NCBI RefSeq assembly: GCF_009833095.1
Contig: NZ_QRCB01000001.1
Span: 248,001 to 312,000, forward strand
Direction: 5' to 3'
DNA: 64,000 nt
Source of the DNA: Nitrosomonas sp. JL21
Lineage (GTDB): Bacteria; Pseudomonadota; Gammaproteobacteria; Burkholderiales; Nitrosomonadaceae
The translations under genes and the position numbers were made by a program. Shown here one piece after another: positions 1 to 64,000 of this stretch (the first letter of the stretch is position 1; the number at the start of each line of letters is the position of its first letter). Under the pieces are notes generated by a model, which was not told the origin of the DNA, did no database searches, and worked only from the letters and a program-made list of their open reading frames with translations.

Positions 1-824
1 ATTGGAATATCCCGATTGCCAATACCACGGTCATTTTATTAGGTACCGGCACTTCGATCACGCAAGCGGCAGTACGTATGCTGGCATCGACCGGTGTTTT
101 GATCGGTTTCAGTGGTGGCGGTGGCACGCCACTATTGGCCGCCAGTGAAATTGAATGGCTCACGCCGCAGAGCGAATACAGGCCGACCGAATACGTCCAA
201 GGATGGCTGTCATTCTGGTTCGATGCAGCGAAACGATTGCAGGTTGCCAAACACTTCCAACTTATGCGCATCGATTACCTGCAAGACGTATGGCGCAAGG
301 ATAAGGATTTAAAAAATGAGCGCTTCTTTTTCGATGACCAAGATATCACACAGGCGTTCTCAGGTTTTTCAAACAAAGTTGAGCAAGCGAACAATGTCAC
401 TGAATTATTGTTGATCGAAGCGCAACTCACCAAAAACCTCTACAAAATTGCTGTCAGCCGAACCCAGCAAAAAGATTTCGTGCGTAATTACGACAGCACC
501 GACAGCGCAAATGCTTTTCTCAATCACGGTAATTACTTAGCCTATGGATTAGCTGCGACCACACTTTGGGTACTGGGCATTCCGCACGGCTTTGCCGTGA
601 TGCACGGAAAAACCCGCCGTGGTGCATTGGTGTTCGACATCGCCGACCTCGTCAAAGATGCCATCGTCCTGCCTTGGGCTTTCGTTTGCGCCAAAGAAAA
701 AATGAGCGAACAGGAATTCCGCCAGCAAATCCTGCAAAAATTTACCGAGCATAAAGCCATGGATTTCATGTTCGAGCAGGTTAAAGAGATTTGTATTAAG
801 TATAAAAATTTAACTACGTTTTAA
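1..824 (+). CDS. cas1: CRISPR-associated endonuclease Cas1, type I-F (5' end outside window)
   Basis: Cas1 is the metal-dependent integrase that, with Cas2 (here fused to Cas3), inserts new spacers next to the leader. The open frame starts before base 1: codons from base 3 read WNIPIANTTV and continue without a stop to TAA at 822-824, so about 273 residues are visible and roughly the first 50 are missing. The segment LLGTGTSITQAAVRMLAS followed by GFSGGGGTPLL is typical of type I-F Cas1, as is the later stretch FLNHGNYLAYGLAATTLWVLG and the metal-site-like HGKTRRGALVFDIADL. An ATG at 78 is internal, not the start. It is the first gene of the I-F operon, but unlike many I-F loci it is separated from cas2-3 by 252 bp that hold a mini-CRISPR. 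The stop codon itself overlaps the protospacer of that element. Confidence 0.93.
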   Translation, partial: WNIPIANTTVILLGTGTSITQAAVRMLASTGVLIGFSGGGGTPLLAASEIEWLTPQSEYRPTEYVQGWLSFWFDAAKRLQVAKHFQLMRIDYLQDVWRKDKDLKNERFFFDDQDITQAFSGFSNKVEQANNVTELLLIEAQLTKNLYKIAVSRTQQKDFVRNYDSTDSANAFLNHGNYLAYGLAATTLWVLGIPHGFAVMHGKTRRGALVFDIADLVKDAIVLPWAFVCAKEKMSEQEFRQQILQKFTEHKAMDFMFEQVKEICIKYKNLTTF

Positions 825-829
825 TAGGG
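811..829 (-). promoter_or_regulatory. Protospacer with CC PAM targeted by the mini-CRISPR spacer
   Basis: On the minus strand, bases 826 down to 813 read TATTAAAACGTAGT. The mini-array spacer at 999-1012 reads TATTAAAACGTTGT: 13 of 14 identical, the only mismatch being position 12. Immediately 5' of the protospacer the minus strand reads CCC (829-827), which supplies the CC PAM of type I-F. Pairing fails at all of positions 15-19, so the match ends where the shortened spacer should end. The site covers the cas1 stop codon. The sequence -10-like TATAAA lies just upstream at 801-806, so a bound complex could block a local cas2-3 promoter or stop read-through from cas1; which of these applies is inference. 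Confidence 0.75.
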
Positions 830-956
830 TAAAGTTTATGTTAAGATTGCTTTGGTTAAATACCACAGGAGTCTTGATGCATGCTGAAGCGCATTCTTTG
901 TTTTTTTGATACTTATTTTGCTCTTTGTTTATTCGAGCTCGGCATATTAGCAAAAC

Positions 957-962
957 TATGAT
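957..962 (+). promoter_or_regulatory. Candidate -10 element in front of the mini-CRISPR
   Basis: TATGAT matches the sigma-70 -10 consensus at 5 of 6 bases and would start transcription near 969-971, exactly at the first degenerate repeat. No good -35 hexamer is visible at the right distance, so this is only a candidate. The bases that follow (ATTAAATTCT then CAGT) resemble the end of the main array leader (TTAAATATTC...CAGT), suggesting that the mini-array came from a leader-proximal copy. Confidence 0.35.
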
Positions 963-970
963 TAAATTCT

Positions 971-1040
971 CAGTACTGCTGTACAAGCAGCTTAGAAATA
1001 TTAAAACGTTGTATTTACTGCCGCACAGGCAGCTTAATTT
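971..1040 (+). CRISPR. Degenerate two-repeat mini-CRISPR (CreR-like regulatory guide RNA)
   Basis: Two diverged copies of the I-F repeat flank a very short spacer. Repeat 1 (971-998) has stem CTGCT, loop GTACA, stem AGCAG, then an intact 8-nt 5' handle CTTAGAAA at 991-998. Relative to the array stem CTGCC/GGCAG the last pair is changed on both sides (C-G to T-A), so the hairpin survives. Repeat 2 (1013-1040) has an intact stem CTGCC, loop GCACA, stem GGCAG, but its handle has decayed to CTTAATTT. Cas6f cleavage after each stem would release one 42-nt RNA (991-1032) with handle, guide and 3' hairpin. Handle-to-hairpin distance is 19 nt against 37 in the main array, i.e. 18 nt or three Cas7f footprints shorter. 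Only the parts needed for one mature crRNA are conserved. Family knowledge: CreR RNAs steer Cascade to repress cas genes; function here is inferred. Confidence 0.85.
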
Positions 1041-1076
1041 ATATCTGTATCTCTCTACAACAAGGTTGACCATATT

Positions 1077-4000
1077 ATGATGGTCACCTTCGTCAGCCAA
1101 TGCGAGAAAAAAGCGCTCAATCGCACCCGGCGGGTATTGGATGCTTTCGCCAATCGTATCGGCGACAACACATGGCAAACCGTGATCACGGAAGAAGGAT
1201 TGATCGCTGTCAAAACCCTGCTACGCAAAACCGCAACCAAGAATACCGCCGTAGCCTGCCATTGGATCAGATCGCGAAGCCGCAGCGAGTTGGTTTGGAT
1301 TGTAGGGAATCGCAAGCGGTTTAATGCTGAAGGAGGTGTACCTGTAAATAGCACCAAAAAAGATTTGAGTCATCGTGAATGGGAAAAAGGTTGGCATACA
1401 ACTGAAATTATCACTACCGCTTCGGCAATTGCAGGTTTGTTCCATGATCTTGGCAAAGCAAATGATTTGTTTCAGGACAAATTGAATCAATGTGTAAAGG
1501 AAAAAAACACAAAAAGATTCGAGCCATACCGGCATGAATGGGTATCTTTGCGAATTTTTCAAGCATTTGTTTCTGGAAGAAGTGATCAAGAATGGCTTAA
1601 GCAATTGGCCGATATTGATGAAGATTTAGAAAATCACGTTATACAAAAAATAATTATTGATAACCCTGATTCGGACAAATCTAATAATCCATTTGCTACC
1701 TTACCTACGTTTGCAAGACTAGTGGCTTGGTTGGTAGTTTCACACCATCGTTTACCTGTTTATCCTAAGCTTGGTAATACAGAACCTAGTTTTGACCAAG
1801 CTGACAAATGGCTAATCCTTTCTTTTGATGAATCTTGGAATTCGATCAATAGCCAGAACCATAAATGGGAAGAACGAATCTTAAAAGCTAATTGGACATT
1901 CTCTTATCGTACCCCACTGGCAAGCAAAACCTGGCAAAAAAGGGCTAGCGAACTGTCAAGGCGAGCTTTAATTTGCCCAGGTTTGATGAAAGTTGATTGG
2001 TTTTGCCAACCGTTTGTTATGCACTTGTCGCGTCTGGCCCTGATGCTTGCTGATCATCACTATTCCGCCAAAGACGCACAAACCCGTTGGCAAGATAGCA
2101 ATTATCAAGCTTTTGCCAATACCAACGAGCAACGCCAGCCTAAACAAAAACTGGATGAGCACAATGTTGGTGTAAGCCAGCACGCTTTTGAATTCTCTCT
2201 TAAATTTCGGCGTTTGCGCGAAGAATTGCCATCGCTTAACGACAACAGAACATTAACCAAAGGCCCGGAAGAAGATAAAGAGCCTTGGCAAGTAAAAGCC
2301 TATCAAGCAATGCAACAGATTCAGAGTCAGGCTAAAGAGCAAGGTTTTTTCGGTATCAATATGGCTTCGACCGGAAGAGGTAAAACCTTGGCAAACGCCA
2401 GAATCATGTATGGTTTAGCTGATGAGTCAGAAGGCTGCCGCTTTAGTGTTGCCTTGGGTTTACGGACATTAACCTTGCAAACGGGCGATGCGTTGCAAGA
2501 ACGCTTGAAACTCGATAAAACGGATATTGCTACGCTGATCGGTTCTCAGGCCATTCTGCAGTTGAACCAAATCAATCAAGGTAAACAAACCGAAGATGGC
2601 TTGTTTGCCATGCGCGGTAGCGAAAGCTTGGAGTTGGGTTTGGATGATGACGGATTCGACGTCATCTATAACACCGAATTCTACGAAGGACAATTGGAAA
2701 AGTGGTTTCCAAACAATAGAAAAGCGAAGAAACTGCTCCATGCGCCCATATTGGTTAGCACAATTGACCATTTAACACCTGCCACGGAAGGCGTTCGAGG
2801 CGGAAGACAAATTGTACCGATGTTACGTTTACTGACATCGGATTTGGTCCTAGATGAGCCTGATGAATTTGACCTAAATGACTTGCCTGCACTGACTCGC
2901 CTGGTAAATTGGGCTGGCATGTTGGGTGCAAAAGTATTGTTGTCTACGGCAACCATGCCACCTGCACTGGCTTATGCACTATTTGAAGCCTATCAAGAAG
3001 GGCGGAAAGCATTTAACACCGCTACCAACCAAGCAATTACAAAAAAATCCGTTGTCTGCGCTTGGTGTGATGAATTTAGTGTGCAGGTGTCAGAACAAGA
3101 GAATATTCAGAGCTATATCAAAGCTCATGATGAATTCATTCAAAAACGCATTACCAAGCTGAATCAAGACAATTCGATTTTCCGCAAAGCAAAATTGCTG
3201 GAAATTGCTGCCACAACTGATCTACCACCGCTCAACACTATGAGCGTGGTAATCCGTCAGGGCATGGTGGCTTTGCATCAAGGTCATCACCAACAACACG
3301 CGTCGGGTAAAAAAGTCTCTATCGGTTTGGTGCGCATAGCCAATATCAATCCCTTAGTAGCCATTGCCAAGCTGCTTTATACCTATCCTGTACCGGAAAA
3401 TTTCCGTATCCATTACTGCATTTATCACAGCCAATACCCTTTGGCACAACGGGCATTCATTGAAAGTAAATTAGACCAAGCCCTCAACCGTAAAGATCAA
3501 GAAGCCATTTGGAATTGCCCTGAAATTCAACACGCATTAAGCCATTATCCAGAGCAAGACCAGATTTTTGTGGTATTGGCAACCTCGGTGGCGGAAGTCG
3601 GGCGTGACCACGATTACGACTGGGCGATTGCTGAACCCAGTTCCATGCGCTCAATCATTCAAATCGCCGGACGCATACAGCGGCATCGTAAACAAGTACC
3701 GGAAACTGAGAATTTTTATATTCTGGCTAAGAACTATAAAGCTTTAAAAGGAAAAGAGCTTGCCTATGAAAAACCTGGATTTGAATCAAAGCATCGAAAA
3801 CTACGCAGCCATGATTTAGATGAAGTACTGAATAACCAGCAATATGCAGTACCACGCGCTACACCAAGCATCTTTTGTCCTCCCCTGAACAAAGAAAGCA
3901 GAAAGCCACCGTTCCAAAATCTAGTTGTTCTGGAGCACATGGCATACCGTGAAATATTGTTAGGCGATAACGAACAACAGAATAACGCTCGCATCTGGTG

Positions 4001-4385
4001 GAAAAACCAGGTGTCATGGTGCGCCGAAATCCAGCGCAAGCAACCTTTTAGAGCGTCCTCACCTGATCAAGCGTATTGCCTTTATCTCGAAGCGGATGAT
4101 GATAAACCTATTTGGCAAATCAAAAACGAAAATGTTAGTCCCTCAAAATATGAAACCACAACGGATATTGTGAATATTGATTTAACTCCAGCTAATGGTA
4201 ATCAGCCCTGGTTTGACTTTGATCTTCAAGATCAATATGGGTATTTAGCGGAACAGTTTGAAAAATCTTTGAAATATATCAGCTATTGTTTTGGCGAAAT
4301 ACGTTTGCCCGACTATGAAAATCAAATAAATGAATGGTATTACTCCCCAATGCTTGGGGTTTTTAGAGAGATTAGAAAGGAGTAA
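1077..4385 (+). CDS. cas2-3: Cas2-Cas3 fusion: nuclease-helicase of type I-F CRISPR
   Basis: This 1102-residue protein is the signature I-F fusion of Cas2 (adaptation) with Cas3 (HD nuclease plus SF2 helicase that degrades DNA once the Csy complex has bound). Residues 1 to about 85 match the Cas2-like domain (FVSQCEKKALNRTRRVLDAF, then NTAVACHWIRS). The HD nuclease motif HDLGKA is at residues 123-128. The helicase Walker A is STGRGKT near 431-437 and the DEAD-type box LDEPDEFD near 591-598. LLSTATMPP fits motif III and the C-terminal part carries SVAEVGRDHDYD and QIAGRIQRHR (motifs V and VI). The start ATG follows AAGG at 1062-1065, a weak ribosome site. The stop is 4 bp before csy1. Expression may be controlled by the mini-CRISPR just upstream. 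Confidence 0.96.
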   Translation: MMVTFVSQCEKKALNRTRRVLDAFANRIGDNTWQTVITEEGLIAVKTLLRKTATKNTAVACHWIRSRSRSELVWIVGNRKRFNAEGGVPVNSTKKDLSHREWEKGWHTTEIITTASAIAGLFHDLGKANDLFQDKLNQCVKEKNTKRFEPYRHEWVSLRIFQAFVSGRSDQEWLKQLADIDEDLENHVIQKIIIDNPDSDKSNNPFATLPTFARLVAWLVVSHHRLPVYPKLGNTEPSFDQADKWLILSFDESWNSINSQNHKWEERILKANWTFSYRTPLASKTWQKRASELSRRALICPGLMKVDWFCQPFVMHLSRLALMLADHHYSAKDAQTRWQDSNYQAFANTNEQRQPKQKLDEHNVGVSQHAFEFSLKFRRLREELPSLNDNRTLTKGPEEDKEPWQVKAYQAMQQIQSQAKEQGFFGINMASTGRGKTLANARIMYGLADESEGCRFSVALGLRTLTLQTGDALQERLKLDKTDIATLIGSQAILQLNQINQGKQTEDGLFAMRGSESLELGLDDDGFDVIYNTEFYEGQLEKWFPNNRKAKKLLHAPILVSTIDHLTPATEGVRGGRQIVPMLRLLTSDLVLDEPDEFDLNDLPALTRLVNWAGMLGAKVLLSTATMPPALAYALFEAYQEGRKAFNTATNQAITKKSVVCAWCDEFSVQVSEQENIQSYIKAHDEFIQKRITKLNQDNSIFRKAKLLEIAATTDLPPLNTMSVVIRQGMVALHQGHHQQHASGKKVSIGLVRIANINPLVAIAKLLYTYPVPENFRIHYCIYHSQYPLAQRAFIESKLDQALNRKDQEAIWNCPEIQHALSHYPEQDQIFVVLATSVAEVGRDHDYDWAIAEPSSMRSIIQIAGRIQRHRKQVPETENFYILAKNYKALKGKELAYEKPGFESKHRKLRSHDLDEVLNNQQYAVPRATPSIFCPPLNKESRKPPFQNLVVLEHMAYREILLGDNEQQNNARIWWKNQVSWCAEIQRKQPFRASSPDQAYCLYLEADDDKPIWQIKNENVSPSKYETTTDIVNIDLTPANGNQPWFDFDLQDQYGYLAEQFEKSLKYISYCFGEIRLPDYENQINEWYYSPMLGVFREIRKE

Positions 4386-4389
4386 TTTA

Positions 4390-5886
4390 ATGGAAAACCA
4401 ACAGGTAATTGAAGTGATCGAGGCATTTTTTCAACGAAAAAAAGAACCTGGTTTAGAAAAAATAGTTAAAGAAGCCGTGAAGATTTGTGGTGAAAAAATC
4501 GCCAAGTCATCCGAAAGCCAAGAAATTAAAGATCAAGTCAAGGCATTGCTCGACTCGAAAAAACCTAAAGAACAAAGCACACTGAACAATATTCAGGAAA
4601 AGTACACGCAATTGCTAAATTTAAGCTATCAAAATCCGGTTTTTTTGAGTGATGTAAAAAGCGACACCGCAAAAAGCATCCTGGCATTAGATGAAAAGTT
4701 TAGTCCCAACCATTGGCTTGTCGATGCATCAAACAAAGCCAGTGGTGTGGTTTTAGATGTAACCCACATTTCTAAACTGACCCATTCCAGTGCGAAAGCT
4801 TCAAATTTCAATGCATTAGTTTTTGGAACGCAACAACCAAAAACACTATTGATCACTGCCAATTTTACCGGAAAGATACCAATAGATTTTGCTTATTCAA
4901 CGGCGGAATATGCCCCCATTGCCGAATTTTTGCAGCTAGATTGTGCAGGCCAAATGTTGGGAAAAATACTATGTAACAACCCTGCCGCCTTAAAACCGTT
5001 TGCCCAGAATGATGCACAGCTCCAACAATGGCAAGAGCAATTTAGCTTAGCCTTTAACGAAAAAAACAAATCCAGTCATATTTTGGCTAAGCAAGTCTAT
5101 TTCCCATTGACTTCAGCAACCAGTTATCACTTATTGACGCCTCTGACTTCATCAAGTTTGGCGCAAATCATTTATGACCGTATTTGGGAAGCACGCCGAA
5201 AAGATACACCCGTAAATAAAGCTAGAGCTGAAAAAACTTTTAGTTCAGAAGTGGTTAGGTCGTTCCATAGAACCGCCGTATTAAAAACCACCCAAACCAA
5301 CCATCAAAATGTTTCCAATTTGAATGGCAAACGTGCGGGACAATTAATCTTATTACCCACCATCCCACCACAATGGCAAACTCAAACCAAGCCGCCTATT
5401 CACTTAAAAACCTTATTTAATAAACAACTGGCCGCTCAAGCCAAAGAACCGCTAGCAGAACTCAAGAATTTATTGTTGGCCATTAAGGCCAACAAACTCA
5501 GTGTAAATCTACAGCGTAAGCAACTCATCCACAGCCATCTCATTGAGATTGCCAATGTAGTGTTCGATTATGCATCTCAGATTCAGGGGCTTAAACACCA
5601 CATGGGTTGGTCAGAGGAATCTCAATTGCCAGCTCATCAACAATACTGGCTAGACCCTTTAAGGCCGGATGAAGAGTTTCAAGCTGCGAAAGCTACGCTG
5701 GATTGGTCAAGCGACGTGGTGGTCGATTTTTCCAAATGGATAAACCGGCACATTAAACACAAACAACTCACACTAGGCGCCGCCCACGAGAAACAGTGGC
5801 AAAAACTGTTTACGCCCTTGTTACGCGAATTTAACGCACTAGCCGAAGCAGATTTAGAAATCAGCACAAGAGAGGATAAAGCATGA
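4390..5886 (+). CDS. csy1: Cas8f / Csy1, large subunit of the Csy surveillance complex
   Basis: At 498 residues this fits Csy1, which with Csy2 forms the tail of the I-F complex, holds the crRNA 5' handle and reads the CC PAM. The gene lies in the fixed I-F order between cas2-3 and csy2. The start ATG at 4390 has a strong AAAGGAG about 8 bp upstream, so an upstream in-frame ATG at 4330 inside cas2-3 is not used. The stretch LVDASNKASGVVLDVTHISKLTHSSAKASNF, here cited only in part as THISKLTHSSAKASNF, and the C-terminal SEESQLPAHQQYWLDPLRP are typical of the family. Csy1 diverges fast, so single PAM residues cannot be assigned by eye. The stop overlaps the csy2 start by 4 bp (ATGA), indicating coupled translation. 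Confidence 0.93.
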   Translation: MENQQVIEVIEAFFQRKKEPGLEKIVKEAVKICGEKIAKSSESQEIKDQVKALLDSKKPKEQSTLNNIQEKYTQLLNLSYQNPVFLSDVKSDTAKSILALDEKFSPNHWLVDASNKASGVVLDVTHISKLTHSSAKASNFNALVFGTQQPKTLLITANFTGKIPIDFAYSTAEYAPIAEFLQLDCAGQMLGKILCNNPAALKPFAQNDAQLQQWQEQFSLAFNEKNKSSHILAKQVYFPLTSATSYHLLTPLTSSSLAQIIYDRIWEARRKDTPVNKARAEKTFSSEVVRSFHRTAVLKTTQTNHQNVSNLNGKRAGQLILLPTIPPQWQTQTKPPIHLKTLFNKQLAAQAKEPLAELKNLLLAIKANKLSVNLQRKQLIHSHLIEIANVVFDYASQIQGLKHHMGWSEESQLPAHQQYWLDPLRPDEEFQAAKATLDWSSDVVVDFSKWINRHIKHKQLTLGAAHEKQWQKLFTPLLREFNALAEADLEISTREDKA

Positions 5887-6899
5887 GTAATGCCTACATC
5901 GTTTTTGAGCGTATCAGCGTTCAAGATGCCAATTGTATTGCCGGATTTATCTATGGATTTCCAGCCATTACCCATTTTTTAGGCTTTGGCCATGCCTTGT
6001 CCAGAAAACTAACAGTCAGTCGGCAATTGACTTTGCAAGGCTGTGCCGTCATTTGCCATCAGCACCAAATACACGCCTACCAGCCTAAAGGCTACGGTGA
6101 TTATGTCTTTGCCCAAAGCAAAAACCCACCCACTACCAGAGCCAAGGCTAAAGAAACACCGCCTATTATCGAGGAGGGCAAAATGGATATGACGGTTTCC
6201 TTGATCATGGCTTGTCCTGATTTGAGGATAAGCCGGACGGCTGAAATTAACACCCTAGCGCAAAACATCATGAACTTGGCATATCAACATCGCTTGGCGG
6301 GTGGCTCTATTCAAAACATTGCCGCCATTCATATACTCAATAAAGATGAGCAAAAGCTGTTGAGAGCATTCAAAAGCTTGCTACTGCCTGGATTTGTGTT
6401 GATGGATCGATCCGATTTATTGGCTAGTCACTATGAGACGCTGAAACAGCAGCAATCCGATGTAGAGTTAGTAGATGCCTGGCTGGATTTTTCCGCACTT
6501 AAATATCAAGCCAAGCCAAAACTCAAAGAAGGTGAACTTGAGCCTACCGAAAAAACTGAAGCCGAATGGTTACGCATGGATAAGCCGGCCAAAGGCTGGC
6601 TCGTGCCTATCACCAATGGTTACAAAGCAATAAGCGATGTTTATGCTGTTGGTGAAGTGGCGAATGCACGTGATACGACCACTCCTGTTTGTTTTGTAGA
6701 GACCAGCCACAGCATAGGCGAATGGCGGAGCTTGCACCGTATTCAACAAGTTGCTGACATGCTTTGGCATTACCGCTACGAACAAGACTGGTACTTGTGC
6801 TGCCAAGAAGGACAGACTCAGCCGCAATCCGCGACGAATGTATTAGAAGGTGTTGTGGATGATGATTTTGAAGACGATTTTTTGTGTTCACTTAATTAA
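5883..6899 (+). CDS. csy2: Cas5f / Csy2, crRNA 5'-handle binding subunit
   Basis: Csy2 (Cas5f) is a RAMP protein that caps the crRNA 5' end together with Csy1. The 338-residue product begins MSNAYIVFERISVQDANC and has the characteristic early block GFPAITHFLGFGHALSRKL, where the I-F family shows a conserved G-P-A-(I/M)-xx-F-xx-L-H pattern. The C-terminal segment with YKAISDVYAVGEVANARD and VETSHSIGEWRSLHRI is also typical. The start overlaps the csy1 stop in ATGA, and the stop is 10 bp before csy3. It is cotranscribed with the rest of the Csy genes. Confidence 0.93.
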   Translation: MSNAYIVFERISVQDANCIAGFIYGFPAITHFLGFGHALSRKLTVSRQLTLQGCAVICHQHQIHAYQPKGYGDYVFAQSKNPPTTRAKAKETPPIIEEGKMDMTVSLIMACPDLRISRTAEINTLAQNIMNLAYQHRLAGGSIQNIAAIHILNKDEQKLLRAFKSLLLPGFVLMDRSDLLASHYETLKQQQSDVELVDAWLDFSALKYQAKPKLKEGELEPTEKTEAEWLRMDKPAKGWLVPITNGYKAISDVYAVGEVANARDTTTPVCFVETSHSIGEWRSLHRIQQVADMLWHYRYEQDWYLCCQEGQTQPQSATNVLEGVVDDDFEDDFLCSLN

Positions 6900-6909
6900 G
6901 GAGAAGATA

Positions 6910-7905
6910 ATGACTGATAAACCAACTAGAACGAATGCATTGGCGCTACCCTCGGTATTAGCATTTAGCCGTAAATTGGAAGTTTCCGATGCATTAATGG
7001 CGTCAGGCTTATGGACTGACATCGATAAGATCGAGAAATGGCAATCGATTGAATTACATGAAAAAAGAAACCGGGCTACCCATAGTCAATATGGCGCAAA
7101 AGATGAAGACAAACCGAAGCCCAATCTCTCTTGGGGTGACGTTGCTACGTTACCTCATGGTGCCGATACTTTACGGATCAAATTCACCTTAAAAATTTTA
7201 GGAAGTCTTGAAAAGCCTACCGCCTGCAATTCGCCAGTGTTTGAAGCAAAGATCATTCAAATTGTGGAGAGTTATCGTAATGAGCATCAATTTAAGGAAT
7301 TGGCTATCCGCTATGCTAATAATATTGCCAATGGACGGTTTTTATGGCGTAACCGTGTCGGTGCAGAGTCTATCAGTATTCAGGTAAAACATCGTGAACA
7401 GAGCTGGCAATTTAACGCTTACGATTACAAACTCGATCAATTTACATCACCAGATGATGACGATCATTCATTTGCTCAATTGGTTTCCGTAATTCAAAAA
7501 GGCTTACAAGGCGATGGTTTTGAGTATTTAGAGATTACTGCATTCAGTAAACTTGAGTTTGGGCAGCCTGTATTTCCGTCACAAGAAATGGTACTTAATC
7601 CTCCCAAAGGTGAGAAGTCGAAATTTTTATTCCAATTAAGTAGTTGCGCTGCCATGCATTCGGAAAAAATTGGTAATGCTTTACGTACCATTGATACTTG
7701 GTACGCAGAGGATGACAAAGCTAGAGCAATAGCCATCGAGCCATACGGCTCTGTTACTTCGCGGGGAGAGGCACATCGGATTTCAAAAAATGATTTTTAT
7801 ACGTTGCTTCAAAAATGGTTAAAGGACGAAGTGATTTCTGCCATACAGCAACATTACGTTATTGCGACGTTAATTCGCGGAGGTGTATTTGGAGGCAATG
7901 AGTGA
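6910..7905 (+). CDS. csy3: Cas7f / Csy3, backbone subunit of the Csy complex
   Basis: Csy3 polymerises along the crRNA spacer, one subunit per 6 nt, six copies on a 32-nt spacer. The 331-residue product matches the family's usual length and begins MTDKPTRTNALALPSVLAFS; the pattern LPSVLAFxRKLxxSDA is a hallmark of I-F Cas7. Other typical blocks are FLWRNRVGAESISI and EVFPSQEMVL-like GQPVFPSQEMVL. The start ATG at 6910 is preceded by AAGGAG; an ATG at 6850 lies inside csy2 and would add an unrelated tail. The 6-nt footprint is relevant to the mini-CRISPR, whose guide is shorter by exactly three footprints. The stop directly abuts the cas6f ATG. Confidence 0.95.
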   Translation: MTDKPTRTNALALPSVLAFSRKLEVSDALMASGLWTDIDKIEKWQSIELHEKRNRATHSQYGAKDEDKPKPNLSWGDVATLPHGADTLRIKFTLKILGSLEKPTACNSPVFEAKIIQIVESYRNEHQFKELAIRYANNIANGRFLWRNRVGAESISIQVKHREQSWQFNAYDYKLDQFTSPDDDDHSFAQLVSVIQKGLQGDGFEYLEITAFSKLEFGQPVFPSQEMVLNPPKGEKSKFLFQLSSCAAMHSEKIGNALRTIDTWYAEDDKARAIAIEPYGSVTSRGEAHRISKNDFYTLLQKWLKDEVISAIQQHYVIATLIRGGVFGGNE

Positions 7906-8553
7906 ATGATGAAATTTTATCAAGAGCTAACATTACTTCCGCAAGAGGAGATAAACATTTATTTCCTCTGGTCCAAAACCTTCCAGCAAATCCACCTTGG
8001 TTTGGTCGAAACACAAGATGCGCAAAAACGCGTGCCGATCGGTCTATCGTTTCCCGAATACAAAATGGATGAAAAATTCGGTGTACTGGGCAGCAAGCTT
8101 CGGTTGTTTGCTCCAGACGAAGCTGCGCTGACACGGTTTGATGTCACCAAACGATTAAGCCGCCTGAGCGATTATGTGCATTGCACCGGTATCCGCCCGG
8201 TGCCTGGCGCAGTCAAAGGTTATGCCGTTTATCAGCGCGAACAACCCAAAACCGGTCGGGAACGCTTAGCCCGGCGTTATGCGAAACGGCACAACCTGGA
8301 TTACGAAACTGCGTTCAATGGTAAGGTTGAGTTGTGTGCAAAGCACGATAACGCAACCGAGCATCAAAAAATGTTGATGAGTTACAGTGAAATGCCGCAC
8401 AAAACCATCACCACCCCGTTTATCCGGCTAAAAAGTTTAAGTAGCGGTAATACGTTCTGCTTGTGGATCAAAAAAAGGGAAATAGAAAACAGCGTTAGCG
8501 GAACTTTCACCACCTATGGTTTAAGTTCTGCTGCTTCCGTACCCGAATTTTGA
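7906..8553 (+). CDS. cas6f: Cas6f / Csy4, crRNA-processing endoribonuclease
   Basis: Cas6f cuts pre-crRNA just 3' of the repeat hairpin and stays on the stem. The product has 215 residues, longer than the about 187 of the Pseudomonas enzyme. His30 in KTFQQIHLGLVE (His29 if the second ATG at 7909 is used) corresponds to the catalytic histidine of Csy4. The arginine-rich helix RERLARRYAKRHNL matches the part that grips the RNA stem. The C-terminus GTFTTYGLSSAASVPEF matches the family ending (YGLS...VP.F). Extra length sits around residues 140-170 (for example HDNATEHQKMLMSYSEMPHK), an insertion before the final strands. The stem it should bind, CTGCC/GGCAG, is kept in the 74 intact array repeats and in both mini-array repeats. 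Confidence 0.94.
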   Translation: MMKFYQELTLLPQEEINIYFLWSKTFQQIHLGLVETQDAQKRVPIGLSFPEYKMDEKFGVLGSKLRLFAPDEAALTRFDVTKRLSRLSDYVHCTGIRPVPGAVKGYAVYQREQPKTGRERLARRYAKRHNLDYETAFNGKVELCAKHDNATEHQKMLMSYSEMPHKTITTPFIRLKSLSSGNTFCLWIKKREIENSVSGTFTTYGLSSAASVPEF

Positions 8554-8685
8554 CCCATTTTTTTGGTGATCTTTAACAATTCAAATAAATCAGCCAGTTG
8601 CGATGTGGGTATTTGCAGGATGGTTATTGATTCAAAAATATCCTATATACTGCACCACGACTGGTTTTAAATATTCCTATCGTCA
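8554..8685 (+). promoter_or_regulatory. CRISPR leader
   Basis: This AT-rich 132-bp stretch lies between the cas6f stop and the first repeat, the usual leader place in I-F loci, where new spacers enter and transcription of the array begins. A -10-like TATACT (5 of 6) lies at 8646-8651; no clear -35 is seen at 16-18 bp. The side is confirmed because the decayed repeat is at the opposite end. Its last bases (TTAAATATTC, then GTCA before GTTCG) resemble the bases just before the mini-CRISPR. Confidence 0.75.
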
Positions 8686-11600
8686 GTTCGCTGCCGCGCA
8701 GGCAGCTTAGAAATGTAAGTCACAGATTTTATAAGATTTTCCTTCGTTCGCTGCCGCGCAGGCAGCTTAGAAAAGAAACGTTGACGCGGTCGACGCCCTC
8801 AAAGTGTTCGCTGCCGCGCAGGCAGCTTAGAAACCAGCCGTGTAACCCACACTCGCGCTAAAAAGGTTCGCTGCCGCGCAGGCAGCTTAGAAAAGTCTGA
8901 GTTTAGCGATGCGCGCGGAATTGCAGTTCGCTGCCGCGCAGGCAGCTTAGAAAACTTAAAAAAGCCGGCTTGTTGCGAAATTAACGTTCGCTGCCGCGCA
9001 GGCAGCTTAGAAAAATTGCCAGCGAAAACGATAACTAAAATTGTAGTTCGCTGCCGCGCAGGCAGCTTAGAAATATAAAAACAATAATTTATGACTGTAA
9101 AGTGAGTTCGCTGCCGCGCAGGCAGCTTAGAAAAGCGGCACCTCAAGGTAAAATTTAATGTCGCCGTTCGCTGCCGCGCAGGCAGCTTAGAAATCAGGCG
9201 CTGCATCGGCGCTGACACCCTCAGAGTTCGCTGCCGCGCAGGCAGCTTAGAAATTTCGGCCCGGTCGACAACCAGCCGGGACAGCGTTCGCTGCCGCGCA
9301 GGCAGCTTAGAAACTGAGGGTGTTGACTGCCCAAGTGGAAACCGTAGTTCGCTGCCGCGCAGGCAGCTTAGAAAGCCTCGTTATCGTCAAAGTCGTGTAA
9401 CACGATGTTCGCTGCCGCGCAGGCAGCTTAGAAAGTATGACTGTACAGCGGTCTCAGCAAACGATCGTTCGCTGCCGCGCAGGCAGCTTAGAAATGGAGA
9501 TGGCGCGGACGCCGCACCAGGAATACGTTCGCTGCCGCGCAGGCAGCTTAGAAAGATAGCGTCAAACAGCAAATCATCAAGGATGAGTTCGCTGCCGCGC
9601 AGGCAGCTTAGAAAAAGCGACTTAGTGCCGGCCATTATATTTTCGCGTTCGCTGCCGCGCAGGCAGCTTAGAAAGCCAAGTGGCAGAGGCGCAGATCCTT
9701 GTTGAATGTTCGCTGCCGCGCAGGCAGCTTAGAAAAATTACCGAAACGCTTATAGTATTCGCCAAGCGTTCGCTGCCGCGCAGGCAGCTTAGAAATGCCC
9801 GAGCCGATACTGAACCAGATCAGGCGAGTTCGCTGCCGCGCAGGCAGCTTAGAAAAGCAATGCAAACACCGTACAAATCTTCATTTTGTTCGCTGCCGCG
9901 CAGGCAGCTTAGAAAAGTTCAATACAGAATGAAAGACAGGCCAAAGAGTTCGCTGCCGCGCAGGCAGCTTAGAAAAACATATTGGACATCCCATGTCATT
10001 CCTTGCTGTTCGCTGCCGCGCAGGCAGCTTAGAAATTTGATATGAATCGAAAGGGTAGGTAGTTGCAGTTCGCTGCCGCGCAGGCAGCTTAGAAATTTGC
10101 GTGTATTCATATCAAAAGAAATTGATAGTTCGCTGCCGCGCAGGCAGCTTAGAAAAAATCTTCATGATCCAACCATGGCAAATCTGAGTTCGCTGCCGCG
10201 CAGGCAGCTTAGAAATGGAGCAGAGTATTCCTTCACACCTTTTGGAGGTTCGCTGCCGCGCAGGCAGCTTAGAAATAAAAAAATTAGGAACATTTGTGAG
10301 CGTTAGAGTTCGCTGCCGCGCAGGCAGCTTAGAAACAGCAAATGATCAGCAAGGGAAAGGTGCAGGCTGTTCGCTGCCGCGCAGGCAGCTTAGAAACGTA
10401 ACCGCCACAAAGACCATAGCATCAGGAAGTTCGCTGCCGCGCAGGCAGCTTAGAAATTCGATCAGATCAGATTCTTTTACTCCAGACCGTTCGCTGCCGC
10501 GCAGGCAGCTTAGAAATGGTATCGTGGAAATGCAAATCCTCGATCATAGTTCGCTGCCGCGCAGGCAGCTTAGAAACAGGACAAATCGTGCTCTAGCAAT
10601 GCATCTATGTTCGCTGCCGCGCAGGCAGCTTAGAAAAGGTGAAGGGGCTACCGCACCGGCAGTCATAAGTTCGCTGCCGCGCAGGCAGCTTAGAAAATAT
10701 GCAAAACTTGATGAACCGATGGAACTGAGTTCGCTGCCGCGCAGGCAGCTTAGAAATTTCCTTAGCCTCATTCTCGTGTAACTTTAATGTTCGCTGCCGC
10801 GCAGGCAGCTTAGAAAAATGTAATCACTGGAACCGGATTCAAACTTGAGTTCGCTGCCGCGCAGGCAGCTTAGAAAAACTCAAAAAAGCAGGGTTGCTTA
10901 AATAATGTGTTCGCTGCCGCGCAGGCAGCTTAGAAAACCAAGACCACATGCGGCGTGCGTTTTTCAGAGTTCGCTGCCGCGCAGGCAGCTTAGAAATTAT
11001 ACGATCTAATCTCAACAATCCTGCCAGCGTTCGCTGCCGCGCAGGCAGCTTAGAAAACTTCAAAGATGGAGGAAGTCATTTTGAATGGGTTCGCTGCCGC
11101 GCAGGCAGCTTAGAAACAAAGAAATCAAAGAACTTGTCGAAGATTTATGTTCGCTGCCGCGCAGGCAGCTTAGAAACGTAATCGCACTTGAGTCTGTAAC
11201 GCTCGATCGTTCGCTGCCGCGCAGGCAGCTTAGAAAAGCATACACGAGATTATGATAGGGTGGTATACGTTCGCTGCCGCGCAGGCAGCTTAGAAAGACA
11301 GCATGATGCGTTTTCTGTGGCAATTTAAGTTCGCTGCCGCGCAGGCAGCTTAGAAAATAAATACGAACCAAGAAGTTCCCGATTCGCCGTTCGCTGCCGC
11401 GCAGGCAGCTTAGAAAAGCAGAGAAAAGCTGTGCGCGAGTTGCCGATGGTTCGCTGCCGCGCAGGCAGCTTAGAAAAAAATTAGCGCACGTTTTTAATTT
11501 ATACGATAGTTCGCTGCCGCGCAGGCAGCTTAGAAAAGGAGAAGCCGCCCCTATTTTGACGAGTTTTCGTTCGCTGCCGCGCAGGCAGCTTAGAAAATAG

Positions 11601-13156
11601 TTCAGGCGTATATTTGCACCACTCCAATGTTCGCTGCCGCGCAGGCAGCTTAGAAAGCTATGATTAATTTTTCCATCATTTTTTCAACGTTCGCTGCCGC
11701 GCAGGCAGCTTAGAAAAGTTGCCGCTGCGCGGCGTTGGGCGGCCATTTGTTCGCTGCCGCGCAGGCAGCTTAGAAATGTATTTTTAGGCGTTTCGGGGAA
11801 AGTAATCTGTTCGCTGCCGCGCAGGCAGCTTAGAAAGAAAGCCTGGATGATCGCGCAAACACTCAAAAGTTCGCTGCCGCGCAGGCAGCTTAGAAATTTG
11901 GGTGCGCGCGTTTTTGTTCTATCAAATAGTTCGCTGCCGCGCAGGCAGCTTAGAAAATAAAATTGTAACTCTTTATTTTTTCTAACATGTTCGCTGCCGC
12001 GCAGGCAGCTTAGAAATTTAAGATAATCGACCATACTCGATTGCAAACGTTCGCTGCCGCGCAGGCAGCTTAGAAATAAGGTCTGTTAGTCGTTCGCTGG
12101 CTGTTGCTGTTCGCTGCCGCGCAGGCAGCTTAGAAAATAACGGTATACTTTCCCACATAATATATTCTGTTCGCTGCCGCGCAGGCAGCTTAGAAAATAT
12201 ACGGTAATTACAAAAGATGGGAAAGAACGTTCGCTGCCGCGCAGGCAGCTTAGAAAGCTGTCACGACAGCTTCCGCTTGTGAATCCATGTTCGCTGCCGC
12301 GCAGGCAGCTTAGAAAGAAATCAACGGTAATGGTTGAATCGTTGCTGGGTTCGCTGCCGCGCAGGCAGCTTAGAAATGGGGTTATCGATTCAACTGATGC
12401 GCCACCTGGTTCGCTGCCGCGCAGGCAGCTTAGAAAGATCAGCCCACGCCTTTGCCTCGGACTTGGTGGTTCGCTGCCGCGCAGGCAGCTTAGAAATCCC
12501 GCCTGATATGAGAACACTTGGTACTTATGTTCGCTGCCGCGCAGGCAGCTTAGAAAAAACAGTTAACCAGCCCGCTCAGCAGCAACGAGTTCGCTGCCGC
12601 GCAGGCAGCTTAGAAAACTCCAAACGGATCTACATAATGCGCAGAAAAGTTCGCTGCCGCGCAGGCAGCTTAGAAAGATAAATAACCGATTTTTCTACAA
12701 ATATCTGCGTTCGCTGCCGCGCAGGCAGCTTAGAAACTTTTCCTGGAAGTTTATATGATGTATTCGACGTTCGCTGCCGCGCAGGCAGCTTAGAAATTCA
12801 GATCTGTATCGTCTTTTCGCTGCTGTACGTTCGCTGCCGCGCAGGCAGCTTAGAAAGACTGCTGTTTCTATTTCTCCAAAATCCCACCGTTCGCTGCCGC
12901 GCAGGCAGCTTAGAAAATCTGTGGCGCTGCACTGCTGCTGATATTGTTGTTCGCTGCCGCGCAGGCAGCTTAGAAATATAACTGATTGGAGGCCCTTATA
13001 ATGTCGCTGTTCGCTGCCGCGCAGGCAGCTTAGAAAAGATTAGTTCTGAAACTTCTACCAACTACACGGTTCGCTGCCGCGCAGGCAGCTTAGAAAGGAG
13101 ACAGAACCATTTAACGAAAAAGGATAACGTTCGCTGCCGCGCAGGTGTAGTTCAGA
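8686..13156 (+). CRISPR. Type I-F CRISPR array, 75 repeats and 74 spacers
   Basis: The 28-bp repeat starts GTTCG, carries the hairpin CTGCC-GCGCA-GGCAG and ends in the handle CTTAGAAA, the classical I-F layout. Repeats occur every 60 bp, giving 32-nt spacers, except three 33-nt spacers: number 11 (9314-9346), 17 (9675-9707) and 28 (10336-10368). The last repeat, from 13129, matches only its first 17 bases and then diverges, marking the old, leader-distal end. I saw no mutated internal repeat by eye. The length and uniformity, together with a full cas set, point to an active system. Spacers look viral or plasmid-like in coding character, but sources cannot be named without searching. Long open frames across the array are repeat artefacts. 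Confidence 0.98.
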
Positions 13157-13233
13157 TTGCCTGTTGCAAAAAACAGTATGGTGCCGAGAGATGCTTGATG
13201 TAGAAGAATTGGTTGGTGAAACTGATTAAAGAC

Positions 13234-13259
13234 CAACCACCGAATTTTATCGGTGGTTG
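13234..13259. terminator. Hairpin between the CRISPR array and the lipoprotein gene
   Basis: CAACCACCG (13234-13242) and CGGTGGTTG (13251-13259) form a perfect 9-bp stem around an 8-nt loop. It sits about 75 bp past the last repeat and 12 bp past the stop of the minus-strand lipoprotein gene, so it could end either transcript. Neither side has a long T run, so strength is uncertain. Confidence 0.5.
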
Positions 13260-13271
13260 TTCGTCACTTTA

Positions 13272-13739
13272 TCAAAGACCTTTATTATCAGAATACTCAG
13301 AGTATCCTGAGATCTTCGAGGTAAAGTCACGATCTTGGTGGGATCCTACTATATTTGCTTGATTACTTTTTTGCTCCATCGCCATTTTTCTATGGAGGTC
13401 GGCAAATGCCAAGCTTTCCTGTATCGTTTTTTCGTATGCTCGAATATTTGCTACAGCATGCGATTTGGCATCCAAGCCTTGTCTGCCAAAATAATAAGGA
13501 CGTTCTTCATATTCCTGAAGTATTTTTTTGTTCGCTTGCAGCCTTAATTTTGCATCTTTGGCAACGCCCTCAAAATGTTTAACTAAAGCGTCATGATTTT
13601 CATTCGGAATCCCAGTGGGTTTAGCCACTGATGGACTCATTTGTGCACAAGCAGATAACACAGTGAGTGCCAATAGTATGGAAGATAATTTGAGTACTTT
13701 ATTGATGGGTACTTTCCAGTCATAAATAAATATAGTCAT
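13272..13739 (-). CDS. Putative outer-membrane or periplasmic lipoprotein
   Basis: The 155-residue product has a basic N-terminus, a hydrophobic stretch (LKLSSILLALTVL) and a lipobox LSAC with the lipidated cysteine at residue 31, so it should be exported and anchored by signal peptidase II processing. The mature part is helical and charged (HFEGVAKDAKLRLQANKKIL, then YEKTIQESLAFADLHRKMA), with no motif I recognise; it may form a coiled coil. The ATG at 13739 is preceded by GGAGG with 8-bp spacing, which fixes the start and makes the long pre-hydrophobic N-terminus (about 14 residues) real or at least translated. A 44-codon ORF ends 4 bp upstream, so the two may be cotranscribed. Function unknown. 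Confidence 0.7.
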   Translation of the reverse strand: MTIFIYDWKVPINKVLKLSSILLALTVLSACAQMSPSVAKPTGIPNENHDALVKHFEGVAKDAKLRLQANKKILQEYEERPYYFGRQGLDAKSHAVANIRAYEKTIQESLAFADLHRKMAMEQKSNQANIVGSHQDRDFTSKISGYSEYSDNKGL

Positions 13740-13742
13740 TTT

Positions 13743-13877
13743 TTATTCCTCCAAGATGCGTTCAGTATAGGTCGGGAAAGCTTTCGTATAGATGGGGGAA
13801 TTCATCTCGATTAAATTTATCTTGCCTCTTAGACCTGTTCGCATATCAAGCGAGAAAAACTTCACAATTACATTCAT
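13743..13877 (-). CDS. Possible 44-aa small protein upstream of the lipoprotein gene
   Basis: Reading the minus strand from ATG at 13877 gives an uninterrupted 44-residue frame starting MNVIVKFFSLDMRTGLRGK and ending YTERILEE, stop TAA at 13743-13745. AGGAGAAA lies about 8 bp before the ATG, a good ribosome site, and the stop comes only 3 bp before the lipoprotein ATG, so the last codons GAG GAA also make part of that gene's ribosome site. This layout suggests translational coupling or a leader peptide. There is no signal sequence and no family I know. A chance ORF is possible at this length; the two well-placed ribosome sites argue against it. Confidence 0.4.
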   Translation of the reverse strand: MNVIVKFFSLDMRTGLRGKINLIEMNSPIYTKAFPTYTERILEE

Positions 13878-13987
13878 ATCAATTTCTCCTATTCTCTGAT
13901 TAAGCGTTTATGAAATATAAACATTACAATTTACAAATGAAATTCATCGCTTATACATGATGAAATCATTAACCATTTTGTGCTTAA

Positions 13988-14016
13988 GGTCATGAAATAT
14001 ATGAAATTTCATGACC
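13988..14016. repeat. 11-bp perfect inverted repeat in an AT-rich gap
   Basis: GGTCATGAAAT (13988-13998) and ATTTCATGACC (14006-14016) form an 11-bp stem with a 7-nt loop, followed by TGTTTT on the plus strand. Similar ATGAAAT words recur just upstream (13943-13965). The 349-bp gap 13878-14226 that contains it shows no gene. It could be a terminator for the plus strand, an operator, or part of the decayed IS21 element next to it. Confidence 0.5.
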
Positions 14017-14226
14017 TGTTTTGAAGTCTAGCACAAACAAAAATTAATTCCAACAAAATATCCGACTTTTTTACTCAGGAATATTTTTTGATACAGTTTT
14101 ATGCAACTATAAAGCGGTCAACTCAGCTGAATTTGGCTAACAAGTGAATGGAAAGTAAGCAAAATAATGACCGTGCATCGTTGTCAGATTCTGTCGCTCA
14201 GGTTGTTCTAGCAGCTTACTTTCCTT

Positions 14227-14322
14227 TTAAATGATAGTTCTTTCCGCTGATACGATGTACGCATGGTGCAACAGGCGATCGAGCAATGAAGCGGTCAGGG
14301 TCTGATCAGTGAATAGCCATAA
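14227..14322 (-). pseudogene. istB: istB remnant of an IS21-family element
   Basis: The minus strand reads DQTLTASLLDRLLHHAYIV followed by SAERTII and a stop at 14227-14229. The block TASLLDRLLHHA is the very conserved C-terminal part of IstB, the AAA+ helper ATPase of IS21 transposases. Nothing of the Walker motifs or of istA remains: the frame runs into mutL's upstream region within about 30 codons. The bases between about 14090 and 14226 may be the old element end, but no clear terminal repeat was found. It is a decayed trace of an insertion between the CRISPR locus and mutL. Confidence 0.75.
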
Positions 14323-14525
14323 TCGCTATAAGAGTGAATAGATCTGTACGCTTACCCACGCCAGCGGGAAGATGGCTCTTTCTATATGAAACTAAGGAGA
14401 GCACAAGGCGAGGCGAATTTTCCGGGAAATGGAGAATTTTTTGGATTTCTTCCCGGTGATTCGGACAGTATTTCAAAACTGCTAGAATACGCAAAACAGC
14501 AGACAGTGCGAGAATGGAAATAAAC

Positions 14526-16331
14526 ATGACGGCAACCATCAAGCCTCTTCCTGAGTTATTAATCAACCAAATTGCCGCCGGTGAGGTGGTTGAACGTCCC
14601 GCCTCGGTACTCAAGGAATTGTTGGAAAATAGTATCGATGCGGGCGCCCGGAAAATCATCGTGCAGCTCCAGCAAGGCGGCGTCAAGCAAATTCGCGTGA
14701 CGGATGATGGCTTCGGCATCGCAAAAGAAGAATTGCCGTTGGCTTTGATGCGGCACAGCACCAGTAAAATCAGTACGCTCGAGGATTTGCATCACATTAC
14801 CAGCCTGGGTTTTCGCGGCGAGGCCCTGGCCAGTATCGCAGCGGTATCGCGCTTGACCTTGGCCAGCCGTCATGCCAGCCTCGAGCATGCTTGGCAAATC
14901 CGGATGGAAAACCAAGGAATGTCTCCTCCCACGCCATCTTCCCTGGCGACCGGCACGATGCTCGATGTCAATGACCTGTATTTCAATATTCCTGCACGGC
15001 GTAAATTCCTGAAATCCGAAGCCACTGAATTTGCGCATTGTGATGAAACCTTCAAGCGTATTGCGTTCTCCCAAGCTGGAACTGAGTTTGTATTGCACCA
15101 TAATGGCAAGGTGCGCCGGCAATTACGTGCCGCCAATCTAGCACAGCGAATTGCAGCCGTTTTAGGCGATGAATTCAGTCAAACGGCTGTGTTCGTCGAT
15201 GAACAATCCAGCGCGATGCGGTTGCAAGGCATGATTGCATTGCCAGCGTATGCGCGTTCGTCGCGCGATGCGCAATATTTCTTCGTCAATCGGCGTTTCG
15301 TCAACGATCGATTGATCTCGCATGCGTTGCGTGAAGCATATCGAGATGTATTGCACCTGGACAAGTATCCGGCGTTTGTGCTTTTTTTGGAGATCAATCC
15401 GGAAGAAGTGGACGTCAATGTGCATCCCACCAAAACCGAAGTGCGTTTCCGCGAGTCGCGCGCGCTGCATCAGTTCATTTTTCATACCATCAGCAAAGCA
15501 CTGGCTTTGCCGCAGAGTGGAGCACGGCAGGGAGGAGAACACCGGGAAGTATCGATGCCGCGTTCCATGTTGGCGTATCCGCGCAATAACAACGCGCAAC
15601 AGAATCAAGTAGCGCAACCGGCCAATTTTTACCGCACGTTATTTGGCGAACAAGCCGCTGCCCGTGCCATCCGATCAGACGATGCTTTGTCGCCGCCACA
15701 GACACAGCGACCGGCACACGTGATGGCGGCAGAAGAGCCGTCGCAAGATCATCCATTGGGTTTTGCGTTGGGGCAATTGCATGGCATTTACATTCTGGCG
15801 CAGAATGCGCGCGGACTCATCGTGGTCGACATGCATGCCGCGCATGAGCGGATTATGTACGAGAAACTCAAATCGGCGCTCGATCAGCGCGTGCTGGCGA
15901 TGCAGACCTTGCTGATTCCAGCGACATTTCAGGCCGACAGCCTGGAAATCACCATCGTCGAGGAAAATTCCGATACGCTGAATCAATTGGGATTTGAAAT
16001 TGCGGTGTTATCACCAACAACACTGGCAGTACGCGCAGTCCCGGCATCCCTGCAGAATGCCGATATCGTGCAATTGATCCACGATATTCTACGGGAAATC
16101 CGGGAGTACGGCGGCAGTCAGATCCTTACTGCCAAACGCAATGAAATCCTCGCCACGATGGCCTGTCACGGTGCCGTTCGCGCCAATCGCAGACTCAACC
16201 TGGAAGAAATGAATGCGCTCTTGCGCGATATGGAAATGACCGAACGCGCCGATCAATGCAATCACGGCAGGCCGACCTGGTTTGAAACCAGCCTTGCCGA
16301 TTTGGATAAATTATTCATGCGCGGGGAATGA
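14526..16331 (+). CDS. mutL: DNA mismatch repair protein MutL
   Basis: MutL couples MutS mismatch recognition to the downstream nicking and unwinding steps. The product (601 residues from this start) opens MTATIKPLPELLINQIAAGE and shows all N-terminal GHKL ATPase motifs: ELLENSIDAGA (motif I, with catalytic Glu and Mg-binding Asn), DDGFGI (motif II), and RHSTSKI plus FRGEALASIAAVS (motif III). The segment VNVHPTKTEVRF marks the end of the transducer domain. The C-terminal dimerisation domain is present; it has ACHGAVRANRRL, and I do not see the DQHAxxExxxxE endonuclease motif, only VDMHAAHERIMYE, as in MutH-type or endonuclease-negative MutL proteins. An in-frame ATG at 14514 is possible, but GGAA before 14526 and family N-termini favour the latter. 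Confidence 0.96.
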   Translation: MTATIKPLPELLINQIAAGEVVERPASVLKELLENSIDAGARKIIVQLQQGGVKQIRVTDDGFGIAKEELPLALMRHSTSKISTLEDLHHITSLGFRGEALASIAAVSRLTLASRHASLEHAWQIRMENQGMSPPTPSSLATGTMLDVNDLYFNIPARRKFLKSEATEFAHCDETFKRIAFSQAGTEFVLHHNGKVRRQLRAANLAQRIAAVLGDEFSQTAVFVDEQSSAMRLQGMIALPAYARSSRDAQYFFVNRRFVNDRLISHALREAYRDVLHLDKYPAFVLFLEINPEEVDVNVHPTKTEVRFRESRALHQFIFHTISKALALPQSGARQGGEHREVSMPRSMLAYPRNNNAQQNQVAQPANFYRTLFGEQAAARAIRSDDALSPPQTQRPAHVMAAEEPSQDHPLGFALGQLHGIYILAQNARGLIVVDMHAAHERIMYEKLKSALDQRVLAMQTLLIPATFQADSLEITIVEENSDTLNQLGFEIAVLSPTTLAVRAVPASLQNADIVQLIHDILREIREYGGSQILTAKRNEILATMACHGAVRANRRLNLEEMNALLRDMEMTERADQCNHGRPTWFETSLADLDKLFMRGE

Positions 16332-16411
16332 CGTTTGAACGCTGATATCGTCACAGAGATTTTTTGAAACGCGATAAAACTGCAGATTGTTCCTGTCAAA
16401 TCGGGGAAGGG

Positions 16412-16445
16412 TACAACCCTGCTAAGAGTAAATAGCAGGGTTGTA
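16412..16445. terminator. Bidirectional hairpin between mutL and the MauG-like gene
   Basis: TACAACCCTGCTA (16412-16424) pairs perfectly with TAGCAGGGTTGTA (16433-16445), a 13-bp stem with an 8-nt loop, between two converging genes. No T run follows on either strand, but the place and strength fit a shared terminator. Confidence 0.65.
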
Positions 16446-16468
16446 TGATAGCGGGGTTGCAGGGTTCT

Positions 16469-17923
16469 TTACAACGCCGCCAGGAAAGCGACGAGATCGG
16501 CCCTTTCTTGGCGGGTCAATCCCATCGTGAAACGTTTATTGTAAAAATCGACCACGGCGGCCAGATCTTTTGCCGAACCATCATGGAAATACGGCGGACG
16601 TGACGCTACTGCGCGCAATACCGGCCCCTTGAAACGGCCGATGTCCTTCCATTTTCCGGTGACCAGCGCTCGTCCTGGATCGGTCGTCTGAATCGTCTTG
16701 CCGGTGGTTTTGTGCCTCAGCGTATAGAGCGGCATATCGGGTGTGCGCCGCGACGCATCCGCAACACCGATGTCGAGCGGCATCGGCGTCGAATGATTGC
16801 CCGAGTTGGGGGTGTTATGGCAGGTCGTGCAGGTGCCTGGCAGCACGCTCACGCCCAAATCATCATTGATGCCTTTCACGCCGCTGATTTGGATGGGCTT
16901 GCCGTTAAACAGCGCCTCGCCGCGCGCTATTGCTGCACGGGCTTGTGTCTGGCTGTTCCGAGAATGATTGAAAGGTTTATTCCAGGCGGTATACAACGAC
17001 ATCGCAGTGGGATTGAAAGCTGCGCGGGTACGGTAGTCTCCAGCCACGGTATCGTTCATACCAAAATAATACGACTGAGTCAGAAGCGACTTGGAGCCGC
17101 CGAGTGCGCCATTATTCGTCAGGCTGCCGGCGGTTCTGTCGCGCACTTGCGCAGTCACCAGCCCCATTTCGAATGCGACGATTTCTTCGCGCTCCGCCTG
17201 ACTCAAATCTGCCAATGCTTCGGCATGGCCCAAGGTGGCATGATTGGCCTGAGTCGATAAATCATACGAAACCGGCGAGAAGCAGGTCGTCGTACCCCAT
17301 AGGCAATCCTTGGATTTGGCGTCATACGTGGTTTCCCGTCCATCCCACATGACAGTGCTGAGGAATTTCAGGTTGGTGGCCGGCATCGGGCGGCGAAACA
17401 GCGATAATTCGGCCGCGCTTGCAAAGCCATATGGATCATCTGCCCGAACCAATTCAAACTCGGCATCTGCCGGAATTCCAATGCCGACGCGAATATTGCC
17501 TTTGTTCAGCAGCATGCTGTAGGCTTTGCGGCGTTTCTCGACGGTCGAGACATCGGCGCGCGGTGAAGTAGCGCCATCGACTAAGCGAAACAGCGGATCC
17601 AATCCGGCGGTTCTGTCAAAACGAGCTTTCACGCCTTTGGGCGTGATCACCCAGCCTTCGGTCGGCACGTGGCAGGTTGCGCAGGTTCGGTCGTTGGTGC
17701 CAAACTTTTTAAAGAAAGCATTATCGAAATCAATGAACCCCGCCGTGCTGTAAGTCTTGTCCAGACCATGCGCATTGATGCCAGTGATGCTCGTTGGAGT
17801 GGTCGATGCGGTTGGATTCAACCCTCTCCCATCAATTGGGTCGTCGATTGCGAACAGAGGGGTTATGAATAAAATTTGAACGGCTGATACTGCCACAGGT
17901 TTTAAAAAATGCCTGAAAATCAT
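16469..17923 (-). CDS. Di-haem cytochrome c peroxidase / MauG family protein
   Basis: Members of this family are periplasmic di-haem proteins that reduce peroxide or oxidise other substrates. The 484-residue product begins MIFRHFLKPVAVSAVQILF, a signal peptide ending near FA at 25. Two c-type haem sites are seen: CATCH at residues 81-85 and CTTCH in the C-terminal half (LPGTCTTCHNTPNSGNH). The block FKGPVLRAVASRPPYFHDGSA is the typical MauG/CcpA C-terminal motif, giving PYFHDG. GGAG lies 6 bp before the ATG at 17923; an upstream ATG at 17944 has no such site. The start region is followed by a 1.4-kb gene-free stretch. The exact electron partner and substrate are not visible from sequence. Confidence 0.88.
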   Translation of the reverse strand: MIFRHFLKPVAVSAVQILFITPLFAIDDPIDGRGLNPTASTTPTSITGINAHGLDKTYSTAGFIDFDNAFFKKFGTNDRTCATCHVPTEGWVITPKGVKARFDRTAGLDPLFRLVDGATSPRADVSTVEKRRKAYSMLLNKGNIRVGIGIPADAEFELVRADDPYGFASAAELSLFRRPMPATNLKFLSTVMWDGRETTYDAKSKDCLWGTTTCFSPVSYDLSTQANHATLGHAEALADLSQAEREEIVAFEMGLVTAQVRDRTAGSLTNNGALGGSKSLLTQSYYFGMNDTVAGDYRTRAAFNPTAMSLYTAWNKPFNHSRNSQTQARAAIARGEALFNGKPIQISGVKGINDDLGVSVLPGTCTTCHNTPNSGNHSTPMPLDIGVADASRRTPDMPLYTLRHKTTGKTIQTTDPGRALVTGKWKDIGRFKGPVLRAVASRPPYFHDGSAKDLAAVVDFYNKRFTMGLTRQERADLVAFLAAL

Positions 17924-18301
17924 GGTGCTCCTTTCTATAAACATGGATGAGACACTAGGGCTTGAAAATGAAACAAATTGCCTAGCTGAAAAGACTGATT
18001 CTTCTAGTAAGTTCTGAGCGATTGCAAGGAGGGTCAGACGAGTGGAAATCAGGAGAAAAAGCGCAGTTTGCGAAGTATGCGTGAGTATTCCGAGCCTGAT
18101 CTCAGCGCGGCACGGCCGAACGCAGCAGTTTTCAGAGCTTCTCTAACGATATTAGAATCAGCACGAATGGATACGCGAAGAATAAAGCAGGCAAATTGCA
18201 GAGCATCTGCTCCACTCAAGCTTCTATTATCCAAAGAAGAATTCCTGTTCGATACACTGGCGTGAATGCATGCAGCACTGACTCCGCCTGAAGGGCAAAG
18301 C

Positions 18302-18341
18302 TATACCGTTCTATCGATTGCAAAATCGAATAGAACGTATA
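18302..18341. other. Strong imperfect hairpin with GCAA tetraloop
   Basis: The arms TATACCGTTCTATCGATT (18302-18319) and AATCGAATAGAACGTATA (18324-18341) pair over 17 bp, each with a single unpaired base (C18306 or C18307, and A18329), closing on loop GCAA. A further C-G pair (18301, 18342) extends it. It lacks a T run, so it is not a standard terminator; a structured RNA, an attenuator or a mobile-element end are possible. Confidence 0.6.
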
Positions 18342-18413
18342 GTACGATCTGGTACCACAGGAAATATGTTGCTCACAGCCCCGTTAATCGCTGTCGACGG
18401 CGAAGGGCTGGAA

Positions 18414-18433
18414 ACTACCGAGCGCTCGGTAGT
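18414..18433. promoter_or_regulatory. Perfect 20-bp palindrome, operator-like
   Basis: ACTACCGAGCGCTCGGTAGT is fully self-complementary. The core ACCGAGC-GCTCGGT resembles operators bound by TetR-family dimers. No TetR gene is in the window, and the nearest gene start (MauG-like, 17923, minus strand) is about 490 bp away, so the target gene, if any, is unclear. Confidence 0.45.
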
Positions 18434-18520
18434 GGCAAGTTCGAGCAGGTATCATTGATAGTGATTAGTAGTCGGTATCTCCTTATGAATAGTTAAAGAA
18501 TCCAAATCATCAAGGAAAGC

Positions 18521-18713
18521 CTGAGAAACTTCTGCATTCGCACTCGCCGGTGAGGCTGCGGTGAAATCAGGTTCAAAGTGCTCTTTACCCTATTAAATAA
18601 ACTGCACATTTTCTCTGATTTCACTTGGCTCGATCCGCGCTGGCGCGTTTCTCAGAGAGGCCTTGGGTTCGATGTGAAATATTTTCAGCTTGATACAGTC
18701 AGAAGCCTCACCG
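18521..18713. repeat. Set of nested inverted repeats
   Basis: Three pairs are seen: CTGAGAAAC (18521-18529) with GTTTCTCAG (18647-18655); GTGAAATCAG (18561-18570) with CTGATTTCAC (18615-18624), nested inside the first; and CGGTGAGGCT (18548-18557) with AGCCTCACCG (18704-18713), which crosses the first pair. Such a pattern suits a decayed small mobile element or a folded RNA. No ORF is inside. Confidence 0.4.
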
Positions 18714-19334
18714 ATGTTTTTGACCCTATTGGTCAAGAATAGGCATTAATGTGCGTTCTGCCGAATCACAAGTTTTAATTGCGTTGAGAAATTGTTGTTG
18801 CGAAGACAGTGGATTTGCCGTATCAGAGAGGTGGTATAGGGATACGGATGACTGATTACGCGATGATTATTGTTGATTGTGGCTATAGCGATGTTGCTTA
18901 CAGCTACTTCGTTTTTTATCAACAATCAATTGCAACTTGATTGGCTATTGAATGGTTTTTCTGTGATCTGAACAGGATTCCTGAGAATCAAATCGGAATT
19001 TCGTTATTCCTGATTCAGAATCAACTGCCGCTGAAATATCAAAAATAAGAATGTTAGTAAAAAGTGACTATTTCTCCCCTTAATGTGTGGCAACTTCATA
19101 GACTCATAATATCTGATGGAAATAAAGCTATTCCAGATGATTATGATGATTTGATGCTGCTGAATTTTGCTGACTGACTACAGGAATCAACAATCCCTAT
19201 AGTCATGTATGGTTAACCTGCAGTGGGGGAAATATACGTGCGAAAGAATTCCCTGTCAACCGTTGTGCTTGGTGTAGCGAAAGGAATTCTTTGTGAATAA
19301 TTTCTTCATCATTGATGAGTCGTTGTTCTGTAAT

Positions 19335-22300
19335 TTATTTCTGAATGAAATTGGATAAATGCTGCAATAAGTCATCTTCCTTGTAAGGTTTGCCGAGAAA
19401 GATGTCGACACCGAGATCCTTGGCTATTTTTCGATGCTTTTCAGCGGTTCTCGATGAAATGATGATGATGGCGATATGAGCCGTCTTTGGATTATTACGG
19501 ATATTTTTGATCAGCTCAAAACCGTTCATCTTCGGCATTTCAAGATCCACGAGCATGACATTCGGCATCGTATCCTTAAGCAGGGCAAGGGCTTCGACGC
19601 CATTCTTGGCGATCAGCACATCACAGCCTTCCCGTTCCAATAAGCGGCAAGTTACTTTGCGCACCGTCAGCGAATCATCGACGACCATCACTGTTGGCGT
19701 TTTCGGCAATTTCCGTTTTCCCGCATTCTTGAGGGTATTCAGAGGAGCCCGTAACATTTTTTGCACGTCCTGGCGTTGCATCAATTTGACAGGATTGAGG
19801 ATCAGGATGATTTCACCGTCGCCGGTAAGCGTCGCACCTTCTATGCCAGGTGCCTGGGCCATTTGAGCGCCGGTATTCTTGACCACGACTTCAGTATTGC
19901 TGATCAGTTCATCCACATGGATCGCCAGATGCTGTGTGCCGCTATGCAGGAACAACACGTGATCGTGCTGGGAAAATTCCGGATTATGATCGGATTCTCC
20001 AAGTAAATGTGCTAAATGGGAGAATTGATATTTTTTTCCATTGAAGTCGATGTGGTGGTCATGATAGATTTTTTTCAGCGTATCAGCGTCGAATTCCCGG
20101 TGGTGTTCGACGATGAAGGCGGGAATTGCATACACCTGTTTACCTGCGCGAACCATCAGGGTCTGCGCGACCGATAGCATCAAAGGTAAATAGATAGTGA
20201 AGGTTGTACCCTGATTGGGGGCAAAATTGACGCTGATGCGGCCACCCAGCATCGAAATCTCATTTTTCACGATATCGAGACCGATACCGCGGCCAGCGAT
20301 ACCTGTGACCGAGTCAGTCGTAGATAAACCCTGACTAAAAATCAGGGCCATGATTTTGTCGTCATCAATGGCTTCGTTCTTCTTAACCAAACCCAATCGT
20401 TGGGCTTCTTTACGGATGCGGACTAAATTCAGTCCGCGACCATCATCGCTCAATGTGATGATGACTTCGTTGCTTTCCTGACGCAAATGCATCATGATGC
20501 GCCCGGTTTCAGACTTCTTGGCGTGTAAGCGCTGAGCAGGTTCCTCGATACCATGCGCGATGGCGTTGCGCAGCAAATGCTCCAGTGATGGATTGATTTT
20601 TTCGAGTACGTTGCGGTCAATTTCAACGTCTGCGCCGATAATTTCCAGTTGAGCCTTTTTCCCCAGATTCTCGGCGACTTGCCGGGCGATACGGTAATAG
20701 CGTTCGGAGAAATTGCTGAACGGCACGGTGCGGATCTGCATTAACGACTGTTGGAGCTGACGGTTGATAACGGATTGTTGTGCAACCGCCTCTTCAGCGA
20801 TGGTATGGGTCGATCGCAGACTTTTTTGCACTGTGATGATGTCATCGACGCTTTCCGCCATCAGCCGCGTTAGTTCCTGCAGTCGTGAGAAACGATCAAA
20901 TTCGAGCGGATCGAAAGCATGTTCATGATCGTGCTGCTGCGCAAGATGCGACTGCATGTGCGTTTCTGCCTGAATTTCCACTTCGCGCAATTGATCGTGC
21001 AGACGATGCGTGCTTTCAGCGAGATCCTGCAAAGATTGCTTGAAGTTAGTGAGCTGTGCCTCGATTTTTGAGCGCAGAATGCTGGCTTCGCCGGAATCAT
21101 TGACCAGACGGTCGATCAGTTCGGAATTGATCCGGAGTATGGTTCTAGATTGCAGCGACTCAGTTTTGTCTTGGGCAGAGACTGGCTCGTGCGCTGTGTC
21201 CATCGCACCGCTGGAAGTTGCAACAGGCACTTCAGCGGTTTGCAGTTGTTCGATGCGGCCACTGATGGCATCGAACTCGGTTTCAAGCTGATCTAATTGT
21301 GCTTCGGAAATGATGCGGTCGCTGAAAGCTGATTCGATGTCGCTTTCCATCGCATGGATCAGTTCGCCGAGCTGCAATGCACCCGCCATCCGGGCGCTGC
21401 CTTTCAACGTATGCAGTAATCTTAGCAATGCGCGTTGAATATCCTCGTCTTGAGGCAGTATGCGCCAGGCGCGTAATTTGCTGCCGATCTGAGGCACGAT
21501 GTCGTGCGTTTCCTCCAGAAATACCGGCAACAATTCCAGATTGATGTGATCGCGCGCCGGCTCGGCCTGAGAAACGGGTGATTCAATTGCAAAGGGCGCA
21601 GCAGGTGCGTCGATGGAAACAATCTCCGCAGAAGCTGCAGCAATGCCGGGTTGCGCTTCCGGCATCGGTTCTTGAGCAGGCGCTGCGGTGATTCTTTCCT
21701 CGACTGCGCCATCAGTGAGCAATCCCTGCGCCAACAGCAGCAGTTCAGCCGCTTCAACGCCGGAGGCACCGTGTTCACGCAGATTCTTGCACCATTGAAG
21801 ATAGGATTGTTGCGTCTGGTCGATTAATTCCAGGAGTTTGGCAGAAGCCGCTTTTTTCTCGCTGAGCCAATGATTGAGCACTTGCTCGACATTCCAGGCC
21901 ACTTCGCTGATGTCATCCAGCTTGACCATCCGACCGCTGCCCTTGAGTGTATGGAAGGCGCGGCGTAGATCAGCGAGCGTTTCCTGATTGGCAGGATCAG
22001 TTCGATAATGATCCAGATCGTTGGCGATGCCTGCCAGCACTTCCTCGGCTTCTTCAAGGAAAATGGCCAGCAATTCGGGATCGATCCCGCTGGCTTCCAA
22101 ATTCTCAGGCTGCGCGATGGTTTCTTTGGTTTCGGGAATGGATTTTACGGCTGGTGCGCTTGACTCCAGTGCTATTTCGAAAAGATTGATCGCTTCTTCG
22201 ATGATTTGATGGCTGTCAGGCTGTCCGCTCTTGAATGCTTCAATGAAGAAACCCAGGCTGCTCAAGCCATCGACCAACAAGATCTGCTCTGCTTCGACAA

Positions 22301-23870
22301 TGGCATAATCGGGATCGAACAATTTCCCGATCAATTCCCAACAAAAATCCAATAGCGTATTGGCACGCTCGAGATCGAGCATGGTCAGCGCGCCCGTCAT
22401 CTGATCGAATAACGGTTTCAGCGTGGACAGTTCGGAACGTTGCGAAGGTTCAAAGAAGAATTTGTCGAGTATCGTTTCTACTTGCGCGAGATTGGAGTGA
22501 ATCTGCTGTGCAACATTGGCCAGTAATTCGTTTTCCTGACTTTTACTGTCGATGCCGCTGAATGCAGGCAAATTGATTAATTCATCGGTATCCGGAGGAT
22601 TGGTGGTGATCTGCTGCAGCCGTAGCGCGAGCGTATCGATCTGCGCCGGTAAATCAGCAGACAAATGGTTGAAATCATCAATGATGCTTTCAACCAGCAG
22701 CAGCGCAGTCGCCATTTCCATCGCCAGCTCTTCGCTGGTGTCTTGCGGTTGCTGATGCAAATACGCGACGGTATCGCCGATGACATCGATCAATCTAACC
22801 AGCGGACTACATTCCGTTTGCAGCGCCAGATGCTTCAACCAGTCGGTGTATTCCTGCAAGGACACCAGGCTTTCCTGTTGTCCTGCGCAGAATTCCCGCC
22901 AGATATCATTGGTTTGCATCAAGGCGGTGCGCAGTTGATCCAGAATCGGTTGTAGGGTTTCCGATTGCTGGCGGCTCATCAGATCGGCTTCCGTTACTTG
23001 CCCCGGCCATGCATAGCTGTTTTTGATGGCCATGATATGCTGGCTGTCTGATTCGCTGTGAGCGATGTGGTAGAGCAATTCACGCAACAGCGGCGCTGTG
23101 TTGCCGGGCGTGCCAGCCACCAGATAACGGATGGCCTGCTCGATCTTTCCGCATAAACGGCGGATGGATACATCAACCGAACCCGTGCTCTGTTGTAACA
23201 GATCTTGCAGGAATCCGGACGCAACCCACCAGAAGGCGCGTTCTTCGGTAGCTCCTGGAAATTCTTCCAGACGACCCACTGCCTGAGCCATGCGCTGCAG
23301 ACCGACCGTGTCGGATGGATCGCGCAACCATTTGAGCAAACTAGCCTGAAATTCTCCGCCCAGTTGCTTGGCTACGATACGCGCCGTAGTCGCATCGACT
23401 TGCGTTGATTCTGCTTTGAATGCCGGATTCGCCGTCAGGCGGGGAAAAAATAGATCGCTCTCAGGAGCGTTCTCATAGCCGTAGACTTGCATCAAACTGC
23501 GATAAGGCGGAAAGAGCCGCAGCGGATTTTCTTCTTTGCCGTCGATCAGTTCGTTGATGTAGTAGCGCAACGCTTTGCTGGATTCCTTCAATGCATCGCA
23601 AATCGCCTGAGTGGGTTCGATTTTCTTGATCAGAAGCGCATCGATGATTTGCTCCATCTTTTCACTCACGACGGTGATGCTGCTCAATCCAAGCATTTCG
23701 AGCAAGCCATCCAACTGGTGGATATAATTCTTGCAATCTTTGATGGAATTGATTTTATCCGGATGCTCGCTGAGGGTATCCAGATTCTGGTCAATCAAAG
23801 AAAAGACCTGGTAAATTCCTTCCTTGATGCCAATAATTGAAGAAATATTTAGTTTGCGTTGGGCGCTCAT
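19335..23870 (-). CDS. pilL: PilL/ChpA-type chemotaxis hybrid histidine kinase
   Basis: This 1511-residue protein is a CheA-like kinase of the twitching-motility (Pil-Chp) pathway, which passes receptor signals from PilJ to response regulators that set type IV pilus extension and retraction. The N-terminal 600 residues resemble FimL-like and degenerate Hpt regions without an obvious phospho-histidine. Two canonical Hpt sites follow: AFHTLKGSGRM (His640) and LLHTLKGSARM (His820). The ATPase domain has HLLRNAIAHGIEEPAQR (N box), DDGRGLNLVRIRKEA and GRGIGLDIVKNEI. A CheW-like domain and a C-terminal receiver domain follow (VMVVDDS; phospho-acceptor in MLVDLEMPKMNG, Asp1442; KPY motif). Only two clear Hpt sites are seen, fewer than in Pseudomonas ChpA. 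It lies 40 bp downstream of pilJ in the same direction. Genes for PilG, PilH and PilI are not adjacent on this side. Confidence 0.92.
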   Translation of the reverse strand: MSAQRKLNISSIIGIKEGIYQVFSLIDQNLDTLSEHPDKINSIKDCKNYIHQLDGLLEMLGLSSITVVSEKMEQIIDALLIKKIEPTQAICDALKESSKALRYYINELIDGKEENPLRLFPPYRSLMQVYGYENAPESDLFFPRLTANPAFKAESTQVDATTARIVAKQLGGEFQASLLKWLRDPSDTVGLQRMAQAVGRLEEFPGATEERAFWWVASGFLQDLLQQSTGSVDVSIRRLCGKIEQAIRYLVAGTPGNTAPLLRELLYHIAHSESDSQHIMAIKNSYAWPGQVTEADLMSRQQSETLQPILDQLRTALMQTNDIWREFCAGQQESLVSLQEYTDWLKHLALQTECSPLVRLIDVIGDTVAYLHQQPQDTSEELAMEMATALLLVESIIDDFNHLSADLPAQIDTLALRLQQITTNPPDTDELINLPAFSGIDSKSQENELLANVAQQIHSNLAQVETILDKFFFEPSQRSELSTLKPLFDQMTGALTMLDLERANTLLDFCWELIGKLFDPDYAIVEAEQILLVDGLSSLGFFIEAFKSGQPDSHQIIEEAINLFEIALESSAPAVKSIPETKETIAQPENLEASGIDPELLAIFLEEAEEVLAGIANDLDHYRTDPANQETLADLRRAFHTLKGSGRMVKLDDISEVAWNVEQVLNHWLSEKKAASAKLLELIDQTQQSYLQWCKNLREHGASGVEAAELLLLAQGLLTDGAVEERITAAPAQEPMPEAQPGIAAASAEIVSIDAPAAPFAIESPVSQAEPARDHINLELLPVFLEETHDIVPQIGSKLRAWRILPQDEDIQRALLRLLHTLKGSARMAGALQLGELIHAMESDIESAFSDRIISEAQLDQLETEFDAISGRIEQLQTAEVPVATSSGAMDTAHEPVSAQDKTESLQSRTILRINSELIDRLVNDSGEASILRSKIEAQLTNFKQSLQDLAESTHRLHDQLREVEIQAETHMQSHLAQQHDHEHAFDPLEFDRFSRLQELTRLMAESVDDIITVQKSLRSTHTIAEEAVAQQSVINRQLQQSLMQIRTVPFSNFSERYYRIARQVAENLGKKAQLEIIGADVEIDRNVLEKINPSLEHLLRNAIAHGIEEPAQRLHAKKSETGRIMMHLRQESNEVIITLSDDGRGLNLVRIRKEAQRLGLVKKNEAIDDDKIMALIFSQGLSTTDSVTGIAGRGIGLDIVKNEISMLGGRISVNFAPNQGTTFTIYLPLMLSVAQTLMVRAGKQVYAIPAFIVEHHREFDADTLKKIYHDHHIDFNGKKYQFSHLAHLLGESDHNPEFSQHDHVLFLHSGTQHLAIHVDELISNTEVVVKNTGAQMAQAPGIEGATLTGDGEIILILNPVKLMQRQDVQKMLRAPLNTLKNAGKRKLPKTPTVMVVDDSLTVRKVTCRLLEREGCDVLIAKNGVEALALLKDTMPNVMLVDLEMPKMNGFELIKNIRNNPKTAHIAIIIISSRTAEKHRKIAKDLGVDIFLGKPYKEDDLLQHLSNFIQK

Positions 23871-23910
23871 AGGTCAATATTATCAATCAATCGTTAAATT
23901 GGAAATAGAA

Positions 23911-26025
23911 TCAAACATTAAAATTAGATACCGATGCTCTCAATTCTGAAGCGAATCCGGTAATTTGTTTGATGGACGTCGTGGTCTGGCGAGTACCTTC
24001 GGTGTTTTGCCGAGTGATGTGCAGAATTTCTTCCATATTTGCAACGACTTCATGAGCCGAACGGGTTTGAATGTGTGTCGTGTCAAATATGTTGGTCACC
24101 AGCACCGCCAGTTGTTTCGAAACGGTTTCAATTTCTTCCAACGCCCGACTGACTGCATCAGAGCGGGTTGTGCCTTGAGTCACGCCGACGGTGCTGCGCT
24201 CCATCGCCGCCATCGCGTCTTGCGTATCGCCCTGGATCGTGAGGACCAGTTCGCTGATTTGTTTGCTGGCTTCTGCAGACCGCTCGGCCAAGCGTTGCAC
24301 TTCCTGCGCGATCACCATGAATCCCCGGCCAGCTTCGCCGGCGGCAGTCGCTTGTAATGCTGTGTTAACCGCCAGCACATTCGTCTGTTCGGTGATATCG
24401 GTGATCAGCGCAACGATTTCGCCAATTTCCTGCGAACTTTCTCCCAGGCGCTTGATGCGTTTCGAGGTATCCTGGATATGCGTGCGAATCTCATTCATTC
24501 CCGCAATCGATTCACGGACCGCCAGTGTTCCTTTCTCAGCGGTCGCCAATGATTGCTTGGCAACGTTGGCGGATTCAGTCGCCATGTCCGCGATTTCCGT
24601 AATGGAGTCAGTCATGCCAAGCACTGCCAGCGTAGTGTCTTCAATCTTTGCGGTTTGATGCTGTGCGGCCGCCAACAGCTCGGATGACACCTGTTGCGCT
24701 TGATCGGATGCAGTGACGACCAACGTGCTGGATTGATTCACTTGCTCAACCAGCGTGTGCAGCTCCTCAATCGTGCAATTGATGGCATCGGCAATGGCGC
24801 CGGTCATTGGATGAGTGATGTCGGTGCGTACCCTCAGGTCGCCATCGGCAATTTTTTTCATGTCAACCAATAACGTTCGGATGGCAGCCTGCGTGATTCC
24901 AATGACATCCGGACTGACGATTTCCGGCTTACGCGAATTAAGCTGGAATGCACGCAACGATTTCGCAAAGAACAGTGCGGCAATGATCAAGCTTGCGCCC
25001 AGGAAACAACTGAGCACATCCAGTAGAAATGCTACCAGCTTGGCTCGTTCCTCAGTTTCATGACCCAGTTCCTTGATGTGATCGATCATGGTTTCGCTAT
25101 GGTCGATCACTTCATGAACGACTGATTGTACGGTCATTGCCGCTGTGATTTCCTTTTCGATATCATTCAGATGATCATCAAATTTTCTCATCAATGCATA
25201 GATGTGGGATAACAGATCCTGAATGACTTCATCTTTATCCGATGCATTGCCTAGACCGTTACTGCCTTGGCTCAAGATTTGCAGAATGCCGGAAATGTGT
25301 GCTCGTTCCCGGGCGATCTGCGCCGTGATATCGCTTGGTGCTGAATCATTCGGGAAAATGCTTTGAATATTCCTGGCTGTCATCTCGATCTGCTGTTTGA
25401 TCGCTTCGATCGTTTTGATCTGATTGGAAAAGTTGCCTCTCTCCGCCATCCGGCTGATGAGTGCTTCGCTGCGTCTGATCAATTGATGATGAATACCTGC
25501 TGCACTGCGCATGTGACCCGCCAAGTCGTTCAAAGTATCCTTATGGCTCTGAATCAGACCGAGGTTCTGGGTTTCAGTGCGCCATTGCTGAAAATAGCTG
25601 TCCAGAGCGGGTTGATCGGCAATCGGCACGACGTTGTCCTGGCCGAATGATTCGCTCTGAGTTTGTGCTAACTGCAGAGCATATTGATTCAACTGATAAT
25701 GCTGTTCTTGCAATCGGGCAAAGGCAGCTGCATTTCCGCTGAGCGCCTGCTCTACGGTGTAAGGGAGCTGGGCGTGGTGAATATGCAATTGCGCCAGAAC
25801 GTTTGCCTCAATCAGATGGTCTTTTGCATGCCGAGCGCTGAACAGTAACGTCAGCAACAGCAATAGCGCCAGTACGGCTAAAATTGTGCCTGAAATCCAC
25901 GGATTGGCGTTCGTCGAGGCCGATCGAGAAATCGTTGTCTTCTGCGGTAAAGTAATGACCGGCAAGTTTTTCCGTACAGTAGCGATTCCCGCGTTGAGAT
26001 CTAATTCAGAAAAGTGTTCTTCCAT
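23911..26025 (-). CDS. pilJ: PilJ-type methyl-accepting chemotaxis protein
   Basis: PilJ is the inner-membrane receptor of the Pil-Chp system. The 704-residue product has a first membrane segment near residues 43-65 (GTILAVLALLLLLTLLFSA), a periplasmic helical domain of about 270 residues, a second segment (LLDVLSCFLGASLIIAALFF), then HAMP-like sequence and the cytoplasmic signalling helices. The hairpin tip region reads VIAQEVQRLAERSAEASKQI, the PilJ type of conserved tip, preceded by NTALQATAAGEAGRGF. The ATG at 26025 follows GGAG with 7-bp spacing; an in-frame TTG six codons earlier (26043) overlaps that site and is unlikely. It is followed at 40 bp by the pilL kinase gene, so both are likely one transcript. 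Confidence 0.93.
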   Translation of the reverse strand: MEEHFSELDLNAGIATVRKNLPVITLPQKTTISRSASTNANPWISGTILAVLALLLLLTLLFSARHAKDHLIEANVLAQLHIHHAQLPYTVEQALSGNAAAFARLQEQHYQLNQYALQLAQTQSESFGQDNVVPIADQPALDSYFQQWRTETQNLGLIQSHKDTLNDLAGHMRSAAGIHHQLIRRSEALISRMAERGNFSNQIKTIEAIKQQIEMTARNIQSIFPNDSAPSDITAQIARERAHISGILQILSQGSNGLGNASDKDEVIQDLLSHIYALMRKFDDHLNDIEKEITAAMTVQSVVHEVIDHSETMIDHIKELGHETEERAKLVAFLLDVLSCFLGASLIIAALFFAKSLRAFQLNSRKPEIVSPDVIGITQAAIRTLLVDMKKIADGDLRVRTDITHPMTGAIADAINCTIEELHTLVEQVNQSSTLVVTASDQAQQVSSELLAAAQHQTAKIEDTTLAVLGMTDSITEIADMATESANVAKQSLATAEKGTLAVRESIAGMNEIRTHIQDTSKRIKRLGESSQEIGEIVALITDITEQTNVLAVNTALQATAAGEAGRGFMVIAQEVQRLAERSAEASKQISELVLTIQGDTQDAMAAMERSTVGVTQGTTRSDAVSRALEEIETVSKQLAVLVTNIFDTTHIQTRSAHEVVANMEEILHITRQNTEGTRQTTTSIKQITGFASELRASVSNFNV

Positions 26026-26585
26026 TGCTTTCTCCAGGCTCAATGATGGCTGTTCAAAATGTCCTTCTTCCTATGGGGACAGTGATTTGATAATAGTCAG
26101 GCGGTAGCATAGCTGCTCGCATGCGCAATCAAAAACACGATAAAACCTGGAAAAGGGTGCCTTTTAATGTAGCAATATCGGGTTATTTGTCGTGAATGGC
26201 TCAGGAATTTGAATTGTTGAAGTCGAGAAGGGCTGTGAATGGGGATCTCGAACGAATTGAGATTGCTGCAAGATCCAGTCTAAGGGCGCTCGCAAAATTC
26301 TAAAAAAACTAGCAACAGTAGCTAAAGAAGAAGCGGAGCGACGTAAAAGAGTAGTTCACAGGTCGAAAAGAACATTGTAAGCAAAAGTCAACGCAGCCAC
26401 ATCGACGGGTGCGAATGAAGCTGTTTTCCAAGGGGTGTGCCACAGAAACCCCGATTGATCGACTGTACGAATGAATCGCTTCGTTGCGCGGTATTCGTTT
26501 CGGGAATATCGGATTGATAGGTCTCGATTGCTGTGCTGCGGGTGCCTATCGCTTTATCTGGGGCGATGAATCAATTGACGCTTCT
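26026..26585. other. Gap between ilvA and pilJ without recognised gene
   Basis: The 560 bp contain no ORF that I can defend. A plus-strand frame at about 26261-26380 encodes a Lys/Arg-rich run (KILKKLATVAKEEAERRKR) without a start codon plus ribosome site; it may be a decayed gene end. Control elements for pilJ should lie at the right side, but no clear promoter was found. Confidence 0.5.
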
Positions 26586-28100
26586 CTACGCAAGAAATAG
26601 GGTATACGCGGGATTCTTGGTTTCATCCCAGTAGCGGTAACCCAACTGATCAAGAAAGGTCTTGAAAGCGGATTTTTCATCGGGTGGTACTTGGATGCCG
26701 ATGAGCACGCGGCCATAATCGGCACCATGATTGCGATAATGAAACAAGCTGATGTTCCAGTTATGGCTCATATTGTTGAGGAAATTCATCAATGCGCCCG
26801 GACGATCGGGAAATTCGAAACGGTAGAGGATTTCATTGTTGACGCCGCGCGCTCTTCCGCCGACGAGATGGCGGATGTGCAATTTCGCCATTTCGTTATT
26901 GCTCATGTCTTCAGTAGCCAGGCCATTTTGGCGTAATTCCTGAATCAGCGCCTGTGCTTCCTGCTGATTGCGGATCGAAATGCCGACGAATACGTGGGCC
27001 ACTTTGGGGTCGGAATAGCGGTAGTTGAATTCGGTGATGCTGCGCGCACCCAATAAATTGCAGAACTTTTTGAAGCTGCCGGGTTGCTCGGGAATGGTGA
27101 CCGACATCACGGCTTCCCGTTGCTCGCCAATTTCCGCCCGTTCGGAGATATGCCGCAGCCGGTCGAAATTCATGTTGGCGCCTGATGCGATGGCCACCAG
27201 CGTTTGGTGCAGAATTTTTTCACGCGCGACATAGGCCTTGATACCGGCGATCGACAATGCGCCGGAAGGCTCCAGAATCGTGCGCGTATCTTCGAATACA
27301 TCCTTGATCGCCGCGCAAATGGCGTCAGTATCGACCAGAATCACTTCATCGACAAATTCACGGCACAATCGGAAGGTTTCCTTACCGACATACCGAACTG
27401 CAACGCCATCTGCAAATAAGCCCACTTGCGTCAATCTGACCCGGCGACCGCTTTGCAACGAGCGGTACATGGCATCTGAATCCACCGGTTCGACGCCGAT
27501 AATCTTGATGTTCGGATAGAGCCGCTTCACATATGCCGCGATGCCGGAAATCAATCCACCGCCGCCGATTGGCACAAAAATGGCGTGGATAGTGCCGGTG
27601 TGCTGGCGCAGGATTTCCATGCCGACTGTTCCTTGTCCGGCGATGACATCCGGATCGTCGTAGGGATGCACGAACGTCGCTTGTTCGGTTTTTGCCAGTT
27701 CTATTGCGTGCTCGTAGGCATCGTTATACGAATCACCGTGCAACGCCACCGTTGCACCGTGTCCCATCACCGCATGGATCTTGATCTGCGGCGTTGTCAC
27801 CGGCATCACGATCGTGGCACTGCAACTCAATTTTTTGGCGGCGAGCGCAACGCCCTGCGCATGATTGCCGGCAGAAGCGGCGATCACGCCGCGATTGCGC
27901 ACCTCCGCTGGCAGTTTGATCATTTTGTTATATGCGCCGCGTAATTTGAAAGAAAACACCTGCTGCAAATCTTCTCGTTTCAACAGCACTTGATTGTGGA
28001 TGCGTTCAGAGAGGTTGGCGACAGGTTCCAGCGGACTTTCGATCGCCACATCGTACACCTGAGCGGTCAATATTCTTTCGAGGTAATTATTTTTCATCAT
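26586..28100 (-). CDS. ilvA: Threonine dehydratase, biosynthetic (IlvA)
   Basis: IlvA converts L-threonine to 2-oxobutanoate and ammonia, the first step to isoleucine. The 504-residue length fits the long, isoleucine-regulated form. The PLP lysine is Lys52 in FSFKLRGAYNKM; the phosphate-binding glycine loop is PIGGGGLISG and SAGNHAQGVALAA binds the substrate carboxylate. The C-terminal third carries two ACT-like regulatory domains (MSVTIPEQPGSFKKFCNLLG, and EILYRFEFPDRPGALMNFLN) that sense isoleucine and valine. Two start codons in tandem (28100 and 28097) are possible. It is a stand-alone minus-strand gene here, not in an ilv operon. Confidence 0.96.
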   Translation of the reverse strand: MMKNNYLERILTAQVYDVAIESPLEPVANLSERIHNQVLLKREDLQQVFSFKLRGAYNKMIKLPAEVRNRGVIAASAGNHAQGVALAAKKLSCSATIVMPVTTPQIKIHAVMGHGATVALHGDSYNDAYEHAIELAKTEQATFVHPYDDPDVIAGQGTVGMEILRQHTGTIHAIFVPIGGGGLISGIAAYVKRLYPNIKIIGVEPVDSDAMYRSLQSGRRVRLTQVGLFADGVAVRYVGKETFRLCREFVDEVILVDTDAICAAIKDVFEDTRTILEPSGALSIAGIKAYVAREKILHQTLVAIASGANMNFDRLRHISERAEIGEQREAVMSVTIPEQPGSFKKFCNLLGARSITEFNYRYSDPKVAHVFVGISIRNQQEAQALIQELRQNGLATEDMSNNEMAKLHIRHLVGGRARGVNNEILYRFEFPDRPGALMNFLNNMSHNWNISLFHYRNHGADYGRVLIGIQVPPDEKSAFKTFLDQLGYRYWDETKNPAYTLFLA

Positions 28101-28195
28101 GCGCAGGGCTAAGCAAATACTGAGTTAATCCCGAATCGGAATGGGGATTTTAGCATGATGGCGGATAGACGTTTTGGTCTGGTTGTGTGAGATCG

Positions 28196-29482
28196 TCACT
28201 TCTCTTTCAAATTATTTTTTGCCATCATCCGTCGCAGTTGTTTCATATAAGGATAATAGTGCACCTCGAGCGAATGGCGAGGGCGGATGATGAATTGCTG
28301 CGTCCATTCATGTCCTTCCGTGACTGCTTGTTCCCGCCAGTCGGGGGGAAGTTGAATATGATGCGTCAAAAACTGCCCAACCAATTTCGCCTGCATCTCG
28401 GCGAGCGTCCAGAGGCAGCCCTGTGGTTGAATCAAACCGATGAAGAACAAGCTGGGATGGTTAGGATGGAAGATTCGCAGGTAGAGCGGAATATGCGCTG
28501 CGTCGTGCCAATTGATGAAATCCGACTCAAAGAAAGGAAAGCTGATGGTATATCCTGTCGCAGCAATGATGACGTCGTAGCATGCCGATGATCCATCGGC
28601 AAAATGAACCGTTTGACCGGCGATGTGATGGATGCCAGGACGAGGGTGGATTTTTCCGTGCCGGATCTTATCGAAGATTTCCGAGTTGATCGTTGGATGG
28701 GCGCGGGTCGGTGAAAATGTGGGTTCGGGCAAACCATAATCGCGATAGCGGCCGATTTGTAACCGCAGGGTTAATTTCTGCAGCAGGTTTTGTAATTCTC
28801 GTGGAAGCCATTGCATCGACTCAGCAAAGGTATCCGTCGGTTTTCCCATGATGAATTTGGGAATGATGTATTGCGGGGAACGAACGCTGATGTCCACCTG
28901 ACGTGCTTCGCGACTGGCTTCGACGGCACAATCGCAGCCCGAATTGCCCGCGCCGACGACCAGCACGCGCTTGTTTTGCAGGCCTTCGCTGGTCTTGAAA
29001 TCATGCGCATGAAAATAGCGTCCGCTGAAACTTTGCCGCCATTCCGGATGGCGCGGAACGGAAAGATGCCCATTGGCGACGAGCAGATAATCGAACTCGG
29101 ATTGAGTGCCGTCGCTCAAGAACAAACGCCAGCGCTCGTTCTCAATTTTCGCGGCATGCATAACGGCGATATTGAAGCGGATGAATTTTTCCAATTGAAA
29201 ATGCCTAGCATAGGCTTGGAAATACGCAAGAATTTGTTGATGGCTGGGGTAATCGGGATATTCCTCGGGCATCGGAAAATCACTGAATTGGGACAGGCGC
29301 TTGCTGGAAATCGTATGCGTCATGTGGCTGATGCTGCTATGTCCCGGCGTGGCGGTATACACCCAGTTGCCGCCGATTTGTCCACCTTGTTCGTAGCAGA
29401 CGATATCCTGTAGGCCGGCTTCCAGCAAATTCTTGATGGCAGTAAGACCTGAGCAGCCTGCACCGATGATTGCAATGCGCAT
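28196..29482 (-). CDS. Flavin-containing monooxygenase family protein
   Basis: FMO-type enzymes use FAD, NADPH and oxygen to oxygenate soft nucleophiles or ketones. The 428-residue product has an N-terminal FAD site IIGAGCSGLTAIKNLLEAG (residues 4-22), the GG-type doublet near QIGGNWVY, and a second dinucleotide site for NADPH, VLVVGAGNSGCDCAVEAS, just after the FMO signature FSGRYFHAHDF. The late block IIAATGYTISFPFF is also typical (ATGY). Length and motifs agree with bacterial FMOs. Substrate cannot be told from sequence; neighbours (ilvA, sbcB) give no hint. ATG at 29482 starts right at the FAD fold, so the start is well supported. Confidence 0.88.
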   Translation of the reverse strand: MRIAIIGAGCSGLTAIKNLLEAGLQDIVCYEQGGQIGGNWVYTATPGHSSISHMTHTISSKRLSQFSDFPMPEEYPDYPSHQQILAYFQAYARHFQLEKFIRFNIAVMHAAKIENERWRLFLSDGTQSEFDYLLVANGHLSVPRHPEWRQSFSGRYFHAHDFKTSEGLQNKRVLVVGAGNSGCDCAVEASREARQVDISVRSPQYIIPKFIMGKPTDTFAESMQWLPRELQNLLQKLTLRLQIGRYRDYGLPEPTFSPTRAHPTINSEIFDKIRHGKIHPRPGIHHIAGQTVHFADGSSACYDVIIAATGYTISFPFFESDFINWHDAAHIPLYLRIFHPNHPSLFFIGLIQPQGCLWTLAEMQAKLVGQFLTHHIQLPPDWREQAVTEGHEWTQQFIIRPRHSLEVHYYPYMKQLRRMMAKNNLKEK

Positions 29483-29558
29483 GGGTTATTTCCGTGAGTG
29501 AAGTTTCTGAAACAGCCGATCGACGATCATTCTTAAACAATGCGGCGGCATGCTGCCA

Positions 29559-30992
29559 TTATTGGTTCAGCAGGTCGTTGCCCCAGTGTTCCAAGTCGTG
29601 CAGTATCCGCCGGGCGCTTTCATCGGCTTGATGAGTTTCGTGCAATGCCATAATCTGCGCAAAGAATTCTTCAAAAATGATGCCTCCGCCACCGTTGCTT
29701 TGCGTCAATCTCCGCATGCGAGTTTCCTGCCAGTGCTGTTTTTCTACCGGCGTCAGCGTTTCCGGCCAGTTGCGGGCGCGATAGCGAAATAACAACTCAG
29801 GCAGTCGCTGGTCTTGAAAATCAAAGCGCGCACTGGCCAACTGTTGCGGTGTGGCGCGTTGTATCTGCGGCAGTAATACCGCATCCGCGTTGCCAAGGAA
29901 ACTATCGTACAGCGCTGCGTCGACATCATAATCGGACTGAAAATCATGATGGAGGTACGCGGTGGCAACGCGCTGAAAAAATTCCGGATAGCGGCATAAG
30001 GTCTGCCAGTGCCGGTAGCATGCGGCCATATCCAGCATGATGCGCTCGGCGGTTTCCGGGTTGAGCGTATTGCGGGGCGCAAGCGCCGGGCATTTGTTTA
30101 TTTTGATGGATTTTACAGGTAACCGTTTCTTGCCTTCCGGTAATTCATCGCTGCGGGTAAACAACAATTGACCCAATTCATCGGCAGTTAGGGATAAGAA
30201 CATTTCCGGGTCATGGCGCAAGTCGTAAACCAGTACGCTGTTGTTATTGCCCGGTTCGGCGATCAACGGCATGACCAGCGACGTGCAGCCGGTTTTGGCT
30301 GGATACATGCGGGTGGTATGGATCACCGGATTATGCGTGCTGAGATCAAGCTGGGCAGCGGCCTTGCGCTTATCGCGCAATTCCAGCAACCAATGATAAA
30401 GGCGCGGTTGCTGATTGCGCAGCAGGCGCGCCAGTGCGATCGTGGCGCGCACATCGGACAAGGCATCGTGCGCGGATTCATGCATGATGCCATTGGCGGC
30501 CACCAGATCCTCCAATTTGAAACTGGGTTGCCCATTCTCATGTTGTGGCCAGGTGATGCCTGCAGGGCGCAGGGCATAGGTCATGCGTACGAGATCGATG
30601 ATGTCCCAGCGCGAATTGCCTTGCTGCCATTCGCGCGCATATGGATCGTAGAAATTGCGATACAGCGTGAACCGCGTCACTTCATCGTCAAACCGCAAGG
30701 AATTGTAGCCAACGCCACAAGTATGGGGTTTCGTAAATTCGGCATGGATGCGGGCAATGAATTCAGGCTCAGGCAAGCCTCGTGCATCCGCGATCTGCGG
30801 CGTGATGCCGGTCAGCAGGCAAGCTTCCGGATGCGGTAAATAATCGCGCGCCGGTTTGCAATAGATCATCAGCGGCTCGCCAATTTCATTCAACGCTTCA
30901 TCAGTGCGTATGCCTGCAAACTGCGCCGGCCGGTCGCGCCTCGGATCCGCACCGAATGTTTCGTAGTCATGCCAATAAAAGGTGAGCGGCAT
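29559..30992 (-). CDS. sbcB: Exodeoxyribonuclease I (SbcB/ExoI)
   Basis: ExoI degrades single-stranded DNA 3' to 5' and takes part in recombination and mismatch repair. The 477-residue product matches the family length. The DEDDh exonuclease motifs are visible: HDYETFG with Asp9 and Glu11 (ExoI), YNSLRFDDEVTRF (ExoII) and HESAHDALSDVRATIALARL (ExoIII). The stretch QPSFKLEDLVAANGI between them and the C-terminal helical region (LPELLFRYRARNWPETL) are typical of SbcB. It is transcribed away from the iron-regulated pair and follows no operon partner. Confidence 0.95.
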   Translation of the reverse strand: MPLTFYWHDYETFGADPRRDRPAQFAGIRTDEALNEIGEPLMIYCKPARDYLPHPEACLLTGITPQIADARGLPEPEFIARIHAEFTKPHTCGVGYNSLRFDDEVTRFTLYRNFYDPYAREWQQGNSRWDIIDLVRMTYALRPAGITWPQHENGQPSFKLEDLVAANGIMHESAHDALSDVRATIALARLLRNQQPRLYHWLLELRDKRKAAAQLDLSTHNPVIHTTRMYPAKTGCTSLVMPLIAEPGNNNSVLVYDLRHDPEMFLSLTADELGQLLFTRSDELPEGKKRLPVKSIKINKCPALAPRNTLNPETAERIMLDMAACYRHWQTLCRYPEFFQRVATAYLHHDFQSDYDVDAALYDSFLGNADAVLLPQIQRATPQQLASARFDFQDQRLPELLFRYRARNWPETLTPVEKQHWQETRMRRLTQSNGGGGIIFEEFFAQIMALHETHQADESARRILHDLEHWGNDLLNQ

Positions 30993-31153
30993 TATGTGTA
31001 ATCAAAATGGCTAGAGATGGGTGAATCATTTTTGCTGTTAATTGACATATCGCAAGAAAGCAGCGGCACAGACTCTGTACGAAATTATAACCAGGCAATG
31101 AAACAAGGTGAACGTTAAGACAATACTTTTCTTATAGTCATTAAATTTTGATA

Positions 31154-31175
31154 TATAATGAGAATGATTATCATT
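31154..31175 (+). promoter_or_regulatory. Fur box overlapping a promoter -10 element
   Basis: TGAGAATGATTATCA at 31159-31173 matches the 7-1-7 Fur consensus TGATAATNATTATCA at all but one base. A perfect -10 hexamer TATAAT lies at 31154-31159 and shares its last base with it. Iron-loaded Fur bound here should shut off the imelysin gene that begins 45-65 bp downstream, so the pair should be made when iron is scarce. No good -35 is seen. Confidence 0.82.
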
Positions 31176-31218
31176 TATTTGTACTGCAGTATAACCACTA
31201 GAGATAGGATTTAAGTTT

Positions 31219-32541
31219 ATGAGAAATTGGATAAAACCGATTCTGATCGGGATAGTAGCTAAAATGTTTGCCACGGTGTCATATGCTGAGCCACCGGAAA
31301 TACCAAAGCTATATATCACTACAAATGGCCCCCAAGTCAGTTTGTACTGGGACGAAGTGTCAGGAGCTGATAATTACACCTTAATTGCATCTAATTCAGA
31401 TGATGGATCACTCTTTGGTCAATTTGATTTGGGTACTAATACTCAAGTGAGTACATCTTTACCGCCGGGTTCAAGCTTTTTTGTTTCGATTCGCGCCGGA
31501 AATACAGAGGGAAATAGTAGCGTTTCTCTGCCACGCTTATTGGTAGTGCCATCGGTTTCTTCCGAAGTGCCTTCAGTGCAGGATGTGATTCAGAATTACG
31601 CGCGTAACGTAGTATTTAATACCTATACCGATTTGGCAGAACAAACCAAAGTCTTGCGTGCCGCGATTGTAGAACTGCAACTGGACACGATGGCTAAGAG
31701 TCTTAACCAGGCACAGAATGCTTGGCGTAATGCACGTCGACCATGGGAACAATCAGAGGCATTCTTGTTTGGCCCGGTTGATACGCAAGGCATAGATCCT
31801 TCATTGGATAGCTGGCCGATTAATGGAACAGACATACAGAACGTAGTTAATAGCGACACCCCATTAACGACAGAAACAGTGAGCGCCTTCGATCCTTCGC
31901 TCAAAGGCTTTCAGGTGATCGAATATTTATTATTCGGCAGTGACAACAGTAAAGTTGCATCGCAATTAACCCCAAGAGAATTGGCTTATCTGAACGCAAC
32001 TGCCAGTGCGCTTTTGAATGACACTCAGAAACTGGCTGACGCATGGAACCCGAATGGCGGAAATTTTCTTTCCGAATTTTCTAAAGCTGGCGCAGGTAGT
32101 ACGGCTTATCCTAGCTTAGGTTCTGCTTTACAAGAAATGATCGAAGGTATGGTGGGAATTGCTGATGAAGTAGGGACGGGTAAGCTGAGTAAACCACTTG
32201 CAGGGCGTGATCCTACCTTGGTTGAGTCTCAGTTCAGTGCTAATTCACGAACTGATTTCATCAATAATATACGAGGTCTTCAGAACGTTTATATCGGAAC
32301 CTACTTATTATCCGAGGGGCCGGGATTAAATGATTTGGTCAGATCAGTCAATCCTGCACTTGACGAAGCTATCAATAATCAGATTGAAAAAACTATAGCT
32401 GCACTTTATGCCATACCTCAGCCATTTACTGAGTCTATTCTAAACAATGCCGAGTTGGTGCAAACAGCAGTTGACGAGGTGAAGAATTTAGTCACGTTAA
32501 TGATAGATCAGCTGCTGCCTCTAGCTCGCTCAGTTCAATGA
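31219..32541 (+). CDS. Imelysin-family periplasmic protein with N-terminal FN3-like domain
   Basis: Imelysin (peptidase M75, IrpA/EfeO-like) proteins are exported proteins tied to iron uptake. The 440-residue product has a signal peptide ending VSYA at about residue 23, then a beta-rich FN3-like domain of about 90 residues (PKLYITTNGPQVSLYWDEV ... DLGTNTQVS ... FFVSIRAGNTEG), then the helical imelysin domain. The family motif GxHxxE appears here as GFQVIEYLLFG: the His is replaced by Gln, the Glu is kept. This may alter metal binding. The gene lies directly after a Fur box and 74 bp before a di-haem oxidoreductase that has the same FN3-like domain. In Pseudomonas, imelysin and such oxidoreductase genes also sit together under Fur control. 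Iron-related role is inferred from this context. Confidence 0.85.
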   Translation: MRNWIKPILIGIVAKMFATVSYAEPPEIPKLYITTNGPQVSLYWDEVSGADNYTLIASNSDDGSLFGQFDLGTNTQVSTSLPPGSSFFVSIRAGNTEGNSSVSLPRLLVVPSVSSEVPSVQDVIQNYARNVVFNTYTDLAEQTKVLRAAIVELQLDTMAKSLNQAQNAWRNARRPWEQSEAFLFGPVDTQGIDPSLDSWPINGTDIQNVVNSDTPLTTETVSAFDPSLKGFQVIEYLLFGSDNSKVASQLTPRELAYLNATASALLNDTQKLADAWNPNGGNFLSEFSKAGAGSTAYPSLGSALQEMIEGMVGIADEVGTGKLSKPLAGRDPTLVESQFSANSRTDFINNIRGLQNVYIGTYLLSEGPGLNDLVRSVNPALDEAINNQIEKTIAALYAIPQPFTESILNNAELVQTAVDEVKNLVTLMIDQLLPLARSVQ

Positions 32542-32615
32542 AATGCTCGGGATTTTGCGAGTAATGCAGGTCTTTGATTCAGAAGTTAGTGTTTAAAGTA
32601 TAAGATGTTTGTGAA

Positions 32616-34235
32616 ATGATGAAGTACCGTGTCTTATTTATTCTTGCCCTACTGGCGCTTTGTTCAAACGTACAGGCTGCACCTCCTGTGGCGCCGGTTG
32701 TGGTTTATTCCGTGACCGGCAACCGCGCCACTGCCAATTGGTTGCCATTGGAGGGTTCTAATGGGTACAGGCTCTATTGGCTTTCCTATCCGATGCCTAA
32801 CGCTGTTGGATCCATCAACAGCGTTGATCTTGGAACTGAAACACAAGTATCTGCAGTGCTTGATGAGGGAGCCATGTATTACGTGGCCATCACGACCTAC
32901 AACCAAGATGGAGAAAGCACTTTCTCGAATATTGAAGTGATTGCAATCAATAATGAGTTTTCGGGTGGAGATACTACGTTGTTCGTTCAAAGCAGTTCTG
33001 CTTTTAGCAACCCAGCTCCCAACCTTAGCCCCGAAGGAGTGGCTCGGCATTTGATAGGCGATTCTGAATTCGAACAAATCTTTGTTACTGCTCCAGCATT
33101 GCTCAACAGTGGATTGGGACCGGCATTCAACAATGATAGCTGTGTGGCTTGTCATCCTAAAGATGGCCGGGGGCGACCGCCTGAAGAGGGTGGGACATCT
33201 AATTCATTCTTCCTGCGTCTTAGTATCCCTGGAACTGATCCAAATACCGCCGGGCCTTTAGCCATGCCTGGGTTCGGTACTCAGCTTTTTGACCGAATGG
33301 TATTCGGCAAACAACGGCAAGCCCGTGTTAAAACAACGTATATCGAAATCGAAGGAAAGTTCGGTGACAATACGCCGTATCGATTACGTAAGCCAATTTT
33401 TACCATTGCGGATCCTTATATAAACCTACCGAAACAGTATCTGATATCACCACGGGTTGCTCCTCCCGTATTCGGACGTGGTTTGCTTGAAGCCATTTCG
33501 GATGAGACTTTGCTCGGCTGGACCGATGAAGATGATGCGAACAACGATGGCATATCGGGCCGTGTAAACCGAGTGTGGGATGTGGTGAGCGGAACAACTG
33601 TCATCGGTCGATTTGGACTCAAGGCCAACAGTCCTTCACTATTGGTTCAGACTGCCGGAGCGTATCATGGCGATATGGGGATTACCAATGAGGTATTCCC
33701 GGATGAAAGTACCGTTGGCCAGCCTCAATATGATGGTTTGAAGGACGATCCGGAACTAACGCCGGGTGTTCTTGACGACGTAACATTCTATATCCAAACG
33801 CTCGCAGTACCCGCGCGTCGTAACGTCAATGACCCACTCGTGAAAAGAGGTCAAATGTTATTTGATCAAGCTCGCTGTACTTCTTGCCATATTCCCACCG
33901 TTACTACCGGCGTTCTTGAAGGTGTGCCGGAAGTATCCAAACAAGTGATTCATCCTTATACTGATTTACTACTTCACGATATGGGGGAAGGACTTGCGGA
34001 TGGTCGCTCCGATTTTCTTGCTGACGGTCAAGAATGGAAAACACCTCCACTGTGGGGAATTGGTTTTACTAAGGTCGTCAATGGACATACTTTTTTTCTG
34101 CATGATGGTCGTGCGCGTGATTTGACCGAGGCCATTCTGTGGCATGGGGGTGAGGCTGAATCTGCCAAAGAATACTTTCGCGTGCTTTCAACTACGGATC
34201 GAGAAGCACTGATTAAATTTCTTGAGTCTTTATAA
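32616..34235 (+). CDS. Di-haem (thiol) oxidoreductase family protein with FN3-like domain
   Basis: This DUF1111/di-haem oxidoreductase protein has 539 residues. A signal peptide ends at VQA near residue 22. An FN3-like domain follows (VVVYSVTGNRATANWLPLEG, DLGTETQVS, YYVAITTYNQDGES), alike in pattern to that of the gene before. Two c-type haem sites are present: CVACH near residue 176 and CTSCH near residue 421. The late motif LWGIGFTKVVNGHTFFLHDGRA carries the FLHDGR box of the family. It is probably cotranscribed with the Fur-controlled imelysin gene. Its substrate is unknown; a role in changing iron redox state or in iron release outside the membrane is a reasonable guess only. The start ATG-ATG lacks a strong ribosome site. 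Confidence 0.87.
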   Translation: MMKYRVLFILALLALCSNVQAAPPVAPVVVYSVTGNRATANWLPLEGSNGYRLYWLSYPMPNAVGSINSVDLGTETQVSAVLDEGAMYYVAITTYNQDGESTFSNIEVIAINNEFSGGDTTLFVQSSSAFSNPAPNLSPEGVARHLIGDSEFEQIFVTAPALLNSGLGPAFNNDSCVACHPKDGRGRPPEEGGTSNSFFLRLSIPGTDPNTAGPLAMPGFGTQLFDRMVFGKQRQARVKTTYIEIEGKFGDNTPYRLRKPIFTIADPYINLPKQYLISPRVAPPVFGRGLLEAISDETLLGWTDEDDANNDGISGRVNRVWDVVSGTTVIGRFGLKANSPSLLVQTAGAYHGDMGITNEVFPDESTVGQPQYDGLKDDPELTPGVLDDVTFYIQTLAVPARRNVNDPLVKRGQMLFDQARCTSCHIPTVTTGVLEGVPEVSKQVIHPYTDLLLHDMGEGLADGRSDFLADGQEWKTPPLWGIGFTKVVNGHTFFLHDGRARDLTEAILWHGGEAESAKEYFRVLSTTDREALIKFLESL

Positions 34236-34326
34236 GACCACAGAATATAAGCCTGAGACGTGCTGATTGTTGAGTGAAATGCTATTCTAGGTAACTTTTG
34301 ACTCTACTTTAAGGAAGGGAAGGCCT

Positions 34327-34713
34327 ATGGCACGAAAACTCATCAGTTCAGGTTCGACGTTCGAGCACGAAATCGGCTATTCACGCGCGGTGGTCGAAGG
34401 CAACTGGGTTCTGGTATCGGGTACGACCGGTTTCGATTACAGCACCATGACCATTTCAGACGATCTGCTGGAACAGGCGGAACAATGTTTCAAGAACATT
34501 GAATCTGCACTGAAACAGGCGGGTTCCAGCATGAAGGATGTGGTGCGTGTCACGTACGTGTTCCCCAAAGCCGAGGATTTTGAAAAATGCTGGCCGATCA
34601 TGCGTAAATATCTGGGTGACGTCAGGCCGTCGGCCATGATGTTGGCTGCGGGTTTATCCGATCCGCGCATGAAAATTGAAATTCAAGTCACGGCGTATCG
34701 GTCACAAGACTGA
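34327..34713 (+). CDS. RidA/YjgF/UK114 family protein
   Basis: RidA proteins hydrolyse reactive enamine/imine intermediates; many paralogues have other or unknown jobs. The 128-residue product matches the family size. The segments VSGTTGFDY, QAEQCFKNIESALKQAGSSM and VRPSAMMLAAGLSDPRMKIEIQVTA show the usual fold; the key arginine of RidA proteins appears in VRPSAMML (usually RPAR or similar, here RPSA), and the C-terminal IEIQVTAY is typical. GGAAGGGAAGG lies just before the ATG. It is a single gene between the iron-regulated pair and a converging VanZ-like gene. It belongs more to the Rid6/7-like YjgF side than to archetypal RidA, so deaminase activity is not assured. Confidence 0.85.
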   Translation: MARKLISSGSTFEHEIGYSRAVVEGNWVLVSGTTGFDYSTMTISDDLLEQAEQCFKNIESALKQAGSSMKDVVRVTYVFPKAEDFEKCWPIMRKYLGDVRPSAMMLAAGLSDPRMKIEIQVTAYRSQD

Positions 34714-34782
34714 TCAGGGAAAATACCTGGCGTGTCGCGTTGGAAAAAGTCCATACAGTTGACGTTTTTTCATAAATGAGTT

Positions 34783-35805
34783 TCAGGAGCGTTCAGTCGA
34801 TGGTTTCGTTTGCAACCGCCTGATGAAGTAAATACCGACGATACCGCCGGCTGCATCGATGAAGACATCGCTGACCAACGGCGATCGGCCATCAATGAAG
34901 AGTTGCATCATTTCGGTACCGGCGGCCATCATGATGATGATGGTCATGAGCTGTGAAAGCGGTGCTTTTTTAATCATCAAGGCGAGCGCCGAACCGAGCA
35001 GCAGAAAAACGCATGCGTGCCAGAGCTTGCTCAGCTCCCAAGGCATCACTTTGTTGATGACCGGGCTGATGTCATCGATCTGTGCCTCCACTTCATAGAT
35101 GACGCTGGTTTTGAGATATCCCGGCAAGCTGGTTCCGATCACGATGGAAATAAAGGCGCCTGCCAATATTGCGCGGAAAAGCATCGATCTTTTTTCCGCA
35201 AACAGGCATGAACCGACGAGTAACAGGAAGAATCCTCCCCACGAGAACAGAATGATGTTCTTTACCCATAGGTAAATTTCCGTTTCGTGAACGGGATAAA
35301 GCTGCATGTTTCTGACTTGAAGAGATCCAGTCGATTGGTGTAATTCAGCGATGACTCGAGCCGTGCGGGTCTGCGTTGTAATGTAGAAGAAATTCCGATA
35401 GAACGTCCAATCCTGGGTGCCGGTGACAGCCGTGAGAATCAATGGCAAATTCCACAGGTCTTTTTGGCCATCATTCTGAACCAGGACGACTCTGGCCAGA
35501 TTCCATGGTTTCTTGCCACGCACCACATGGTCGCATTTTACTTCCGCAGAAAACAATAGCACCGTGCCTGGTTCGATTGCGGGCAGCGGTTGTTGTACGC
35601 TAACACCTGCCTGGGGATTGGTCGAAAACAGCGCTAATTCGTTCTCTGAAGCATCTGCCCAATTTTTCCCCGGCGCCCAGATACCCCAATGACCAGTCAG
35701 TACATCCGGTCCGATTTGCTGATACCGATCTATCCAGATCAGTGACGCAAACGTTATTATCGTCAGCACAACGAACACCGCGATATGAGTTTTTAGCAGA
35801 GGCAT
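34783..35805 (-). CDS. VanZ-like family membrane protein
   Basis: The 340-residue product has an N-terminal membrane helix (HIAVFVVLTIITFASLIWI), a periplasmic beta-rich domain of about 150 residues that resembles carbohydrate-binding jelly-roll folds, then four to five membrane helices. The C-terminal part holds the VanZ signature: KLWHACVFLLLGSALALM, then EMMQLFIDGRSPLVSDVFID and AAGGIVGIYFI. Outside VanZ itself (teicoplanin resistance) most members have no known job and often sit near exopolysaccharide genes. No such genes are next to it. Function is left open. Confidence 0.75.
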   Translation of the reverse strand: MPLLKTHIAVFVVLTIITFASLIWIDRYQQIGPDVLTGHWGIWAPGKNWADASENELALFSTNPQAGVSVQQPLPAIEPGTVLLFSAEVKCDHVVRGKKPWNLARVVLVQNDGQKDLWNLPLILTAVTGTQDWTFYRNFFYITTQTRTARVIAELHQSTGSLQVRNMQLYPVHETEIYLWVKNIILFSWGGFFLLLVGSCLFAEKRSMLFRAILAGAFISIVIGTSLPGYLKTSVIYEVEAQIDDISPVINKVMPWELSKLWHACVFLLLGSALALMIKKAPLSQLMTIIIMMAAGTEMMQLFIDGRSPLVSDVFIDAAGGIVGIYFIRRLQTKPSTERS

Positions 35806-35958
35806 ACATTTGGGAATGACATGGATGAATTCTTTACGGCCGCGCCATGCTGTGATTTAGTCAGAATCCACTGATAAAGCACAGTTAATGAGAGTTGAGT
35901 GGACATGTGAGGTTGATCTGAACGCAATGACCAAGCGGACTCGTTCTGCAGCGTCTTT

Positions 35959-36033
35959 TCAAAAATATTGCACCATCAAGGCTACATATCCGGCAATGAA
36001 AATGGCGACAACAATGATCACAAGTTTCTTCAT
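35959..36033 (-). CDS. 24-residue single-helix membrane peptide
   Basis: From ATG at 36033 the minus strand encodes 24 residues beginning MKKLVIIVVAIFIAGYVAL and ending with VQYF and TGA. Two lysines followed by about 17 hydrophobic residues make an ideal single membrane helix, N-in. AGGA lies 9 bp before the ATG (36043-36046 region). It is flanked by gaps of more than 150 bp on both sides, so it has its own transcript. Such tiny hydrophobic proteins often regulate membrane complexes or act as type I toxins; here function is unknown. Confidence 0.5.
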   Translation of the reverse strand: MKKLVIIVVAIFIAGYVALMVQYF

Positions 36034-36291
36034 CGTATTAATTCCTTTAAGTAATTGATTGGCAAGTCTTGTATTCTATCTGAGCACTGAAAGGTGAGAA
36101 GTGATGATCAAGAAGGCGAAATCAATTGAAAAAGCTGTTTACGCAATGTAAATGAGCATTTTGAATCTGACCAGTGATTTAAGCCATGCAGCATGATCAA
36201 CTCATAGAATTCCAGGGCTTTATTATGAGCAGTTAGTAAAACTCATACGCAGCTTGGCCGTCAAGTGAAATTATGCAGTGTGATTTTTCGC

Positions 36292-36810
36292 TCAGTTAAT
36301 GCGTTCCAGCGCCGCTTGTATTGGTTCATGCCACCGTGCCCCTTTATCAGCAAATGATATGCTGGCGTTGGCTGGACTGGTGGATGGCAGGCGCGACAAT
36401 TGCAAATGAGTAAGATCGCAGGCGGGTACTACATAACGCAAGAAATAGCGCTCGGCAGTTCCCCCGTTGAAAAACACAAATCTGATCTGCTGATGGCTCG
36501 AAAAGAGCGATACAAAGTCGTTGAGGATGAAATTATCGTTTCGAATCATTGCATCCAAACTGCCGGTGCGCTCGCACGATTTGAACACATCCCAGAGTGC
36601 GAACGGGGATGAGCGTAGTGCGGCAACTTTTTCGTGATAAGGCGCATCGGCCTGGATCTTCAGCAATGGTGCAATAATTGGCCAGAACGCATTGCGAGGG
36701 TGAGCATAATATTGATGGGCTGCCAGCGAAGCCTCGCCGGGCATGCTGCCGAGAATCAGAATATTGGCGTGCGGACCGACGATGGGTTCGAAACTATGAA
36801 TAGCCGGCAT
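36292..36810 (-). CDS. Hypoxanthine/uracil DNA glycosylase, UDG family 6-like
   Basis: The 172-residue product fits the DNA-deoxyinosine glycosylase (HDG) group of the uracil-DNA glycosylase superfamily, which removes hypoxanthine (deaminated adenine) from DNA. The first motif is ILGSMPGEASLAAHQYYAHP followed by RNAFW, which carries the conserved residues for binding the base and the Asn of this family; the second motif lies near QLSRLPSTSPANAS (the S-P-A-N box). FVFFNGGTAERYF fits the central strand. It is the last of five close minus-strand genes: the gpmA-like stop is 1 bp upstream. A DNA repair gene in this metabolic set is probably there by chance of arrangement. Confidence 0.82.
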   Translation of the reverse strand: MPAIHSFEPIVGPHANILILGSMPGEASLAAHQYYAHPRNAFWPIIAPLLKIQADAPYHEKVAALRSSPFALWDVFKSCERTGSLDAMIRNDNFILNDFVSLFSSHQQIRFVFFNGGTAERYFLRYVVPACDLTHLQLSRLPSTSPANASISFADKGARWHEPIQAALERIN

Positions 36811-36811
36811 G

Positions 36812-37549
36812 CTAATTCAATTTATCGATATAGTAGCGGCGGGCGACCTTGAGGCGTTGATCAAGCTCGTAAACCAGCGGTCTGCCTGTGGCCAGCTTGG
36901 ATTTCATGACTTGACTGTAATGAAGATGTTCCAGTAATACTCTGAATGTGCGCAGCGTATTGCGGTGAGAAACGATCAGTATGCGTTTTCCTTGGCTGAT
37001 TTCCGGTTGAATGGTTTTTTCCCAGTAGGGCTTCACGCGCGCTAAAGTGTGTTGCAGGCTTTCTGCCCGTGGAAGTTCATTTTGATCAATGTGAGCGTAA
37101 GCTGGTTGATTGCCCGGGAAACGCGAGTCGGTCGTTTCCAGATAAGGAGGCGTTGCATCGAATTTGATCTGGCAACCTAGAATGGGCCAGATACCGAATT
37201 CTTTGATGGCTTCCCAGCGTTGCATGCTTTCCAGCGCGCCATAATGCCGTTCATTCAAGCGCCAGCTCTCGATGATCGGTATGTTCAGTTGCATCGTGGA
37301 AAGTACAATCTGCGCCGTGGTTCTGGCGCGCTGCAAAGGCGATGAATAACATAGATCGAACGTGAAACCTGCCTGCTTCAGTAGATAAGCCGCCTGTTCG
37401 GCTTCTTGTTCACCCTTCGGGCTCAAGGGCACATCACTCCATCCGGTGAATTTTTTGTCGCGGTTCCAGATACTTTGTCCATGGCGTAGTATAACCAGCG
37501 GTGTCACGTGTCGACGCGGAGGTTCATCTGCTGGAATGACTCTCAGCAT
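36812..37549 (-). CDS. gpmA: 2,3-bisphosphoglycerate-dependent phosphoglycerate mutase-like protein
   Basis: GpmA interconverts 3- and 2-phosphoglycerate through a phospho-histidine. The 245-residue product has the phosphohistidine motif LRHGQSIWNRDKKFTGWSDV, the catalytic Glu in SWRLNERHYGAL, and the second histidine in IVSHRNTLRTF. In most GpmA proteins the last motif is HGNSLR and the stretch after RHYGAL is QGLNK; here they are HRNTLR and ESMQRW. This marks a diverged paralogue that may have different activity, though the three catalytic residues are kept. The ATG overlaps the desaturase stop by 7 bp and the stop is 1 bp before the glycosylase gene. Confidence 0.85.
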   Translation of the reverse strand: MLRVIPADEPPRRHVTPLVILRHGQSIWNRDKKFTGWSDVPLSPKGEQEAEQAAYLLKQAGFTFDLCYSSPLQRARTTAQIVLSTMQLNIPIIESWRLNERHYGALESMQRWEAIKEFGIWPILGCQIKFDATPPYLETTDSRFPGNQPAYAHIDQNELPRAESLQHTLARVKPYWEKTIQPEISQGKRILIVSHRNTLRTFRVLLEHLHYSQVMKSKLATGRPLVYELDQRLKVARRYYIDKLN

Positions 37550-38619
37550 GGATCGCGAGGAGGCTGAGTGGTGCGGGTTGCTTGCGCGGATTCATGCCAG
37601 ATCTGCTTCAGTGCCGGCCACAAGCCGCTGCGTAATGTTTTGATGTACTGGGAATTGTCAGTGAGGTTATTGACCAGCCGGCGTTGTGCTTTGCCGAGGT
37701 TATGGTAAGGCATGCTCATGAAGAGGTGGTGCGTGGCATGATAACGCAATCCGACCGGCGCCCACAGCGGCGTAACCAGGAAATTGCCGGGAATATTGAT
37801 GGAATCGAGGTATTGTTCGGCCAGCGTCATTTTTTGCTCGCCCGGATTGCGGTAGGCATGCGCCGCTAGCGTACGCAGTGAATTGAGAATGAAGACCGTG
37901 ACCGCCGTCAGGTACCACAAGATCAGCACTGAATAGGGAAAAATTCCCGAAATGACCAGTGCAATGATGCTGGCGCCAAATACGCAGGCACCCATTTCTT
38001 GCTGGCGCCAGTTATGGTCGTTGCGGATGGCGTTTTCGCCGCGCCGGTAGGCGGGATCGATCGTCAACGAAGAGGCGCGCTCCCAGACGATTTTGCGCAG
38101 CGGTGGAATCAGGTACGACAATGGCGTCAATACGACAAAACGCAACACCAGCAATGGCGGGATCAAAAACGACAAGAGCACATACACCACCATTTCAGCA
38201 GGCTTGCGGCTCGCGAACGGTAAATATTCGCCATCGGCACGCGTGCCGTAGACATCCGGTTTATGATGATCATTGTGTACACCGTCATACGTGAACGATG
38301 GAATCATGAAGGGAATGCCGCAGATGATGTTCCAGACCAGGCGGAAATTCTGGAACGTGCCTTTTCTGAGATGCGCCAGTTCATGGACGAAAATCGCCGA
38401 GCGGTACAACGCCAGCACCGCTACCATGAAACTGCCTAATTGCCACAATGAGAACAGCGGCGAAAACAACGCCGTGAAAAAAGCTGCCCAGCCCAGCGTG
38501 ATATGAAACAAAAAATCAGTCCAGTAAATCCATGGTTTGGGCGTCATTAAGTCGCGCACCAGATGGTGAGCTTCGCGCAAGGGGAATTCTTTGACGTAAG
38601 GCGTATTTTGTTCAGTCAC
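37543..38619 (-). CDS. Fatty acid desaturase family membrane di-iron protein
   Basis: The 358-residue integral membrane protein has the three histidine boxes of membrane desaturases and hydroxylases: HELAH, HNDHH (as GVHNDHHKPDVYGT) and HATHH (RYHATHHLFMSMPYH). These hold two irons that activate oxygen. Several membrane helices flank the boxes (for example WAAFFTALFSPLFSLWQLGS). The start appears to be GTG at 38619, 16 bp after the HIT gene stop. Its neighbours, a nucleotidyltransferase and a HIT protein, hint at a lipid or lipid headgroup modification pathway, but that is inference; the substrate is unknown. Confidence 0.88.
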   Translation of the reverse strand: MTEQNTPYVKEFPLREAHHLVRDLMTPKPWIYWTDFLFHITLGWAAFFTALFSPLFSLWQLGSFMVAVLALYRSAIFVHELAHLRKGTFQNFRLVWNIICGIPFMIPSFTYDGVHNDHHKPDVYGTRADGEYLPFASRKPAEMVVYVLLSFLIPPLLVLRFVVLTPLSYLIPPLRKIVWERASSLTIDPAYRRGENAIRNDHNWRQQEMGACVFGASIIALVISGIFPYSVLILWYLTAVTVFILNSLRTLAAHAYRNPGEQKMTLAEQYLDSINIPGNFLVTPLWAPVGLRYHATHHLFMSMPYHNLGKAQRRLVNNLTDNSQYIKTLRSGLWPALKQIWHESAQATRTTQPPRDPC

Positions 38620-38635
38620 GTAGGGTCTCGCAAGA

Positions 38636-39097
38636 TCATGGTTCAGGCCAGCATGCTTGGATATGCTTCACGATGAGCTGGTTCATGGTGGCATCTGTTG
38701 CATTGATGTGTCCCAGGTTCGGCACAGCCGGCCAGCCAGCGTCGATGAATTCGTTGCCTGCAAATTGCTGCTGCTGAGCATAGCGGGGAAGCACATGAAA
38801 GTGTACATCCGGATCGACCATCATCAGCATCAGATAATTGATTTTGTCATAGTGAAATGCGGTGGTGAGCGCAAATTCAATATGTCCGGTGACGGTATGC
38901 AATTCGGTAAAACTTCCTGAACTCAGTTGTGAAAACACCTGTGCCGGTTCGTGAGCCGCCAGAACCAGTGCGCCGAGTGTCGCTTGCATCGGGCGCAGCA
39001 TGACAGTCCAGTATTGATACTGACAGATGATGGTATGCGGCGCGCCGAATTTGCGCATCGTGGCATTGAAGTCGACAAACGATAAATGGTCAGTCAT
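38636..39097 (-). CDS. HIT family nucleotide hydrolase/transferase-like protein
   Basis: HIT proteins bind nucleotides and cleave or transfer nucleoside phosphates through the histidine triad HxHxHxx. This 153-residue product has DPDVHFHVLPRY, so the last two histidines are kept and the first position is Asp. Such a change is known in some HIT branches. The ATG at 39097 (MTDHLSFVDF) overlaps the stop of the upstream nucleotidyltransferase by 8 bp, giving coupled translation; a longer frame to 39187 lies wholly inside that gene and is rejected. Being fixed between a nucleotidyltransferase and a desaturase, it may process the nucleotide-activated product of the former. Confidence 0.8.
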   Translation of the reverse strand: MTDHLSFVDFNATMRKFGAPHTIICQYQYWTVMLRPMQATLGALVLAAHEPAQVFSQLSSGSFTELHTVTGHIEFALTTAFHYDKINYLMLMMVDPDVHFHVLPRYAQQQQFAGNEFIDAGWPAVPNLGHINATDATMNQLIVKHIQACWPEP

Positions 39098-39863
39098 GTT
39101 TGCATGAGCCAAAAATGATGCCGGCGCGCGCCAGATCTTCAATGAAGTCGATTTCGCACCAGCGAAAGCCGCTGACTGAACAGGCATGAACCAGATGCTG
39201 CTTCGCCAACCGATCGATGATCGACAAGTACCAGGACTTTAGTTCAGCCGGATGGCGCAGCGCTTCTTCAACAGCTTGGCGGAATAATTGTGCCCCTTGT
39301 TCGCGAAAGTAGAGCAAGCCGATCGATTCCGCATTCACTTGCTGGGGTGGTACGATTTTACTGACTTGTTGCACCCAATCATCAGTGCCCAACTGTACTT
39401 TCATATCGTCGGCATCGTAGCTATCTTTGTAATCGACACTCAGTGTAATGGCCGCAGGCGTTGAATTCAAGACTTTCTGCAGCAAGGCGGATTCAATGAC
39501 GGTATCGCCGTTCAATAACAGAAAGCTATCGTTCATTTCATCGCGTGCGATCCAGCAACTGGCCAGATTGTCAGCCACTTCATAGAAGGGATTGAAGAGT
39601 GCCTTGATATCGGGATGATCGTTGTAACGCTCCTGGAGCAAGGCTTCGATCAGGGCAACTTGGAAGCCGGTGATGACGGTGATGTGGTTGATACCCACTG
39701 CCAGCAGTGCGTCGATCTGCCGTGCCAATACCGGTTGATCGGCAACCGGCAAAAGACATTTTGGCATGTTTTCAGTCAGCGGCAATAGCCGTCGTCCTTG
39801 TCCAGCGCTGAGAATGATGGCTTTGATCGGGGTTGCCGGTGAGAATGAGTGATTTGGCGTCAT
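39090..39863 (-). CDS. Nucleotidyltransferase family protein (NDP-sugar or CDP-choline type)
   Basis: The 257-residue product has the nucleotidyltransferase fold signature AIILSAGQGRRLLPLTENMPK followed by CLLPVADQPVL, the GxGxRLxPxTxxxPK pattern that binds NTP and phosphate, and LLLNGDTVIE with the metal-binding Asp. It resembles the short LicC-like / choline-phosphate or sugar-1-phosphate transferases without an acyltransferase tail. The C-terminal FRWCEIDFIEDLARA has the second acidic motif (EIDFxED). It leads a five-gene minus-strand set, and its stop overlaps the HIT gene start. The substrate cannot be read from sequence; lipid headgroup activation is a guess from the desaturase neighbour. 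Confidence 0.85.
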   Translation of the reverse strand: MTPNHSFSPATPIKAIILSAGQGRRLLPLTENMPKCLLPVADQPVLARQIDALLAVGINHITVITGFQVALIEALLQERYNDHPDIKALFNPFYEVADNLASCWIARDEMNDSFLLLNGDTVIESALLQKVLNSTPAAITLSVDYKDSYDADDMKVQLGTDDWVQQVSKIVPPQQVNAESIGLLYFREQGAQLFRQAVEEALRHPAELKSWYLSIIDRLAKQHLVHACSVSGFRWCEIDFIEDLARAGIIFGSCKHD

Positions 39864-39961
39864 ATGGACTTGATATCAGATAGATGGGATGCTATCGGTT
39901 ACTGAGTTGAGCGAAAAAGTTCCGTGCGGCATTGTAACGAAGTTTGCAGTCGAGGCGCAGT

Positions 39962-41122
39962 TTATTGCGAAGAGAAGCTGCTCATTTGTTTCAATTCCGC
40001 AGCGATGCGTTGCGTGGCGCGCAAAAAGTCATCGATCTGCTGCATCGTGTTATCGCGGCCCAGGCTGACGCGAACCGCGCAACGCGCCAGCATCGGATCG
40101 ACTTGCATGGCGCTGAGGACATGGCTCTGCCCGGGGTTGACGCTGGAACATGCTGCACCGGCGGCAACGGCAAATCCGGCTTTGTCCAGTTTCACCACTA
40201 AAGTGTCCCCTTCGATGTCTGGCAGAGCAAAGTAACACGTGTTCGGGATGCGTATTGCTTCGCGGCCAAAAATGACTGCGTCCATGCTGATCAAACCCTG
40301 TTCCAGCCGATCGCGCAACTCAGAAACATGGCGCGCCGTTTCTGCGGTACGCGCTTTTGCCAGCTCGCAAGCCAGACCGAAGCCGACGATGGCAGGTACG
40401 TTTTCGGTGCCGGAACGCAGGCCGTTTTCATGCCCCCCGCCATAAATCAGGGGTTTTAACAGCAACCGTTTATCCACGATCAAAGCGGCTGCGCCTTTCG
40501 GGCCATTGATCTTGTGGGCTGACAAGGTCATGGCATGCACATTCAAATGGGCAAAATCAACGGGAATCTTTCCCAAACCCTGAACCGCATCGGTATGGAC
40601 GACTGCGCCATTAACACGAGCCATCTCTGCGACCGCGGCGACATCCTGAATCACGCCGGTTTCATTATTGGCGAGCATCACTGAAACGAGTTTCGGTGGA
40701 TGTTGTTGCAGGGCAAGTTTCGCTGCTTCCAGATCGATTTGGCCGGAAGGATTAACGGGTAATTGCTGCAGATTCCACGGTTCGCTGCTGTGACGGGACA
40801 ATGCCTGTGCTGGTTTGAGAACGCAGGGATGTTCGATGGCGCTGATGAATACATGGCCCGGTTTCAGGTTGTCGCTTGCGCCGCGTATGAACAGATTGTT
40901 GGCTTCGGAACCGCCGCTGGTAAAAATAACCTGTACTGGCTGCACGCCAACAGCCTCCGCGACTTGTCGGCGCGCTTTGTCGATCGCCCGGCGAGCTTGA
41001 ATGCCGAGGTCGTGCCGGCTGGATGCATTGCCGAATTCCTGCTGAAAATAGGGCAGCATAGCATTCAGGACTGCATCATCTACACAGGTGGTGGCATTGT
41101 GATCAAAATAAACAAGCGTCAT
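39962..41122 (-). CDS. Cysteine desulfurase (IscS/NifS family)
   Basis: These PLP enzymes take sulfur from cysteine for Fe-S clusters, thiolation or cofactors. The product (386 residues from ATG 41122) starts MTLVYFDHNATT, as IscS-type proteins do (YxDxxATT). The PLP lysine is in MTLSAHKINGPKGAAALIV; EAN and HTDAVQGLG motifs are in place (TSGGSEANN; DAVQ). The sulfur-accepting cysteine is in AAGAACSSVNPGQSHVL, with a long loop as in group I NifS/IscS. A frame extension to TTG 41146 has no support. No iscU, iscR or nif genes are near, so it is a stand-alone sulfur donor, perhaps for tRNA or a special pathway. Confidence 0.92.
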   Translation of the reverse strand: MTLVYFDHNATTCVDDAVLNAMLPYFQQEFGNASSRHDLGIQARRAIDKARRQVAEAVGVQPVQVIFTSGGSEANNLFIRGASDNLKPGHVFISAIEHPCVLKPAQALSRHSSEPWNLQQLPVNPSGQIDLEAAKLALQQHPPKLVSVMLANNETGVIQDVAAVAEMARVNGAVVHTDAVQGLGKIPVDFAHLNVHAMTLSAHKINGPKGAAALIVDKRLLLKPLIYGGGHENGLRSGTENVPAIVGFGLACELAKARTAETARHVSELRDRLEQGLISMDAVIFGREAIRIPNTCYFALPDIEGDTLVVKLDKAGFAVAAGAACSSVNPGQSHVLSAMQVDPMLARCAVRVSLGRDNTMQQIDDFLRATQRIAAELKQMSSFSSQ

Positions 41123-41376
41123 GGAAATATAGTATTGATTTAGCAAAGAGTCATTTTAACGGTATTTTTAGGTAGCGCCTAACCGGTTAGTCACTCCGCT
41201 GCATGAATGCCGGTTTTGGAGTCGCTATGTCAGTCAAGAAATTTCTATATCTGGTCGCGTGTCGCTGAAATCAAGCTAGCTGCAGAATGTTTTTTGCAGC
41301 GCGTACATTGCATTTTACGAATTCTGCCTTGTAATATGCTGTCCGTTCTAGGCTTTACATAATTTCTGCCGGTTCA

Positions 41377-43077
41377 TCACAAGGAGGGAGGGAGATCAGA
41401 GCGCGACCATTGCCACTCCGATTGCGTGGATAGGTCGAGATGGAAATGAGGACTGCGGGTTAACCATCCCTCCGGCGATTTATAAAGAATATATCCTTCC
41501 AACGATTGACGCGGATAAGAATGAGCGCCCATGCGGGGCAATGTAAAATAACCTTGGTTGTTGAGCATGATGGCATATTCGCCATCCTGATAGGGTCCGA
41601 ATTCCCACTCTGCTTTCAACGGTTGCAATCTAAGATGAACCGTCAAGGCACGTTCTTTAAGTTTATGTTTATAGTCCTCAACTAAACCAGGTACGATCGA
41701 CGATACATTCTCGACGCATCGGCAATGCCTTTCATAACGCCAAACACTGGCATGGGATAAATCCAGCGCTGCCAATTGTTCGATATCAGGGATTAACGGT
41801 GCCCGTTGGACCGGATGGCGCGAAAGTTTCTGCTGTGCTGCCACTGCTTCGGGCAATACAGCACCAAAATAGTTATCGAAATTTGGCGCTATATAGAATT
41901 GGCCGCCGTTACTGTTGAGCATGAATTCATATGATTTTTCAGTGGGATCGGCTAATTCTAATAGTCGTTTATGTTCGTCGTTATGATGGTTCAGGCTGAT
42001 CCCAGTCAAGATGAACGCAATGCACCAGGCAACGGAATTGCTCAATTGGCTGGCCACGATGGCAAGAAGGTAAGCCAAGAGCATTGCTGTTGCCCATGCA
42101 ATCAAAAATAAGTAACGATCAGGCGCCGTAACGCCGGGATAATTGACGAGGGGTATGAGCGGAAAAAGCAATATCGCCATAGCGGCAATCGATGTTATGA
42201 CGTTAATTTTTTGGCGATAAAGTCCATAAAAAATGAGTGTTAGAATAATAAACCATGCTAATGAGCCAAATAAATGATCGCCGGACAGAAGTGAGGGGAG
42301 GCTGCCAAACATGTCGAGAATTAAGATGGGATCGAACTGGCCGCCCAAGTTATATCCTCCGAACAGTCGCCCCAATACATGAAAGCGCCACAGCAAGTAA
42401 GCCGAAGCTACACAGATCAGAGGAAGTGCCAATCGCAGCCGGGTCTTGAGTGTTCCCGCCGGTAGAAAAGGCAAAATGGCGATTAGCGGGACATAAATTT
42501 CCTTGCATGTTACCGCAAGCAGGTAAAAAAACGCGCTGAAGAATGCCCATGAAAAGCGTTGGTCATGGATAGCTCTTGTGTAGCCATATAGAGCAATGAC
42601 AGTAAAAAGCAATCCGCTGGCGTAATGACCGGTCATGATCTCATTTGCAATGTGGGTAGTTGGTGCGCTTACAAGAAATAGCGCCGAGCCAGTTAGCGCC
42701 CAGTGGGCGGGTATCCATAATTTCAATAAAAGATAACTGGCAATGCTGGTAAGCCAGAGCAATATCAGCAGATGTGCATAGAATCCGGCTGGGTCTAAGC
42801 CGAATAATTCCAAGTTGATATCATAAAAAAGTGCATTCCATGGCGTTAGGTTGGCTCCAGATTGCAATCGGGTAATGTCAGGAACAAAAAAATACTGCCA
42901 CGGCGTATATGAGACCGCAAAGTTGAGATGCCCACCGTCATCGAATCGCCAGCCCGCTGAGAGCGTCTCATGATATAACCCAATACTCAGCAAGGCTAAC
43001 AGCATTGCGCTAAGGATCGTATGAAGCAACGCTTGATCTGTATGCAGGAAATGATGATCTAGTCTAGATTTTTCCAT
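41377..43077 (-). CDS. Multi-spanning membrane protein, probable Gtr-type glycosyltransferase
   Basis: The 566-residue product has about ten membrane helices in its first 380 residues and a soluble C-terminal domain of about 190 residues. Early loop sequence after the first helix (HETLSAGWRFDDGGHLNF) contains an acidic DD pair, typical for GT-C glycosyltransferases that use lipid-linked sugars. It is translationally linked to gtrA (ATG at 43077 lies 19 bp inside that gene) and to a GtrB-like gene before it. In Gtr clusters the third gene is the acceptor-specific transferase that adds the sugar to LPS in the periplasm; that role is inferred from the layout. The family itself I do not recognise. 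Confidence 0.7.
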   Translation of the reverse strand: MEKSRLDHHFLHTDQALLHTILSAMLLALLSIGLYHETLSAGWRFDDGGHLNFAVSYTPWQYFFVPDITRLQSGANLTPWNALFYDINLELFGLDPAGFYAHLLILLWLTSIASYLLLKLWIPAHWALTGSALFLVSAPTTHIANEIMTGHYASGLLFTVIALYGYTRAIHDQRFSWAFFSAFFYLLAVTCKEIYVPLIAILPFLPAGTLKTRLRLALPLICVASAYLLWRFHVLGRLFGGYNLGGQFDPILILDMFGSLPSLLSGDHLFGSLAWFIILTLIFYGLYRQKINVITSIAAMAILLFPLIPLVNYPGVTAPDRYLFLIAWATAMLLAYLLAIVASQLSNSVAWCIAFILTGISLNHHNDEHKRLLELADPTEKSYEFMLNSNGGQFYIAPNFDNYFGAVLPEAVAAQQKLSRHPVQRAPLIPDIEQLAALDLSHASVWRYERHCRCVENVSSIVPGLVEDYKHKLKERALTVHLRLQPLKAEWEFGPYQDGEYAIMLNNQGYFTLPRMGAHSYPRQSLEGYILYKSPEGWLTRSPHFHLDLSTQSEWQWSRSDLPPSL

Positions 43078-43463
43078 GTCCAATAACGATGGGCCAAAAA
43101 AGTAACCAGTGGAAGAAATATGAAGGACAGCAACACACCGATCAAATAATGCCAGTGTAGAGCCTCGCTGACGGCGATGGACATGACCGATACGGCAAGC
43201 CCTATCAGCGAGACTGTCAAAAAACGCAAATACCGTTGACCCGTGATGACGGTTCGGAATGACCAGCGGCTATTTGCCCAGAACGAGAATAGGTTGGCAC
43301 CGATGAACGCCATGCCGTTGGCTGGCATGGGATGAATAGTCAAAAGCTCAACCAGTGCCGTGACCAGCCCCAAGTGGATGAGAGTATTGATCACGCCAAT
43401 CAGCGAGAATCCCGTCAATTGACGTCCCGTTTCACGATCAAGCATCTGGATTATTGCCGCCAT
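43059..43463 (-). CDS. gtrA: GtrA family membrane protein (lipid-linked sugar flippase-like)
   Basis: GtrA proteins are small four-helix membrane proteins thought to flip undecaprenyl-phosphate-sugar to the periplasm. The product shows GFSLIGVINTLIHLGLVTAL (helix 1 with the usual G-x-x-N), ANLFSFWANSRWSF (the conserved N-x-x-W-x-F box), two more helices and the ending LVTFLAHRYWTWK, typical of the family (FxxxRxWVF). Start choice is uncertain: ATG 43463 (134 aa), ATG 43445 (overlapping the upstream stop by 8 bp) and ATG 43523 are all in frame, none with a strong ribosome site. It sits between the GtrB-like and the membrane transferase genes. Confidence 0.88.
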   Translation of the reverse strand: MAAIIQMLDRETGRQLTGFSLIGVINTLIHLGLVTALVELLTIHPMPANGMAFIGANLFSFWANSRWSFRTVITGQRYLRFLTVSLIGLAVSVMSIAVSEALHWHYLIGVLLSFIFLPLVTFLAHRYWTWKNLD

Positions 43464-44457
43464 AACGTTGGCGGATGATATAGATCGGCCGCTGTTTGCT
43501 TTCGCTGTATATGCGTCCGACATATTCGCCCAATATGCCTATGCCCAGCAGTTGAATGCCGCCGAGAAAAAGAATCGCGGTCAATAGTGAGGCGTAGCCA
43601 GGTACGTCGATACCGAAAGCGAGTGTCTTGATGATGATCCAGCAGCCATAAAACAGCGCGACTGTAGCCACCGTAAAACCCATATAGGCCCATACCACCA
43701 AAGGAACCGTGCTGAAGCTGGTAATGCCCTCGAGCGCGAGAATCCATAAACGACGGGCGTTGAAAGATGATTTGCCGGATTGCCTGGGTTCTACTGTAAA
43801 TTCCACTTCGCTGTGTTTGAAGCCCACCCAGGCAAATAATCCTTTCATGAACCGCCGGCGTTCAGGTAGTTGCTTTAATGCGTCGACGACCCGTTTATCC
43901 ATCAAGCGGAAATCGCCGACATCCTTAGGAATTTCGCATTCGGCGATGGTATTGTGGAGCCGATAGAATCCTTGCGTTATGAACCGTTGCAGCGGGTGAT
44001 CGGTTGTTCGAGATTGCCGTCGGGCTAAAACGACATCACTGCCATTCTCCCAATGCTCTACCATTGCAGCGATTAATTCTGGAGGGTGTTGCAGATCTGC
44101 ATCGAGCGGAATCACGGCATCTCCGCTGGCGGCGTCAATGCCTGCAGTTAAGGCTGCTTCCTTGCCGAAATTGCGCGACAATTCCAATACTATGATACGG
44201 GAATTCCGATTGGCATGGCGGCGTAGCACATCGAGCGTATTATCGCTGCTGCCGTCATCAATACAGATGATTTCATGGTCATACGGTTGAAGTTGATGCA
44301 GAATCAACTCCAGTCTGTCAAAAAAAGCGTCCAATCCTTGCGCTTCATTAAAGCATGGCACCACGATGGATAAACGGCGGGAATCGGAAGCGGTGAATGA
44401 TGAGTGTGTCAATGTAGGCATCTGCAATTGATGGGGTGCGAGCATTAAAATGCACAT
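43438..44457 (-). CDS. gtrB: Family 2 glycosyltransferase, GtrB/ArnC/DPM1 type
   Basis: This enzyme should move a sugar from a nucleotide sugar to undecaprenyl phosphate on the cytoplasmic face. The 339-residue product starts its GT-A fold with LSIVVPCFNEAQGLDAFF, has ICIDDGSSDNT and the catalytic metal motif DADLQHPPEL, and LARRQSRTTDHPLQRF plus GDFRLMDKRVVDAL in the acceptor region. Two C-terminal membrane helices (VPLVVWAYMGFTVATVALF, LLTAILFLGGIQLLGIGIL) and the ending EYVGRIYSESKQRPIYIIR match bactoprenol glucosyltransferases. ATGs at 44457, 44445 and 44421 are possible starts. It leads the gtr set. Confidence 0.92.
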   Translation of the reverse strand: MCILMLAPHQLQMPTLTHSSFTASDSRRLSIVVPCFNEAQGLDAFFDRLELILHQLQPYDHEIICIDDGSSDNTLDVLRRHANRNSRIIVLELSRNFGKEAALTAGIDAASGDAVIPLDADLQHPPELIAAMVEHWENGSDVVLARRQSRTTDHPLQRFITQGFYRLHNTIAECEIPKDVGDFRLMDKRVVDALKQLPERRRFMKGLFAWVGFKHSEVEFTVEPRQSGKSSFNARRLWILALEGITSFSTVPLVVWAYMGFTVATVALFYGCWIIIKTLAFGIDVPGYASLLTAILFLGGIQLLGIGILGEYVGRIYSESKQRPIYIIRQRYGGNNPDA

Positions 44458-44566
44458 GAGCTCTAAAGTGAGCGTCGTTTAATCAGGCTCTATCGGGAGG
44501 CGCAGAGCGTAAATTTCAGAAGTGGAGCGCAGTCGGGCCAAGATTTTTAGAGCCAAGTATCAGATT

Positions 44567-45184
44567 TCAATATTCTACCGGTATCGGATCCAGGCTGCGC
44601 CATAAATACCAGGTTGCTACTGAACGCCACGGCTGCCACGGTCTTGCCAGCTCGAGCATTGCCTTTTTGGCGACAGGCAGGTTGCTGTTATAGTGTCGAC
44701 TGATTGCACGCTGTAATCCGATGTCGTCGAGCGGCAATACATCCGGCCGCTGCATATAGAATATCAGAAACATTTCAGCTGTCCATCGACCTATTCCTTT
44801 GATCTGGATGAGCTCATCGATCAATGTTTCGTCATCCATTCGATCCCATTGGGTTTCTTCAAATTTACCCTGCAGAAAATAGCCAGATAAGTCGCGTAAA
44901 TACTCGATTTTGCGCGCAGATAATCCGCATGTTCTCAATGCTTCATGTTCTGCCATGGCTAGGTCGTGGGGCGTGATGGCGGGGATGGCGACGGAGATTT
45001 TCTGCCAAACGCTCTCGGCAGCTTTGACCGAGATCTGTTGACCTACTATGGAGCGCGCCAGCGTAGTGAATGCGCAACCGCGTGAAGTCAATACTGCTCC
45101 TTCGTAACTTTGAATAAGATGATGCATGACAGGATCGGATTGCGCCAGTTCTTGCACCGCTTGAATCCAATAATGAGGAGTCAT
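44567..45184 (-). CDS. alkA: DNA-3-methyladenine glycosylase II (AlkA-like, HhH-GPD)
   Basis: The enzyme removes alkylated bases from DNA. The 205-residue product is a short AlkA lacking the N-terminal domain of the E. coli protein, as in many bacteria. The HhH motif is LIQIKGIGRWTAEMFLIF and the catalytic aspartate lies in VLPLDDIGLQRA (D-x-G with GLQ). SIVGQQISVKAAESVWQKI is the typical start of the glycosylase fold, and the ending ATWYLWRSLDP is the AlkA ending. It converges with no gene and is divergent from mraZ, separated by a 311-bp gap. Confidence 0.93.
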   Translation of the reverse strand: MTPHYWIQAVQELAQSDPVMHHLIQSYEGAVLTSRGCAFTTLARSIVGQQISVKAAESVWQKISVAIPAITPHDLAMAEHEALRTCGLSARKIEYLRDLSGYFLQGKFEETQWDRMDDETLIDELIQIKGIGRWTAEMFLIFYMQRPDVLPLDDIGLQRAISRHYNSNLPVAKKAMLELARPWQPWRSVATWYLWRSLDPIPVEY

Positions 45185-45401
45185 TGTTATATGCGAATGA
45201 TGAATTCGAGAAAACCAAAAGTGTGCAATTTTTCTGACAAGGAAACAAGTTTATTCATGGGTATAACTTACTAAAGCTAATACTTTACATTTAATTTTTA
45301 TGCTATCTGCATTATTTATCGAGTTATTTATTCTTTCCTCCATCCCTACAAGCGCTTGATTTAAGTTGTTGTCATGTAACTATAAACTCCCAAATTCTTG
45401 C

Positions 45402-45458
45402 TTGACGATCCAAGTTTTTTTCATTAAAGTGGGAAGTGGTGGGAAAATGTGGGAAATT
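45402..45458 (+). promoter_or_regulatory. dcw cluster promoter with three MraZ boxes
   Basis: A -35 TTGACG (45402-45407) and a -10 TAAAGT (45425-45430) are 17 bp apart. From 45429 three tandem decamers begin with GTGGG: GTGGGAAGTG, GTGGGAAAAT and GTGGGAAATT (45429, 45439, 45449). MraZ binds such 10-bp-spaced TGGG repeats and represses its own operon. The first box overlaps the -10, which fits repression. The bases 45185-45401 before it are AT-rich and show nothing else. Confidence 0.82.
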
Positions 45459-45495
45459 AATTGATTTGCAAATTTCCCTTATACGAGGAGACAGA

Positions 45496-45942
45496 ATGTT
45501 TCGTGGCGTCACGCAACTTAGTCTAGATGCGAAGAGTAGGCTTGCAATACCTGCAAGATACCGTGGCGAGCTCATGTCTTCCTGTGCAGGACATCTGATA
45601 GTGACTGTCGATCCTTCAAAATGTTTATTAATTTATCCTCAGCCAGACTGGGAACCGATAGAACAAAAACTCAATAATCTTTCCAGCTTCGATCCTCCCA
45701 CTCGACAATTGCAGAGATTGCTCGTTGGTAATGCTTGTGACGTCGACATGGATGCCGCTGGTCGTATTTTGATATCTCCGCCTCTCCGTCAATTTGCTGG
45801 TTTGTCCAAAGATGTGGTGTTGGTAGGCCAAGGAACAAAATTTGAATTGTGGGATGAAGCTCAATGGAATAAGCAGTTGGAAGAAGCACTGAAGTTCCAG
45901 GATGGCAAGATGCCGTCTGAGCTGCAAGGCTTTTCACTGTAG
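45496..45942 (+). CDS. mraZ: Transcriptional regulator MraZ
   Basis: MraZ is a ring-shaped DNA-binding repressor of the dcw operon. The 148-residue product begins MFRGVTQLSLDAKSRLAIPA and contains two copies of the AbrB-like MraZ unit: LDAKSRLAIPARYR (residues 10-23) and VDMDAAGRILISPPLRQFA (second DxxGR motif). The length matches the family. GAGGAG lies 6 bp before the ATG; a longer frame from 45436 would start inside the MraZ boxes and is rejected. Three binding boxes lie directly upstream. It is followed at 21 bp by rsmH. Confidence 0.96.
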   Translation: MFRGVTQLSLDAKSRLAIPARYRGELMSSCAGHLIVTVDPSKCLLIYPQPDWEPIEQKLNNLSSFDPPTRQLQRLLVGNACDVDMDAAGRILISPPLRQFAGLSKDVVLVGQGTKFELWDEAQWNKQLEEALKFQDGKMPSELQGFSL

Positions 45943-45963
45943 GTGCGCTTGCAAGCAGGGCGA

Positions 45964-46902
45964 ATGCACACCTCGGTTCTGTTGTGCGAAGCAATTGAAG
46001 CGTTAGCCATAAAGCCAAATGGTGTGTATGTGGATGCCACCTTCGGGCGGGGTGGGCATAGCCGTGAAATCCTGTCGCAACTGGGTGAGGATGGTCGATT
46101 GATTGCACTTGACAGGGATCGGGCGGCCATTGAAGCGGCTCAGGCGATTGCGGATAAGCGATTTGGCATTGTTCATGGCAGTTTTTCCAACATGCGCCGA
46201 CTATTGCGAGAAATGGATATTACGCATATTGATGGAGTGCTGCTTGATTTGGGGGTGTCATCGCCACAATTGGAAGAAATATCGCGCGGATTTAGCTTTC
46301 GTTTGGACGGGCCGCTCGATATGCGCATGGATACGAGTAAGGGCGAGACGGCTGCGGCTTGGCTGGCAACGGTTTCGGAAGATCAACTGGAAAAGGTGAT
46401 AAGAGAATATGGCGAAGAACGGTATGCTCGGCAGATTGCAAGAGCGATTATTATGGCAAGAACGCGGCGACCTATTGTTACCACATTACAACTTGCCGAG
46501 ATTGTCGCAACGGTCGTGCGTCCGCGCCAGCGGGAGAGTTTTCGGCATCCGGCGACGCGCACTTTTCAGGCGATTCGGATTTATCTCAATCAGGAACTTG
46601 AGGAGTTGTCGTTAGTGCTGCCGCAATGCGTCGAGTTGCTCAACCCTGGAGGACGATTGGTGGTGATCAGTTTTCACTCATTGGAAGATCGGATGGTGAA
46701 GCAGTTCATACGCAATGCTGCGAGGAAAGATAGTGTGCCTCGCACTGTGCCTTTGACAGACCGAGAACTGCAACGTTTCAGCAAGTGCACACTCAAGTTG
46801 ATCGGTAAGGCCATTCGTCCAAAGGAAGATGAAGTGGCGGGAAATATCAGAGCGAGGAGTGCCGTGATGCGGGTGGCGGAGAGAATCGCGATGAATGGAT
46901 AA
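45964..46902 (+). CDS. rsmH: 16S rRNA (cytosine-1402 N4) methyltransferase RsmH
   Basis: RsmH (MraW) methylates the N4 of C1402 in 16S rRNA, in the P site. The 312-residue product from ATG 45964 begins MHTSVLLCEAIEAL, as is usual. SAM binding shows in YVDATFGRGGHSREIL, and family blocks VLLDLGVSSPQL and GRLVVISFHSLEDRMVKQF are clear. AGGG precedes the ATG; the GTG at 45943, directly after mraZ, would add seven atypical residues. The stop is 5 bp before ftsL. Confidence 0.96.
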   Translation: MHTSVLLCEAIEALAIKPNGVYVDATFGRGGHSREILSQLGEDGRLIALDRDRAAIEAAQAIADKRFGIVHGSFSNMRRLLREMDITHIDGVLLDLGVSSPQLEEISRGFSFRLDGPLDMRMDTSKGETAAAWLATVSEDQLEKVIREYGEERYARQIARAIIMARTRRPIVTTLQLAEIVATVVRPRQRESFRHPATRTFQAIRIYLNQELEELSLVLPQCVELLNPGGRLVVISFHSLEDRMVKQFIRNAARKDSVPRTVPLTDRELQRFSKCTLKLIGKAIRPKEDEVAGNIRARSAVMRVAERIAMNG

Positions 46903-46907
46903 GCGCA

Positions 46908-47207
46908 ATGTTCAAATTGAACATTTTCTTAGTAATGGTGGGGATTGCCTGTGCGCTGGGAATTGTAACGTCGCAACACATGGCGCGAAAGCTTTTCATG
47001 ACGCTTGAAAATGAAAAGGAAACGGAGCGAAAGCTCGAGGTGGAATGGGGGCGGCTGCAATTGGAGCAGAGTACGTTGATCATGCATGGCCGAATTGAAC
47101 GTATCGCAAAAGAACACCTGAAGATGGTCGTTCCGGCGGCAACCGACATTCAAGTCATCTCGATAGGTGCAAAAAATAACCGGCGAAATAATGGGACTGA
47201 CCGATGA
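46908..47207 (+). CDS. ftsL: Cell division protein FtsL
   Basis: FtsL is a bitopic membrane protein that joins FtsB and FtsQ and helps activate FtsWI in septal wall synthesis. The 99-residue product has a short cytoplasmic tail, one membrane helix (IFLVMVGIACALGIVTSQH, residues 6-24) and a coiled-coil heptad region (LENEKETERKLEVEWGRLQL), then RIERIAKEHLKMVVP, the conserved end of FtsL. Its place between rsmH and ftsI is diagnostic. The stop overlaps the ftsI start by 4 bp. Confidence 0.93.
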   Translation: MFKLNIFLVMVGIACALGIVTSQHMARKLFMTLENEKETERKLEVEWGRLQLEQSTLIMHGRIERIAKEHLKMVVPAATDIQVISIGAKNNRRNNGTDR

Positions 47208-48928
47208 TTACGAACCAACCACCGCAAATCAAATTGTCTGCCTGGCGTTCATTTTTATTATTCAGCTTGTTGGTATTGGGTCTGATCAGCCTAGCGGGAC
47301 GCGCTGCCTACTTGCAGGGAATGCATCATGATTTTTTGCAGGAAAAGGGGGAGTCGCGATACAGCCGCGTGGTTGAGATGAATGCCGATCGCGGCATGAT
47401 CACTGACAGGAATGGCCAGATACTTGCGATCAGTTCTCCCATTGCCTCGGTTCATGTGGATCCGAAATTGGTCAAAATTACACCGGAACAATTAAAGCAA
47501 TTGTCCAAATTGCTGGAGACGCCAAGTACCGTACTAGAGCGGCGCCTGCATCGTGAGAATAGCCGTTTCGTGTATCTGAAGCGGCAAGTGATTCCCGAAA
47601 TCGCAGAAAAAATTATGAAGCTTAAGATCCCTGGCATTGATTTGACCTATGAATCCAAGCGGTATTATCCCGAAGGGGAGCATGCGGCACATGTGCTGGG
47701 CTTTACCGATATCAACGATAAAGGTCAGGAAGGGGTTGAGCGGGGCTGGCAGGAAATCCTGGCCGGTGAATTGGGGAGCCGGCGCGTCATCAAGGATAAT
47801 AAAGGGCGAATCGTCGAGGATATCGAAAATATACGCTTGCCCAAGCAAGGACAAGATCTCATTTTATCGATCGATCGACGCATTCAATACCGCGCCCATG
47901 AAGAACTGAAAGAAGCGGTCAAACTCAATAAAGCCAAAGCTGGCAGCATCGTAGTGCTGGATGCGCAGACGGGTGAAATCCTGGCGTTGACCAATTTGCC
48001 CGTCTATAACCCCAATAACCGATCCACCATCAGCAACGACAAAATTCGCAATCGCGCCTTGATCGACACTTTTGAGCCTGGTTCGACGTTGAAGCCCTTC
48101 ACTGTGGCGGTGGCAATGGAAGTGGGAAAAGTCAATTCGAATACCGTGATGCAAACATCGCCTGGCTTGATGCAAGTGGGCAGGAGAACGATACGCGACG
48201 TCAATAACAAGGGTGAACTGACAGTTGCTGAAATCATTCAGCAATCCAGCAATGTGGGAACTGCCAAAATTGCCTTGTCGCTGGCGCCCCAAACGATGTG
48301 GGAAATGCTGAACCGCTCAGGCTTCGGAGCAATAACACACTCGGGTTTTCCGGGGGAAGCCAGCGGGGTACTGCGCTCCTACAATACCTGGCGCCCAATA
48401 GAACAAGCTACGATGTCCTATGGACACGGAATTTCCACTAGCCTGATGCAATTGGCGCGCGCTTATACGATTTTTACCAGCGGCGGCGAACTGAAGCCCG
48501 TGTCGCTGATGAAGCGGGATATGCCGGTCATGGGGCAGCGCGTCATTTCTCGGGATACCGCCCTGGCGATGAGTCGTATGCTCGAGCTGGCGACCAAGCC
48601 CGGCGGGACTGCGCCGCTGGCACAGATCAATGGCTACCGTGTCGCTGGCAAAACCGGCACGGCGCATAAGCTGATCGACGGTCAGTATGCGAAGAAACAG
48701 TATATCTCGACGTTTGTCGGCTATGCGCCGGCATCGAATCCACGATTGATTATCGGGGTAATGATCGATGAACCTTCGGCCGGAAAGTATTTTGGCGGTG
48801 CGGTAGCCGCCCCGGTATTCAGTAATGTGATGAGCAATGCACTGCACAGCTTGAATATTCCACCCGATGCGCCGGCTAATAATGTGGTTACCTTTACCGC
48901 CATGCCAGAAATGGATGAAGAAGGATGA
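47204..48928 (+). CDS. ftsI: Penicillin-binding protein 3, septal transpeptidase FtsI
   Basis: FtsI crosslinks septal peptidoglycan. The 574-residue class B PBP has one membrane helix near residues 13-35, a pedestal domain with RGMITDRNGQILA, and the transpeptidase motifs: catalytic serine in EPGSTLKPFTVAVAME (SxxK), SSN in QQSSNVGTAKI and KTG in VAGKTGTAHK. The length equals that of other FtsI proteins. It overlaps ftsL and murE by 4 bp each, so translation is coupled. Confidence 0.96.
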   Translation: MITNQPPQIKLSAWRSFLLFSLLVLGLISLAGRAAYLQGMHHDFLQEKGESRYSRVVEMNADRGMITDRNGQILAISSPIASVHVDPKLVKITPEQLKQLSKLLETPSTVLERRLHRENSRFVYLKRQVIPEIAEKIMKLKIPGIDLTYESKRYYPEGEHAAHVLGFTDINDKGQEGVERGWQEILAGELGSRRVIKDNKGRIVEDIENIRLPKQGQDLILSIDRRIQYRAHEELKEAVKLNKAKAGSIVVLDAQTGEILALTNLPVYNPNNRSTISNDKIRNRALIDTFEPGSTLKPFTVAVAMEVGKVNSNTVMQTSPGLMQVGRRTIRDVNNKGELTVAEIIQQSSNVGTAKIALSLAPQTMWEMLNRSGFGAITHSGFPGEASGVLRSYNTWRPIEQATMSYGHGISTSLMQLARAYTIFTSGGELKPVSLMKRDMPVMGQRVISRDTALAMSRMLELATKPGGTAPLAQINGYRVAGKTGTAHKLIDGQYAKKQYISTFVGYAPASNPRLIIGVMIDEPSAGKYFGGAVAAPVFSNVMSNALHSLNIPPDAPANNVVTFTAMPEMDEEG

Positions 48929-50478
48929 CTGTGATGGCCGTCAAAAAGAAAACATCCCGATCGTTTGACATTCATCAGCTCGATGAAATGGGTGTGCCTA
49001 TCACTAATCTCGTGACAGATAGCCGGCAAGTCAGGCCTGGAGATACTTTTCTTGCCTATGCAGGTGAAAGAGCCGACGGACGTACATTCATTCCGCAAGC
49101 GATTAAAGCTGGAGCGAATGCGATTGTGTGGGATTCGCAGGATTTTTCGTGGAATCCCGAGTGGGCCGTTCCTGACTTACCGGTCACTGAATTGAAGAGC
49201 AAGGCGGGGTTGATCGCCGATCATGTCTATGGGCATCCGTCACAGGATTTATGGGTAGTGGGGGTCACCGGGACGAATGGTAAAACCTCGAGCTGCCACT
49301 GGTATGCGCAAGCCATGGCCAATCTGAGCAGGAAAACAGCCATTATCGGCACGCTTGGGAATGGATTTGTCGCGGAACTTGAAGCAAGCGAAAATACAAC
49401 TCCGGATGCGACCGTGCTGCAGCGCATGCTGAGGCGATTCAAGCAGCGCGGTGCCGAGAATGCCGTGATGGAGGTGTCATCGCATGGGATAGCGCAAGGA
49501 CGTGTCAACGGCACGGTGTTTTCGGTTGCGGTATTGACCAATCTGTCGCGTGATCATCTGGACTACCACCAGGATATGGATGCCTACGCAGCCACCAAAG
49601 CGCGATTGTTTTTCTGGCCCGGCTTGAAGTATGCGGTCATCAATATGGATGATGTGCTGGGTGTGGAATTATCGCGCCAGCTTGCCCATAAAACTACCCA
49701 TATCATCGGGTATGGATTCAATTATCCGGAACTTGGACATGCAAAACGTTTCAGAATGGTGTACGGCTCAAACCTGCAGGCTGACCTCGACGGAATCGAG
49801 TTTGATATCGAATATGAACATGAGCAAGAACACATCGCTTTGAATGTGTTGGGCAAATTCAATGCCTCGAATGTTCTGGCAGTGGTGGCATCCCTGCTGG
49901 CCAGTGGGGTCGGTTTATCGGATGCCGTCAAGGCATTGGGTGACATTCGCACGTTGCCCGGTCGTATGGAAAAATATGTCGCGGCTGGTCAGCCCATCAT
50001 CATTGTAGACTATGCGCATACTCCCGATGCATTGGAAAAAGTGCTCTGCACATTACGGGATACTCTTCGTAGAAGCCAACAAACAACCACGGGTTCCCGC
50101 CGGCTGCGTTTATATTGCGTGGTGGGTTGTGGCGGGGATCGGGATAAAGGCAAACGTGCCATGATTGGAGACGTTGCAACCCGGTTGGCGGATTCAGTGA
50201 TTTTTACCAGCGATAACCCGCGCACCGAAGATCCCATGCAAATTATTCGCGACATTGTGGCGGGTGCCTCGGGCAAAAATCATCAAATTGAAGTTGATCG
50301 CGCCTCAGCGATTTATCAAGCAATCGATAATGCTCGATTGGGTGATGTGGTTCTGATTGCAGGGAAGGGACATGAAAAATTTCAGGATATCAAAGGACAT
50401 AAGATTCCCTTCAGTGATGCCGACGTCGTACAGCAAGTGCTGAACGAATTAACTCGCAAAGTACGGGTCAAGAAATGA
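48925..50478 (+). CDS. murE: UDP-MurNAc-tripeptide ligase MurE
   Basis: MurE adds meso-diaminopimelate to UDP-MurNAc-L-Ala-D-Glu using ATP. The 517-residue product has TDSRQVRPGDTFLAYAGERA in the uridine-binding domain, the ATP loop VGVTGTNGKTSSCHW, the lysine expected to be carbamylated in AYAATKARLFFW, and SDNPRTEDP, the DNPR box that specifies diaminopimelate rather than lysine. Start ATG overlaps ftsI; an ATG three codons later (48934) is also possible. It is slightly long because of an insertion near RRSQQTTTGSRRLRLY. Confidence 0.96.
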   Translation: MTVMAVKKKTSRSFDIHQLDEMGVPITNLVTDSRQVRPGDTFLAYAGERADGRTFIPQAIKAGANAIVWDSQDFSWNPEWAVPDLPVTELKSKAGLIADHVYGHPSQDLWVVGVTGTNGKTSSCHWYAQAMANLSRKTAIIGTLGNGFVAELEASENTTPDATVLQRMLRRFKQRGAENAVMEVSSHGIAQGRVNGTVFSVAVLTNLSRDHLDYHQDMDAYAATKARLFFWPGLKYAVINMDDVLGVELSRQLAHKTTHIIGYGFNYPELGHAKRFRMVYGSNLQADLDGIEFDIEYEHEQEHIALNVLGKFNASNVLAVVASLLASGVGLSDAVKALGDIRTLPGRMEKYVAAGQPIIIVDYAHTPDALEKVLCTLRDTLRRSQQTTTGSRRLRLYCVVGCGGDRDKGKRAMIGDVATRLADSVIFTSDNPRTEDPMQIIRDIVAGASGKNHQIEVDRASAIYQAIDNARLGDVVLIAGKGHEKFQDIKGHKIPFSDADVVQQVLNELTRKVRVKK

Positions 50479-51866
50479 TGATGATCAGTGAAGTTGCTCA
50501 CGTATTGCAGACCGGTTGGAATGGCGGGGATGTTTTATTTACGGGCGTAAGCACTGATAGTCGTACCCTCAAGCAGGGAAATTTGTTCGTTGCATTGGCG
50601 GGTGAAAAATATGATGGCAATCAATTCGTTGCGAGCGCGATCGAGAATGGCGCAGTTGCAGCGTTGATCAATCGAACGACGGATGACCAACCGCTGGCTG
50701 TCGATATTCCAGTGATATGCGTCAACGACACACGCATCGGCCTGGGACGATTGGCTGCTTATTGGCGGAATCGTTTTACAGGGCCTGTCGTGGGAGTGAC
50801 GGGTAGTAATGGAAAAACCACGGTCAAGGAAATGATTGCTTCCATTCTTCGCTATGATGCAATTCATCAGAGCGTATGCGCAGATAACTCAGCAGATCCT
50901 GTTCTCGCGACCGAGGGCAATCTCAATAACGATATTGGCGTACCTCAAATGCTGCTGCGCCTGCGTTCACATCACCGCTATGCGGTGATCGAAATGGGCA
51001 TGAATCATCTTGGGGAAATTGCCTATCTGACGGAATTGACCAAGCCGACGATTGCAGTGATCACTAATGCGGGCGGGGCTCATATTGAAGGACTGGGATC
51101 CGTTGAGGCGGTGGCTCAAGCCAAGGCTGAGATCCTGCAAGGGCTCGATCAAAATGGCACTGCGGTGATCAACGCGGATGATGTATTCGCGCCGCTCTGG
51201 CGCCAATGTTCGGGGTCGCGGGCAGTGATCGATTTTGGATTACATACGCCTGCTCGGGTCACCGCTGAATACCAGACGGATTCACTTACGCCCAGGATCA
51301 AATTGAAATTGCCGTATGGCAAGGCGGATCTGCAATTGAACGTGCCTGGCAGACATAATATTTACAATGCCTTGGCAGCCGCAGCAGCTGCTTGCGCTTT
51401 ACATATCGACCCGGTATCGATTGCGGCCGGCCTGGAAAATTTCCACGGTGTGCGGGGGCGCTTGCAAAGAAAAATAGGGCGGCATCATTCCACGCTCATC
51501 GACGATACCTACAATGCCAATCCGGAATCGGTACGTGCTGCTCTGGCAGTATTGGCCGCTACCAGCGGGAAAAAAATCCTGGTGTTGGGAGACATGGGAG
51601 AACTGGGTCAAGCCGCCATCGATCTGCATCGCTCGATCGGACAAGAGGCGCGCCGCGCGCAATTGGATCAGTTACTGACACTCGGTGAATTGAGTGCGTA
51701 TGCAAGCCGCGAATTTGGTCATGGTGCGCAGCATTTCAGCTCGCTCGAGGCTTTATTGGATGTCGCCGAGCATCTGCTCGGCGATGATGTGACTGTATTG
51801 GTCAAAGGATCGCGCTTCATGAAGATGGAACATGTTATCCAACAGCTTGAAGCCGAACATCGATGA
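50475..51866 (+). CDS. murF: UDP-MurNAc-tripeptide-D-Ala-D-Ala ligase MurF
   Basis: MurF joins D-Ala-D-Ala to the tripeptide, finishing the cytoplasmic precursor. The 463-residue product has TDSRTLKQGNLFVALAGEKY, the ATP loop [35 protein letters not shown], typical for MurF, and LIDDTYNANPESVRAAL. The start overlaps the murE stop; three ATG codons lie in tandem, so the exact start is uncertain by two residues. A 61-bp gap follows before mraY, the largest early gap of the cluster. Confidence 0.96.
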   Translation: MMMISEVAHVLQTGWNGGDVLFTGVSTDSRTLKQGNLFVALAGEKYDGNQFVASAIENGAVAALINRTTDDQPLAVDIPVICVNDTRIGLGRLAAYWRNRFTGPVVGVTGSNGKTTVKEMIASILRYDAIHQSVCADNSADPVLATEGNLNNDIGVPQMLLRLRSHHRYAVIEMGMNHLGEIAYLTELTKPTIAVITNAGGAHIEGLGSVEAVAQAKAEILQGLDQNGTAVINADDVFAPLWRQCSGSRAVIDFGLHTPARVTAEYQTDSLTPRIKLKLPYGKADLQLNVPGRHNIYNALAAAAAACALHIDPVSIAAGLENFHGVRGRLQRKIGRHHSTLIDDTYNANPESVRAALAVLAATSGKKILVLGDMGELGQAAIDLHRSIGQEARRAQLDQLLTLGELSAYASREFGHGAQHFSSLEALLDVAEHLLGDDVTVLVKGSRFMKMEHVIQQLEAEHR

Positions 51867-51927
51867 GGATGATCATGCGGAGTGATGAGCGAAGGCTGAA
51901 TGATCGATTACATGGACAGGAATTCTC

Positions 51928-53013
51928 ATGCTGTTAGCGTTATCTCAATGGTTGGCGCAGGATATTCGTGCCTTTAACGTGTTCAGCTACATCACGCTGC
52001 GCTCGATGCTTGCAGTGATTACGGCTCTGATCATCTCGTTCATTATTGGTCCGATGATGATTCGGAAATTGACCGCCTACAAGATCGGCCAGTCGGTGCG
52101 TGATGACGGCCCTCAGTCGCATCTCGTCAAAACTGGCACCCCAACCATGGGAGGTGCTTTGATATTGATGTCCATCGTACTGACGACGTTATTGTGGGCT
52201 GATTTGAACAATCGCTACATTTGGGTGGTGTTGCTGACGACGGTTGGTTTTGGGGTGATTGGCTGGATCGATGATTACCGCAAAGTGGTCTATCGCAATC
52301 CGAAAGGGTTGTCGGCGCGCGCAAAATTCTTCTGGCAATCAGTGATTGCGCTGGTAGTCGCAGGTTATTTGGTATCGACTGCCGAAATTCCGGCACAAAC
52401 CAATATGATCGTGCCTTTCTTCAAGGAAGTCGCCATTCCGCTGGGAGTCACGGGATTCATCATACTGACCTACTTTGTCATCGTAGGCACCAGTAATGCC
52501 GTCAATTTGACGGACGGATTGGACGGCCTGGCCATCATGCCGACTGTCATGATCAGCAGTGCCTTGGCTGTTTTTGCGTATGTGACCGGACATGTGGTGT
52601 TTGCGAAGTATCTGGGAATTCCCTATATCCCGAATACCGGTGAATTGGCGGTATTTTGTGGAGCACTGGCCGGGGCGGGACTGGCTTTTTTATGGTTCAA
52701 CGCCTACCCGGCGGAAGTGTTCATGGGGGACGTTGGCGCGCTCGCATTGGGAGCGGCGCTCGGTGTTGTGACCGTGATCGTGCGGCAGGAAATTGTGCTC
52801 ATGATCATGGGTGGCGTTTTTGTAGTCGAAACGCTGTCCGTGATGTTGCAAGTGGCTTCGTTCAAATTACGCGGCAAGCGTATTTTTCGCATGGCACCGC
52901 TGCATCATCATTATGAATTGAAGGGCTGGAAGGAAAATCAAGTCGTGGTGAGATTCTGGATCATTACACTGATTCTGGTGCTACTGGGACTATCAACATT
53001 GAAACTACGATGA
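51928..53013 (+). CDS. mraY: Phospho-MurNAc-pentapeptide translocase MraY
   Basis: MraY transfers phospho-MurNAc-pentapeptide to undecaprenyl phosphate and forms lipid I in the inner membrane. The 361-residue polytopic protein has [11 protein letters not shown] early, the catalytic acidic motifs GWIDDYRKV and [28 protein letters not shown] and the histidine loop [13 protein letters not shown]. About ten membrane helices fit the known topology. AGGA precedes the ATG. The stop overlaps murD by 4 bp. Confidence 0.97.
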
Positions 53014-54422
53014 ATCTACGAGGAAAAACAATACTGGTGCTGGGCATGGGTGAAACCGGTCTTTCCATGGTGAAATGGCTGTCACGCCAAGGTGCGCAGG
53101 TACGGGTGGCGGATAGCCGCAAGGAGCCGCCGGGCTGGAAGGAAATCAGCGAAACGTTTCCGCAGGCGCAGATCCATCGCGGCAATTTTATACCTGAGAT
53201 TTTTGGAAGTGTGGATCTGATCGCGATCAGTCCCGGCGTTCCCGTTGCCGAACCCGCTGTCCAGCAAGCCATTCAGCGCGGTATTCCGCTGGTGGGGGAT
53301 ATGGCTCTTTTTGTCTGGGCACTGCAGCAAAGTGATTTGCCCAAACCAAAAGTATTGGCGATCACCGGTTCAAATGGCAAGACCACCGTCACTGCGATGG
53401 TTGGCGCAATGCTTAAAAGCGCAGGTTGGGATGTCGAAGTGGCGGGCAATATCGGCCCTGCCGTGTTGAATGCGCTGATGCATCGGCTCGATGCCGGTAG
53501 CTGGCCCAACGCCTGGGTTCTCGAAGTGTCCAGCTTTCAATTGGAAACCACCCCGCATCTGAATGCGGATGTGGCTACGGTTCTCAACGTCAGCGAAGAT
53601 CATTTGGATCGGTATACCGGCATGCAGGACTATACCTCTGCAAAAGCCAGGATATTCCTGCATGAGCACAATAACGGAATACAAGTGCTCAATCGCGATG
53701 ATGCGATGGTGCGATCAATGGCGCTGACAGGCAGGCAGAAGATCACGTTCGGTATCGATGAGCCGCGTACACAAACCGATTTCGGCATTGTGAACGATGG
53801 TGAAGACTTGTGGCTGGTTGAGGGAGATCTGCAGTTGATGAAGACCACCGAGTTGATCGTGAATGGTTTGCATAATGCCGCCAATGGCTTGGCGGCGTTG
53901 GCGATGTGCCGGGCGCTGGGGATTTCTGCGGAGCCGCTGCTGGCGGCGTTGCGGGAATTCCGCGGATTGCCGCATCGAATGGAAAAAGTGGCGGCATTCA
54001 ATGGTGTCACGTTCTATGATGATTCCAAGAGCACCAATGTAGGTGCGACCGTGGCCGCACTCAATGGCATGAAGCAGAACGTCATTCTGATTGCCGGCGG
54101 CGACGGTAAAGGGCAGGATTTTTCGCATCTGCGGCCGGCAGTGGCTGAAAACACGCGAGCTGTGGTACTGATCGGGCGGGACGCTGGCATTATTGCTGAG
54201 GAATTGAAGGATTGCGGCGTGCCACTGCATTTCGCCACTACGATGGAAGAAGCCATGCAAAAAAGTTTTTTATTGGCGCAGGGCGGAGATGTGGTGCTGT
54301 TGTCTCCGGCATGTGCCAGCTTCGATATGTTCAGGAATTATATACATCGCGCAGAAGTGTTTGTTGCTGCAGTGAAGGATATCGAAAATCGATTTTTTAA
54401 TTTTGGGCATAAAAAGCATTGA
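53010..54422 (+). CDS. murD: UDP-MurNAc-L-Ala--D-Glu ligase MurD
   Basis: MurD adds D-glutamate to UDP-MurNAc-L-Ala. The 470-residue product has the N-terminal Rossmann-like part [20 protein letters not shown], the ATP loop [33 protein letters not shown], the carbamylated lysine region YTSAKARIF, and [16 protein letters not shown] (the DSKxTN motif of MurD). It overlaps mraY and is followed by ftsW after 3 bp. Confidence 0.96.
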
Positions 54423-54425
54423 GTG

Positions 54426-55586
54426 ATGATCTATCAAGCCAATAATCCTAAACCGCGACTAATAACCAATTTTGATCAGGCGCTGGTCTGGTCAGTACTG
54501 TTGTTGCTCAGCATTGGCTTGGTGATGATTTATTCTGCGTCGATAGCGATTGCCGAGGCTCAGTTCGGCGCTGATCGCGCCATGCATTATTTGTCGCGGC
54601 ATGGTATTTATCTGCTGGTGGGGTTGCTGTTGGGATTCATCGCATTTCAGGTGCCTATGCAAGTATGGCAGAAATTCGTCAGTTACTTGTTCATCGTTAG
54701 CGCCTTGATGCTGGTTCTCGTGCTGGTGCCAGGCATTGGCCATGAGGTCAATGGCAGTCAGCGCTGGATTTCTTTGTATGTCGTGAATTTCCAGCCTTCC
54801 GAATTCATGAAATTCGTAATGATTTTGTACACTGCGGATTATGTCATCCGCAAGTCTGCCGATCTGGGTTGCCTGCTGAAAGGCTTCTTGCCCATTACTG
54901 TTGTGATGGCGCTGGTAGGGTTTCTGTTATTGCTGGAACCCGACTTTGGAGCATTCTTTGTCGTGACCACGCTGGCCATGTCCATCCTGTTTCTGGGCGG
55001 TGTCAGTTTGAAAATATTCATCGGATTGATCGTGATTCTTGCAGCCGGTTTGTATACGCTGATTCTGACTTCCCCCTATCGGGTAGATCGGGTGATTGCC
55101 TTCATGAATCCCTGGGAAGACCCTTATGGAAAAGGTTATCAATTGAGTCATGCGCTGATCGCATTTGGACGCGGTGAATGGTTCGGCGTAGGGTTGGGCG
55201 GCAGTGTCGAGAAATTATTCTATCTTCCCGAAGCGCATACAGACTTCATTTTGTCGGTACTGGCGGAAGAACTGGGCTTCGTCGGGGTCGCAGCGGTCAT
55301 CGGATTATTCGTATGGTTGATCATGCGCGCCTTCATCATCGGCCGCTTGGCTGCAAAGCTTGGAGCTTCATTTGCTGCGTTGGTGGCACAAGGCATCGGA
55401 ATCTGGATTGGCATCCAGGCGCTGATCAACATGGGCGTCAACATGGGTGTCTTGCCGACCAAGGGATTGACGCTGCCATTGCTGAGTTTTGGAGGCAGCA
55501 GCATTACCGCCAATTGCGTTGCGCTGGCAGTGCTATTGCGCATCGATTGGGAAAACCGGCAGCGCTTGCGAGGATTGACGGTATGA
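54426..55586 (+). CDS. ftsW: Septal peptidoglycan polymerase FtsW
   Basis: FtsW is the SEDS-family glycosyltransferase that works with FtsI. The 386-residue product has about ten membrane helices, [20 protein letters not shown] (the family motif around the catalytic face), [48 protein letters not shown] and [20 protein letters not shown], all hallmark blocks. ATG 54426 is preferred to GTG 54423. The stop overlaps murG in ATGA. Confidence 0.96.
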
Positions 55587-56668
55587 AGTCGCGCACGATA
55601 CTGATCATGGCAGGCGGAACAGGCGGACATGTATTCCCGGGATTGGCGGTGGCTGATCATTTGCAGCGCGCCGGCTGGCATATCGTGTGGCTGGGAACCG
55701 AACACGGCATGGAAATGAAGCTGGTGCCGCGCTATGGCTATGAAGTGGAAGCCATCAACTTTTCCGGCCTGCGGGGTAAACGACTGATGGCCTGGCTATG
55801 GCTACCGCTGCGCTTGATCAGAGCATTCATGCAAAGCCTGACCATTATTCGACGCGTCAGTCCGGATGTCGTGCTGGGAATGGGAGGATATCCTGCTTTT
55901 CCAGGCGGAATAATGGCTTCCTTATTGAACAAGCCATTGATTATTCATGAGCAGAACTCATTGCCTGGATTAACGAACCGGCTACTTGCAAAGCTGGCGG
56001 ATAAAATCATGCTGGGTTTTCCCAATGCCATTCATGCAGATCCGAAGAGAACGGTGTTTTCAGGGAATCCGGTGCGTGCCGAGATTGCGCAGATTGCTCC
56101 GCCGCAGCAACGCTTTCCCGGCCGGGAAGGGAGGCTCAGCATACTAGTGATTGGGGGTAGTCTGGGCGCGCAGATATTGAATACCGTGGTGCCGGAAGCT
56201 CTCGTCCTGATGGCTGAGCAGCATCGTCCAGTCATCGTTCATCAAGTGGGTGCGCTGCATTTAGAGACCGCACGGCAGCGATATGCCGATCTGCGTGTGC
56301 AAGGTGAAGTGCTGGCGTTCATCGAAAATATGGCGGAACGCTATGCGGCTTGCGATTTAGTGCTTTGTCGCGCGGGCGCTCTGACGATTGCGGAATTGAG
56401 CGCCGCTGGCGTTGCCAGTATTCTTGTGCCTTATCCCCACGCAGTGGATGACCATCAAACCAGCAACGCGCAGTTTCTCGCTAATGCAGGCGCGGCCATA
56501 TTGGTTCCGCAGCAGGAATTCACTGCACAAAAATTGACCGAATTGTTGATGCATCTGACGCGTGACAAATTGCTGAACATGGCCATGATGGCGCGCAGCT
56601 TGGCAAAACCCGATGCGGCTGCGATCGTGGCCGAAGCGTGTGTTGAACTTTCTGGGGCGACGGCATGA
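55583..56668 (+). CDS. murG: UDP-GlcNAc:lipid I GlcNAc transferase MurG
   Basis: MurG makes lipid II at the inner face of the membrane. The 361-residue product begins [20 protein letters not shown], the glycine loop GGTGGHVFP of MurG, with [26 protein letters not shown], a second loop [13 protein letters not shown], and [19 protein letters not shown] in the UDP-GlcNAc site. The start ATG overlaps the ftsW stop. A long in-frame extension to 55178 crosses ftsW in another frame and is not real. Confidence 0.97.
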
Positions 56669-58092
56669 AACATAAAGTCAAGCATATACACTTTGTTGGG
56701 ATTGGCGGAGCCGGAATGAGCGGAATTGCTGAGGTTTTCGTCAATCTTGGCTATCAGGTCAGCGGTTCCGATTTAATGGAAAATGCAGTGACTCAGCGGC
56801 TCACGAAGCTGGGAATTAAGATTTTTCACGGCCATGCGAGCCAGCAGATTGCCGGAGCGGATGCCGTGGTGATATCGACTGCGGTGAGGCTGGACAACCC
56901 GGAAGTGATTGCCGCCAAACATAAGAATATTCCTGTTGTTCCACGCGCGATGATGCTGGCTGAATTGCTGCGATTGAGGCGAGGAATCGCGGTTGCGGGA
57001 ACCCATGGAAAAACCACCACAACAAGTTTGATAGCCAGTATACTTGCGGCGGCAGAAATGGATCCGACATTCGTGATCGGAGGAAAGTTGGAGGCAGCCG
57101 GTTGCCATGCAAAATTGGGAAGTGGTGAATTTATTGTGGTTGAGGCTGATGAATCCGATGCGTCATTTTTATATTTGCAGCCGGTGTTGGCTGTGGTGAC
57201 TAATATTGATGCCGACCATATGGAAACGTATGGTTATGACTTCAATCGCCTGAAACAAACATTTGTCGATTTTGTGCAGCATTTGCCATTCTACGGCATG
57301 GCGGTATTGTGTCTGGACGATGCCAACGTCCGCGATGTCATACCGGCCATTTCCAAACCCATTACCACCTATGGATTGTCTGAGCAGGCGCAAGTCAGGG
57401 CCATCGATATCCAGCATCAAGGCTGCCAGATGACATTCACTGCCATGATCGGCGTCAATGGTTCGGCGCGCCGATTGGGAATTACATTGAATTTGCCCGG
57501 TATGCATAACATTCAGAATGCGCTGGCTGCCATTACCGTGGCCAATGAAATTGGAGTTCCTGATGCTGCCATCATAAAAGCCTTATCTGAATTCAGAGGG
57601 GTCGAGAGACGCTTTCAACATTACGGCCAGATCAAGGCTTCCGCGCAAACGAGTTTTTCGCTGATTGATGACTATGGCCATCATCCCGTGGAAATGGAAG
57701 CAACGATGAAAGCTGCGCGTGGCGCTTTCCCAGGCCATCGCTTGGTACTGGCGTTTCAACCGCATCGCTATACCCGCACCCGGGATGTATTTGAAGATTT
57801 CATCAAAGTGTTATCCCAGGCAGATGTGCTGGTGTTGACCGAGGTGTATTCCGCTGGCGAAGATCCCATCGTGGCAGCAGATAGCAAGTCGCTGGCGCGC
57901 GCAATTCGTGTGCAGGGAAAAATTGAGCCGATCTATGTTGAAGAAGTCGAACAGGTGGCCGATGCGGTATTGAATGTGGTGCGAGATGGCGACGTTGTGT
58001 TGGTCATGGGAGCGGGTTCGATTGCCAAGGTGGTGGCAACGATTGCTGATATGGACAATATGCTCAGTGTAGTGAATGGCCATGAATATTAA
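56665..58092 (+). CDS. murC: UDP-MurNAc--L-alanine ligase MurC
   Basis: MurC adds the first L-alanine. The 475-residue product starts [20 protein letters not shown], then VSGSDL, the ATP loop [28 protein letters not shown], and [18 protein letters not shown] (typical of MurC and Mpl, with HHP), plus FQPHRYTRT. The length is normal. It overlaps murG by 4 bp and ends inside the start region of murB. Confidence 0.97.
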
Positions 58093-59101
58093 GCACTTTG
58101 CGCAAACGATGAGTTCATTCGATAGCATGAGGTTTGATATGCCAGGCAGCGAACGCGGAATTGAGGGAGAAGCTTTGCCAAGCGTTCGGGGGGAATTGCG
58201 AACCCATGAACCGATGAGCAAGCACACGTCCTGGCGCGCCGGCGGAAATGCCGAGTATTTCTATATTCCGGCGGATAAGGATGATTTGGCGCAATTTTTG
58301 AGGCAAACACAGCTTGAACCTATCTATATGGTAGGGTTGGGCAGCAATCTGCTTGTTCGAGACGGCGGTGTCCCGGGCATCGTGGTCGCCTTGCATGCGC
58401 GACTGAATGATCTGTGGTTGGTCGACCAGAGTGAGCGGCTGATATATGCAGGTGCGGGCGTGGCGTGCGCAAAGATTGCGCGATTTGCAGCCAAGCATGA
58501 TCTGGCAGGGGCAGAATTCCTGGCCGGAATACCCGGCACGGTAGGGGGCGCGCTGGCGATGAATGCGGGCTGTTTTGGCGTGGAAACCTGGAAAATTGTT
58601 GAACGGGTCGAAATCATCAACCGCAGCGGTGTGATATTTGATCGCCTGGCGTCTGATTACGAGACCGGATACCGCAGTGTTCGATTGCGGTATCCCGAAA
58701 ACGATGAATCTCGATCAGAATGGTTTGCGGGCTGTCATTTCCGCTTGCAGCAGGGTGTTCAAGCGGAATCAAGAGAAAGAATCAAGCAGTTGCTGGCGCA
58801 GCGCATGGCAAGTCAACCGCTTGATCAGCCGAATGCCGGCTCGGTATTTCGCAACCCACCCGGAGATTACGCTGCCCGCTTGATTGAAAGCTGTGATCTA
58901 AAGGGGCGCTGCATTGGAGGGGCCATGGTTTCACCCAAGCATGCCAATTTCATTGTCAATATGGGTAATGCGCGTGCATCCAATATTGAAGCGTTGATTC
59001 TGCTTATCCAAGACAGGGTAAAACAACAAACGGGCGTGGAACTTATACCTGAGGTGCGAATGATCGGCGATGCCGGGAGGCTTCATAGTGACGACGCATA
59101 A
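58082..59101 (+). CDS. murB: UDP-N-acetylenolpyruvoylglucosamine reductase MurB
   Basis: MurB reduces UDP-GlcNAc-enolpyruvate to UDP-MurNAc with NADPH and FAD. Family blocks are [46 protein letters not shown] and [21 protein letters not shown] with the catalytic serine; LIPEVRMIG closes the protein. The start is unclear: ATG 58076 and 58082 overlap murC, whereas ATG 58139 has GAGG 6 bp upstream and gives a terminus closer to other MurB proteins. Its stop lies 14 bp inside ddl. Confidence 0.95.
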
Positions 59102-60005
59102 CTTTGGCAAAGTGGCAGTATTGCTGGGCGGCAGATCTGCGGAGCGCGAAGTTTCTCTTCAGAGCGGACACGCTGTGCTCGAAGCATTACGGCGCAGTGG
59201 AGTTGATGCACATCCATTCGACCCGGCGGAACGGGCATTGGAAGATTTGCAGCATCAAGGCTTCAAGAAGGCATTTATCGCATTGCATGGGCGGTTTGGC
59301 GAGGATGGCACCATACAGGGCATCCTGGAATGGATGAGACTGCCCTATACCGGCAGCGGTGTCATGGCGAGCGCATTAGCAATGGATAAATGGCGCACCA
59401 AATTGATCTGGCAAGCGGTCGGCATCAGCTCACCTCGTTATGCTGTGTTGCAGGCGGATAGCAACTTTGACGAGATAGCGGAAACATTGGGGCTACCGCT
59501 GATTGTCAAGCCGGCGCGCGAAGGCTCCACCATCGGCTTGAGCAAAGTGCATGATAAGCGGGATCTGGCGGAAGCGTATCGGCTGGCAGCGCAACATGAC
59601 GCTTTGGTGCTGGCGGAAGAATTCATTGCCGGAAAAGAACTGACGGTCGCCATCCTGGGAGAAACGCCCTTGCCGGTGGTCAGGATAGAGATTGCAGGTG
59701 AGCTTTATGATTATCAAGCTAAATATGTATCCGATGAGACGCGCTATTTCTGCCCCAGCGGTCTGGCGGATGAGCTGGAAGCTGCAATCAAGGCGCAGGC
59801 GCTACAAGCTTATCAGGTGTTAGGCTGCGAAGGTTGGGGAAGAGTGGATCTGATATTAACCGCGGCCGGGCAATGCTATTTTCTCGAGGCCAACACGTCT
59901 CCTGGAATGACCAGTCATAGTCTGGTTCCCATGGCAGCAAAGGCAGTCGGCATCTCATTCAACGAGTTGGTAATGAACATATTGGCTTTGGCTCATGTGG
60001 AATAA
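59088..60005 (+). CDS. ddl: D-alanine--D-alanine ligase
   Basis: Ddl joins two D-alanines for MurF. The product (305 residues from GTG 59088) begins [20 protein letters not shown] with the EREVSLQSG block, then [33 protein letters not shown] (ATP-grasp) and [18 protein letters not shown] with metal and D-Ala residues. GGGAGG at 59075-59080 supports GTG 59088; an ATG at 59070 precedes the ribosome site and is less likely. It overlaps both murB and ftsQ. Confidence 0.95.
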
Positions 60006-60771
60006 TCATCAAGCGCTCACTTTGTTGTCCAGGTCATTGATCACGTCAGTGGTCATCGCCACGCTTTATGTGATTAGTATCCGGCTGACGAAGCCGCCTT
60101 TCTTTCCGCTGCAGAGAATCGATATTCATGCTGTGAAGGAAGCAGGAAGTGGGCATGACGAGCTGCTGAATGTGACGCGGGAACAGATCGGACACATTAC
60201 CAAAAGTGAGATCAAGGGAAATTTTTTGTCAGTGAATTTAACTGAAGTGCGTGAGGCTTTTGTAAAATTGCCCTGGGTGCGCGATGCCAGAGTGACCCGG
60301 CGATGGCCTGACGGTTTGGATGTCGTTCTCGAAGAACATCACGCCTTGGCCTACTGGGGTAGTCATGCATTGGTAAATACTTATGGTGAGGTATTCCGGG
60401 TCACGGTCAACAGGGAATTACCGGTTTTTACCGGACCGAAAGAAGCCAGCGCTAAAGAAGTCACGCAGAATTACCGGCGTTTTAATCAAATTTTACTACC
60501 GTTGCATCAATCAATCGCTGACATAACGTTGACTCCCCGTTATGCATGGCGAATCCGGTTGAATACTGGAACCCTGCTGGAATTAGGACGTGATGAGATC
60601 GAAGAGAGGCTGACTCGCTATGTCGCAGTATATAACCATAGCATTGCCCGGTTTAATCAGGAGGGGCCATTGGCATATGTTGATTTACGCCATCCCAATG
60701 GTTTTGCTATTCGGGCACCCGGGGTGATGCAGCATGCACCCCGCAAATCCGGTTCGAAAAGAGAAACGTGA
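59995..60771 (+). CDS. ftsQ: Cell division protein FtsQ
   Basis: FtsQ is a membrane anchor that links early and late division proteins. The 258-residue product has a short cytoplasmic tail, one membrane helix (residues about 13-31, [15 protein letters not shown]), a POTRA domain ([13 protein letters not shown] ... [20 protein letters not shown]) and the beta domain, with [17 protein letters not shown] and [11 protein letters not shown]. The block PWVRxAxVxRxWPxxL is typical. The start overlaps ddl by 11 bp. Confidence 0.94.
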
Positions 60772-60791
60772 AACCAGGGAGAGATTATTCG

Positions 60792-62030
60792 ATGAATAAA
60801 GCTAGAGAGAACAGAAACTTGATTGTTGGCCTCGATATAGGCACATCCAAGATCGTTGCTGTGGTCGCGGAAATCATTCCCGAAGGTGGTTTTGAGGTAA
60901 TTGGCTTGGGCAGCCATCCTTCACGAGGGTTGAAAAAGGGCGTGGTAGCCAATATCGAAACCACCGTGAATGCCATTCAACGGGCTTTGGAAGAGGCCGA
61001 GTTAATGGCGGACTGTAAGATTCATGAAGTATATACCGGAATTGCCGGCAGCCATATCAAAGGCTTCAATTCGGACGGCATGGTGCCCATCAAGGATAGA
61101 GAGGTCACTGAGAAGGATGTGGAACGGGTGATGGAAGCCGCGAAAGCGGTGAATATTCCTGCCGATCAGCAGATTCTGCACATTCTAAATCAAGAATTCA
61201 TCATCGACGGCCAGGAAGATGTGCGCGAACCGGTCGGCATGAGTGGCATACGACTGGAAGTCAAGGTGCACATCGTCACGGGGGCAGTGTCGGCAGCGCA
61301 AAACATCATGAAATGTGTGCATCGATGCGGGCTCGAAGTGCGCGACCTGATATTGCAGCCGCTGGCATCGGCGATGGCGGTATTGTCGGAGGATGAAAAG
61401 GATCTGGGTGTTTGCTTAGTCGATATAGGCGGTGGAACAACCGATATCGCGGTATTCACCAATGGCGCGATTCGGCACACCGCGGTGATTCCGATTGCGG
61501 GCGACCAAATCACCAATGATATTGCGATGGCGTTGCGCACCCCGACCAAGAGCGCCGAGGACATCAAATGCCGCTATGGTTGTGCGCTCCGGAGTCTCGC
61601 CGATACCAAAGAAATGGTGGAGGTTCCCGATGTCGGTAATCGTGGCTCGCGTCAGTTGTCGAGACAAACATTGGCGGAAGTGATCGAACCCCGGGTGGAG
61701 GAATTGTACTGCATGGTGCAAGCCGAACTGCGCCGCAGCGGTTTTGAAGAATTGCTGTCGTCCGGCATCGTGATTACCGGAGGTTCCGCCTCATTGCAGG
61801 GCATGGTGGAGTTAGGCGAAGAAATTTTTCATATGCCGGTGAGGTTGGGATTGCCCAATTATCATGGCAATTTAAAGGAAGTGATTCATACACCGCGATA
61901 TTCGACGGGTATCGGCCTGATTCTGGCCGGAATTCAGCAGATGCAGCATCATCATGGTTCAAAATTACAGGGAGGTTCTGCCAAACAGATTCTTTCGCGT
62001 ATGAAAGGGTGGTTTCAGAGAAATTTTTAG
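60792..62030 (+). CDS. ftsA: Cell division protein FtsA
   Basis: FtsA is the actin-like protein that ties FtsZ to the membrane. The 412-residue product has the phosphate-1 loop VGLDIGTSKIVAVVAEI, VDIGGGTTDIAVFTNGAI (phosphate 2), VITGGSASLQGMVELGE (adenosine site) and a C-terminal amphipathic membrane helix ILSRMKGWFQRNF. ATG 60792 with AGGGAG upstream is preferred to GTG 60768, which overlaps ftsQ. A 75-bp gap to ftsZ holds a possible promoter. Confidence 0.96.
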   Translation: MNKARENRNLIVGLDIGTSKIVAVVAEIIPEGGFEVIGLGSHPSRGLKKGVVANIETTVNAIQRALEEAELMADCKIHEVYTGIAGSHIKGFNSDGMVPIKDREVTEKDVERVMEAAKAVNIPADQQILHILNQEFIIDGQEDVREPVGMSGIRLEVKVHIVTGAVSAAQNIMKCVHRCGLEVRDLILQPLASAMAVLSEDEKDLGVCLVDIGGGTTDIAVFTNGAIRHTAVIPIAGDQITNDIAMALRTPTKSAEDIKCRYGCALRSLADTKEMVEVPDVGNRGSRQLSRQTLAEVIEPRVEELYCMVQAELRRSGFEELLSSGIVITGGSASLQGMVELGEEIFHMPVRLGLPNYHGNLKEVIHTPRYSTGIGLILAGIQQMQHHHGSKLQGGSAKQILSRMKGWFQRNF

Positions 62031-62062
62031 TAATTATCAGAGAGTTGTTTTGGAGTTGTGGG

Positions 62063-62091
62063 TTGTCTAGTAGCTTTATTTTCATTGTACT
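62063..62091 (+). promoter_or_regulatory. Candidate ftsZ promoter
   Basis: TTGTCT (62063-62068) and TGTACT (62086-62091) are 17 bp apart and match sigma-70 hexamers at 4 of 6 bases each. They lie in the only sizeable gap late in the dcw cluster, just before the ftsZ ribosome site GGAGAG. Extra ftsZ promoters near ftsA are common in the group; this one is a guess by eye. Confidence 0.3.
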
Positions 62092-62105
62092 AAAGGAGAG
62101 ACATT

Positions 62106-63257
62106 ATGTTCGAAATCATGAATAACGAAACTCAGGAAGCGGTCATTAAAGTGGTTGGTGTCGGTGGCTGCGGAAGCAATGCTGTGGATCATATGATTCA
62201 AAACGGCATGCACGGTGTCGAATTTATCAGTATGAATACTGATGCGCAGGCATTGAAGGGAAATAAGGCGCCAACGATATTACAATTAGGTACAGGCGTT
62301 ACTAAAGGGTTGGGCGCCGGTGCAAATCCCGAGATCGGTCGTGAAGCCGCACTGGAAGATCGTGATCGTATCGCAGAATTGATTCAGGGCGCGGATATGC
62401 TGTTCATTACTGCAGGCATGGGCGGTGGCACTGGCACTGGCGCAGCACCGGTCGTCGCGCAAGTGGCCAAGGAAATGGGTATTCTGACGGTGGCTGTGGT
62501 CAGCAAACCGTTTGCATTTGAAGGAAGACGCCTGGTTGCGGCGAAAGCAGGAATGGAAGCCCTCTCACAGCATGTCGATTCGTTGATTGTCATTCCGAAT
62601 GATAAGCTGATGATGGTGCTGGGCAATGACATTTCCATGCTGGATGCATTCAAGGCTGCCAATGATGTGCTGTACGGTGCTGTGGCCGGTATTGCTGAAG
62701 TGATCAATTGTCCTGGCCTGGTAAATGTTGATTTTGCTGACGTGAAAACCGTGATGTCAGAAATGGGCATGGCGATGATGGGTTCAGCCGTTGCCGCAGG
62801 TGTCGACCGTGCGCGTGTAGCAGCAGAGCGTGCCGTTTCAAGCCCGTTGCTGGAAGACATCTCATTGTCTGGCGCACGCGGCATCCTGGTCAATATCACC
62901 GCAAGTTCGTCTCTGAAAATGCGCGAAGTTCATGAAGTCATGAGCGCCATCAAGAACTTGACGGCTGAAGACGCAACCATCATCGTAGGTACTGTGATTG
63001 ATGAAAATATGACTGAAGATCTCCGCGTCACACTGGTTGCAACCGGCTTGGGCACCATTGCCAGCCAAAGCCAGAATTCGCCGTTGACCGTTATTCACAG
63101 CCGCACTGGAACGGATGACCGCGACTCCATGTATTCATCAGAAGAACCAGCGGTAATGCGCACCGGCAGGAGAAGCAATGCAACAGTGGCAGCAATGCGT
63201 CAGTCAGGAGTTGATCCAATGGATATTCCCGCTTTTCTGAGAAGACAAGCTGACTAG
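62106..63257 (+). CDS. ftsZ: Cell division GTPase FtsZ
   Basis: FtsZ polymerises into the division ring. The 383-residue product has VVGVGGCGSNAVDHMI, the tubulin signature MGGGTGTGAAPVVAQVAKEM, NVDFADVKTVMSEMGMAMMG with the T7 loop, and a C-terminal conserved peptide MDIPAFLRRQAD that binds FtsA and ZipA. The linker is short. GGAG is 8 bp before the ATG. After it no lpxC is seen: the next gene, about 280 bp on, is on the opposite strand. Confidence 0.97.
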   Translation: MFEIMNNETQEAVIKVVGVGGCGSNAVDHMIQNGMHGVEFISMNTDAQALKGNKAPTILQLGTGVTKGLGAGANPEIGREAALEDRDRIAELIQGADMLFITAGMGGGTGTGAAPVVAQVAKEMGILTVAVVSKPFAFEGRRLVAAKAGMEALSQHVDSLIVIPNDKLMMVLGNDISMLDAFKAANDVLYGAVAGIAEVINCPGLVNVDFADVKTVMSEMGMAMMGSAVAAGVDRARVAAERAVSSPLLEDISLSGARGILVNITASSSLKMREVHEVMSAIKNLTAEDATIIVGTVIDENMTEDLRVTLVATGLGTIASQSQNSPLTVIHSRTGTDDRDSMYSSEEPAVMRTGRRSNATVAAMRQSGVDPMDIPAFLRRQAD

Positions 63258-63533
63258 TTAATTGCTTTAAAAGCAGGCTTTGCTGCCCTGTTGGCTTGCC
63301 AGCGGGGTGGTTCTGCAGGCGTTGAATGTATCGAACAAATGCTCTCTGTTAATGAAGAGTGCGAGGTGAAAGGCGGCTTCTTAAGCCCGTTCAAAGCTCT
63401 TGGTAAGCGTTGACAACCCTTTGATGGCTTCCAAGTGATTTCGCACTCTTCAGATTCCGCAGGACTGATTTCTTTGTTCAATCTCTTGCATCGTGGTCTG
63501 ATGACTATACATGTAACCGGGATTCTGAACGGT

Positions 63534-64000
63534 TCATTGATTGGAAGGATTCAATGGGATGATGTTTGGTTGCGAAGATTCATCGGTAGATTCAAACCAA
63601 GCCAAATTGTGGTGCAGTTTCACGACTTCTCCGACGATGATCAACGTTGGAGCCGATAAATGCGCAGCTTGCGCGAGCGCAGGTAACGTTTGCAGCGTTC
63701 CTGTAACGATCTTCTGGTTCTGGGTCGTGCCTTGTTGGATAATCGCCGCAGGCGTGACATCAGGCAGGCCATGCGCGATGAGTTGCTGGCATAACAACGG
63801 CAATCCTAATAATCCCATATAAATGACGATGGTCTGATGAGGGCGGGTGAGTACCTCCCAATCGAGATCGATGCTATTGTTCTTCAAATGTCCGGTGACG
63901 AAAATACACGACTGCGCATAATCCCGGTGAGTAAGCGGAATTCCTGCATAAGCGGAAACCCCTGATGCAGCAGTGATACCGGGCACAACCTGGAATGGGA
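63534..64000 (-). CDS. cobA: Uroporphyrinogen-III C-methyltransferase (SUMT), start outside window
   Basis: SUMT methylates uroporphyrinogen III at C2 and C7 towards siroheme and cobalamin. The visible 155 residues read [20 protein letters not shown], then [17 protein letters not shown], the central part of the SUMT fold, [35 protein letters not shown] and [13 protein letters not shown], its C-terminal SAM-pocket motifs. The first part of the protein lies beyond base 64000. It may be a stand-alone CobA or the C-terminal half of CysG. The 276 bp between it and ftsZ hold no gene and only short inverted repeats. Confidence 0.92.

Follow-up and report, generated by a model that had tools for sequence, protein, structure and literature searches.

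The window, i.e. the whole stretch of 64,000 nucleotides that was analyzed, carries a type I-F CRISPR-cas operon. It begins inside cas1f, which is followed by cas2-3, csy1 to csy4 and then a long array of ordinary build, the repeat of which is GTTCGCTGCCGCGCAGGCAGCTTAGAAA (8686 onward). The final repeat of this array stops within its stem, at GCAGGTGTAG (window 13129-13150). Between the cas1 stop (824) and the cas2-3 start (1077) lies a gap of 252 nt, in which an earlier reading made from the letters alone (the sequence-only reading) had placed a mini-CRISPR at 971..1040; these coordinates and the length of the gap both proved right. The last codons of cas1, after ~783, are unlike those of gapless relatives and, from this comparison, seem to belong to the inserted stretch. 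The features are collected in Table 1.

Table 1. Features of the I-F locus, and of the structured RNA R1 in related loci. Positions are those of the window unless another locus is named.
Feature	Position	Strand	Remarks
cas1f	3..824	+	TIGR03637, 399 bits; 5' end before window, start in L020
Protospacer (target)	813-826	-	13/14 bases, mismatch at position 12
PAM	827-828	-	CC on minus strand, GG on plus strand
Region between target and leader	829-905	+	site of CreT in related modules; two weak mini-ORF candidates
Mini-CRISPR leader	906-970	+	holds inverted repeat; 2/65 bases differ from L113
Repeat 1	971-998	+	CAGTACTGCTGTACAAGCAGCTTAGAAA; diverged, stem and full 8-nt handle kept
Predicted mature guide RNA	991-1032	+	42 nt, inferred from Csy4 cleavage position
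Spacer	999-1012	+	14 nt, TATTAAAACGTTGT
Repeat 2	1013-1040	+	ATTTACTGCCGCACAGGCAGCTTAATTT; diverged, stem kept, handle lost
cas2-3 (cas3f)	1077..4385	+	TIGR02562, 1187 bits
csy1	4390-5886	+	TIGR02564, over curated cut-off
csy2	5883-6899	+	TIGR02565, over curated cut-off
csy3	6910-7905	+	TIGR02566, over curated cut-off
csy4/cas6f	7906-8553	+	TIGR02563, over curated cut-off
Ordinary I-F CRISPR array	8686..13145	+	28-nt repeats, spacing 60-61 nt; last repeat degenerate
R1 structured RNA	L022 1334-1478; L110 1335-1478; L214 1501-1644		
R1 structured RNA	L055 1938-2078; L213 1501-1636	-	

Both repeats of the mini-CRISPR have diverged and both retain intact Cas6f stems, as the sequence-only reading had maintained. 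In repeat 1 (stem CTGCT/AGCAG), pairing is preserved through a double change from C-G to T-A, and the handle CTTAGAAA is complete; in repeat 2 the stem CTGCC/GGCAG is intact and the final four bases of the handle are missing. Both stems were present in the predicted fold of the mini-CRISPR, and the fold stability of the 70-nt element as a whole was ordinary (z -1.15). The Rfam family CRISPR-DR4 matched both repeats, with 30.6 and 26.8 bits in L001, each below its gathering score of 35. CRISPR-DR4 aside, matches to known RNA families in five of the loci were all far under gathering scores, and no tRNAs were found in six of the loci. With only 14 nt between its two diverged repeats, both of which lie within the gap, the element differs from a functional array unit, which has a 32-nt spacer and intact repeats.

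The loop of repeat 2 reads GCACA (window 1018-1032), compared to GCGCA in the window's own array, and equals that of repeats in G1101, G027 and G1106, hinting that the module may have come from a relative. In the conserved leader, a perfect inverted repeat, TTTTGCT/AGCAAAA (916-922/949-955), flanks the palindrome CGAGCTCG, and the stretch 916-955 is a possible operator. Folding of 906-1076 as one structured RNA gave no support for such an RNA (z -0.25). A pattern of repeat pairs at short spacing was found in 6 of the 85 genomes of the genus, compared to none for a reversed-pattern control; it occurred at eight places, four of which are junction mini-CRISPRs and four of which resemble irregular units of ordinary arrays. 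This excess over the control and a near-identical copy of the element in locus L113 show that the mini-CRISPR is more than chance. A plasmid search for the same module gave no match, and the 22-mer of handle plus spacer had no exact match in viral contigs.

Csy4 cleaves at a known position in the repeat, which we used to place the ends of the guide. The predicted product consists of 8 nt of handle, 14 nt of spacer and 20 nt of repeat, in agreement with the proposal of the sequence-only reading that the unit resembles a producer of one crRNA-like guide of about 42 nt. Together with the adjoining PAM-flanked target, the arrangement of the sequence strongly supports a function of the mini-CRISPR as a Csy guide. 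In the I-F1 system of Aggregatibacter, spacer length was reported to follow L = 6N - 4, with a lower limit of ~14 nt and three Cas7 for stable Cascade (PMC7296934). The window's 14-nt spacer would fit N = 3, i.e. three Csy3 subunits. Truncated I-F1 complexes formed R-loops and did not trigger Cas2/3; each truncation weakened binding in the Aggregatibacter system, and shortening the spacer by at least 18 nt (to 14 nt or less) left no phage protection in vivo (PMC7296934). Repression by a guide of 14 nt may therefore be feeble, given the weaker binding and the in vivo failure of truncated Aggregatibacter guides. Spacers no longer than 24 bp repressed without cleavage in a type I-B archaeon, and one of 16 bp still cut transcription to about two thirds (PMC10989794). 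The locus is a natural test of the shortest usable I-F guide: its spacer lies near the reported I-F1 assembly limit, and a conserved locus appears to rely on 14 nt.

We found a target for this guide at 813-828, ~145 nt upstream of the spacer, a site that the sequence-only reading did not mention. The target TATTAAAACGTAGT differs from the spacer TATTAAAACGTTGT only at position 12, and it is flanked at 828-827 by CC, the PAM of type I-F systems (PMC10097628). The runner-up CC site in the vicinity matched 8 of 14 bases, and shuffled spacers equaled the match of the target in 1 of 20,000 permutations, in which 90 CC sites around the junction were considered. PAM plus spacer, with position 12 left free, occurred a single time in the genome (3,171,591 bases), at the target. 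When up to two mismatches were allowed genome-wide, two further places were obtained, of which one is the guide and the other lies on a different contig; at the same tolerance, a control with the pattern reversed gave 10 and 9 matches (19 places), compared to 1 and 2, one of them exact, for the true pattern. On this sequence evidence, Csy-guided binding at 813-826 is highly probable.

Two other explanations of the repeats are affected by these results. The mini-CRISPR might be what decay has left of an ordinary array, its match being accidental, and repeat 2 indeed resembles a degenerate terminal repeat, just as the spacer is AT-rich in AT-rich DNA. This explanation, which we find barely credible, was rejected on the permutation result, the sole match in the genome and the mismatch pattern described below, which recurs in independent modules; the same spacer is also present in a second species. 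Alternatively, the element might encode a decoy RNA that titrates Cas6f or Csy, in the manner of solitary-repeat anti-CRISPR RNA, since it would be a repeat-like RNA with Cas6f stems and phage decoys exist (PMC10651486). A decoy needs neither two repeats, nor a spacer, nor a conserved PAM-flanked self target in the host cas operon, and we rejected this very improbable explanation on account of the conserved self target. Similarly, Racr elements are marked by a solitary repeat within the genome of a virus or another mobile element, in contrast to the two repeats, spacer and self target in a cas operon found here.

The positions of the mismatches provided a second line of evidence. The I-F Cascade flips out every sixth base and tolerates mismatches at these positions (PMC7305327). 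For ten mini-CRISPRs, the best nearby CC-flanked site matched 10 to 13 of the first 14 bases. In nine of these guides (those of the window, L113, L022, L110, L055, L017, L213, L214 and L205, the last being the Acinetobacter LoGeW2-3 locus, used as a yardstick), 16 of the 20 mismatches within positions 1-18 fell at 6, 12 or 18, compared to 3.3 expected, a signature that was reached in 0 of 200,000 simulations. Picking the best of ~100 CC sites inflates the number of matches and gives no reason for mismatches at multiples of six. With one guide per lineage (window, L022, L055, L017, L213 and L214), 11 of 14 mismatches were at these positions, against 2.3 expected. The tenth and weakest guide, that of L045, was excluded from the headline count for its seed match of only 9 bases and its permutation result of 634/20,000; adding it gave 18 of 27, against 4.4 expected. 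The target of L017 had a permutation result of 96/20,000.

Single loci showed the same tendency. Within the first 18 positions, LoGeW2-3 has mismatches at 6, 12 and 14, and the L113 target differs from its guide at 6 and 12 only. A comparison of L022 with L110 showed three changes in the 26 bases of target plus PAM, one at position 6 and two at PAM-distal bases, compared to 8 of 28 and 9 of 35 bases in the flanks. Mismatches at 6, 12 and 18 are a signature that separates such guides from chance matches. In L045 (oriented, 1376-1464), the mini-CRISPR lies just upstream of cas3 with a 38-nt spacer and the CC-flanked seed match, and no cas1 was found there.

L113 comes from another species of the genus, and its cas locus is otherwise different from that of the window; its mini-CRISPR occupies the same junction and its spacer is letter-for-letter the same. 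The two loci differ at 94 of 524 bases in cas1 and at 282 of 609 in codons 98-300 of cas2-3. In contrast, 906-1076 differs at 3 of 171 bases, making it the least diverged of the stretches compared, and the mini-CRISPR at 1 of 70; the region 838-905 has one deletion, in a T run, and 12 differences in 68 bases. The near-identity of 906-1076 could reflect recent exchange, not selection. The nearest cas relative found, L107/L013 (from two collections, apparently one contig), has no gap and no such element, with Cas1 and the first 150 residues of Cas2-3 ~97% identical to the window's and the whole of Cas2-3 85% identical. The sequence-only reading had proposed comparing related I-F loci for conserved stems and a co-varying spacer and target; L113 keeps stems, spacer and target, and L107/L013 lacks the gap itself. 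In L007, L008, L009, L010 and others, only residues 1-97 of Cas2-3 were matched, with 84-91% identity in the four loci named, as if the end of cas1 and the Cas2 part might travel together by recombination.

We then surveyed the joint between cas1 and cas2-3 at 188 distinct places, drawn from many, not all, of the search hits and weighted towards two orders; cas1 was recognized upstream in 171. The genes overlap by 4 nt in 112 of these 171 joints, and the distance is 20 nt or less, overlaps included, in 128, from 21 to 120 nt in 6 and above 120 nt in 37 (one of which, L076, stems from a broken cas1 alignment). Among the 37 large gaps, counted when the joints numbered 172, mini-CRISPRs with repeats of this family were seen in six (window, L017, L022, L055, L110 and L113), and 21 hold homologues of TacA/GNAT, BrnT/BrnA, VapB/PIN, MazE-like/PIN or ParE, these being the only families covered, with query proteins that came from five of these same gaps and were named by Pfam. 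L017 belongs to both sets, and two further gaps hold a Bro-N protein. The mini-CRISPR counts are lower bounds, because the hairpin scan sees only repeats near this repeat family; in L214 the scan overlooked the first repeat, which has a 4-nt loop and was read by eye. These results do not support the claim of the sequence-only reading that holding a cas regulator is the reason for the gap, given the gapless L107/L013, the 4-nt overlap in most joints and the toxin-antitoxin homologues in 21 large gaps.

Toxin-antitoxin cargo with no mini-CRISPR in the hairpin scan was seen in the cas1 to cas2-3 gaps of L018, L053, L073, L074, L097, L127, L130, L131, L135, L146, L147, L148, L167, L168, L170, L178, L179, L181, L183 and L186, the cargo of these 20 gaps being of the VapB/PIN, MazE-like/PIN, BrnTA, TacA/GNAT or ParE type. 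The cas1 to cas2-3 gap of L017 (8964-9928) holds a TacA-like antitoxin and a GNAT-domain protein, immediately preceded by a mini-CRISPR with its target in front; from its layout, this looks like a CRISPR-repressed toxin-antitoxin.

Such neighboring junctions with full cargo raise the question of whether the window's module is a stripped relic, which lost a former cargo gene and whose guide now acts on little of importance. The gap in the window contains no recognized gene: a protein toxin was sought and rejected, since none was recognized in the ORF lists and three ORFs in or beside the gap (838-909 included) gave no Pfam match with an E-value of 1 or below. A relic is unlikely in our judgement, as 906-1076 has stayed far closer to L113 than cas1 has and the matching of the target was kept.

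To determine what the guide could act on, we scanned the gap for signals of transcription. A sigma-70 scan of 760-1100 gave one site, at 1054-1081, against 1.0 expected, and a canonical promoter at the target was rejected, none being above chance there; a PWM promoter scan, run without a shuffled control, gave only middling or weak sites in the window. Terminator-like sites numbered two, one per strand, against 0.2 expected, and on the plus strand the sole such site between the target and cas2-3 is the stem of repeat 2. Because this stem is terminator-like and such sites are in excess, transcription may not reach cas2-3 freely. The sequence-only reading had the Csy complex tune cas expression through this guide. 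The position of the target upstream of cas2-3 and the repeat 2 stem make this possible, while the scans brought out no promoter and a payload like that of the CreTA modules is also possible.

In the reading that we prefer, the mini-CRISPR would be transcribed and its transcript cut by Csy4/Cas6f into the ~42-nt guide, which would assemble with a shortened Csy complex of three Csy3 subunits and lead it to 813-826. There the bound complex would likely repress transcription running into cas2-3-csy, and cleavage would not be triggered. More Csy complex would mean stronger repression of cas2-3-csy and of the guide, and fewer free complexes, as in the presence of invader crRNAs or an anti-CRISPR, would bring release. 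Self-limiting feedback of this kind is likely because, on the plus strand, nothing terminator-like other than the stem of repeat 2 was found between the target and cas2-3, and because the guide lies in this interval. We put the chances that the guide brings Csy to this site in its own operon and represses transcription into cas2-3-csy without cleavage at about even, judging from the sequence, and we are evenly divided on whether cas2-3-csy is the unit that matters.

The main alternative is an addiction module like CreTA, in which the guide and Csy would repress a toxic RNA, or the RNA of a mini-ORF, at ~829-909, and loss of Csy would free the toxin. Target, PAM, payload and next cas gene follow one another as in the CreTA modules of Acinetobacter (PMC10097628), the junction often holds toxin-antitoxin cargo, and the window has mini-ORFs at 838-909 and 877-909, both weak, with SD-like stretches seen by eye. 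In addition, a structured RNA (model R1) occupies the equivalent place in L022, L110 and L055, where it extends from next to the target to shortly before cas2-3, the guide running away from it. In these three sequences, 17 of 44 pairs of R1 changed on both sides, and 92% of its cells were paired, compared to 36-45% with the partners slid, a comparison that favors R1 since the structure was derived from the same three sequences. With strict filters, the model found R1 in 2 of 85 genus genomes and 3 of 369 class genomes, two sets that overlap slightly. Each of the five copies is part of an I-F cas operon and adjoins a mini-CRISPR that has a target; two occupy the joint of cas2-3 and csy1, and in all five loci (L022, L110, L055, L213 and L214) the mini-CRISPR is divergent from R1. 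The position of R1 is that of CreT in Acinetobacter, and R1 is therefore a candidate CreT family. What this geometry serves in L022, L110 and L055 is a structured RNA and not obviously cas control.

However, the window itself fits this alternative less well. R1 was rejected as its payload, the model not being found there (best 3.0 bits, E 0.36). Region 838-905, in which a payload would lie, has diverged from L113 like the surrounding coding genes, in contrast to the mini-CRISPR; the ATG of the 877-909 ORF is ATA in L113, and the fold of 832-912 is weak (z -1.65). Furthermore, the window's guide is co-directional with the payload. An addiction module is a possibility to be taken seriously, and one that we rate below even. 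Because R1 is missing, 838-905 diverges, the mini-ORF start is lost and the sole terminator-like site is the repeat 2 stem, we prefer, with modest confidence, feedback on cas2-3-csy and the guide over a toxin.

These results add the joint of cas1 and cas2-3 as a home of regulatory guides. The sister loci tie the same design to toxin-antitoxin cargo and to the covarying R1 RNA, which in the searched genomes was found only beside such guides. Tentatively, and with some doubt, we suggest that the I-F joints (cas1 to cas2-3 and cas2-3 to csy1) dock interchangeable cargo, either toxin-antitoxin pairs or a new family of structured toxic RNA, some of it placed under Csy control via a private mini-CRISPR with mismatches at unread sixth bases; the window would be the leanest form, a guide of minimum length acting as a pure feedback switch on its own operon.

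Similar designs have been described in other systems. CreR guides, partly matching a site near their own cas genes, are reported to repress cas in types I-B, I-E and V-A (Liu et al. 2023; PMC13131331, PMC12737573). The window resembles them in that 971-1040 appears to be a degenerate mini-CRISPR encoding one crRNA-like guide, its spacer being a partial match to a PAM-flanked site close to the cas genes of its own locus, and in that no toxin gene is recognized; cas repression is reported there and predicted here. The sequence-only reading had assigned guides derived from degenerate CRISPRs to some other subtypes, which holds for the subtypes named for CreR (PMC13131331) and overlooks I-F guides of this sort that were already known (PMC10097628). 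CrePA comprises a toxin in a CRISPR locus that is repressed by a guide (Shu et al. 2025; PMC12737573, PMC13131331). From that description, L017 may belong to CrePA, in contrast to the window, in which no protein toxin-antitoxin is recognized. Regulatory mini-arrays that partly match promoters of cas or cargo genes, toxin-antitoxin cargo included, were reportedly treated by Shmakov et al. in 2023 (NAR), with one I-F1 mini-array tested; these are of a similar design, and their predictions may or may not include the locus of the window.

The closest comparison is with the I-F CreTA of Acinetobacter, which was tested experimentally in WCHA45, with predicted sisters in LoGeW2-3 and ANC3789 (PMC10097628). 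In A. baumannii AYE, CreA of WCHA45 lowered transcripts of a creT-promoter reporter about sevenfold, an effect lost without Csy4 (PMC10097628). As there described, CreTA shares with the window two diverged elements that resemble repeats and carry Csy4 stems, a spacer with a partial match, a CC PAM and a nearby target in the cas operon, and the design of mini-CRISPR, partial PAM-flanked target and Csy-guided repression is in this respect already known in I-F. The Acinetobacter module lies between cas3 and csy1, its guide gene is divergent from the toxin gene, and a toxic RNA was shown in WCHA45 (PMC10097628); its spacer is 20 nt in WCHA45 and, by our own count, 31 nt in LoGeW2-3. In the window, by contrast, any toxin is putative and the mini-CRISPR is on the plus strand, like everything downstream of the target. 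Our literature check covered open papers and we claim no priority for the locus; its particular features, relative to CreTA, are the joint of cas1 and cas2-3, a guide running in the direction of the payload and a spacer of 14 nt.
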